This document shows positions 1 through 35,369 of a stretch of 35,369 nucleotides of DNA, piece after piece. Made by a program: the position numbers and the translations under genes. Origin of the DNA: Nitrososphaerota archaeon (GTDB lineage Archaea; Thermoproteota; Nitrososphaeria; Conexivisphaerales; DTJL01). The DNA is taken from the NCBI GenBank assembly GCA_021324115.1, contig JAJPJS010000022.1:1-35369 (forward strand). The letters run 5' to 3'. The first letter of the stretch is position 1; each line of letters starts with the position of its first letter. The notes beneath the pieces are model-generated. The model had not been told where the DNA came from and ran no database searches. It saw only the letters and a program-made list of their open reading frames with translations.

Positions 1-883
1 CGAACCCGGCCGTGACCAATATCATCGCAAGGACAGCTGAAACAGGGACGTTCCACTTCAGAGCTCCCCTACCTTTCACCTCTGAGGCCACAGCTGGGGC
101 CGCATTAAGCCAGGGATACACGAATATGGCGAAAAACGGAATCATGAAAAGAATCCCGCCAACGTTATATGAACCTCCCGTGTACGAGGAGGTCACAGCC
201 TGCGAGGATGTGTTTGCTCCAAGATTATTCACGAATGACATGTAGTTAGGGACAGCACTGCTGCCGGCCGCGAGGAGTGTCGCGATACCGATTACGGTGC
301 ATATGATGCCGAGGATAATCAGCACAGAAACCAGCTTGTAACCTGCCTTGGGCTTTACGATGTTGATACCGATCAGAACTGCGAATATTATCGCACCGAC
401 AACCAGCTGCTCCCCGGCGTTTGCCCCGGGAACGTATGAAGGAACCGCCAGCGGAAACAGGTTGGAAAACCCGAGGTCGGAACCAACCGTACCTATCGCG
501 AACACCGTGGACAGGGAAATCAGGGCCAGGTAGGCAAGCGTCTCTATTGTGTAGCCCATGAACGAAAATGTGCTTCCAACAAAACCGCCGAGCGTTCTGG
601 ATACCCACACATAATCACCCCCCGTTCTGGCCAGACGCCTCGTCATCATGGTGTAGACTATGATCTGGGGAACCGAAAGAACGAAGGCAAGAAGCGAAGT
701 GAGCACGAGATTGAATCCAGTGATATAACTGCCTATGAGGTAGGTGGTCAGTCCAATTGTGCCAAGAGCCGCTCCTGCCGACATGTTCCCGAGATTTAAC
801 GCCACGGCATCAAGAAAGGAAACGTTCTTCACGAGTCCTGTACTTTCCCTGATAAAAACTGTTCCCGATTTCTGGTCAGCCAT
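1..883 (-). CDS. APC-superfamily amino acid permease, 3' end beyond the window
   Basis: The frame starts at the ATG at 883 and stays open for 294 codons to the left edge, so the C-terminus is missing. The product is strongly hydrophobic. Its first membrane segment carries the small-residue stretch GNMSAGAALG (about residues 32-41), typical of the unwound first helix of APC amino acid transporters. Several further hydrophobic segments follow, at about residues 51-78, 98-125, 153-172 and 177-200, and there is a TRTGGDYVW-like loop (RLARTGGDYVWVSR) after the second helix. The predicted role is uptake of an amino acid or other small amine across the cytoplasmic membrane. The substrate cannot be read from the sequence; a nucleobase-related substrate would suit the neighbourhood, but that is only context. 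A TATA-like box 26 nt upstream supports the start. Confidence 0.85.
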   Translation of the reverse strand, partial: MADQKSGTVFIRESTGLVKNVSFLDAVALNLGNMSAGAALGTIGLTTYLIGSYITGFNLVLTSLLAFVLSVPQIIVYTMMTRRLARTGGDYVWVSRTLGGFVGSTFSFMGYTIETLAYLALISLSTVFAIGTVGSDLGFSNLFPLAVPSYVPGANAGEQLVVGAIIFAVLIGINIVKPKAGYKLVSVLIILGIICTVIGIATLLAAGSSAVPNYMSFVNNLGANTSSQAVTSSYTGGSYNVGGILFMIPFFAIFVYPWLNAAPAVASEVKGRGALKWNVPVSAVLAMILVTAGF

Positions 884-904
884 CACCTGAAATTTGATTC
901 AGGC

Positions 905-912
905 ATATATTA
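905..912 (-). promoter_or_regulatory. TATA-like box of the permease gene
   Basis: Read on the minus strand this is TAATATAT, centred 26 nt upstream of the permease ATG. That spacing predicts a transcript starting at or next to the start codon (leaderless). A second A/T-rich stretch, TTTATAAAAAT at about 951-961, lies farther upstream. Confidence 0.5.
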
Positions 913-990
913 GTTTTTTTAGGAGCTAAAATAAATTGCGTATTCCGAGTATTTTTATAAATAATTTACAGATATTTCGTATTGAAACTT

Positions 991-2289
991 TCACCTGTAG
1001 AAGTAGGCAGGTGAACGCTCGAATGAATACTTTGCTGATTGCTTCCCCTTCCTTACCTCTTCAACTCTCTCCATCACCCTTTCCCTTTCACCTCCATTCA
1101 GGGCATAGTGGATTATTGCAGCCACCTCCTTCATATCTGATTTCGAGAATCCGAGCCTTGTCAATTCCGAGGTGCCCAGTCTCAACCCCTCAGGTACCTC
1201 CGGTCGCGGCGTGTACGGCTCCCTCGGGAAGGATTGCCTGTTCGTGATTATGTTTACCGATTCAAGCAACTTCTCAGCCTTTATTCCGCCCCCATACTTC
1301 ATGGTATCCAGCACAACCTGATGGGACCTTGTGAATCCCAGCGCCTCGCCAAGTACATTTTCGCCACTTTCAGATAGTGCTTCTGCGAGTGCCCTCGCGT
1401 TCGAAATCACGTCTCTGGCGTATATTTTGCCAAACTCCATAAGCTCCGCCAGTGCCAGAGCCTTTCCAGCTACAAGGTTTGGATGGTGATTGCTGGTGGT
1501 TCCCGGAAAGACGCCCAGCGAAACCTTCTCGCGAAATTCAGACCTGCCAACTATCATCCCCCCTTGCGGTCCGAACATCGTTTTGTGTGTGCTGAATGTC
1601 AGCAGGTCTGCACCTTCCTTCATGGGGTCCTGAAACTCTCCGCCTGCGATAAGGCCAGCGACGTGGGCACCATCGTACAGTACAGTCGCGCCTATTTCCC
1701 TTATACGCTCAACCATGTCCCTCAACGGATGCGGGAAGAGGAACAGACTGGCCCCGAACGTCACGACCTTTGGTGACTTCTTTTCTCGATGTAGACTTGA
1801 CATCTTCTTGAGAGAGCGGTCCACATCTATGTTCAGTTTCTTGACATCATACTCGAAGTACTCCACCCTGAGTCCGTGCACAAGGCCCGCGGTACCTTGG
1901 GATTCCTTTGATTCAGACGATATGTGTCCACCGCTGGCCGTTGAAAGTGAAACGATCGTGTCCCCCGGCGTGGTTAAGCCTGAATAAACAGAAAGGTTTG
2001 CAATAAGACCTGAAATGGGACGAACGTCAACGAAATCCCCGCCGAAAAGTTTTCTGGCCAGGTCCATCGCGACTTCTTCCACCTTGTCCATATATCTGCA
2101 CCCGGCGTAAATTCTGTCACCGGGCGGACCTTCGGCGTACCGTTGTCCCATATCTGATGAAAGTGCCTCCCGTACCGCCATCGAGGCCAGGTTTTCGCTT
2201 GCTACAAGAGGAAGTGTTCTTGAAAACCAAGCTTCGTGTTCCCTTATCAGCTTCTTCACAAGTCTGTAACTGTTTCTTCCCTGACTCAC
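991..2289 (-). CDS. glyA: Serine hydroxymethyltransferase, archaeal type
   Basis: This PLP enzyme interconverts serine and glycine with a folate or methanopterin-type one-carbon carrier in the cytoplasm. The 432-residue length matches archaeal GlyA. Visible motifs are LVASENLAS near residue 28, YAEGPPGDRIYAG at 51-63, the PLP-carboxylate segment YDGAHVAGL at 205-213, and the PLP-lysine motif STHKTMFGPQGG with Lys236. The start is the GTG at 2289; a TATA-like box (ATTCTAAAAG, minus strand, 2312-2321) is centred 27-28 nt upstream and no Shine-Dalgarno sequence is seen, so a leaderless GTG start is likely. That box lies inside an inverted repeat that could be an operator. The gene runs toward the permease, but each gene has its own promoter-like box. 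Glycine/one-carbon metabolism would connect with purine breakdown farther right, which is an inference only. Confidence 0.93.
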   Translation of the reverse strand: MSQGRNSYRLVKKLIREHEAWFSRTLPLVASENLASMAVREALSSDMGQRYAEGPPGDRIYAGCRYMDKVEEVAMDLARKLFGGDFVDVRPISGLIANLSVYSGLTTPGDTIVSLSTASGGHISSESKESQGTAGLVHGLRVEYFEYDVKKLNIDVDRSLKKMSSLHREKKSPKVVTFGASLFLFPHPLRDMVERIREIGATVLYDGAHVAGLIAGGEFQDPMKEGADLLTFSTHKTMFGPQGGMIVGRSEFREKVSLGVFPGTTSNHHPNLVAGKALALAELMEFGKIYARDVISNARALAEALSESGENVLGEALGFTRSHQVVLDTMKYGGGIKAEKLLESVNIITNRQSFPREPYTPRPEVPEGLRLGTSELTRLGFSKSDMKEVAAIIHYALNGGERERVMERVEEVRKGKQSAKYSFERSPAYFYR

Positions 2290-2299
2290 ACGGAGGGCT

Positions 2300-2345
2300 C
2301 AACTCTTCCTGCTTTTAGAATTAGCGTAAAGCAGGTCCAGAGTTG
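2300..2345. promoter_or_regulatory. Nested inverted repeat over the glyA promoter
   Basis: The outer arms are CAACTCT (2300-2306) and AGAGTTG (2339-2345). The inner arms are CCTGCTTT (2308-2315) and AAAGCAGG (2328-2335), separated by 12 nt. All 15 arm pairs match. The glyA TATA-like box on the minus strand (2312-2321) overlaps the left inner arm and loop, so a protein bound to the dyad would block TBP. This is a candidate operator; an RNA hairpin is the alternative. The rest of 2346-2501 shows only a short 6-bp hairpin at 2403-2420 and no gene. Confidence 0.5.
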
Positions 2346-2501
2346 TATTGCTCGATTCCTCTCAAAAGTTATAGATAGGACACTTTAGCCCAGGAAGCTT
2401 CAGATTCGGAGTGACGAATCCGGACGATGGTCTGAAATGGGTACGCAAGAAGACTTTGCAACCAAACCTTTGAGTGACGTAGGCTAGCAAAGCGCGGATG
2501 G

Positions 2502-2509
2502 TTTTTAAT
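2502..2509 (+). promoter_or_regulatory. TATA-like box of the nucleotidyltransferase-fold gene
   Basis: TTTTTAAT is centred about 30 nt before the TTG at 2536. It supports TTG as the start; the ATG at 2528 is in another frame that closes after a few codons. Confidence 0.45.
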
Positions 2510-2535
2510 CGGGTGCTTGCTATCTAAATGCGGGA

Positions 2536-3603
2536 TTGGAGGAGGAAGACAGAATATTACTGTACAGGGACCTCGATGGTACTGTACACGATATAGAGAA
2601 ACCCCCAACCTCCAAGCTGGACTTCAGAGAAGTGTCAAGGCACCTGGGTCTTCCTGGATACCTCGAACCTTTCTGTAGCCCCCTTCAGAGGGCGGTTTTT
2701 ACGATCTGGGTGGCTTCCAATTCGTCGTCGCTCATGTCCGGGCATCCTGACGCGAAAAAAGTGGGGGGCCCCTTGAATCCGTTGCTCATGGGTGGGGCGG
2801 CAGTCAAATTACTGTGCCCATCCGCGAACGAGCCGATGGGACCGATGAACAGAAAACTCAAGGACCTGGACTATGTCGTGAAAAAAGAGCAGGGCTCAAG
2901 ATTCATTGTACTCCTTGCCAACATGAGCGGATTCGCTGGGTCAAAGTATCATCACTTCCTGACGTCCGGAGACAGAAGATTTAATGCGATTCGGGCGGGG
3001 GACAGATACAGGATAAGGTCGGTTGACTGGACGGAGGATATGCAGCCGATCGTCAACTGGGTGGATGTCCTGGTGGAGAAGGTGGAAATGAGGCATGTGG
3101 TGGATGTGAGGGACGAATTCTCCAAGGACCCGAAGCTGAACCATCACACGATAGGTGTCGAGAATCTGCTGCTCACCAAGTGTCAGATGATAATGGAGAT
3201 AGAGTCAAAGGAACATGATGCGCTCGTCCAGTCTGGCCAGGAATTCAGAATCCTGAAGTGCCCGTGGTACCGGAAGAACAGATTTGTCATAGGAATGGAG
3301 GAAAAGGACATGCTCGACACCTGCGCCCTGTTACATGACCATTTTATCCAGGATTCCAGCGTTAAGGTGGAAAAGATCAAAGCGATGATTTCGAAAGACC
3401 AGAAATTCACACTCACGTTTAGGCTGAACATCGAGAACATACTGGAAAGATTTGAATTCCTCAGGAGTAAAGGGATGAGTGAGAGACAGCTATCGCGGGT
3501 TGCCGAAGCGGCGCACGGCATCTTGGGGGCTCTTCCCGATAGTAAGAAAAGATGGGACAAGCCGTGGTGGAACACAGATGTGGACACGCCAACAGTGGCA
3601 TAG
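2536..3603 (+). CDS. Putative nucleotidyltransferase-fold protein (AbiEii-like)
   Basis: This 355-residue protein has no precise family name that I recognise. The core reads as a nucleotidyltransferase fold: MGGAAVKL at 85-91 (the GG-x-A helix start), KDLDYVV at 109-115 supplying Asp110 and Asp112, and VDVLVEKVEM at 176-185 supplying a likely third carboxylate (Asp177). It then has GVENLLLTKCQM at 207-218, close to the E-D/N-LL-x-K-x-Q motif that follows the core in AbiEii and related nucleotidyltransferases, and EEKDMLD...LLHDH later on. The C-terminal about 100 residues are predicted helical. The gene lies between divergent glyA and the hydantoinase-like gene with 44 nt to the latter, each with its own TATA-like box. 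No partner antitoxin gene (AbiEi-like) is adjacent. The start is TTG, supported by promoter spacing. The substrate is unknown; a regulatory or RNA-modifying role is possible. Confidence 0.6.
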   Translation: MEEEDRILLYRDLDGTVHDIEKPPTSKLDFREVSRHLGLPGYLEPFCSPLQRAVFTIWVASNSSSLMSGHPDAKKVGGPLNPLLMGGAAVKLLCPSANEPMGPMNRKLKDLDYVVKKEQGSRFIVLLANMSGFAGSKYHHFLTSGDRRFNAIRAGDRYRIRSVDWTEDMQPIVNWVDVLVEKVEMRHVVDVRDEFSKDPKLNHHTIGVENLLLTKCQMIMEIESKEHDALVQSGQEFRILKCPWYRKNRFVIGMEEKDMLDTCALLHDHFIQDSSVKVEKIKAMISKDQKFTLTFRLNIENILERFEFLRSKGMSERQLSRVAEAAHGILGALPDSKKRWDKPWWNTDVDTPTVA

Positions 3604-3647
3604 TTAGGCGTCAGAACACATAAATCAAATCCAGATTAACTAGACGC

Positions 3648-5048
3648 GTGGCCTCCTTCGACCTTGTGATAAGAAACGGAACTGTAATCGCCCAGGATGG
3701 TATCAGGCCCGCTGATGTTTTTGTCTCCGACGGAAAGATAGCCAAGGTTGCTGCGAGTGGCGAAGAGTTCGCCAGCCCTTCGATGGTGATAGACGCTACA
3801 GGCCTGTCTGTGATACCCGGACTCATCGATTCCCACGTCCACTTCAGAGACCCGGGAATGACCCACAAAGAGGATTTTGAAAGCGGAAGCAAGGGTGCGG
3901 CCGCCGGCGGAACGACCACGGTGTTCGACATGCCGACCACCCAGCCTGTCGTTACGAATGAGAAGTTATTCAGGGAGAAGATTGCACTCGTGAGCAGCAG
4001 GTCGATCGTAGACTTCGGGCTGATCGCCGCGGCAGGTGTTGAAAACACTTCGGAATTGGAAAGGATGGCACGTGCGGGAGCGATTGCGTTCAAGACATAC
4101 ACGGTGGCGCCCCCCGCCGAACGGAGGAAGGAGTATGAAGGCTCGTTTGTGAAGACGCCGGGTGAGCTGCTTGAAGTTATGGAGAAGACTGCAGAGATCG
4201 GCATTCCCCACTGCATACATGCCGAGGAAGATTCTATCATAGATTTTCTTACCCGTAAATTAAAGGGGGAGGGGAGAATGGACATTTCGGCACACTTCGA
4301 GTCCAGACCCAGCATAAGCGAGGAGATTGCAGTGAGAAATGCTATCCTTCTGGCCGAAGCCTCAGGGTGCAGGGTCCATCTTCTTCATCTCAGCACCAGG
4401 GGGGCGGTGGAGGCCGTGAGGGAAGCAAAAAGGAGAGGGGTCAACGTAACGAGTGAAACCTGCCCGCACTACCTTTACTTTACAACGAAGGAAGCGATGG
4501 CGATGGGTCCAAATGCAAAGTACAACCCTCCCGCAAGGTCAAGGGAGGATGTTGCTGCACTATGGGTCGGGCTGAAGGACGGCACGATAGACATCGTAGT
4601 GAGTGACCATGCTCCCCATTCCAGGGATGAAAAGCAGGCGGGGCTGAATGATGTATGGAAGGCTCCTCCGGGTACCCCAGGAGTAGAAACGCGACTTCCG
4701 GCGATGATTCAACTTGCACACACGTGGGGGGCCACGCTGCAGGATGTCATCAGGCTGTGTTCGACATCGGTTGCAAAGGCCTTCAACATATACCAGAGGA
4801 AGGGAGACCTGAAAGCCGGGATGGATGCGGATATCTGTGTTATTGATCCGAATGAAGAATGGAAGCTGGATGCAACAGAGCTCCAGACAAAGGCAAAGGG
4901 CACTGTTCTGTACGGCTCTATGAATATGCGTGGAAGAGTCAGGTATACGTTCGTACGTGGTAATCTTGTATACGAACGAGGGGTGGGTTTCTGTCCACCC
5001 GGTACGGGAAGATTCCTGCCAGGACCCCTGCATCATGAGGGCGGTTAA
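3648..5048 (+). CDS. Cyclic amidohydrolase of the dihydroorotase/allantoinase family
   Basis: This 466-residue enzyme of the amidohydrolase superfamily opens cyclic amides. Metal ligands are visible: HVHFRDPG with His63 and His65, a lysine in AFKTY (Lys149) at the position carbamylated in allantoinases and hydantoinases, His191 in CIHAEE, His247 in LLHLST, and Asp320 in VVSDHAPH. The segment ETCPHYL (270-276) and the stretch WKAPPGTPGVETRLPAM resemble allantoinase or hydantoinase. HFRDPG and the SDHAPH...EK segment are also shared with dihydroorotase (PyrC). Both activities remain open: PyrC would pair with the pyrB-like gene, while allantoinase or hydantoinase would fit the purine-catabolic neighbours. 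The start is the GTG at 3648 with a TATA-like box (ACATAAATC, about 3618-3626) 26 nt upstream, which indicates its own leaderless transcript. It converges on the CodA-like gene. Confidence 0.85.
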   Translation: MASFDLVIRNGTVIAQDGIRPADVFVSDGKIAKVAASGEEFASPSMVIDATGLSVIPGLIDSHVHFRDPGMTHKEDFESGSKGAAAGGTTTVFDMPTTQPVVTNEKLFREKIALVSSRSIVDFGLIAAAGVENTSELERMARAGAIAFKTYTVAPPAERRKEYEGSFVKTPGELLEVMEKTAEIGIPHCIHAEEDSIIDFLTRKLKGEGRMDISAHFESRPSISEEIAVRNAILLAEASGCRVHLLHLSTRGAVEAVREAKRRGVNVTSETCPHYLYFTTKEAMAMGPNAKYNPPARSREDVAALWVGLKDGTIDIVVSDHAPHSRDEKQAGLNDVWKAPPGTPGVETRLPAMIQLAHTWGATLQDVIRLCSTSVAKAFNIYQRKGDLKAGMDADICVIDPNEEWKLDATELQTKAKGTVLYGSMNMRGRVRYTFVRGNLVYERGVGFCPPGTGRFLPGPLHHEGG

Positions 5049-5094
5049 AAAGGGGAACAGGATACCGTGAAGCTACTTCTTTGTTGCTCCAGAT

Positions 5095-6297
5095 TCATGA
5101 TTGCACCTGGGATAATATTCTTCCATCCTTCACAACTACATTTGCAGTCGCGCCCTTGCGCAGAGCCTCGCGGGGGGTGGACTCCGAAAGCACGTTGAAA
5201 TCGGCAGAGCATCCTGGTTCTATGCCGTATCCTTTCAGACCAAGTATCAGGGCAGAATTGTATGTTGGCATCCTGAGTATTGCTTCGAAGTCGGCTTCGC
5301 GATTCAGCTGGGCTTCGTAGGCGAGCAGCCAGCCATTCTTCAGAGGGTGAAACTCCCCGAAAGGATTGTACGGGTCCACCACGTTGTCAAGCCCGTATGC
5401 AATGTTGACACCGGCACGCATAATCTCCTTAACCCTCGTTATACCCCTCCCTCTGGGTGGTGGGTCCTGAGAGCCGCCCACCATCATTGTGCACGGGTTT
5501 GTGATTACGTTCATATTCGAGGATTTGAGCTCCCTTATTATGGAATTCGCCAAAGAATCATCGTAATATGACAACGCGATGATGTGGTCCGCCGTTGCCC
5601 GTCCCCGCAAACCAACCTTTTTCACCAGCTTGGCATAATGCTCAATAAAACTGGTGTATGGCTGAACATCGCAGTGAACATCCAGGGGTAAATTGTGCTC
5701 CTCGGCCAGCCTCGTTACATTTTCCAGATGCCTTATCCCCTCGGAAAGGCTACCCTCAGTTTCTGGAAGACCCCCTACCGCACCCGCACCAAGTTCGATC
5801 GCTTTCTCCAGAAGTCCAAACGCTTCTTTGTCACGCGAAAACCCCTCCTGAGGGAATGCCACGAGCTGAATTTTGATCGTTTTTGAATACATGGCTTTGA
5901 GTCTGGTTAGTGCCCTGAATGAACGAAGCCCCGCCATCGAATCTACATCGACATGAGTCCGAATTGCCGTCACACCATGAAGTAACGCTTCACGTATGCA
6001 CCTTTCAGCCCTTCTGAAAACATCATCCTCTGTAAAGGCAGCCTTTGCATCCCTAACTCGTCTGCGTGCCTCGGACATGCTCTCTGCCTCTGGTAATTTT
6101 TCGGCAAGAAATGCCTTGTCCAGGTGGACGTGAGGCTCGATAAATGTCGGGAGCACAAGCTTGTGATCGGCGTCTATCTCTACATCGGCCCTTGCCTGGA
6201 CTCTTGGCCTTACGGAGGTAATCATCCCCGCTGATACGGATATGTCGACAGGGTCCTCTCGGCCCAGAAGAATCGCATTCCTTACAACAAGGTCCAT
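5095..6297 (-). CDS. CodA-like amidohydrolase with altered active site
   Basis: This 400-residue amidohydrolase aligns along its length with E. coli cytosine deaminase: HVHLDKAF (His56, His58), HCD at 208-210, TADH (His238), RGITRVKEIM (284-293) and GLDNVVDP (302-309, with metal ligand Asp304). Two active-site positions differ. The E. coli HCDE motif, whose Glu217 shuttles protons, reads HCDV here (Val211). GHDDV reads GLDNV, so the Asp314 equivalent is Asn305. Canonical cytosine deamination is therefore doubtful; a ring-opening hydrolase or a deaminase of another base is plausible. The C-terminal metal-dependent hydrolase strands (GCSADFNVL) are intact, so it does not look like a pseudogene. 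The ATG start at 6297 has a TATA-like box (about 6321-6328, minus strand) 27-28 nt upstream. It lies between the hydantoinase-like and pyroglutamyl-peptidase-like genes. Confidence 0.85.
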   Translation of the reverse strand: MDLVVRNAILLGREDPVDISVSAGMITSVRPRVQARADVEIDADHKLVLPTFIEPHVHLDKAFLAEKLPEAESMSEARRRVRDAKAAFTEDDVFRRAERCIREALLHGVTAIRTHVDVDSMAGLRSFRALTRLKAMYSKTIKIQLVAFPQEGFSRDKEAFGLLEKAIELGAGAVGGLPETEGSLSEGIRHLENVTRLAEEHNLPLDVHCDVQPYTSFIEHYAKLVKKVGLRGRATADHIIALSYYDDSLANSIIRELKSSNMNVITNPCTMMVGGSQDPPPRGRGITRVKEIMRAGVNIAYGLDNVVDPYNPFGEFHPLKNGWLLAYEAQLNREADFEAILRMPTYNSALILGLKGYGIEPGCSADFNVLSESTPREALRKGATANVVVKDGRILSQVQS

Positions 6298-6349
6298 GGC
6301 CGATTCTGCGTTGAGGAAGGATAAAAGCGTGATTCGTTCTCCGGCTGGG

Positions 6350-7006
6350 CTACAGGCTTCTCGATTCCAGATATTCCTTGCACGTTTTGAGGGCTATCTC
6401 CACCGCACGTTTTTCGGTGGAAATGGGAAGGGTGAATATTTCCTTGCCCTGGGACCTCAGGTTCACATCGCCCTCCTTCAGCATCTCCGGCACAGGAGGG
6501 ATATGAATGTGCCCTGAGACCGTCTCCGGGTGTGAGCGGGTAGCCTGAAGGAATGAGAACATCGTGGTGTTGCAGCAGTGCGTTCCAGCGTAGAAGGAAC
6601 CCGCGACTGGTATTTCGGACCTCCCGATAGCCGAAACGATTCTGTCCACAGGAAGGGTGCTTCTTCGAGCGAGAGGAGCTCCCTTGATCACAGGTTGATC
6701 CTTGGGCGTGTTTCCTCTGTTGTCCGGCACCACCTTGTCTCCAAACACACTGCTCATTATGTTAAGAGCCACCTTCTCTACCCTCACCGTTCTGGTATAA
6801 TCCCAGCCTATCGAGATGATTATATTGGGGTGCAATTCATCGAAGTATTTCCTTGCCAGTCCGGGTATGGCGTAAAAATCTTCGGGCAGTTCTACACTTA
6901 CTACATCGAGACCGTCAAGATTTCTGCCATTCAGCTCCTTCGCTATCATACCGCCCGGGTTCATATGGCCCGCCCAGGCTTCAAAACCGGTGACAAGTGC
7001 TTTCAT
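6350..7006 (-). CDS. Pyroglutamyl-peptidase I-like cysteine hydrolase (family C15)
   Basis: The product has 218 residues, the usual length of this family, which removes N-terminal pyroglutamate. The catalytic triad can be placed: Glu77 in RVEKVALN, Cys145 in AGTHCCN and His168 in GHIHIP. The opening VTGFEAWAGHMNPGG corresponds to the family's TGFxPFGGxxxNPS. The pyroglutamate pocket is altered: the second Phe of TGFxPF is Trp11, and the Phe-Val pair just before the catalytic Cys is His143-Cys144. A lactam or other cyclic amide from the neighbouring ring-opening pathway is therefore a possible substrate, although ordinary peptide processing is not excluded. A TATA-like box at 7029-7037 (minus strand) is 27 nt before the ATG, suggesting an independent leaderless transcript. 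The start codon follows the PyrI-like gene's end by 24 nt. Confidence 0.82.
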   Translation of the reverse strand: MKALVTGFEAWAGHMNPGGMIAKELNGRNLDGLDVVSVELPEDFYAIPGLARKYFDELHPNIIISIGWDYTRTVRVEKVALNIMSSVFGDKVVPDNRGNTPKDQPVIKGAPLARRSTLPVDRIVSAIGRSEIPVAGSFYAGTHCCNTTMFSFLQATRSHPETVSGHIHIPPVPEMLKEGDVNLRSQGKEIFTLPISTEKRAVEIALKTCKEYLESRSL

Positions 7007-7030
7007 GAGAGTGGTTCACTTTTCTCCAGA

Positions 7031-7477
7031 TTAAACCTTTGTCTGAATCTTCTTACTCTGTGGAATGAATTTTGTTACTTCCATAAGCGAAGGTGACAGA
7101 GATTCGCGGGGCACATATCTGCCACAGTATTCACACCTAAGAAGCAGTGGACTTACCCTCAGCACCCTGAGCTCGGGTACGGCAGGCTCCTTGGGCTGGG
7201 AAGTAACGCATAGCGGGTTGGGACAGTTCATCAGGCCGACCAATGATTCCGGCAGGGTCAACGGAACCTTCTTGCGCGAGTTACCGCTAACCTGGGCCAT
7301 CTCCAGCTCTGGGAAGAGAATTATTGATTTTGAAACTGCTTCCTTTGAGGGTGATCCCTTTTCGAATGTGAAATACACCCGGCCCTTTCTTCGTTGTATC
7401 GAAATGTCTGTTTCGTTTTGGAATATGCCGTAGGCGTCGGATGCGTGTTCTTCGTTTACAACCAGCTGAAACTTCAT
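7031..7477 (-). CDS. PyrI-like zinc-ribbon protein with truncated allosteric domain
   Basis: The product has 148 residues. The C-terminal part matches the zinc domain of the aspartate carbamoyltransferase regulatory chain: Cys85-x4-Cys90 in NCPNPLC and Cys115-x2-Cys118 in RCEYCGR, the same spacing as PyrI. The preceding ILFPELEMAQVSGNSRKKVP (53-72) fits the end of the PyrI nucleotide-binding domain. The beginning of that domain, including the I-x-x-GTVIDHI segment that binds nucleotides, is absent, and the first 50 residues do not resemble it. In cells PyrI holds catalytic trimers together through the zinc domain; that role could persist without CTP/ATP control. The gene follows the pyrB-like gene after 180 nt but has its own TATA-like box (7531-7541) and, unusually for this window, a Shine-Dalgarno-like GAGGGG (7486-7491) 8 nt before the ATG. 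Confidence 0.72.
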   Translation of the reverse strand: MKFQLVVNEEHASDAYGIFQNETDISIQRRKGRVYFTFEKGSPSKEAVSKSIILFPELEMAQVSGNSRKKVPLTLPESLVGLMNCPNPLCVTSQPKEPAVPELRVLRVSPLLLRCEYCGRYVPRESLSPSLMEVTKFIPQSKKIQTKV

Positions 7478-7485
7478 GCGGTGTT

Positions 7486-7541
7486 CCCCTCTTGAAAAAT
7501 CATAACGGAAGAGGTGAGTGACTCTGGTGAATTAAATATTT
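7486..7541 (-). promoter_or_regulatory. Promoter and ribosome binding site of the PyrI-like gene
   Basis: On the minus strand AAATATTTAAT (7531-7541) is a TATA-like box about 59 nt before the ATG, giving a predicted leader of about 30 nt. GAGGGG (7486-7491) sits at Shine-Dalgarno distance. This differs from the leaderless layout of most neighbours. The remaining 7542-7657 shows no gene. Confidence 0.5.
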
Positions 7542-7657
7542 AGAATGCCTCTTGATCCATGCTTGTGCCATCCCAATCGTTATCCGCAGAACAAAGATCA
7601 ATTGCCAGCGTTTTGCCAGGTAAATTGCAGGGGGCGAACGCCGCAATCTCCTGAGGA

Positions 7658-8584
7658 TCATTCGACTATGCTTGACAGGAGAGCCATCCTTGCAGGGAGA
7701 CCGTTTGCGGCCTCCTGGAAGTATCTGGCGTGGGGTGTGTAGTCCACCTCTATCGGTATCTCATCTATTCTTGGAAGATGATGCATGACGATCATCTTCC
7801 TCTTTGCCTTCGCAAGCATCTTCGAGGAAACGAAGTAACTGCCCTTTACTCGTTCATATTCTGCTGTGTCAGACATCCTCTCCTTTTGAAGCCTGGTTAC
7901 GTACAAGACGTCAACATGGGGAATCACCTTTTCCACGTCTTCGGTCTCATCGTAATCCATCTTGTTTTCTTCTAGAAAATCCTTGACTTCCTCCTTCGCC
8001 CTGAGCTCCCTCGGGCTAACAAGATGGAGCTTCACATCCTTGAAATGGGTCAATCCGAGACAAAGCGAAGAGGCGGAACGGGTATGCTTTAGGTCTCCGA
8101 GAATCGCAATCTCTATCCCGTCGACGGATCCAAATTCCTTGTGAATTGTGTAGAGGTCGGTCAGGGTCTGTGTTGGATGGTGCTGGGTCCCATCCCCTGC
8201 ATTTATCACAGGAGCGTCTGCAACTTCTGCCGCTAGCTTCGCAGACCCCTCGATTTTATGTCTCAGCACGATCACGTTTCCGTAATTGTCCGCCATCCTT
8301 ACCGTGTCCGCGAGTGATTCCCCTGTGACTGTACGCGAAGACGAGGGGTCGGAGAAACCGGTGTAGCCTCCCCCCAGTCTTAGCATGGCCGTTTCAAAGC
8401 TCAGTCTTGTCCGGGTGCTGGGTTCGAAGAACAGTGTGACGAGAATTCTCTTTTTCAGTAAGTCCGACCCTGATTTCGCAAGCTTTGACATGTCGTCGGC
8501 TGTAGAGAACAGCCTTTCCAGCTCCTTCCTGGATACATCCCTTATTGTAATGAAATCTCTGCCCTTGAGGTCTCCATGTGGCAT
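7658..8584 (-). CDS. pyrB: Aspartate carbamoyltransferase-like protein lacking the Lys84 equivalent
   Basis: This 308-residue carbamoyltransferase is of normal PyrB length. Kept residues are FFEPSTRTRLSFE with STRTR at 56-60 (carbamoyl phosphate site), LRH at 107-109, HHPTQTLTDLYTI at 135-147, GDLKHTRS (Arg169) and TRLQKER (Arg231, Gln233). Two sites deviate. The loop that should read x-K-K-G-E or x-A-K-G-E reads TVTGES, so the Lys84 equivalent donated by the adjacent subunit is Thr87. HPLPR reads HHLPR, with His269 for Pro266. E. coli Lys84 is essential for catalysis. The overall fold and aspartate-site residues are intact, which argues against decay and for altered chemistry, such as another amino or ureido acceptor or phosphorolysis. 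It is the nearest match to PyrB rather than to ornithine carbamoyltransferase. The TATA-like box (8605-8613) lies 26 nt before the ATG. Confidence 0.85.
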   Translation of the reverse strand: MPHGDLKGRDFITIRDVSRKELERLFSTADDMSKLAKSGSDLLKKRILVTLFFEPSTRTRLSFETAMLRLGGGYTGFSDPSSSRTVTGESLADTVRMADNYGNVIVLRHKIEGSAKLAAEVADAPVINAGDGTQHHPTQTLTDLYTIHKEFGSVDGIEIAILGDLKHTRSASSLCLGLTHFKDVKLHLVSPRELRAKEEVKDFLEENKMDYDETEDVEKVIPHVDVLYVTRLQKERMSDTAEYERVKGSYFVSSKMLAKAKRKMIVMHHLPRIDEIPIEVDYTPHARYFQEAANGLPARMALLSSIVE

Positions 8585-8643
8585 GCCGTCAACGAAGGGC
8601 AGCCAGTTTATGAATCTTCTCAGTCTGCGTGCGCTGTGCCAGA

Positions 8644-9528
8644 CTAATCCTTCCAGCGGTCTGCAAGCTGCTCCATCGTACAGAACCAGATATCCGGTTT
8701 CTGCATGATGTACTGGATCGTCTGCTCCAGAAGGACTATCCTGTGAGCCCTCCCGGTGCTCTCAGGGTGGAGGACAAGAGCGAAGAAACCGTTCGGCTCG
8801 AACTGATAGGCGTAATCGAAGTCCATTTTCCATATTTCCAGCACCTTCGAAGGATTGTCCAATTTGGGATAGAATGTGGATACACCCAGGAAGTAGGCAA
8901 GGTCGTCTTCTATCAGCTCGTTTACGGGGATATTGAGCATGGACACTTCCTTTCCGAATTCCGGCGGCTTGTCGGTGTGGTATACATCACCATCTCTGAC
9001 CTTGCTTACCCGGAAATCGTAAGGACCCATGTGTTGGGAAATGTACTTGAAACCAAGATCCATCATTATCTTCACGCTGTGCTCGCTCAGCTCGTTCGCC
9101 TGTGGTATCTCGAACGGGACCCGGTACCCGACTGGCGACTTTCCGGTCACTCTCTTTATGGAATCAACACCTTTCTGGAACGATTCCCTCTCCGCCTTTT
9201 CATCCAGAGATGCAGGGCACTCATGGAAGTACCCGTGGTGTGCGATCTCGTGACCCCTTCGGGAGAGGTCTCTGACCATATCAGGATAGGTATCAGCTAT
9301 GACGCCCGGTGTGAAGAAGGTGGCTTTGATATTGTATTTGTCCAGGAGTGCGGCTATCCTCGGGATACCGGTCACGATGCCGAATTCGCCGCGTGAGAAA
9401 TTTATTGGACCGTAGTTTCCTTTTCCGAGAAGACCGACGGCACGCATCCGCAGCATTATAGACCAGGCATCCAGGTCGAATGAAACACACACAGCCAGCC
9501 TTTTACCATCGGGAAGTTCTATTGGCAC
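8644..9528 (-). CDS. NodB-fold deacetylase/cyclic imidase (PgdA/PuuE-like)
   Basis: The 294-residue product has a NodB polysaccharide-deacetylase fold with SFDLDAW (Asp18, Asp20), KATFFTPG (69-76), the HEIAHHGYFHE segment whose His98 and His102 fit the metal H-x-x-x-H pair, and GYRVPFE near residue 153. These features match the group that includes Helicobacter PgdA and the allantoinase PuuE, some of which open cyclic imides rather than deacetylate sugars. Archaea of this type lack peptidoglycan, so hydrolysis of a cyclic imide or ureide is the favoured reading given the neighbours (inference); a glycan deacetylase remains possible. No signal peptide is present, so the enzyme is cytoplasmic. 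The start is the GTG at 9528 with a TATA-like box (9551-9560, minus strand) 28 nt upstream. Confidence 0.8.
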   Translation of the reverse strand: MPIELPDGKRLAVCVSFDLDAWSIMLRMRAVGLLGKGNYGPINFSRGEFGIVTGIPRIAALLDKYNIKATFFTPGVIADTYPDMVRDLSRRGHEIAHHGYFHECPASLDEKAERESFQKGVDSIKRVTGKSPVGYRVPFEIPQANELSEHSVKIMMDLGFKYISQHMGPYDFRVSKVRDGDVYHTDKPPEFGKEVSMLNIPVNELIEDDLAYFLGVSTFYPKLDNPSKVLEIWKMDFDYAYQFEPNGFFALVLHPESTGRAHRIVLLEQTIQYIMQKPDIWFCTMEQLADRWKD

Positions 9529-9670
9529 GTACGAGTCCGCGGAGTGATGGCATTTAATCTTTTTGAGACGAGGCGGTGAGCCTTCCTGTTCTCGGTGGCA
9601 TTCTCTGCTTCGTTATCAGTCGGGATGCTGATATCTTTTTAGGCCCAGTTTGCTTTTGTGTAAACTTGAA

Positions 9671-9684
9671 AAAGAATATTCTTT
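9671..9684. repeat. Perfect 14-bp palindrome in the gap upstream of the imidase gene
   Basis: AAAGAATATTCTTT equals its own reverse complement. It sits in the 227-bp gap 9529-9755, about 145 nt upstream of the imidase start and 70 nt past the molybdenum-enzyme stop. It could be a regulator site, but the sequence is A/T-rich and chance is possible. No gene is evident in the gap. Confidence 0.35.
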
Positions 9685-9755
9685 GGTAAGTGTGTTCATT
9701 CCTCTTCCTGTCGGACAATAGGATAAGCAGGCAAGGTTGGGCCACTTCTCAGGAG

Positions 9756-12098
9756 TCAAGAGGGAATCGACAGCGAAGGATGAGCCTCCAGTTTTTCATG
9801 CAGATAAGGCCAGAGCTCATGACTTAGAATAGGAGTCTTTCTGACGATGAATCCCCTTAACCTCAGTGCGTTGCTTATGGCGTTGCCGATGGCTGCCGAA
9901 GGACCTATTATGCCACTTTCCCCCATTCCTTTGATTCCGAGTTCGTTGGCGGGTGTGGGCGTATCAAAATGAAACAGCTCGACTTCGGGGATGTCTGTGG
10001 CGGAGGGTATCAGCCCCTCAAGGAAGGATGTGGTGAGCGGTTGACCCTCCTCCGAGTATATGATTCCTTCAAGCAGAGCCGTTCCGATTCCCTGGGCTAT
10101 ACCACCCAGCAGCTGTCCTTCGACCACCGACGGGTTGATCATGACTCCGCTGTCATCCACCATGATATATTTTACAAGCCTGACCGCGCCGGTCTCGGGA
10201 TCAACATCCACGACCGCGATGTGGAATCCTCCAGAAACAGTAAGGGAGGGGGGCTCGTACTTTACCGTGATCCTCAGCTCCGAATCCGAATTTCCCTCAT
10301 ATGCGAACCTTGCAAGCTCCTTCAACGTCATGCCAGAACCATCTTCCTTGATTTTTCTGACACCCCCCTGCTCATAAACCAGCTCTGATTCGGGTATACC
10401 CATCGATTTTGACGCGATCTTTACCAGGGAAGACTTCAGCAGAAGGGCACATTTGTACATGCCAGCAGCCCCCAGAACAGCACTCCTGCTTCCCCACGTT
10501 CCGAAGCCGTACGGTGTCCGCCTTGAATCACCATGTATAATGGAGACCCTTTCAGGCGTGACCCCCATGAGGTCGGCGCAGACCTGGGAAAGAGTGGTTT
10601 CCAGCCCCTGACCATGAGGGGAAAGGCTCGTGTAAAACGCAAGGTTGCCGTCAGGGAGTAATTCAAGGGTCACGTTCTCGTAGCCTTTGTGCCGCGCTCC
10701 GGAACTTGTCTGGACGACACTGGGGCCGATTCCACCCCCTTCAAAACCGAATGCGACGCCGATGCCCCTCAGCAGATTTCCACTGGTCCTCTCCCGGATA
10801 AGATTATCATAGGACGAGACCTGCCTGGCCTTCCTCAGCATTGCCCGGTAATTTCCGCTGTCTATTACCCTCCCTGCCGGCGATACGTATGGGAAACTGG
10901 TGATGAGATTCATCTCCCTCAGCTCCAGCTCCCCGATTCCAAGCTTTGATGCCGCTTCATCGACAAGCCGTTCGAGCACGAAGGCCGCCTGCTGCTGTCC
11001 GAATCCCCTGTACGCACCGAGTGGAACCTTGTTGGTGACCACACATTGAAGGTTCAGTTTCACATTCTCAATGTTGTAGGGCCCTGTCATGCTGGTTACG
11101 GTAAGCATTGGTGGCCCGAGACTCATGGGACCGAAGGCGCCTATGTCTGCGATGATTTCGTCCCGGAAACCAAGAAATCTTCCTTCTTTTGTAAGTGCGA
11201 GTTCGGCGTCATGCGACTGGTCCCCAGAATGCACGGTGGATTGGAAATCCTCGGTCCGGGTTGCCACCCATTTAACTGGACGTCCGAGTTTCATCGAAGC
11301 AATGGCTGAGAGTACTTCCTCTCTGTAGATGTCCTGCTTGTTGCCAAAACCGCCCCCGACGTCCGGTGCGATCACGGTGATCAGGTTTTCAGGATACTTC
11401 AGCGTTTCAGCAAGCATTGTCCCCAGAAAATGTGGCCATTGCGTGGAGGAGATCACAGTAAGATTACCGGAACCGCGCTCGAACATTGAAATAACGCCAC
11501 GTGGCTCGATCGCAGCACCGTACTGTCTGGTTATCTGAAATCGCTCCCTCACCACCTCGTCAGCCGAATCGAATGCCGCGTCAACCCTGCCCTTTTCGAC
11601 CAGGTGAGAGTAGGCTATGTTATCCCCCCAGCTTCCATAAACGAGATTACCGTGATCTTTCACGGCTGCGCTAGCGTCTGTGATTGCAGGAAGTGGCTCG
11701 AAATCGACCGACACCTTCTCGATCAGGTCAGGAATATCATATCTTGAAGTCGTGACGACGGCCGCAATCGGCTCACCGACATAGGTGGTCATTGAACCAG
11801 CAAGAGGGGAGGTGTTCGGATTTCTGCAGCCTGCTGGGCTCTGAATGAGAGGCAGGTGGTTAGTTAGAGGATTGATTTCATCAGGGGGCAGGAAGAGGAG
11901 GGTCCTGGGGTCATTTGCGAGCGCGGCCCCATCCACATTGATGATTCTGGCGTGGGCATATGGAGATCGAATCAGCCCCATGTAGACGACGCCGGGGGGG
12001 TCGATGTCGTCGACATACCTGGTTTCGGCCAACAGTACCCTGAGGTCTTCCTTCCGTTTCATCCGCCTTCCGATGAATCGTTCTGCTTCCGAATCCAA
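9756..12098 (-). CDS. Molybdenum hydroxylase large subunit (xanthine dehydrogenase/CoxL family)
   Basis: The 780-residue subunit binds the molybdenum-pterin cofactor and hydroxylates a substrate ring or aldehyde. Visible features are FIGRRMKRKEDLRVLL at the N-terminus, PDVGGGFGNKQ at 245-255, GAYRGFGQ at 361-368 with Arg364, and GMGESG at 724-729 with the catalytic base Glu727. The CO-dehydrogenase signature AYRCSFR is absent, so it is not form I CoxL. The arginine that holds purines in xanthine dehydrogenase is kept, but the position after FGxK is Gln255 where classical xanthine dehydrogenases have Glu, so xanthine is a candidate and not proven. No FAD (CoxM) or 2Fe-2S (CoxS) subunit gene lies in the window, so electron partners must be elsewhere. 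The start is TTG, with a TATA-like box (12127-12136) about 34 nt upstream. Confidence 0.85.
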   Translation of the reverse strand: MDSEAERFIGRRMKRKEDLRVLLAETRYVDDIDPPGVVYMGLIRSPYAHARIINVDGAALANDPRTLLFLPPDEINPLTNHLPLIQSPAGCRNPNTSPLAGSMTTYVGEPIAAVVTTSRYDIPDLIEKVSVDFEPLPAITDASAAVKDHGNLVYGSWGDNIAYSHLVEKGRVDAAFDSADEVVRERFQITRQYGAAIEPRGVISMFERGSGNLTVISSTQWPHFLGTMLAETLKYPENLITVIAPDVGGGFGNKQDIYREEVLSAIASMKLGRPVKWVATRTEDFQSTVHSGDQSHDAELALTKEGRFLGFRDEIIADIGAFGPMSLGPPMLTVTSMTGPYNIENVKLNLQCVVTNKVPLGAYRGFGQQQAAFVLERLVDEAASKLGIGELELREMNLITSFPYVSPAGRVIDSGNYRAMLRKARQVSSYDNLIRERTSGNLLRGIGVAFGFEGGGIGPSVVQTSSGARHKGYENVTLELLPDGNLAFYTSLSPHGQGLETTLSQVCADLMGVTPERVSIIHGDSRRTPYGFGTWGSRSAVLGAAGMYKCALLLKSSLVKIASKSMGIPESELVYEQGGVRKIKEDGSGMTLKELARFAYEGNSDSELRITVKYEPPSLTVSGGFHIAVVDVDPETGAVRLVKYIMVDDSGVMINPSVVEGQLLGGIAQGIGTALLEGIIYSEEGQPLTTSFLEGLIPSATDIPEVELFHFDTPTPANELGIKGMGESGIIGPSAAIGNAISNALRLRGFIVRKTPILSHELWPYLHEKLEAHPSLSIPS

Positions 12099-12204
12099 TT
12101 TTCCGGGCCTGCACCGGTGAACCGGCTTTAATTAATACGTTTGCAGAGATACATGCTTTAGGTCCACAGTCTACCATTCCTGGAAATGTCATCAGAGACA
12201 AAGA

Positions 12205-13593
12205 TTAATTTCGAAGAAGATCAGATACTCCACCGATACCGGCCCGTTCAAGGATCTTCGGTATGGTGTGCCTTGCGTCAGTCAGGATTTTTTCTTCATT
12301 CAGCGTAAGTACCTTATGATCTTTTACCACAGTCAGACCATCTGCTATCACAGTGTCCACATCGTTTCCAGTAGCGGTGTAAACAACGGTTGAGACAGGG
12401 TCGATCGAAGGAGTGTAAGCAGGCCTTTCGCAACCAAGAATCACGATGTCTGCTCGCTTCCCAACCTCGATTGAACCCACCTTATCCTGAAGTCCCAGAG
12501 CTCTGGCGCCTCCCATCGTGGCCATTTCCAGCACCGTGTACGGATCGATTGCGCCGTGGGTCATCAGCCTTTTTCTCTGAAAAAGGGGGACTAGCCTCAT
12601 CTCCCTGAACATATCATACGTGTTGTTGCATGGAGCGCCATCGCAGCCAAGTCCAACATTAACCCCAGAAGCGATAAGCTCAGGCACCCTTGCTGTTCCT
12701 GAAGCAAGCTTTGAGTTTGAGGCGGGACAGTGAGCGACGTTGCTCCGGGCTGTACCCAGAATAGATATTTCTTCATCTGTGGCCCAGACCATATGTGCAA
12801 AAACCGTGCGTTGGTCAAGAAGACCTACACTCTTCGCAAAATGGACGGGTCTCATGCCGTAATTTGTCATGGAAAATCGGGAATCTTCGGGTACCTCATT
12901 GAGATGCATTGTAATCCCGGTGCCAAGTTCACCGGCGAGTCGACCTATTTCCCTATAAAGCGAAGGGCTCACTCCTCCCAGAGAACGGGCCGCGAGCCAA
13001 ACACCGATTCTTCCTCTGCTTCTTCCGTTCCATCTCTTAAAAAGGTCCACTGCTTCGGATATACAGGCGTCTTTGTCCTCCACCATGCCCGGATGCATTA
13101 TGCCCGACCTGCCGCCATAACCGCCGCTATCCATAATCATCTTCGAGAGGATGCCTCTGATTCCTGATTTCTCAACCATGGCAGCTATAGCTTCATTGCC
13201 ATACCTTCTGTGAAGACCGGATTCTAGGAATGTGGTGGTTCCACTTTTCAGCATCTCAAGGACACAAAGCTGCGCGCTGAGAAGTCCATCTGATTCGGTA
13301 TAGCTTCCCTGAAGCGGCCATATCCTATGCTGAAGCCAATCGACAAGCGAAAGGTCATCGGCGGTGCCTCTGATAAGTGCCTGAGCAAGGTGTACATGGG
13401 TGTCGATCAATCCGGGCAGAATCAGCTTTCCCTTGGCATCCATCACTTCAGAGGCCTTCGATTTATTGTAATCACCAGACTTTCCCACCGAAGTTATGAT
13501 TCCGTCCTCCACCGCTATTTCTGCGTCCTGCAGCACCCTGCGACCAGGGTCCATGGTGACAAGGGTGCCACCCCTGATAATCAGGTCTGGCAT
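12205..13593 (-). CDS. Guanine/8-oxoguanine-type amidohydrolase deaminase
   Basis: The product has 462 residues and belongs to the metal-dependent deaminases of the AtzB/SsnA/guanine-deaminase group. Metal and catalytic residues are HVHL (His66, His68), TMHLNE (His230, Glu233), AHMVW (His267) and GCDGAPCNN (Asp318). The C-terminal GKRADIVIL strand closes the composite domain. The family includes deaminases of guanine, 8-oxoguanine, S-adenosylhomocysteine and triazines. The cysteine-containing GCDGAPCNN motif favours the guanine/8-oxoguanine/triazine side over the MtaD type, but the substrate is not certain. The ATG at 13593 was chosen over one 12 codons upstream because the beta-strand MPDLIIRGG begins there and an A-rich box (about 13611-13619) lies 23-25 nt upstream. 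It sits between the molybdenum enzyme and adenine deaminase, which suits conversion of purine bases. Confidence 0.82.
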   Translation of the reverse strand: MPDLIIRGGTLVTMDPGRRVLQDAEIAVEDGIITSVGKSGDYNKSKASEVMDAKGKLILPGLIDTHVHLAQALIRGTADDLSLVDWLQHRIWPLQGSYTESDGLLSAQLCVLEMLKSGTTTFLESGLHRRYGNEAIAAMVEKSGIRGILSKMIMDSGGYGGRSGIMHPGMVEDKDACISEAVDLFKRWNGRSRGRIGVWLAARSLGGVSPSLYREIGRLAGELGTGITMHLNEVPEDSRFSMTNYGMRPVHFAKSVGLLDQRTVFAHMVWATDEEISILGTARSNVAHCPASNSKLASGTARVPELIASGVNVGLGCDGAPCNNTYDMFREMRLVPLFQRKRLMTHGAIDPYTVLEMATMGGARALGLQDKVGSIEVGKRADIVILGCERPAYTPSIDPVSTVVYTATGNDVDTVIADGLTVVKDHKVLTLNEEKILTDARHTIPKILERAGIGGVSDLLRN

Positions 13594-13713
13594 CAAGACA
13601 GCCTCCGCTCTGATTTTTGAAGCCGGCAAAAAGAACGATGAATTCCAAATGGAATCGTGCTCATCGAACCTGTGGTTTCTATGCCTGCCATTGCATTTGT
13701 GGATTTCATTCGT

Positions 13714-15495
13714 TTACTTGGCTCCAAGTATGACGGGAACAAACTTCTGGGCGTCAACATCGAATAGCCCCTTATCCGTGATCCTTGCATGAGGTATCAC
13801 AGAGAGGGTGATGAGAGCTGGAAGCGGCATGTATGGGTGGTCCAGGACACCCATGGATTTGAATGCCAGCCGCAGCTTTTTCATTTCAGCCGCTACTTCC
13901 GGCAGGCTCTGCTCCGACATGAGCCCTGCTACAGGAAGTCGAATATGGGCGAGTGTAGCCCCGTCCTGAACGGCCGCAATTCCGCCCTGACTACCTATCA
14001 CTAGATTCGCCGCGAGCATCATATCCTGCTCATTTGTACCGACCACCACAAGATTGTGTGCATCATGTGCGATCGTCGAGGCTATGGCGCCTTTTCTGAT
14101 AAGGTTCCTGACAAATCCGAAGTTTCTTCCTCCCCCGTTTCCATGCCTTTCAAAGACAAGAACCAGAGCCAGGTCGTTCAAAACGAAGGAGGAATTTCTG
14201 ACCAATAGATTCGCAGTTCCAAGCTCGGTAAGAGCCATCTTCAGGAATGCTTCTCCCGGATCCTTCCATCTTCCTGAATACTTGGAGAAGTCTATCGCGC
14301 TAACACGTACAGTTCCGTTTTTTATCGGGGCGATCACTTTTATGTCTGACGGTTTCAGCCTTTCCAGCAAGACCGTGCGAAAAGCCCTCCTGTCAAAGGG
14401 TTTTGGTCTGATCCTTGAAGAGAGCCTGCCCTCTTTGACAACCAGACGCCCGTTTGCAACCACATGGCGTACTTCGAATTTTGCCAAATTGCCCAGAAGA
14501 ACAATGTCGGCGTACCTGCCCGGGGCTATCGCCCCGATGTTTCTGTCCCTCATGTGCAGGGCAGGTCTCAGTGTGACGGAACGGACCGCTTCCACTGGGT
14601 CCATGCCCTCTTCAATATATGACCTTACGATGTAGTCCAGGTGGCCGAGTCTTTCCAGGTTATCAGGCATCATGTCGTCCGTACAGAATATCAGATTTTC
14701 CATGCTGGGAAGTTTCTTCAATCTCGACATGAACCTTCTTGCATCCAGAAGATACGGCCCTCTGAGTTTAACGAACATTCCCAGTCTCAGCTTTTCCACG
14801 GCAGTATTCACATCAAAATTTTCGTGGTCGGCTTCGGCCCCAGCCGCGATGTAGGCATTCAGCCTGTCTCCGGAGAGCAAAGGTGAATGACCGTCCACCA
14901 CGGCATCGGTCCTTCTTCCGATATCCAGTATCTCCACCATTCTCTTTGATCCTTTCAGCACTCCTTCGTAATCCATGACTTCGCCGAGACCACAAACGCC
15001 ATTCCAGGACAGCATCTCCTCGACGTCTTTGGCCGTGATTGTCGCCCCTGCGGAGACGGCATCGGATTCCGGGACACAGGTGGGTACAAAGTATTTTATC
15101 TTCAGCGGAAGTCCTGTTGATGCTTCAATCATCATTTTCACACCCGCCTTTCCGAGTACGTTAGCTATCTCGTGGGGATCTGCGAAGACAGAAGTAACGC
15201 CATGAGGAAGCACGGCTTCCGCAAATCTCCAGGGCGTCATCATACTGCTTTCGATGTGCAGATGCGTGTCCACGAGCCCGGGCACGGCCGTTAATCCTTC
15301 TGCGCTCATGACCTGCTCCGCTTCATGCGGCTTGTTGGAGGGGTCCACGAGGACGACCCTGTCTCCGTAAATGCCAATCGATGCTTCGTACGTCTCTCCT
15401 GTGAACACGTTCACGAGGTTCGCCTTTTGCAGAAGCAGCGTCAGCCTTCTCCTGCCAAGGGCTGCTTCCACGTAGCCTGTTGTGCTGGCTGCCAT
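13714..15495 (-). CDS. ade: Adenine deaminase
   Basis: The 593-residue product matches the Ade family, which converts adenine to hypoxanthine and ammonia in the cytoplasm. Hallmarks are DTHLHIESSMM (76-86, His78 and His80), ADPHEIANVLG (105-115), GLGEVMD, DGHSPLLSG and CTDDMMPD. The C-terminal domain with HDAHNLVVVG is present, so the length is normal. The frame is open upstream, but the ATG at 15495 is the start because the family N-terminus begins there and a TATA-like box (CTTATATTT, minus strand, 15518-15526) lies 26 nt upstream, giving a leaderless transcript. The same box faces a small basic gene on the other strand. This is the most secure purine-salvage or catabolic enzyme of the region and supports reading the nearby hydrolases as base catabolism. 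Confidence 0.93.
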   Translation of the reverse strand: MAASTTGYVEAALGRRRLTLLLQKANLVNVFTGETYEASIGIYGDRVVLVDPSNKPHEAEQVMSAEGLTAVPGLVDTHLHIESSMMTPWRFAEAVLPHGVTSVFADPHEIANVLGKAGVKMMIEASTGLPLKIKYFVPTCVPESDAVSAGATITAKDVEEMLSWNGVCGLGEVMDYEGVLKGSKRMVEILDIGRRTDAVVDGHSPLLSGDRLNAYIAAGAEADHENFDVNTAVEKLRLGMFVKLRGPYLLDARRFMSRLKKLPSMENLIFCTDDMMPDNLERLGHLDYIVRSYIEEGMDPVEAVRSVTLRPALHMRDRNIGAIAPGRYADIVLLGNLAKFEVRHVVANGRLVVKEGRLSSRIRPKPFDRRAFRTVLLERLKPSDIKVIAPIKNGTVRVSAIDFSKYSGRWKDPGEAFLKMALTELGTANLLVRNSSFVLNDLALVLVFERHGNGGGRNFGFVRNLIRKGAIASTIAHDAHNLVVVGTNEQDMMLAANLVIGSQGGIAAVQDGATLAHIRLPVAGLMSEQSLPEVAAEMKKLRLAFKSMGVLDHPYMPLPALITLSVIPHARITDKGLFDVDAQKFVPVILGAK

Positions 15496-15517
15496 TACAG
15501 GGAAATTGCAAATGAGA

Positions 15518-15526
15518 AATATAAGT
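15518..15526. promoter_or_regulatory. TATA-like box of adenine deaminase, possibly shared with a small divergent gene
   Basis: AAATATAAG on the plus strand reads CTTATATTT on the minus strand, 26 nt before the ade ATG. On the plus strand it is only about 14 nt before the ATG at 15536, too close for a leaderless start there, so it fits ade better. Confidence 0.45.
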
Positions 15527-15535
15527 CTTGTCAAG

Positions 15536-15712
15536 ATGTCGAGTGGGCTGCGCTCGACAACGGAGGATTGGTGGAAGAAATTGGTAACTCCTAAGGAAGA
15601 TGACGAAATCAGGTTGCTGAGGGAAAGAGAAAAGAAGACGAAGAGAAAAAAGAGAAGCAGAGGTCCATACAGAAAATCTGCTCCGGTAAGAACTTCGGTA
15701 AACAAAGCCTGA
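15536..15712 (+). CDS. Small highly charged basic protein
   Basis: This 58-residue frame is divergent from adenine deaminase. I do not recognise a family. The sequence begins with STTEDWWKKLVTP, then has an acidic-basic helix (EDDEIRLLREREKK) and a Lys/Arg cluster KKRSRGPYRKSA near residue 40. This composition suggests a nucleic-acid or ribosome-associated peptide. An in-frame ATG at 15512 would add 8 residues. No clear promoter spacing or Shine-Dalgarno sequence decides the start. The non-overlapping position, the coding-like charge pattern and the TATA-like box of the next gene directly after its stop support a real gene, but it is short. Confidence 0.45.
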   Translation: MSSGLRSTTEDWWKKLVTPKEDDEIRLLREREKKTKRKKRSRGPYRKSAPVRTSVNKA

Positions 15713-15778
15713 AAGTTATTTATTGCCCGGTACGATGACACGGGTAGAGTTATCAGCAAGCAGTTGGCTGCGGATAGC

Positions 15779-16195
15779 ATGAAAGAATTCAGCATCAGAA
15801 TGAGGGTTCCGTGGTCAGACACTGATGCCGCAGGCGTCGTGCACTTCGCCAACTACTTTCGCTACTTCGAAAGGGTTGAATTGGAACTTTACAGGAAGTT
15901 GGGTTTCGCATACTCGAAGTCTCTCATGAAGATGGGCCTGTGGTTCGCGAGGGTCGAAGCGCACTGCAGCTACCTCTCCCCCTGCGAATTTGATGATGAG
16001 ATTGAGGTGAAGATGCGCCTTACGACACTCGGCAGGAGGTCCGTCAAGTACGGGATGGAGGTTCTCAACCTGACCACCGGAAAGGTCGCCGCAAAGGGTC
16101 ACATTGTGATAGTCTCTGCAAACAAATCAAAAAAGAGGGCGGTTCCGCTACCAGACGAGTTCAGGGAGGCTTTGCAGAAGTATTTTGTGTCCTGA
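15779..16195 (+). CDS. Hotdog-fold acyl-CoA thioesterase (YbgC/4HBT family)
   Basis: The 138-residue hotdog protein has the family opening RVPWSDTDAAGVVHFANYF at residues 9-27. Asp16 occupies the position of the catalytic aspartate, and the usual V-x-Y/F-ANYFR-F/Y-E helix follows. Family members hydrolyse short or aromatic acyl-CoA thioesters in the cytoplasm; the acyl group cannot be predicted. The ATG at 15779 begins the first strand directly; a TTG five codons upstream is the alternative. A TATA-like GTTATTTATT (about 15716-15725) lies some 58 nt upstream, giving a short leader. The gene converges on the FAD-linked oxidase gene with a 3-nt gap. Confidence 0.85.
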   Translation: MKEFSIRMRVPWSDTDAAGVVHFANYFRYFERVELELYRKLGFAYSKSLMKMGLWFARVEAHCSYLSPCEFDDEIEVKMRLTTLGRRSVKYGMEVLNLTTGKVAAKGHIVIVSANKSKKRAVPLPDEFREALQKYFVS

Positions 16196-16198
16196 ACT

Positions 16199-17584
16199 TC
16201 ACGCAGCCTCCACATATTTTCCGGGGTTCATTATATCGTTTTTGTCAAACAGCTTCTTGATCTCCTTCATCAACCTCAACGGCGCCTCACCACCGTGAGC
16301 CTGAAGCTGCTTCCTGAGCATCCTTGTTTTTTGAACTCCAACACCATGCTCTCCTGTGACAGTTCCCCCCACCTTTATCGCGTAGTCGCAGATTTCTTCG
16401 AATGCTAGCTTGGCGCTTTGGATGCTCTTTCTGTTATTTTTGTCGTACACTATGGTCGGATGGACGTTCCCATCCCCCGCATGACCATTTACCACTATCC
16501 TGACATCATTTCGCTTTCCCACCTCTTTTGCATAGTTCACGTACTCTCCCAGTCTTTCCAGAGGGACGCAAACGTCTTCGGCCATGACCCCCGAGCCAAG
16601 CTTTTTGATAGCAACGTATGTCCACGCCCTGGCCTGGTACATTTCCTCTGCTTCGGCCTCGGTGCGCGCGACTCGGAGCCCTGAATAGCCAGCCTTCTTG
16701 AGCGCGTCTCTGGTGGGGGCGACAAGTGGTTTTTCAACATCGATCAGAAGGGTAGCCTCTGCTTCTGGAATTTTGAGACCGAGCTCCTTGTTGACCGCGG
16801 CTATGCAATCTCTGTCCATGAATTCGAGCAGATTCGGCTGTATCATACCCCTCCGCAGAGACATCACTGCCTGGTTCGCGCCTTCCCAGGTTGAAAACTG
16901 AACAAACATGCGGCTCACCGGATTATATGGTACCGGGATGAGCTTTAGCCAGGCTTCGACTATCATCCCCAGAGTGCCTTCACTGCCAACGAACAGATGT
17001 GTGATGTCGTACCCTGCCCTGTTTTTGGGCAGGGGCTCACCGAAGACGGCTACATCCCCGTCCGGAAGCACCACCTTTAAGGCGAGCACCCAGTCCTTCA
17101 CCGTACCATACTTCACACATCGTAAGCCACCACTCGCTTCTGCAACGGCCCCTCCAACTGTGCACATGAAGCTACTTGCAGGGTCAGGCGGAAAGAACAG
17201 TCCGTATTTCTTCAGCTCACTGTTGAGCGTGTCGATTACGACTCCCGCCTCGACATGCGCGTACCAGTTTACCTTGTCTATCTTGATGATGTTATTGAGC
17301 CTGCTTGTATCTATGATGACACCACCATCTGACACCGAAGCTCCAGTGAGGCTGCTACCTGCTCCCCTAGGCACTACGGGTATCCGCAAAACATTCAGCA
17401 ATTTAATCACGGATGAGACTTGCTGAATGTTGGTGGGTTTCAGTACCAGCAGTGGCCTCCCCACAAAATCGGCCATGTCCGTTGAGTATTTGTCAAGAGA
17501 TTCTCTGTCCGTGAGTATCGAGTCAGCCGCAAGTATTTTTTTCAATCTCTGTAGAAGTCGTTTACCTGGTGATTTGTCAGCCAT
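16199..17584 (-). CDS. FAD-linked oxidase, glycolate oxidase GlcD/D-lactate dehydrogenase type
   Basis: The 461-residue flavoprotein belongs to the PCMH/VAO group. Visible are the pyrophosphate-binding loop PRGAGSSLTGASV (72-84), the second FAD segment with VGGAVAEASGG and GTVKDW, VGSEGTLGMIVEAWLKL, and the C-terminal histidine motifs VNGHAGDGNVHP and TVTGEHGVGVQK. Such enzymes oxidise 2-hydroxy acids (glycolate, D-lactate or similar) and pass electrons to a quinone or an FeS partner. No GlcF-like FeS subunit is adjacent. Glyoxylate/glycolate is an end product of allantoin breakdown, so the location beside the ring-opening genes may be meaningful, but D-lactate is equally compatible. The start is the ATG at 17584; A/T-rich boxes lie at about 17598-17615. 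Confidence 0.87.
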   Translation of the reverse strand: MADKSPGKRLLQRLKKILAADSILTDRESLDKYSTDMADFVGRPLLVLKPTNIQQVSSVIKLLNVLRIPVVPRGAGSSLTGASVSDGGVIIDTSRLNNIIKIDKVNWYAHVEAGVVIDTLNSELKKYGLFFPPDPASSFMCTVGGAVAEASGGLRCVKYGTVKDWVLALKVVLPDGDVAVFGEPLPKNRAGYDITHLFVGSEGTLGMIVEAWLKLIPVPYNPVSRMFVQFSTWEGANQAVMSLRRGMIQPNLLEFMDRDCIAAVNKELGLKIPEAEATLLIDVEKPLVAPTRDALKKAGYSGLRVARTEAEAEEMYQARAWTYVAIKKLGSGVMAEDVCVPLERLGEYVNYAKEVGKRNDVRIVVNGHAGDGNVHPTIVYDKNNRKSIQSAKLAFEEICDYAIKVGGTVTGEHGVGVQKTRMLRKQLQAHGGEAPLRLMKEIKKLFDKNDIMNPGKYVEAA

Positions 17585-17648
17585 ATCATTTGCAATAAAT
17601 ATACAACTTAAAAAAGGATAACCGTTTCGATCTTTGTTTGTTCGTAGC

Positions 17649-17996
17649 TTAATTGCGTAAAACGGGTTCGATCAGTCTTCTGTAGTACTGCTCCGGGGCC
17701 GCTCCGATGAATCTTTGAACGATCTGACCATTCTTGAAAACCATAAGGGTTGGAATACTCATTATATCATACTTCATCGCAAGTTCCTGATTTTCATCTG
17801 TGTTTATCTTCACGAATTTGACCTTACCATCGTATTCCTTCGAAAGCTTCTCCATGATGGGGGCAACCATGCGACAGGGTCCGCACCAATCTGCATAGAA
17901 GTCAGCCATCACCGGAAGCTCCGAATGCAGTACTTCCTTTTCGAATGACTCGCCGTTCACTCGTACTATTTTGCCATCTGCCATCTTTTCATCCAC
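17649..17996 (-). CDS. trxA: Thioredoxin
   Basis: The 115-residue protein is a complete thioredoxin fold with the active site WCGPC (Cys38, Cys41), DFYADWCGPCRM at 32-43, KINTDEN and the cis-proline in SIPTLMVF. It reduces protein disulfides in the cytoplasm. An alternative start four codons downstream (the ATG that begins MADGK) would remove a charged leader, but an A/T-rich box (GAATAATAG, minus strand, about 18019-18027) is 26 nt before the first ATG and supports the longer form. No thioredoxin reductase gene is nearby. The 192-nt gap to the TRAM gene carries both promoters and nothing else that I can see. Confidence 0.93.
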   Translation of the reverse strand: MDEKMADGKIVRVNGESFEKEVLHSELPVMADFYADWCGPCRMVAPIMEKLSKEYDGKVKFVKINTDENQELAMKYDIMSIPTLMVFKNGQIVQRFIGAAPEQYYRRLIEPVLRN

Positions 17997-18188
17997 TGGG
18001 CTCCCGTTTAACCTACTTCTATTATTCTTTCCGCAAAAATCCTAACCAGTTCCCTTCCGACGCCCACGGCCGTACTGCCACTTCAAAATGCTCATGATAA
18101 CCATTCGATGTGCATGGATTCATAATCTCTTCAGAAGTATTAATATACCTCTCCCCGGAGGTCTGTATCACCGAAGTGCAATAACGGA

Positions 18189-18512
18189 ATGAGTTATGGA
18201 CAAGGTAGCGGAAGAGGCTACGGAAGACGTGGGGGATACGGTTCCCTCGGACCAAGAAGTTTCGCACCCAAGCCGGTGAAAGCCGGTGACGAATACGACG
18301 TTGAAATCACGGAGATATCAAGAAGAGGAGACGGCATCGCAAAGATACAGGGATTCATCGTTTTCGTCGCAGGAGCAAAGGCAGGGCAGAAGGCGAAGAT
18401 CAGGGTAACGAATGTAGCGAACAGGTATGCCACGGCGGAAATAGTCTCTTCTGGTGCATCAGAATCTGCTTCCGAATCTACGACTGAAGAATCTGACTCG
18501 GAAGCACAGTAA
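18189..18512 (+). CDS. TRAM-domain RNA-binding protein with Gly/Arg/Tyr-rich N-terminus
   Basis: The 107-residue protein has three parts: a Gly/Arg/Tyr/Ser-rich tail (residues 1-30), a TRAM beta-barrel (about 31-86, with GDEYDVEITEISRRGDGIAK and VFVAGAKAGQKAKIRV), and a Ser/Glu-rich acidic tail (87-107). Stand-alone TRAM proteins in archaea act as RNA chaperones that bind many RNAs, so a role in RNA folding is likely. The added GR/GY-rich and acidic low-complexity ends are longer than in the minimal about 65-residue archaeal TRAM proteins. A TATA-like box (ATTAATATA, about 18139-18147) about 45 nt upstream predicts a short leader of around 20 nt before the ATG. Confidence 0.85.
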   Translation: MSYGQGSGRGYGRRGGYGSLGPRSFAPKPVKAGDEYDVEITEISRRGDGIAKIQGFIVFVAGAKAGQKAKIRVTNVANRYATAEIVSSGASESASESTTEESDSEAQ

Positions 18513-18535
18513 AGATAGCGTACACGTGCTGTCAC

Positions 18536-18552
18536 AGCAGGTAAAACCTGCT
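18536..18552 (+). terminator. Hairpin downstream of the TRAM gene
   Basis: AGCAGGT-aaa-ACCTGCT is a perfect 7-bp stem with a 3-nt loop, 24 nt after the TRAM stop codon. It is not directly followed by a T-run; a run of six T (AATTTTTTG) is about 50 nt farther downstream. It may be a 3' end signal or a small 3' UTR structure. Confidence 0.35.
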
Positions 18553-18716
18553 CGTCGGAAACGGTCACGCATCCGTCACGGCCCATTTTGGGCAAGAATT
18601 TTTTGAAGATATTCTTTCCACCAGCAGGTATGAATGGAAAGTTCGCTGCCTCCAGAAAGCAGGTAGTCACCCGCACACTATATTTAAGCAAGGGTGCTTC
18701 AAGTTAAAGCCTGAAA

Positions 18717-19346
18717 GTGGGTTGGTTGACGGCTAAGCTAAAACTCAAAAGAGTGGTTAGGAAAAAACGCAACCTCCTCATACTCATCACGACTCTTATC
18801 CTCATCGGCTCGGTTCTCTTCGTAGCTTCATTTTTTGGAAGGAATCCTACATCCTCAACTTACGAGACTGTTAACTACGAAGTTAATGCACCCAGGATGC
18901 AGTCAGAATGGCTGATCGTCAAGGTATCCGGTCCGGTGGTTGGGGTTTCCATTTCTAACAATGCATCACCCGCTGTTATGAACCTTACACTTCCGAAATT
19001 CAGCAGCCTTGCCGACCTGAATGACACCTATATTGGATTCCTGTTTTTCAACATATCAAGGTGGTACGGCAGTGGTTATCACGGATGCACTTCAATCTGG
19101 CTTAATATGACTGCTTCCCCTCCAACAGCATACTGCGCATACTCGAGCGCTGGGATCCCGGGGGGTAATGAGGCCCTTGGTACCTATGAGGGGCCCTGGC
19201 CCGTGTACGACGATACCGGAAGGGCGTATAATTTCAAGGTCAACTATGGATGGTATCAAGATGCAAACACGGGGCTTTTGTACATACATTATACAACATT
19301 CGATTCGAATTTTGCATTAATCTCTGTGATGGTGAAAAGAGGGTAG
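18717..19346 (+). CDS. Predicted membrane-anchored extracellular glycoprotein, unknown function
   Basis: The product has 209 residues with a basic N-terminus, one hydrophobic helix at about 20-40 (LLILITTLILIGSVLFVASFF) and a polar ectodomain, so it is probably anchored outside the membrane facing out. I do not recognise a family. The ectodomain has five N-x-S/T sequons (Asn82, Asn89, Asn102, Asn112, Asn130), dense for its size, and two cysteines (Cys124, Cys140) that could form a disulfide. It is rich in aromatic residues and small beta-strand-like segments. The start is the GTG at 18717; the TATA-like ACTATATTTAA (about 18678-18688) lies about 34 nt upstream. No secretion-linked gene is adjacent. 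Confidence 0.7.
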   Translation: MGWLTAKLKLKRVVRKKRNLLILITTLILIGSVLFVASFFGRNPTSSTYETVNYEVNAPRMQSEWLIVKVSGPVVGVSISNNASPAVMNLTLPKFSSLADLNDTYIGFLFFNISRWYGSGYHGCTSIWLNMTASPPTAYCAYSSAGIPGGNEALGTYEGPWPVYDDTGRAYNFKVNYGWYQDANTGLLYIHYTTFDSNFALISVMVKRG

Positions 19347-19647
19347 AAGCTAACTTTTGAGTCCTGCCGAGGTTGAATACTCAATTGGAAAAGGGACCAA
19401 GATCGACCTGCTGAATTCATGCAGATCGATTTAGGTTGTTGGGAGTCCTTGTCAAATTACTTCACGTAGACACGATTTCAAAAGGTTGCCAATTCGTCTT
19501 TCGTTATGAACCTGACGCTCGAATGATGCGAATAGCACTCCGTATTGACCAAACAGATTTTCGATGAATTCGGTAGAAATAGTGACTGCCTGGAACTTGT
19601 AAAACTGCGCAAGGCTTAATTATTGATAGGTCGGCGGATTGTAGAAT
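19347..19647. other. 300-nt gap before the suf operon, no intact gene seen
   Basis: The gap ends with the sufC promoter (TATA-like CTTAATTATT, 19615-19624). On the minus strand a protein-like open stretch of about 50 codons (roughly 19454-19610, with EFIENLFGQYGVLFASFERQ) has no usable start codon at its head. It may be the remnant of a decayed gene. No RNA gene was recognised. Confidence 0.4.
19615..19624 (+). promoter_or_regulatory. TATA-like box of the suf operon
   Basis: CTTAATTATT is centred 28 nt upstream of the TTG start of sufC, the spacing of a leaderless transcript. This supports TTG as the true start. Confidence 0.5.
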
Positions 19648-20424
19648 TTGTCAAAACTGGAACTCATCAATGTAGGGGTAACGGTGGGAGATAAAAGAGT
19701 AGTTCAGGATGTCAGCCTGACAATCAACCAGGGTGAAATCCATGCCATCATGGGTCCGAATGGATCGGGGAAGAGCTCTCTCGCGAAAGCGATAATGGGG
19801 CACCCATCTTACAAGGTGGTCGCTGGTGATATACTCGTCGATGGGGAGAGCATACTTGCCAAGACACCAACCGAAAGGGCACGGAAGGGGCTCTTTCTAG
19901 GCTTTCAGTATCCCGTGGAGGTTTCTGGGGTTCCAGTACTGAACTTCCTCAGGGCTTCTTACAGTGCGATGCAACAGGGGGGCAAGGAGGAGGTAAAGAC
20001 CCAGGTCCCCCTGATTCCCTTCAAAAAGATGGTGGCCCAGAAGTTGCAGCTCATAGGATGGGACGAAAGCTATTCAACACGTTATCTCAATGAAGGCTTT
20101 TCCGGCGGTGAAAAGAAAAAATCAGAATTGCTTCAGCTGGCTGTTCTTGGCTCTAAATTCGCAATTCTTGATGAAATAGACTCGGGTCTGGATATTGACG
20201 CCGTTAAGCTCGTCGCCTCCACGCTGAACAGGCTGACAGGACCGAATCTCGGGCTCCTGCTCATTACACACTACAGGAGAATACTGCAGTTTGTAAAGCC
20301 GAACTGGGTCCATGTAATGGCCAGTGGAAGGATAGTGTTATCAGGAGGCCCTGAACTCGCCGATACGCTCGAAGAGAAAGGATATGCTTGGATAGAAGCC
20401 GATGATTCAGAGTCCCACGAATGA
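19648..20424 (+). CDS. sufC: FeS assembly ATPase SufC
   Basis: The 258-residue ABC-type ATPase drives the SufBCD scaffold that builds iron-sulfur clusters in the cytoplasm. Walker A is GPNGSGKS (36-43), the Q-loop is FQYPV (86-90), the signature FSGGEKKKSE begins at residue 151 and Walker B AILDEIDSGLD at 172-182 carries the SufC-typical E-x-D-SGLD. There is no membrane domain, as expected for SufC. The start is TTG with good promoter spacing. It is the first gene of a five-gene set (sufC-sufB-sufD-sufS-sufU) on one strand, separated from sufB by 65 nt. Confidence 0.96.
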   Translation: MSKLELINVGVTVGDKRVVQDVSLTINQGEIHAIMGPNGSGKSSLAKAIMGHPSYKVVAGDILVDGESILAKTPTERARKGLFLGFQYPVEVSGVPVLNFLRASYSAMQQGGKEEVKTQVPLIPFKKMVAQKLQLIGWDESYSTRYLNEGFSGGEKKKSELLQLAVLGSKFAILDEIDSGLDIDAVKLVASTLNRLTGPNLGLLLITHYRRILQFVKPNWVHVMASGRIVLSGGPELADTLEEKGYAWIEADDSESHE

Positions 20425-20455
20425 CATGGTAGGAAAGTGCAGAAAGTATATCAAA

Positions 20456-20466
20456 GGGTATAAATC
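20456..20466 (+). promoter_or_regulatory. Possible internal promoter before sufB
   Basis: GGTATAAATCG is centred 29 nt before the sufB ATG in the 65-nt gap after sufC. It would allow a separate leaderless sufB transcript in addition to read-through from sufC. Confidence 0.4.
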
Positions 20467-20489
20467 GTTTATCATGGAAGAACTGTCTC

Positions 20490-21893
20490 ATGTCAAATGT
20501 TAGAGAAGCGGTGGACCTGGATTACAGCAAGTATGATTTCAAGGAGCCGGAGAAGTTTGTTACGGAGTTTCCTCCTGGTCTGAACGAAAACGTGGTTATC
20601 GAGATCTCAAGGCTCAAAAATGAGCCATCCTGGATGACAGACTTCAGGCTGAAAGCGTACAAGCACTTTTTGCAGAGGCCCCTACCGATGTGGGGTGCTG
20701 ACCTGACCAAGATTGAATTTGACAAGATCAGGTATTACCTGAAGTCCACTGTAGGCCAGGCGAAGTCATGGGAAGACCTGCCACCGGAAATAAAGGAAAC
20801 GTTCGACAGGCTGGGCGTGCCCGAAGCAGAAAGGAAATTCCTTGGAGGGGTGGGTGCCATGTATGAGAGTGAAGTTGTTTACCACAGAATGAGGGAGGAC
20901 CTTGAGAAACAGGGTGTTATATTCGCAGACATGGACACCGGGGTTAGGGAGTATCCCGAGATAGTCAGGAAATACTTTGGAACAGTCATACCATCGAACG
21001 ACAACAAGTTCGCAGCCCTGAACAGTGCGGTTTGGAGCGGTGGAAGCTTCATCTATGTTCCAGCGGGGGTCAAGGTAGAACAACCCCTTCATGCCTATTT
21101 CAGAATAAATGCCTCGAATATGGGTCAGTTCGAGAGAACGCTCATTATTGCAGATGAAGGCGCAGATGTGCATTATGTAGAGGGTTGCACAGCGCCTGTC
21201 TATTCATCAGATTCTTTGCACGCTGCCGTGGTGGAGCTCGTGGCCCTGAAGGATGCACATATCAGATACACAACAATACAGAACTGGTCGAAGGATGTTT
21301 ATAACCTGGTTACGAAGCGCGCATTCGCCTACGAAAACGCACGGGTTGAATGGATCGATGGAAACATGGGAAGCAAGGTAACTATGAAATATCCAGCCGT
21401 GCACCTCAAGGGACGTGGAGCACGCGCCGAAGTACTGTCCGTTGCGCTGGCAGGGGCAGGTCAGCATATAGACGCAGGTTCCAAGATACTTCACCTCGCT
21501 CCTGACACGAGCTCAAGGATAATCTCCAAATCTATCTCGAAGGATGGAGGAAGGGCCACCTACAGAGGACAGCTCCTAATCGCCAAGGGTGCCAGGCATG
21601 TAAAGAGCAGCGTCAAGTGCGATGCTCTGATTCTGGACGAAAAGTCCAGGTCTGATACATATCCGTACAATGTCGTGAATGAAGATGATGCTGTTCTGAC
21701 CCACGAAGCGACGGTGGGCAAGATTGGGGAGGACCAGCTGTTCTACCTTATGAGCAGAGGACTAACCGAGGAGGAGGCACTCAACGCAGTCGTGATGGGG
21801 TTCCTGGAACCATTCACCAAGTCGCTCCCGCTCATATACGCGATAGAACTAAACCGATTGATCGGCCTTGAAATGACGGGCGCGGTTGGTTAA
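20490..21893 (+). CDS. sufB: FeS cluster scaffold subunit SufB
   Basis: The 467-residue SufB binds SufC and SufD and carries the nascent FeS cluster. Family blocks are clear: SGGSFIYVPAGVKVEQPLH (about 184-202), the central beta-helix segments, SSVKCDALILDEKSRSDTYP, HEATVGKIGEDQLFYLMSRG and the C-terminal GFLEPF. The position of the E. coli sulfur-accepting Cys405 is Ser in the KSRSDTYP block, a change commonly seen in archaeal and Gram-positive SufB, so this one need not be non-functional. The start is the ATG at 20490. sufD begins 14 nt after the stop, indicating co-transcription. Confidence 0.96.
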   Translation: MSNVREAVDLDYSKYDFKEPEKFVTEFPPGLNENVVIEISRLKNEPSWMTDFRLKAYKHFLQRPLPMWGADLTKIEFDKIRYYLKSTVGQAKSWEDLPPEIKETFDRLGVPEAERKFLGGVGAMYESEVVYHRMREDLEKQGVIFADMDTGVREYPEIVRKYFGTVIPSNDNKFAALNSAVWSGGSFIYVPAGVKVEQPLHAYFRINASNMGQFERTLIIADEGADVHYVEGCTAPVYSSDSLHAAVVELVALKDAHIRYTTIQNWSKDVYNLVTKRAFAYENARVEWIDGNMGSKVTMKYPAVHLKGRGARAEVLSVALAGAGQHIDAGSKILHLAPDTSSRIISKSISKDGGRATYRGQLLIAKGARHVKSSVKCDALILDEKSRSDTYPYNVVNEDDAVLTHEATVGKIGEDQLFYLMSRGLTEEEALNAVVMGFLEPFTKSLPLIYAIELNRLIGLEMTGAVG

Positions 21894-21907
21894 GCGGTTT
21901 ACTTCCG

Positions 21908-23146
21908 GTGAAGTCTTTGAAATCGGGCGATCAACTCCAGCACCTATCAGGAATACCCGAGCTCGCGAAAATCTTTTCGGAATCCGATGACAAGCTAATG
22001 CTCAGAAAAAGCTACATCGAACAGTATGAACGAACAACCTACGAGACGAACCCGATATTCTCCAAGAACTTTGAGAAGCCTAACATGGACCCTCTTACTT
22101 ACGACCCTGTAAACACGCAGGGTCCGAGGTCCATGCTTGCCTCCGGCGAGTTCACAGTTGGAGCGGTGGGAACGTCCGTATATCATGAAGGATTACCTGA
22201 AGGTCTGTCATTTGAGACACCAAAAGAGATTCTGGCTCCGATCACCGCCGACGGTTCGGACAAATTTGAACTTCTAAATGCCGCACTGAGAAACAGTTAC
22301 CACTCGTTTGCTGTGAACAGGTGGAAGGAAACCTCTCCTCCCGTGTCGAGGGTCACCGTGCTTCCCTCGAAGGCATCCTCGCTGAACAGGTATTCTAGTA
22401 TCAGGTTCGGAAAAGATGTAGTTTGCACATTCGTCGACAGAATCTCTGACCCTGCTGGTGTCGAAGCGCCGGGCGGTTTCATCAATGAAGTTGTGGATGT
22501 AACCCTGTCGCCTGGAGCGGACGTAAACTTTGTCTGCCTGAGCAAGGGGGCGGCCGAGATAGCGACAAACTTTCGGTTTGAAATGGAAGAAGGTGCCAGG
22601 CTGAAATTTGTGTCTTGGTCGGGCGGGACTCCTTATGTCCGGTCAAGAGTAACGGTTAGGCTGCGTGGACATGGAGGTGATGCTGGCGTTTTCACTGGCA
22701 ATTTCGTGAGAGACAGGGCCAGACATGATATGCTGGCAACCGTCGAGCATTTCGGAATGAGAACTGTGGGCTTGGCCGTTCAGAACGGTGTGGTAAGGAC
22801 GGGATCCAGACTGATCCTCAAGGGCATGATGATCATAAGGAATCCGGCAAGGGGGTCTGACTCTCACCTCAGGCAGCATGCACTACTTCTGACACCCGAT
22901 AGCTACGCCAATGCGATACCGGGGCTGGAGATAGAGACGAATGAGCTGAAGGCAAAGCATGCGGCATCGGTCTCGCAGCCGGATGACGAACAGCTGTTCT
23001 ACCTTATGAGCCGTGGGCTGAACAGGGACGAAGCGATTACGACAATGGCATTCGGTCAACTTGGTCATGTGATTACGAACATAAGGAATGAAGAACTCAG
23101 AGAATCGGTTACAGAAGAGATAATGGCCACATTGACTTCCAGGTAG
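21908..23146 (+). CDS. sufD: FeS assembly subunit SufD
   Basis: The 412-residue SufB paralogue forms the SufB-SufC-SufD complex. The C-terminal beta-helix includes RHDMLATVEHFG, NPARGSDSHLRQHALLL, LKAKHAASV with His351 at the SufD metal-ligand position, and EQLFYLMSRGLNRDEA. The E. coli partner cysteine of this site is Ala here. The N-terminal helical part has no catalytic motif, as in other SufD proteins. The start is the GTG 14 nt after sufB, and sufS begins 20 nt after the stop, consistent with one operon. Confidence 0.95.
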   Translation: MKSLKSGDQLQHLSGIPELAKIFSESDDKLMLRKSYIEQYERTTYETNPIFSKNFEKPNMDPLTYDPVNTQGPRSMLASGEFTVGAVGTSVYHEGLPEGLSFETPKEILAPITADGSDKFELLNAALRNSYHSFAVNRWKETSPPVSRVTVLPSKASSLNRYSSIRFGKDVVCTFVDRISDPAGVEAPGGFINEVVDVTLSPGADVNFVCLSKGAAEIATNFRFEMEEGARLKFVSWSGGTPYVRSRVTVRLRGHGGDAGVFTGNFVRDRARHDMLATVEHFGMRTVGLAVQNGVVRTGSRLILKGMMIIRNPARGSDSHLRQHALLLTPDSYANAIPGLEIETNELKAKHAASVSQPDDEQLFYLMSRGLNRDEAITTMAFGQLGHVITNIRNEELRESVTEEIMATLTSR

Positions 23147-23166
23147 CTCTTCCTTCCTATGGTTGC

Positions 23167-24450
23167 GTGGAAATGGTTAATACGCCCCACGAGACTACAC
23201 AGACTAGATGCGCTTTGCAAACGGCGTCTCTTGATGTAGAAACCATTCGGTCCGACTTTCCGATATTCAGGAGACGGTTTAAGGGCAGACCACTTGCATA
23301 TCTCGATAACGCTGCGACATCCCAGAAGCCAAGTTGTGTGATTGAAGCTCTCCAGGATTTCTACAGCAATCACAACGCCAATATTCACAGAGGGGTGTAT
23401 GATATCTCCGAGGAAGCAACCGAGGCTTACGAAAGAACCAGAAGTGTGGTATCAGATTTTGTGGGTGTCAAAGACGAGACGCAACTGATTTTCACAAGAA
23501 ACACGACGGAATCCATCAACCTTGTGGCGATGACATGGGGGAGGGCTAACGTCCGGAAGGGGGATAAGATTCTGCTCACCATGCTGGAGCATCACAGCAA
23601 CATAGTTCCCTGGCAGATGCTTGCCGGTGAAAAAGGCGCTAAGGTGGAGTATGTTTCGCTCAATGAAGATGGGGAGCTTGAGGTGTCTGACTTTAAGGAA
23701 AAGATACAGGGTGCTCGCGTTTTTGCTTTTGGGCATGTGTCCAATGTACTCGGGACGATAAATCCCGCCAGGTATCTGGTGAAAGAAGCGAAGAATGAAG
23801 GAGCGATGGTACTCGTTGATGGAGCGCAGTCTGTACCACACATGCAGGTAAAGATCGAAGAACTTGGGTGCGATTTCTATGCATTTTCTGCTCATAAGAT
23901 GCTTGGTCCCACGGGTGTAGGTGTGCTGTACGGGAGAAGAGAGCTTCTTGAGGAGATGCCTCCGTTTCTCACGGGTGGTGATATGATAAGCCAGGTCCAT
24001 GAGCACAGCGTTTCCTGGAACGTCCTCCCCTGGAAGTTTGAAGCGGGCACAAGTAATATTGCTGATGTAGTGGCCTTTTCAGCTGCGATAAATTACCTTA
24101 AGAGGATAGGCATGGAGAAAATAAGGAGGCATGAAACAGAAATGACAAAGCAGATCTTGGAGCTGCTTGAAACTCTTCATGGGATCAGGTTGTACGGCCC
24201 GAGAAACCTGGAAGTGCGAGGTGGTATAGTCCCGTTCAACGTGGAAGGAGTACACCCTCATGATGTAGCTTCCGTCCTCAGCACGGAAGGGGTGGCGGTA
24301 AGGTCGGGCAACCACTGCGCCCAACCGCTTCACGAGTCACTATCACTTGACGCCACGGTTAGGGCAAGCCCGTACCTTTACAACACAGACGATGATGCCG
24401 TCAGGCTGGTGGAGGGCGTAAAGAAGGCACAGAGGTTGATGAAGATATGA
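23167..24450 (+). CDS. sufS: Cysteine desulfurase SufS
   Basis: The 427-residue PLP enzyme releases sulfur from cysteine for cluster assembly. Visible are YLDNAATSQKP near residue 45, the PLP lysine Lys244 in FSAHKMLGPTGVGVLYG, and the catalytic Cys384 in VRSGNHCAQP, which matches the class II (SufS/CsdA) RxGHHCA loop. An N-terminal extension of about 25 residues precedes the first conserved segment. The start is the GTG at 23167 (an ATG lies two codons later). The last bases overlap the sufU start in an ATGA arrangement, indicating translational coupling with its usual sulfur-accepting partner. Confidence 0.95.
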   Translation: MEMVNTPHETTQTRCALQTASLDVETIRSDFPIFRRRFKGRPLAYLDNAATSQKPSCVIEALQDFYSNHNANIHRGVYDISEEATEAYERTRSVVSDFVGVKDETQLIFTRNTTESINLVAMTWGRANVRKGDKILLTMLEHHSNIVPWQMLAGEKGAKVEYVSLNEDGELEVSDFKEKIQGARVFAFGHVSNVLGTINPARYLVKEAKNEGAMVLVDGAQSVPHMQVKIEELGCDFYAFSAHKMLGPTGVGVLYGRRELLEEMPPFLTGGDMISQVHEHSVSWNVLPWKFEAGTSNIADVVAFSAAINYLKRIGMEKIRRHETEMTKQILELLETLHGIRLYGPRNLEVRGGIVPFNVEGVHPHDVASVLSTEGVAVRSGNHCAQPLHESLSLDATVRASPYLYNTDDDAVRLVEGVKKAQRLMKI

Positions 24451-24878
24451 GTGATGAGATATACCGGGAAGTAATTTTGGACCATTATAGGCACCCCCAC
24501 AACTTTGGCAAGGTGGAAAATCCTGATTTTGCAGCCGAAGACAGCAACCCCCTTTGTGGCGATCATATAGAAATTACGGCGAGGGTCACAGATGGGAAGG
24601 TCAGTGAAGTCAAATTCATCGGTAGGGGCTGTGCTATCAGCCAGGCTTCCGCAAGCATCCTGACGGACCTGGTCCAGGGAATGACAGTCGAGGAGCTGGA
24701 AAAATTCGATAAGAGCCAGTTGCTGGAGGCGATGGGCAATCCGGACCTGGGGCCGGTTAGAATAAAGTGCGCTCTGCTTTCTCTGAAGACTCTTAAGCTG
24801 GGGTTGTATTCGCACCTTTCGAAAGGAAACGGATCAGGCAAGGACGCCCTGCAGAAAAAAGAAGCTACCGAGAACTGA
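24447..24878 (+). CDS. sufU: SufU-type FeS assembly/sulfur-transfer protein
   Basis: The 143-residue protein of the IscU/SufU fold accepts sulfur from SufS. Ligand residues are Cys37 and Asp39 in NPLCGD, Cys62 in GRGCAISQAS and Cys108 in RIKCALL. The family opening YREVILDHYRHPHNFG is present. The insert between the second cysteine and the third is long enough to match SufU rather than IscU, and there is no LPPVK motif. The start ATG overlaps the sufS stop. A frame continuous with its stop stays open for about 58 codons but is probably not translated. Confidence 0.94.
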   Translation: MSDEIYREVILDHYRHPHNFGKVENPDFAAEDSNPLCGDHIEITARVTDGKVSEVKFIGRGCAISQASASILTDLVQGMTVEELEKFDKSQLLEAMGNPDLGPVRIKCALLSLKTLKLGLYSHLSKGNGSGKDALQKKEATEN

Positions 24879-25027
24879 TCTTGGAGCCTTATCGCGTGCC
24901 TTCCCTTAGGAAAGATATCCGCGAGGGAGCCAAATTTTCATTATGACGGCCTGTCCGAGAATCTGCTCGAGGCCCTAGTCTGCGCAGCGTTCAATTTCTG
25001 GACGTCTCGTTCTGCAGAATCGTTTGA

Positions 25028-25309
25028 TTATTCCCTTATGCCTTCTAGTATGGACACGGCGTTCCACAGCGTTACACGGGCAAACGACGGCACGTTGGGG
25101 TCCTGAGATACTTCTTCCAGGGCGCTTATGGCGTTTGCCGCCCTGACCCCCACGGAAAGCTTCGTGTCCTTCAAACCATCCGCAACATCCTTTGCCAGCT
25201 TCCTGATGTTCCTTGGAATGTTATTGTTATCGACTATTCCCTGGATTATGGCCAGAGCCTGCATGGCCTTGGCCGCATTTTCCGCCTCCTTCTCCTTTTT
25301 TGATACCAT
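25028..25309 (-). CDS. UPF0147 family protein
   Basis: The 93-residue all-helical protein has the sequence signature of the archaeal UPF0147 family (AKAMQALAIIQGIVDNNN, IPRNIRKLAKDVADGL, GVRAANAISALEEVSQDPNVP). Its function is unknown. It is widely conserved in archaea and usually near translation or nucleic acid genes. The ATG at 25309 is preceded by A/T-rich TAGTTTTAG (minus strand, about 25327-25335) some 22 nt upstream. The 149-nt space between sufU and this gene holds no other recognised feature. Confidence 0.88.
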   Translation of the reverse strand: MVSKKEKEAENAAKAMQALAIIQGIVDNNNIPRNIRKLAKDVADGLKDTKLSVGVRAANAISALEEVSQDPNVPSFARVTLWNAVSILEGIRE

Positions 25310-25430
25310 GACCCTTCAACTCCTAAAACTACCTGCGTAGATATGTGGTGTGCTTTAACCTTTCTTGCTCTACTCTTTCCGGGAACAATACGAGTCAAAC
25401 TTAACTATTAAACCGTTCGATGCAACCACC

Positions 25431-25772
25431 ATGGACAAAGCCGCCGAAAAGTTCGTCGTGGACCTGATGAGACACGGCGCAACGCTTCTCAAAGAACCAT
25501 GCCCCAAGTGTGGAGGGATAATGGTAAGGTACAAGGGAAAGGATATCTGTCCCGTGGACAGTGGCGTCTCAAGCATTCAGGAACTTGATGCTCTGACCAG
25601 GCCGGTTTCGGCGGCTATAGACGATGCTATATCCGCGTCAAAGGCCAAGCTGGAACAGCTGACCAAACAACTTGGTGAGGAAAAGGACCCGGCCAAGCTT
25701 GGCGTTATAATTGATGATATCAGCAGACTCACAGACCTAATAGCCAAACTCGAAAAGCAACCTTCGAAATGA
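25431..25772 (+). CDS. Sss1/ZNRD2-like zinc-binding protein
   Basis: This 113-residue protein resembles the Sjogren's syndrome/scleroderma autoantigen 1 family: helix MDKAAEKFVVDLMRHGATLL, a zinc site opening with CPKCGG (Cys24, Cys27), a hairpin MVRYKGKDIC (Cys40), then a coiled-coil-like tail (about 63-108). The usual fourth ligand, Cys in CPxC, is Asp43 (CPVD), which may weaken or change the metal site. The function in archaea is unclear. The ATG at 25431 is chosen because a TATA-like AACTATTAAAC (25402-25412) lies about 24 nt upstream and the family's first helix begins there. It converges on the Hef-like gene with a 15-nt gap. Confidence 0.8.
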   Translation: MDKAAEKFVVDLMRHGATLLKEPCPKCGGIMVRYKGKDICPVDSGVSSIQELDALTRPVSAAIDDAISASKAKLEQLTKQLGEEKDPAKLGVIIDDISRLTDLIAKLEKQPSK

Positions 25773-25787
25773 CCTGTCTGGACTTCA

Positions 25788-27302
25788 TCACAGGAAGCTG
25801 TCCAGAGTTCCGGGCGTAGGCTTGCTTGGTTTCCTTTCGTTAAGCTTTTCCACGTACCTTTTGACGGCCTTGAGCTTTCTTTGCACAACCCAGTAATAAG
25901 CTTCGTCAGAGGTACCCTTTACCATGAGGATCACCATTCTGCCAGCGGACCTCCTTCCGGTCCTTCCCCTGCGCTGTACGAACCTGACTGCGCTCGCGAC
26001 ATTATCGTAGAAGACTACTATATTACACTCCGCTATGTCAAGCCCCTCCTCCCCGATTTGTGTGGCTATTAGGACCTGATAGTTCCCTCTGCGGAATTCT
26101 TCGACAGCCCTCACCTGTTCTTCCTGATTTTGGCCGGTCTGCCCCTGCTTGCCAATGAGAATCCACGACCTGTATCCCGATTCATCTAGCAGCCTGTGTA
26201 TCTGGTCCACTGTATCTCTGTATCCTACAAAAACCAGGGCTCTGTCATTCGGGCCCAGCGAGGAAACTATCTTCTTCAACTCTGAAAGCTTTGGGTGTTC
26301 CCCTCCCCTCTCCACCACTTCTCTGATCAATCCGACGGCCTGCGAGATCTTCTGGTCCTTCGATATCATTGAGGCAACCCTTTTGGAATCCGAGGCGGTT
26401 TTTTCATAATATGAAAGAAAACTTGCATAGCTCTGGGTCTCTAGATATTTGACCATGGTGAACAGCTTTGCGGCCATCGAGTAGGCGAATTTGGCATTCC
26501 AGGACCCCTTTCCCAGTATCGCATCCCTTCTCATTAGGAGCTCCTTAAAACTCATTCTTGAAGCCGCCTGAAAACTGAACAGTCCTTCTTTTGCGATGGA
26601 TTCGAGTCTCTCCCTGAGAGTCTCCTTGAGAAGAGCCAATGCTTTTTTCATTTCGGGGGTGGGTTCCAGAAATCTTGTGTCGACATCAACCTTCTGGATG
26701 AATGATTTCACATCTTCACTTTCATAGTCCCTGTAGAGAATTACGTCTGCAGAAAGAGCGCCTTTTATCTCGTCAATCTTTTCCTTCTCGGTCGGAAGTG
26801 TGGCCGTCAGGCCTATTTTCTGTACGTCCGACCCTGATAGGATACCCAGCATCTGCACATAACTGTGGTTGCCTATCGCCCTGTGCACTTCGTCAACGAC
26901 GGAAACGCTGAAATCTGAGGGGCTGAAGAGCCTTCTTTTGTAGTCCTGAACCGCAATCTGAGGAGTGGCACAAACTATCTTACCCTGCCAGGCATCAGAC
27001 CTGGACACTATATCGTCTTCGCCCGTTATTGCTGTAATCGAGCCACTGGGAAGGTTCATGACCTTAGAGAGAAAATCCCTGTGCTGCTGAACAAGTATCC
27101 TTGTGGGGGCAAGAAAGAGGCCCCTGCCTCCCCTGGCCTTGAGCGACCTGGCCAGAATAAGTGCAGCTATTGCGGTCTTACCAAGACCCGTGGGGAGGAC
27201 AACAATCGCATTTTTTTCGCCTATATCCTCCGCTATCCTGAGCTGGTACTCCCTCGCCTCCACAGCTCCCTTCCGGATCAACTCCAGCTCTTCTATCTTC
27301 AT
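25788..27302 (-). CDS. Hef/FANCM-type DNA helicase without nuclease domain
   Basis: The 504-residue superfamily 2 helicase acts on stalled forks and branched DNA. Walker A is LPTGLGKT (36-43), the DEVH box is at 137-140, motif III is GLTATLP, motif V IGEEGLDIAECNIVVFYD and motif VI QRRGRTGR at 443-450. The about 60-residue span before RTGRR is typical of Hef/MPH1. The archaeal Hef of Pyrococcus also carries a XPF-type nuclease plus helix-hairpin-helix domain; this protein stops after helicase domain 2, as in several other archaea. The C-terminus is TLDSFL, resembling a PCNA-interacting peptide (L-x-x-F-hydrophobic), but the usual Gln is missing. The ATG at 27302 is used; a GTG at 27323 is nearer the expected leaderless distance from the shared TATA-like box. 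Confidence 0.9.
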   Translation of the reverse strand: MKIEELELIRKGAVEAREYQLRIAEDIGEKNAIVVLPTGLGKTAIAALILARSLKARGGRGLFLAPTRILVQQHRDFLSKVMNLPSGSITAITGEDDIVSRSDAWQGKIVCATPQIAVQDYKRRLFSPSDFSVSVVDEVHRAIGNHSYVQMLGILSGSDVQKIGLTATLPTEKEKIDEIKGALSADVILYRDYESEDVKSFIQKVDVDTRFLEPTPEMKKALALLKETLRERLESIAKEGLFSFQAASRMSFKELLMRRDAILGKGSWNAKFAYSMAAKLFTMVKYLETQSYASFLSYYEKTASDSKRVASMISKDQKISQAVGLIREVVERGGEHPKLSELKKIVSSLGPNDRALVFVGYRDTVDQIHRLLDESGYRSWILIGKQGQTGQNQEEQVRAVEEFRRGNYQVLIATQIGEEGLDIAECNIVVFYDNVASAVRFVQRRGRTGRRSAGRMVILMVKGTSDEAYYWVVQRKLKAVKRYVEKLNERKPSKPTPGTLDSFL

Positions 27303-27340
27303 CTCGACAAACCGGCTGCGCACGCAAGTTTTATCACTCG

Positions 27341-27350
27341 ATATATTAAA
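27341..27350. promoter_or_regulatory. Shared TATA-like box between the helicase and thymidylate-kinase-like genes
   Basis: ATATATTAAA on the plus strand reads TTTAATATAT on the minus strand. It lies about 31 nt before the plus-strand TTG (27377) and about 23 nt before the minus-strand GTG at 27323 or 44 nt before the ATG at 27302. No other A/T-rich box is present between the two genes, so they may share one bidirectional site. Confidence 0.45.
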
Positions 27351-27376
27351 CCTCCTACAGCGGCGAATTTCAACAC

Positions 27377-28246
27377 TTGACAACAGTCTTGCGGGCTGAT
27401 TCTCTCGCTTCTGCGCTCAAGGACATAGAAGAATGCGTATCATCCGGTGTGGTGGACGAGCTCGAGGCAAGAGCCTTGGGATGGAATATTGCACCATCAA
27501 TTTCCAAAGAGATGTTGCGCATTTCCAGGAGCCTGATATCCTTCAGGGTGAAAAAGGAAAGACTGGGGAGATTTCTGGTGGTTACAGGTCTGGATAAGAC
27601 GGGGAAGGAGACCCAGGTGTTCAACCCGCAACGAAAAGCCGGTGTAGTTTCCATCGTGGAGCATCTGAAGTCAAAGGGGTATCAGGTGCTTGGCATACAT
27701 CAGCCAAGCTACAACACGATGATGGGGCAGCTCGTCGGAGCATACCTTGGACACCCGACCGAGCTTGTAAAGATAGACGGAGTTCTCGACCCTGCGATCG
27801 CCTGGCTGCTCTGGAGCCTTGACAGGGGACAGCAGAGCGAGAGGATAGTCACCTGGATTTCTATGGGGCGGATGCATGTCGCCGTAGCCAAAAGATGGAC
27901 AGAAAGCAATGTTGTATATCAGTCTGTAAATGGCGTATCGCCCGAGAGAGTGCTGTCGTTTGAATCGAACGTCGTTAAGCAGGATGCCACAATACTTCTG
28001 TACGCATCTATCGAGACAATAATGAGCCGGCTTGTTTCCCATTACGCAGACGCATATGAAAATGTGCAGACTTTGAAGAAGGTAGCCGAGCTGTACTCGG
28101 ATTTGGAAAAACTTTACCCCTATGGGAAGGTGTACAGGATCAGCGCGGATCCCGATTTGCAGACCGTGAATCGCAATGTGCTGAGCGTTGTTGACGATCT
28201 GCTGTCGGTAGACCGGGAAATTTCTGGAGGCGCGGACAGCAAATGA
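27377..28246 (+). CDS. Thymidylate-kinase-like P-loop protein with altered DR motif
   Basis: The 289-residue protein has a P-loop in GLDKTGKET (71-79), the thymidylate-kinase form GxDxxGKxT, then HQPSYNTMMGQLVGAYL in place of the arginine-rich dTMP site, and KRWTESNVVYQ near residue 180 where thymidylate kinases have DRYxxSxxYQ. The usual catalytic Asp of the DR motif is Lys, so canonical dTMP phosphorylation is doubtful; it could still bind a nucleotide. An extra N-terminal helical region (about 60 residues) is present, longer than the usual kinase of about 210 residues. It is probably co-transcribed with the HD phosphohydrolase gene 28 nt downstream. The TTG start at 27377 overlaps the window of the divergent helicase promoter. 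A nucleotide-pool or repair role is an inference from context. Confidence 0.72.
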   Translation: MTTVLRADSLASALKDIEECVSSGVVDELEARALGWNIAPSISKEMLRISRSLISFRVKKERLGRFLVVTGLDKTGKETQVFNPQRKAGVVSIVEHLKSKGYQVLGIHQPSYNTMMGQLVGAYLGHPTELVKIDGVLDPAIAWLLWSLDRGQQSERIVTWISMGRMHVAVAKRWTESNVVYQSVNGVSPERVLSFESNVVKQDATILLYASIETIMSRLVSHYADAYENVQTLKKVAELYSDLEKLYPYGKVYRISADPDLQTVNRNVLSVVDDLLSVDREISGGADSK

Positions 28247-28274
28247 TAAAGGGCAGCATGCGGAGCATTACAAC

Positions 28275-29582
28275 ATGAGAGCGAAAGGGCAGGCAGGGAA
28301 TCCTGTCACAATTTTGGACCCGGTGCACGGCTTCCTGCGCCTGAGTGATGCAGAGCTTGCAGTCGTGGATACGGGTGTGTTTCAGAGGCTTAGGCTCATT
28401 CGACAACTTGCTAGCGCATATCTGGCATACCCCGGTGCCAATCACACCAGGTTTGAGCATTCGCTCGGCGTGATGCATGTATCCGGATTGAGTTCGAGTA
28501 TACTGGAAGAAAAGGGCTACATGAATGCAGATGAAAAGAGGATGGTTAGACTTGGGGCCCTGATGCATGATGTCGGACATGGCCCTTTTTCACATGTGCT
28601 GGACGAACTGATTTATGAGAAGGGGGGCGAAAGCCATGAAGACACGAGCCAGAGGGTAATCAAAAAATCAGCCATAGCCGAAGCGCTGTCATCGCATGGA
28701 TTCTCGCCGAAGGAGATGTCCGAGCTAGCGGTGGGAAAGTCACGCTCCCGCAAAGGCTTCATGAATGAACTGATCGCCGGTGGCCTGAGTGCCGACCTCA
28801 TGGATTACCTTCTCCGGGATTCGTACTATACGGGGGCCGGCTTCGGAAGGGTCACTATAGAACGAATAATTGATTCCTTCGAAGTTCATAACGAACGACT
28901 GGCCCTGCAGAAAGATGCACTTTCGACGTTCGAATCTCTGGCAATCGCAAGGTACGAGATGTTCAAATCTGTATACTTCCACAAAACTGTTAGAGCCGCC
29001 GAATCCATGGTGTTAAGGGCCTTCCAGCTTTGCGATGAGGAACTTCGTCTCTCCAACACGAAGGACCTGAACCTTTTCCTGGGAAGGACGGATGAATCCG
29101 TGATCAGGGAGATATTATCGTTGGACAGCCATTCCCAGGAAATCAGGAAGTCCCAGCAGCTCGTGAGGGACTACCTCGGAAGACGACTTGTCAAGTGTGT
29201 TTACGAGAAGGTGATACTCAGAAGGGAACGAATTGCAGAGAAGATACTCAGCCAGCAACCAATCAGGGATAAGCTCAGGCAGGAACTCGCAGATGATACG
29301 GGCATCGACCCGGACCATATTTTCATCGATATACCCACAACGCCATCCGTGCCGTTTACATCGGAAAGAGAATCATTTGCAGGCCTAGAGCTATTGACCA
29401 AGAAATCAGGCAGGATTCAGGTGAGCCGTGTCAGCCTGGCCGACCTTCCCACCGTACAGGCGATAAGTGGTTACATGGATATCCTGAGAGTGTACACCAC
29501 CAGCGAAAACAGGGAAAAACTGGAAAAGGCGTCTAGGAGAATCCTGGGCGTTCCCGACTACTCCGAAAAGATTTCCGTGTAG
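28275..29582 (+). CDS. HD-domain phosphohydrolase (SAMHD1/dGTPase-like)
   Basis: The 435-residue protein opens with DPVHGFLRLSDAELAVVD and has the HD metal site HTRFEHSLGV (His62), MHDVGHGPFSH (His98, Asp99) and SADLMDYLLRDSYYTG as the fourth ligand region near 172-187. This arrangement is that of archaeal and bacterial SAMHD1-like HD proteins, which hydrolyse dNTPs or related phosphoesters. The C-terminal part (300-435) contains helical segments typical of the family, with no clear extra domain. The start is ATG 28 nt after the thymidylate-kinase-like gene, suggesting one transcript. The substrate cannot be read from sequence; control of dNTP supply fits the surrounding repair genes. Confidence 0.87.
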   Translation: MRAKGQAGNPVTILDPVHGFLRLSDAELAVVDTGVFQRLRLIRQLASAYLAYPGANHTRFEHSLGVMHVSGLSSSILEEKGYMNADEKRMVRLGALMHDVGHGPFSHVLDELIYEKGGESHEDTSQRVIKKSAIAEALSSHGFSPKEMSELAVGKSRSRKGFMNELIAGGLSADLMDYLLRDSYYTGAGFGRVTIERIIDSFEVHNERLALQKDALSTFESLAIARYEMFKSVYFHKTVRAAESMVLRAFQLCDEELRLSNTKDLNLFLGRTDESVIREILSLDSHSQEIRKSQQLVRDYLGRRLVKCVYEKVILRRERIAEKILSQQPIRDKLRQELADDTGIDPDHIFIDIPTTPSVPFTSERESFAGLELLTKKSGRIQVSRVSLADLPTVQAISGYMDILRVYTTSENREKLEKASRRILGVPDYSEKISV

Positions 29583-29595
29583 ATGTGAGTGAAGG

Positions 29596-30003
29596 TCATA
29601 CTTCGACGAATCCCTTCTCCGCGTTAAGTATGACGCTCTTACCCCTGGAGTCTAGCAAGGTTCGTATGTCTATATCGGCTATCAGTGGCACGTTCGATAC
29701 TGCGCATCCCGAAACGAGGTTAATGTCCCCTGTCTGAGTGATTACTCCTGCGGGCCCTGTTCCTCGTTTGGACATGCCGTAGATGACGTAGGCCCCCACA
29801 CTGCTACCAACTGTGCGGGGAACTGCGAATATCTTGCCTTTGAGGCTGACGCCATAAAGCTCGTGCTGCTGGTCCCTTATCTTGCCTGTCTGCGGGTCCA
29901 CGCCACCGAGGAAAGAAACGGGCTGAAGCGTCGGTAGGAGCTCCCCGCGAGCCACACCTCTTACGTATACCTTTCCTTTGAGTCTCAACTTGTCAATTCC
30001 CAC
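29596..30003 (-). CDS. AcnX-type small subunit (phosphomevalonate dehydratase small subunit)
   Basis: The product has 135 residues and matches the swivel (DUF126) subunit of aconitase X: KGKVYVRGVARGELL, PVSFLGGVDPQTGKIRDQQH (43-62), GKIFAVPRTVGSSVGAYVIYGM and GDINLVSGCAVSNVPLIADID. In archaea this subunit with a large AcnX subunit dehydrates 5-phosphomevalonate to anhydromevalonate phosphate, the step before decarboxylation by a UbiD-family enzyme (established for Aeropyrum pernix). The gene overlaps the end of the UbiD-like gene by 11 nt, and the GTG at 30003 is the likely start because the family fold begins at this point. The large subunit gene is not in the window. The gene converges on the HD phosphohydrolase gene with a 13-nt gap. 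Confidence 0.85.
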   Translation of the reverse strand: MGIDKLRLKGKVYVRGVARGELLPTLQPVSFLGGVDPQTGKIRDQQHELYGVSLKGKIFAVPRTVGSSVGAYVIYGMSKRGTGPAGVITQTGDINLVSGCAVSNVPLIADIDIRTLLDSRGKSVILNAEKGFVEV

Positions 30004-31360
30004 CCTTCCTCGTGGCCTTACGGCCCACACTGGCTTGCAATTTCTTTGCAACAGCTTCACTTCCGGGAATAATCCCCTTTTCAAACCTGCTCCACTCCTT
30101 GGAGAGAGTGGCGGTTGCATCAAAACCCACCTTGTCGGTCAGCAGCTCTTCCTGATCGCTCGACGGGTCCAAACTTGAGCCTTTTGCCCCCTTTATGATG
30201 AGCAGCCCCCTGCCTGCTTGAAACCTTGTAGCGATGGCATATTCCACACTTCTCGGGTCCGACGGGTCTATATCTTCATCGACCACCACGACATGCTTGA
30301 GAGATGGGTGGGCGGCAAACGCAGCCATAATGGCGTTCTTGGGCTCTCCTTCGAGCCTCTTCTTCATCTGTATTACAGCATGCAACCAGTTACACCCCCC
30401 GTCGGTCAGGACCACCCTTCTTGTCGACGGTACCACATCTGTGACCGCACGTGATATCTTCATCTCTACAGAATATGACATGAGCAGTCTGTGCTCCCTT
30501 CCACCGGGAAGTATGTCCCTGAACACCGCGCCGGGCCTAATGTACACACATTCAACTTCGAGCACCGGCTGTTCCCTCCTCGTATCGTAATTTCCGAGCA
30601 TCTCAACCATGCAGTCCTGAGCGGTCCTGTCATGAAGGATCCTGCCTTCAATAACGATCTCTGCGGCAGAAGGCACTTCCAGTCCACCATCCAGCCTTGA
30701 AACCGCGAGTTCGCCTGAGAGAAGCGCATTTGCGATCCCGAGTTCGTCTAGTCCATATGGAGCCTGATAAGAAGCTGCTATTTCAACTGCGGGATGTGCA
30801 CCTATTACTATGGCCACGGGCAGGTCCTTGCCCTTTTCCTTCATCAGGCTGAAGGCTCTGTGGAGGTGCCTCCCTTCCACCATTCTGACGGCAAAATGGG
30901 ATTCATCCAGGCGGAGAAGTCTGTGGACGGAGAGGTTCTGGGTTCCAGTCTGTTCATTTTTTGCTATGACCAGTGAGCTGGTGATGTAAGGTCCCTGATC
31001 CTTCTCAAAATGGGTTACTACGGGGAGAAATGAACAGTCGTTTGACATTCTCTTCCATGAGTGGGATTTCGAACGTTGCGGTCGGAGAGGCTCTGATACT
31101 GCCTTCCTTACGATCTGTTGCACGCCCTCGATATCCGTGCCCAGCGCAAGGGCGTAGAGTTCCTTTGAACTTACGATGTTAAACACAACTGGAATATCAT
31201 ACCCCTTGATCCTGTTAAGTAAAACTGGACCTTCGTCCGAGAGATGTTGCTCTGCTGCCGCAACCTCGAATCTGGGCGAAAGCGGGAGGGAAATTTCCTT
31301 CAGCATTCCACGAGACCTGAGCTCCTTGAGAAAGGAGCCAAGTCCGTTGTCGACTACCAT
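29993..31360 (-). CDS. UbiD-family decarboxylase, probable anhydromevalonate phosphate decarboxylase
   Basis: The 455-residue enzyme belongs to the UbiD family, which uses prenylated FMN. Family segments are SVHRLLRLDESHFAVRMVEGRHL near residue 150, PVAIVIGAHPAVEIAAS, YGLDELGIANALLSGE, VPSAAEIVIEGRI and DIDPSDPRSVEYAIATRFQ. The usual EGPFGE-x-x-GYY block reads QDCMVEMLGNYD. Its overlap with the AcnX small subunit points to the archaeal mevalonate pathway, where this enzyme makes isopentenyl phosphate precursors. The ATG at 31360 is preferred to a GTG at 31381 because a TATA-like CATAATG (minus strand, about 31384-31391) lies 27-28 nt upstream. No UbiX is present nearby, so the prenyl-FMN supplier is elsewhere. 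Confidence 0.87.
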   Translation of the reverse strand: MVVDNGLGSFLKELRSRGMLKEISLPLSPRFEVAAAEQHLSDEGPVLLNRIKGYDIPVVFNIVSSKELYALALGTDIEGVQQIVRKAVSEPLRPQRSKSHSWKRMSNDCSFLPVVTHFEKDQGPYITSSLVIAKNEQTGTQNLSVHRLLRLDESHFAVRMVEGRHLHRAFSLMKEKGKDLPVAIVIGAHPAVEIAASYQAPYGLDELGIANALLSGELAVSRLDGGLEVPSAAEIVIEGRILHDRTAQDCMVEMLGNYDTRREQPVLEVECVYIRPGAVFRDILPGGREHRLLMSYSVEMKISRAVTDVVPSTRRVVLTDGGCNWLHAVIQMKKRLEGEPKNAIMAAFAAHPSLKHVVVVDEDIDPSDPRSVEYAIATRFQAGRGLLIIKGAKGSSLDPSSDQEELLTDKVGFDATATLSKEWSRFEKGIIPGSEAVAKKLQASVGRKATRKGGN

Positions 31361-31489
31361 GGTGCCTAGGTGATTCGTCACGCATTATGAAGTTTGCTCA
31401 CTCACCGGAAAGGGGGAGCCGCCGGGCAGGACTGACTTGTATCGACCACCGGCCGGGTTGATCCGGGTCTGACAGGGACGTGAACCGGT

Positions 31490-31497
31490 CTTAAATC
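31490..31497 (+). promoter_or_regulatory. TATA-like box of the XPD gene
   Basis: CTTAAATC is centred 25-26 nt before the TTG at 31519, consistent with a leaderless TTG start. The 158-nt gap 31361-31518 is otherwise G/C-rich and without a gene; no tRNA fold was found. Confidence 0.5.
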
Positions 31498-31518
31498 ATC
31501 CAGCCTGCTCTGCTATGC

Positions 31519-33342
31519 TTGACCATACGATATCCGTACAAAAGCGTTCGCAGAGGCCAGATGCAGCTGTCAGAATTCATCTGCAGGATGGCTGAGGAAA
31601 AAAGGGACGCGATCGTTGACGCCCCGAGCGGTTTCGGCAAGACAGCCGCAGCTCTGGCGGCAGCATACAGCATGATATCGGATTATGGATGGGGAGTGGT
31701 ATATGCCGTACGGACCAGGAGGCAGGTCGACCGGGTCATGGAAGAAGCTTCAAGATTCAGGGAAATATCCGGTACGAGAACATCGCCAATGATCGGAATG
31801 TCAGACGGGTGCCTTTTGAAACGACGGGAAAAGGTCGAAATCCCGCGAGTCCTGCTGCCAGCATACTGCAAGACCAACGTTAGCTGGGGGTCATGTGAAT
31901 ATTTTGGAGGTTTGACCGAGAGGACCGTGTGGGAAATTCCCCAGGTTGATAGCATAGATTCCGCGTTGAGCTATGGGGAACTCCTTCGTGTCTGCCCGTA
32001 CATGCTCAGCAGACGTGTTGCAGGAGAATCGGGTGTGGTGGTGATCACCTACTCTCACCTTACCGAACCATTTTTGAGGAATCTCCTTGTTTCCTACCGA
32101 AGGAACTGGCATGACTGGGTACTTGTGGTTGATGAGGCACACAACCTGCCGGACTCGTTGTATGAGGCTCAGTGTTACAGTCTTTCGCTGTCGGAGATGT
32201 CTTACTTCCGCAACCTTGCGTTGAAGAGGGGAGACAAAGGAAGGGGAAAGTTGGCAAACAGCATCGTTGGGATGATACAGTCGCTTCATATTCCCGAAGG
32301 TGGAGAGATGTCGATAAACATCTCTGAAGAAAAGCTGGTCAGCCCAGCTTTGGAGGCCGACCTTTTGCAGTTCTCGAGTGACGCCGGATGGTTACCATAC
32401 CTTCCTCAGGAGAGTGGTTATCTGGCAAGCCTGGCAAGATTCTCGGAATTCCTGACCGCATGGTCAATGTCAAAGGGACGAAACGATTCAAGGCTGATTG
32501 TGTCAAGGACTGGTAATGAGACAGTACTCAAGGTCTGCAGATTTGATATAAGCCTCGATGAGTCTCTCAGGGATTTCAGGTCGAGGATATTCATGACTGC
32601 GACGCCAGGCACTTTGGCATCATTTGTAGGTGGGGCAGTAAAATTCTCCCCCGAATACGGGAGTCTGGACAGACGATGCATTACACTTGTCTGGCCCGAC
32701 GTGTCGACTGAATATTCATCAAGAACGCCTGAAATGATTCAAAGGATATCTGCAGGACTTATGAATCTGACAATTTCAGCAAAGGGACGCTTTGTCACCT
32801 TTCTTCCGTCTTATGGTCTCGTTCAGAGTGTTTCAAACGCATTGGGAGGTTTAAACGACTCGGGCGTGAAGATATACATGGAAAGACCGTCTATATCCGC
32901 AACAGAACAGAAAAGGCTGGTTCAGGATTTCCTCAGCTCAAAAGTATCGCTTCTCTTGGGTGTTGCGGGCGGCAGTTTTTCCGAGGGGGAGGATTTTTCC
33001 GAAGGAGCGCTTTCGGGAGTCGGCATAGTGGGACTCCCTCTAGCTCCTCCCTCCACCGAGGCAAGAGAGAGACTGGACTATTTTTCTAGAAAGGTGGGAC
33101 ATGGAAGGGCATATGATCTGTTGGTGCTTGGCCAGGCTGTATCCAAGGTTGTTCAGGCGGCAGGAAGAATATTTCGAACGCCCGGGAGACTCGGTCTTGT
33201 GGTCCTTATGGATAGAAGGTACCTCCAAAGGAGAATAAGCAACAACCTTCCATCCTGGATGAGGGAGAATCTGTATACGTTCAACCCACTTGATTCGGCT
33301 TCGGTAAGCAATCTTCTGCACAGTTTCGGATTTGATGTTTGA
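31519..33342 (+). CDS. XPD/Rad3-type DNA helicase with FeS cysteines
   Basis: The 607-residue superfamily 2 helicase unwinds DNA 5' to 3' in repair. The N-terminus RYPYKSVRRGQMQ fits the XPD Q-motif region, Walker A is APSGFGKT (35-42), and VVDEAHNL (203-210) is the DEAH box. Between them lie four cysteines, Cys98, Cys117, Cys126 and Cys159, matching the 4Fe-4S domain; Cys117 and Cys126 are 8 residues apart rather than the common 2. Later motifs are MTATPGTLAS, SFSEGEDFSEG and VVQAAGRIFR. The TTG at 31519 is supported by the TATA-like box and by the family start. It follows the UbiD gene divergently. No TFB/TFIIH-like partner is adjacent. Confidence 0.9.
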   Translation: MTIRYPYKSVRRGQMQLSEFICRMAEEKRDAIVDAPSGFGKTAAALAAAYSMISDYGWGVVYAVRTRRQVDRVMEEASRFREISGTRTSPMIGMSDGCLLKRREKVEIPRVLLPAYCKTNVSWGSCEYFGGLTERTVWEIPQVDSIDSALSYGELLRVCPYMLSRRVAGESGVVVITYSHLTEPFLRNLLVSYRRNWHDWVLVVDEAHNLPDSLYEAQCYSLSLSEMSYFRNLALKRGDKGRGKLANSIVGMIQSLHIPEGGEMSINISEEKLVSPALEADLLQFSSDAGWLPYLPQESGYLASLARFSEFLTAWSMSKGRNDSRLIVSRTGNETVLKVCRFDISLDESLRDFRSRIFMTATPGTLASFVGGAVKFSPEYGSLDRRCITLVWPDVSTEYSSRTPEMIQRISAGLMNLTISAKGRFVTFLPSYGLVQSVSNALGGLNDSGVKIYMERPSISATEQKRLVQDFLSSKVSLLLGVAGGSFSEGEDFSEGALSGVGIVGLPLAPPSTEARERLDYFSRKVGHGRAYDLLVLGQAVSKVVQAAGRIFRTPGRLGLVVLMDRRYLQRRISNNLPSWMRENLYTFNPLDSASVSNLLHSFGFDV

Positions 33343-33495
33343 TTCCTCGAAGATAGCCCCGACAATTGCAGATTCACTTGATGGTTCGTTTCCATGCTCC
33401 TCCCGCAAATGTGGGGTTGATGCATGGCGCCGTCGGCAGGGCAGGGCATCAGATCGTTTGAATCAGGGGCAAGCCTGGGTCGTCATCATATCACG

Positions 33496-33505
33496 GTTTA
33501 ATTAG
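33496..33505 (+). promoter_or_regulatory. TATA-like box upstream of the RecA-like gene
   Basis: GTTTAATTAG is centred about 24 nt before the ATG at 33524, a leaderless arrangement. The rest of the 181-nt gap after XPD (33343-33495) shows no gene. Confidence 0.45.
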
Positions 33506-33523
33506 AACCAAAACGAACGTGGT

Positions 33524-34048
33524 ATGTTGCAGGAAAGTGATTCCGACCTTGCTTCGCCCGGTGTACACTTTATAGTTGTTGAAGCGGGTAAAGGCCAGAT
33601 GGAATTCGTTAAGTACATCATGAAAAGAGGGACCACTCTGTTCATTGATCTGGACGGGGTTCTGCTGGGCGAGCTATCAGCCCAGACTGGCGGCTGGAAG
33701 GTAGTGGTTTCGGGGGATGACGTTCAGACCGCAGTGCAGGAAGCTGTTGCTCTGCGCAAGGATGCTTCGAACCTTGTGCTGAACAGTACTAACACACTTC
33801 GAGTCATCTCCCAGCAGAAATACACGAGCAAATTGTGGCAAAGAGACCTCTTTAAAACACTCACTCTTCTCTGTGCGTTCTTGAGTCAGTTTGCTCCAAG
33901 ATTGTATCTCATCCACGTGGAATCGGTTCTGCCCATGGACGAAAGACAGATTCCAAGAGGAGTTCCGGTCAGGTTGTACAGGTGTTTCGGGGAGGTGTGG
34001 GCTTTCTGGGGCACTGGTAGAAGCGAACCATCTATCCGAAGACTTTGA
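33524..34048 (+). CDS. Unrecognised protein, possibly a P-loop-less RecA/RadB-like ATPase
   Basis: The 174-residue protein has no confident family. Its strand-helix order (GVHFIVVEAGKGQMEFVKYIMKRGTTLFIDLD at 13-44; then LVLNSTNTLRV; then FAPRLYLIHVES) resembles a RecA/KaiC fold beginning where Walker A should be. There the sequence is EAGKGQ (residues 20-25), which is not a valid G-x-x-x-x-G-K-T/S motif. The FIDLDG strand could hold the position of the second strand, and no Walker B Asp pair is obvious. It may be a degenerate or regulatory paralogue of RadB/KaiC, such as a repair cofactor. The 3' end overlaps the end of the convergent membrane-protein gene by 17 nt. Promoter spacing supports the ATG start. 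Confidence 0.55.
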   Translation: MLQESDSDLASPGVHFIVVEAGKGQMEFVKYIMKRGTTLFIDLDGVLLGELSAQTGGWKVVVSGDDVQTAVQEAVALRKDASNLVLNSTNTLRVISQQKYTSKLWQRDLFKTLTLLCAFLSQFAPRLYLIHVESVLPMDERQIPRGVPVRLYRCFGEVWAFWGTGRSEPSIRRL

Positions 34049-34391
34049 AGTTCCAGTAGGAGAATATCATTATGAATGTAACCAGAACGAGTGCGAGCCC
34101 GCCCAGAAACATGAATCCGGATTCCCTTTTCATCTGCCTGTCGACCGCTCCGCGAGCTATGAGATAGAACCCGCCCGTTCCAATAGCTATTGTAACCATG
34201 TAGATTATTGTCTCTATAATGCTCTGGGCCTGAAGGCTTCTTACAAACGTGGAGGTCGAGGGCACCAGATTCGCGTTAAGAACGTAGGCAATCAGGCCAG
34301 CGCTGAGTATGACTGTGAGGTAAACATAGATGAGTTCGAGTGTGAAAAGCCTGGAAACGAGCCTCAGATACTTGTTACCCGATTCGGTCAC
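34032..34391 (-). CDS. Small membrane protein with three predicted helices
   Basis: The product has 119 residues with hydrophobic segments at about 15-38 (FTLELIYVYLTVILSAGLIA), 59-81 (IETIIYMVTIAIGTGGFYLIA) and 94-112 (FLGGLALVLVTFIMIFSYW). I do not recognise a family. The start is GTG 9 nt after the PCNA stop codon on the same strand, so it is probably co-transcribed with PCNA, and its end overlaps the convergent RecA-like gene. There is no signal for export or catalysis. The composition is normal for an archaeal membrane protein. The gene may be a small accessory protein of unknown role. Confidence 0.65.
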   Translation of the reverse strand: MTESGNKYLRLVSRLFTLELIYVYLTVILSAGLIAYVLNANLVPSTSTFVRSLQAQSIIETIIYMVTIAIGTGGFYLIARGAVDRQMKRESGFMFLGGLALVLVTFIMIFSYWNFKVFG

Positions 34392-34400
34392 GGTTATCGC

Positions 34401-35147
34401 CTAATCCACACGAGGTGCGAGGTAAAATTGGACCACGCCGCCCTTTCCGCTCAGCGGAAACTCCATTTTTATGGGCATCTTCGATGAAAACTGCAGAGTC
34501 AGAATGTCGGCCCCCGTCATGGATTTTGCAAAATTGGAGAGATACTCTATGCTGTATGTTGCGTCTCCGGTTTCCTTGACAGTCAGTTCCTGAACGTCAG
34601 GATTTTTCTTATCAATCGTCACAGACACCTTTCCGACCTCGCTTTTGCCAGAGAAGACCAGCTTGTCCTGCTCGGCCTTTATCGAAACGTGGTCAGAGAT
34701 GCTTTTGATGTCGTCAAGTATCTGCTTGACCACGCCTGTGCTCAGCTTCGAAACTACATTGAAGGCAACTTTGGGAAGGGGGGTCTGGCTGTACTGAGTT
34801 TCAACAAGATGTATTGTGAAATCCTTCTGGTATCCATTCTGAAGCTTGAATTCAAGTGTGTTATCCTCCCCAAGCCTGATCTCTACCCTGTCCTTGGAAT
34901 CGGCCCTTCTCAGCACCTTCAGAAGGTCCTCGACCCTTACGGTCAAGGTATAGTTTGTGTCGCAGGCGTACTTTTCGAAAGATGAACTCGGCCACTTCAG
35001 GTCTATCAGAGCTATATGTGAGGAATCCATCGCCCTCAAATTGAGCCCTTCGGGAGTGGCTACAAAGGAGGCCTCCTCGATCAGAACGCTGATCGCCTGG
35101 GCCACAGATTTCCACTCTTCGCTTGAGCTGGTTACTGCTTCGAGCAT
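34401..35147 (-). CDS. pcn: DNA sliding clamp PCNA
   Basis: The 248-residue sliding clamp encircles DNA and holds polymerases and repair proteins. Features are LIEEASFVATPEGLNLRAMDSSHIALIDL in the first domain, the domain link around VETQYSQTPLPK, and the C-terminal strand GVVQFYLAPRVD. The frame stays open upstream but the ATG at 35147 gives the normal 248-residue length, starts at the family N-terminus, and has a TATA-like box (35169-35176, minus strand TCATATAT) 26 nt upstream. Clients in this window could include the Hef-type helicase with its TLDSFL tail. A small membrane protein gene follows 9 nt after the stop. Confidence 0.95.
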   Translation of the reverse strand: MLEAVTSSSEEWKSVAQAISVLIEEASFVATPEGLNLRAMDSSHIALIDLKWPSSSFEKYACDTNYTLTVRVEDLLKVLRRADSKDRVEIRLGEDNTLEFKLQNGYQKDFTIHLVETQYSQTPLPKVAFNVVSKLSTGVVKQILDDIKSISDHVSIKAEQDKLVFSGKSEVGKVSVTIDKKNPDVQELTVKETGDATYSIEYLSNFAKSMTGADILTLQFSSKMPIKMEFPLSGKGGVVQFYLAPRVD

Positions 35148-35168
35148 GTCATGCGCTCCCTCGGATAG

Positions 35169-35176
35169 AATATATG
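35169..35176 (-). promoter_or_regulatory. TATA-like box of the PCNA gene
   Basis: Read on the minus strand this is TCATATAT, centred about 26 nt before the PCNA ATG. It fits the leaderless pattern and decides between the 248-residue start and the longer open frame. Confidence 0.5.
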
Positions 35177-35369
35177 AACCTTCTTTGGTGCATGAGAACC
35201 TCACCCTTTCGGAGTTGCAATAATATACCCCGGCCGAGGACCACTGGATGGCAAAGTTGGACGAAGCTACCAGGTTACATCTGAAGGGAGAATTCCGCAA
35301 ATATTACTTTGAACAGTCTTCGATACTCGACCTTCCAACCGATATCCCCAGCAGGGAGTTTGGTTTTCT

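Follow-up and report, generated by a model that had tools for sequence, protein, structure and literature searches.

A PyrB–PyrI pair with an altered active site and a degenerate allosteric domain in a nucleobase-breakdown gene cluster of Nitrososphaerota archaea

Background

Aspartate transcarbamoylase (ATCase) is the textbook example of allosteric feedback control, and its holoenzyme, as in Escherichia coli and Sulfolobus (1pg5), joins PyrB catalytic chains to PyrI regulatory chains. Transcarbamoylases, both ATCase-like and other, are also known to act phosphorolytically in purine clusters. For example, ureidoglycine carbamoyltransferase (UGTCase) of Rubrobacter xylanophilus (Rxyl_2847) phosphorolyses allantoate (PMC4016543), YgeW from the uric-acid cluster of E. 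coli was shown to phosphorolyse a ureido acid (PMC12507026), and AllFGH provides a further precedent for a phosphorolytic carbamoyltransferase in a purine cluster. The families can be separated by their motif at positions 265–268, which reads HPLP or HPGP in ATCases (Barba and colleagues, PMC4016543 Table 1), while UGTCase and the pseudo-ATCases of groups 1–3 carry HPLA or H(S/T)LP and have lost the RxQ motif. The open-access literature that we searched held no account of a PyrI without a nucleotide site in a catabolic cluster.

Here, we describe a PyrB–PyrI pair from a Nitrososphaerota archaeon that shares with the ATCase holoenzyme its adjacent genes, PyrB fold, carbamoyl-phosphate residues, four-Cys zinc domain, and predicted N-domain topology, but in which the nucleotide residues of PyrI are lost, Ser80, Lys84, and Pro266 of PyrB are changed, and the surrounding genes form a nucleobase cluster and not a pyr operon.

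Results

The window (contig JAJPJS010000022.1 of assembly GCA_021324115.1, the whole stretch of 35,369 nucleotides analysed) encodes on its reverse strand an ATCase-like carbamoyltransferase (7658–8584) followed by a 148-residue relative of the ATCase regulatory chain (7031–7477, ATG start), hereafter the variant PyrB and variant PyrI. The zinc domain of the variant PyrI (residues 80–125; 7103–7240, reverse strand) matched Pfam PyrI_C (PF02748) at 3e-11 and 43.4 bits against a cut-off of 23.4, while the NCBIfam PyrI equivalog TIGR00240 gave 32 bits (9e-8), far under its cut-off of 148.55. An earlier sequence-only reading had noted Cys85/90/115/118 at PyrI spacing, and this was borne out: the arrangement C-x4-C-x24-C-x2-C is invariant relative to a canonical archaeal PyrI and present in all four members of the family, where the surrounding motif CPNPxCVTSQP(K/R)EPAxPE is also invariant or nearly so. 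These members are the window's own genome (G000) and the three other carriers (G001, G002, and G003), which have orthologues of the same short type (143–149 residues) adjoining PyrBs 75–77% identical to that of the window. Both frames are intact in all four genomes, which span three genera, and the recurrence of pair and cluster in the three other genomes is far above chance. Among 150 relatives searched with PF02748, most genomes had one match apiece; by comparison, none of 16 genomes from other families of the same order (G004–G019) had a PyrI_C match, although most nonetheless have a canonical PyrB. A scan of contigs turned up a canonical PyrB–PyrI only.

Upstream of the variant PyrI lie a putative TATA-like box, TAAATATTTAA (7542–7532), and a partial Shine-Dalgarno sequence, GAGGGG (7491–7486; together 7486–7542, reverse strand), both read directly from the sequence; a scan of the window for TTTAWATA gave no match and thus speaks neither for nor against the TATA-like box. 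The gene had been proposed to carry expression signals of its own, and both are there, the second in partial form, but the spacing from the variant PyrB, 180 nt in the window, shrinks to 9 nt or an overlap in the relatives, so separate transcription would be peculiar to this genome at best. In one relative's stretch (L035, 8743–9135, forward strand), a PNPOx-like gene lies between the C15-family gene described below and the variant PyrI gene, its end overlapping the end of the latter by a few bases; it is not found in the other three.

The first 50 residues of the variant PyrI had been considered unrelated to PyrI. The exact GTVIDHI segment is indeed missing, and the PyrI N-domain profile PF01948 found no match in the protein or in the whole own assembly (2.14 Mb, 95% complete), in a search that was positive in 7 of 14 control genomes. 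Four lines of evidence nevertheless contradict the idea of unrelated sequence. First, blastp matches the variant PyrI of G003 to canonical PyrI over 144 residues (2.6e-18), in an alignment that starts in the GTVIDHI region. Second, in a profile comparison, the four N-domains align in register with canonical ones over residues 36–65, with a probability of just 34% but a score of 25.5 against a maximum of 20.7 among 100 column shuffles. Third, AlphaFold predicts for residues 1–70 (7268–7477, reverse strand) the beta-alpha-beta-beta-alpha-beta topology of the PyrI N-domain (block pLDDT about 81–92); the zinc domain of this single-sequence model has low confidence, and TM-scores for the whole chain (about 0.4) therefore carry no meaning. 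Fourth, in a Foldseek search, a Sulfolobus ATCase regulatory chain was the sole PDB match below E 0.001, and ATCase regulatory chains also fill the next 14 places. Together, these show a shortened and diverged allosteric domain and not a foreign one; the N-terminus is the PyrI N-domain by descent, in degenerate form. A second AlphaFold model, built from a two-row alignment with the canonical PyrI of a Geoarchaeota contig (L033), was poor (pLDDT 38) and was set aside.

For nucleotide contact, we compared V9, I12, D19, H20, K56, K60, N84, Y89, and K94, which we take to be the contact positions of E. coli PyrI. Across 47 canonical PyrIs, the first eight vary little or not at all, whereas in the four variants they are substituted or absent; the sole survivors there are a basic residue at K94 and, in G002 alone, the Asn at position 84. 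As hallmarks of the allosteric domain, PF01948, GTVIDHI, and the contact residues are thus all gone, and the fold alone is retained. The sequence-only reading had named a structural match of residues 1–60 to the PyrI nucleotide-binding domain, with intact ligand residues, as the result that would speak against its view; given a degenerate allosteric domain at the N-terminus, half of this was found, namely the match to ATCase regulatory chains, while the ligand residues are not intact. The constraint on the domain has also changed. Within the family, identity is 12–41% in the N-domain, 45–74% in the zinc domain, and 73–86% in PyrB, whereas 27 canonical pairs at 70–80% PyrB identity have a mean N-domain identity of 71% and a minimum of 64%, which argues that constraint was lost from the N-domain and not from the rest of the complex. 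Judged from these residues, the variant PyrI probably no longer binds ATP or CTP and would exert no pyrimidine feedback, in keeping with the loss of nucleotide control proposed earlier.

The variant PyrB scored 343.3 bits against the ATCase profile TIGR00670 (cut-off 236.95). In a tree, the four variant PyrBs group in a single clade with support (98/87) within the archaeal ATCases. The best of the other PyrBs, from 398 sampled genomes of the phylum, reach no more than 56% identity, and those inspected are canonical. Across 50 canonical PyrBs, 72 positions are at least 95% invariant; about 90% of such positions are kept in the variant PyrB, and positions 80, 84, 155, 235, and 266 (E. coli numbering, used throughout; own residues for 80, 84, and 266 are 84, 87, and 269) are changed in all four variants. 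Three of these, Ser80 and Lys84 of the 80s loop and Pro266, are listed ATCase active-site residues (PMC4581275 Table 1). They are invariant in all 50 canonical PyrBs and in all nine PyrI-less PyrBs compared, and have become Arg, Thr, and His, respectively, in each of the four variants, so that the 265–268 motif reads HHLP. The other listed carbamoyl-phosphate and aspartate residues that we checked (Ser52–Thr55, Arg105, His134, Gln137, Arg167, Arg229, and Gln231) are kept, including the RxQ aspartate motif (RLQ).

In E. coli, the zinc domain of PyrI presumably contacts a PyrB surface motif, E109-G-x-A-(K/R)113. This motif is kept in all four variant PyrBs but has been lost from the nine PyrI-less ones, which come from the same-order genomes G004–G019 (families f2–f4). 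These share the fold and a close taxonomy with the variant PyrB and show the converse pattern: Ser80, Lys84, and Pro266 kept, PyrI and the contact motif lost. They thus serve as a natural control, which argues that the variant PyrB and PyrI still touch and supports the structural role beside a divergent PyrB that had been suggested. The partner is more than a divergent PyrB, given the loss of Lys84, Ser80, and Pro266, the nucleobase-breakdown cluster, and a carbamoyl-phosphate synthetase (CPSase) large chain that we could not detect.

In all four genomes, the pair is flanked by a polysaccharide-deacetylase-fold (CE4) hydrolase (8644–9528, reverse strand; PF01522 5e-18), which is weakly PuuE-like (TIGR03212 1e-15, below cut-off), and by a pyroglutamyl-peptidase (C15) family protein (6350–7006, reverse strand; PF01470 6e-32, below NCBIfam cut-offs). 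Four further genes are also found in every copy of the cluster: a cytosine-deaminase-like amidohydrolase (5095–6297, reverse strand; PRK07572 289 bits, below the cut-off of 438), a cyclic amidohydrolase of the dihydroorotase/allantoinase family (3648–5048, forward strand; TIGR03178 369 and TIGR00857 338 bits, both above cut-off), a TRZ/ATZ-type aminohydrolase related to guanine deaminase and SsnA (12205–13629, reverse strand; no NCBIfam match above cut-off), and an adenine deaminase (13714–15852, reverse strand; TIGR01178 453.5 bits against a cut-off of 472.5, Pfam Adenine_deam_C). The cyclic amidohydrolase carries HVHFRDPG and MPTTQP, and has MPTTQP or MPTTVP in place of the dihydroorotase MPN in all four genomes, so that the would-be pyrimidine pair has shifted in both of its enzymes. 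Of the four stretches as read, three also contain a xanthine-dehydrogenase-type subunit and a serine hydroxymethyltransferase (SHMT). In the window, these are a molybdopterin-binding subunit of the xanthine dehydrogenase family (9756–12098, reverse strand; Pfam MoCoBD_1/2) and, at the far end of the cluster, an SHMT gene (991–2289, reverse strand; PRK00011 399 bits, above cut-off) whose position is shared with G001 and G002. The xanthine-dehydrogenase gene of G002 is a fragment, and the molybdopterin-binding subunit gene of G003 does not lie between the CE4 and TRZ/ATZ genes.

Two further members of the cluster were noted. The C15 protein, found in all four genomes, has the Glu, Cys, and His motifs that would be expected, VEKVALN, AGTHCCN, and GHIHIPP, respectively. 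A conserved 355-residue protein without a Pfam or NCBIfam match is encoded at 2536–3603 (forward strand) of the window, at 4199–5329 of L035, and at about 10093–11039 of L036, where it is split over two frames.

Compared with known purine-cluster enzymes, the variant PyrB shares with UGTCase an ATCase origin, a place in a cluster for purine degradation that includes a cyclic amidohydrolase, conserved carbamoyl-phosphate motifs, and a changed 265–268 motif. Unlike the pseudo-ATCases, it keeps RxQ and has HHLP, and thus falls outside UGTCase and groups 1–3; it also has a PyrI partner and no adjacent carbamate kinase, whereas no PyrI partner is reported for UGTCase, whose gene lies next to that of a carbamate kinase. 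YgeW likewise lies near xanthine dehydrogenase and amidohydrolase genes, but is a knotted transcarbamoylase on the AOTC/SOTC side without PyrI, and its profile (TIGR03316) gave the variant PyrB 32 bits against a cut-off of 500. Elsewhere, an FdrA/AllF-like protein is encoded in G001 (L137, 58–1371; PRK06091 319.5 bits, below the cut-off of 433), near a xanthine-dehydrogenase-type pair and a dihydropyrimidinase.

Discussion

On balance, the pair is probably, in our view, an ATCase holoenzyme that was repurposed and freed of regulation, working as a catabolic carbamoyltransferase in nucleobase breakdown with PyrI in a structural role. Both subunits would have been recruited together for another job, into a nucleobase-breakdown cluster, and the variant PyrB would be a carbamoyltransferase with an altered second-substrate site. 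The ring-opening amidohydrolase may yield a ureido (N-carbamoyl) acid, which the variant PyrB, in the most likely catabolic direction, would cleave with phosphate to an amino compound and carbamoyl phosphate, the latter then being usable by carbamate kinase or ornithine transcarbamoylase (OTC). With its zinc domain retained, the variant PyrI probably continues to link catalytic trimers, in the role of a structural subunit. We infer complex formation, the loss of nucleotide binding itself, the direction of the reaction, and its substrate. Carbamate kinase was found above cut-off in all four genomes, no CPSase large chain was found in G000–G002, and the second carbamoyltransferase of the own genome is OTC, but the absence of carbamate kinase from the cluster itself speaks against this explanation.

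The kept Arg167 and RxQ, unlike in known pseudo-ATCases, and a TIGR00670 score well above cut-off also weigh against a catabolic enzyme, and point to a biosynthetic ATCase that has an odd active site (Arg80 replacing Lys84) and no feedback and merely sits among salvage genes. This we consider possible but unlikely. In its favor, G001 and G002 encode clustered PyrE, PyrD, and PyrF, with no ATCase-like gene beyond the variant PyrB and OTC and, by the search used, no other type-I dihydroorotase, which fits carbamoyl-aspartate synthesis by the variant PyrB. Thermococcus kodakarensis, moreover, makes pyrimidines without CPSase (PMC13260591). Against it stand the invariance of Lys84, Ser80, and Pro266 in canonical and PyrI-less PyrBs alike and the gene content of the own genome (95% complete), where PyrF had no match and neither PyrD nor CPSase any above cut-off, absences that, like the others given here, rest on single-family searches; because PyrE, PyrD, and PyrF are clustered in the relatives, a single gap could explain the missing PyrD and PyrF. 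G003 encodes CarA, CarB, PyrE, PyrF, and an MPNT-type dihydroorotase elsewhere, along with a broken canonical PyrB–PyrI. Given these gene sets, carbamoyl-aspartate supply by the variant PyrB is a possibility above all in G001 and G002.

The broken pair of G003 (L038, about 5880–6350) consists of the remnant C-terminal end of a canonical PyrB and a PyrI of canonical type (GTVADHTPA) whose frame is shifted, and may be a pseudogene or an assembly error; its contig resembles the rest of G003 in tetranucleotide composition and GC, so a foreign origin is unsupported, though a binning or sequencing error is possible. Another contig of the own genome (L136, 2862–8088) groups a dihydropyrimidinase (TIGR02033 518 bits), a nitrilase-family carbamoyl-amide hydrolase, an aminotransferase, and an aldehyde dehydrogenase, and looks like reductive pyrimidine breakdown.

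It is improbable, in our judgment, that the variant PyrI is instead a regulatory subunit sensing a different ligand, such as a pathway intermediate, through a remodeled N-domain. The confident predicted fold indicates that the domain has not simply decayed, and Foldseek also returned, with weak E-values, PII-like proteins, which have a ligand-binding alpha-beta fold. A shared ligand would be expected to conserve its site; yet no conserved residue set marks a new pocket, L54 and P56 being the sole invariant positions in the first 70 residues across the four members, and N-domain identity falls to 12–21% between more distant members. Rapid N-domain divergence and an interior gap in the G003 N-domain might suggest a functionless, decaying relic, but the intact frames in four genomes of three genera, the almost invariant zinc motif, and the conservation of about 90% of invariant PyrB positions and of synteny make this very improbable.

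Within the preferred explanation of a deregulated, catabolic holoenzyme, we tentatively propose, as a doubtful but specific candidate, a two-subunit transcarbamoylase derived from the whole ATCase holoenzyme, with PyrI as a deregulated scaffold, acting on 4-ureidoimidazole-5-carboxylate. This compound is the xanthine ring-opening product in purine-fermenting clostridia, and the Clostridium acidurici genome study could not identify the genes converting it further (PMC3519856). Its carboxylate would be placed like the aspartate beta-carboxylate, matching the kept RxQ; it has no alpha-carboxylate, which would match the changed Lys84 and the changed Asn of the dihydroorotase MPN; and its pathway leads to glycine, which would match the SHMT gene of the cluster.

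Conclusions

Phosphorolytic transcarbamoylases of purine clusters have been described before; the new element in this case is that the PyrI partner accompanied PyrB and lost its sensor. A regulatory chain with its clamp but no sensor, beside an altered catalytic chain, indicates that evolution can separate the structural from the regulatory role of PyrI, and with this pair, nucleobase breakdown in archaea would gain a further type of transcarbamoylase. In such genomes, a PyrB or PyrI annotation is by itself no proof of pyrimidine synthesis.
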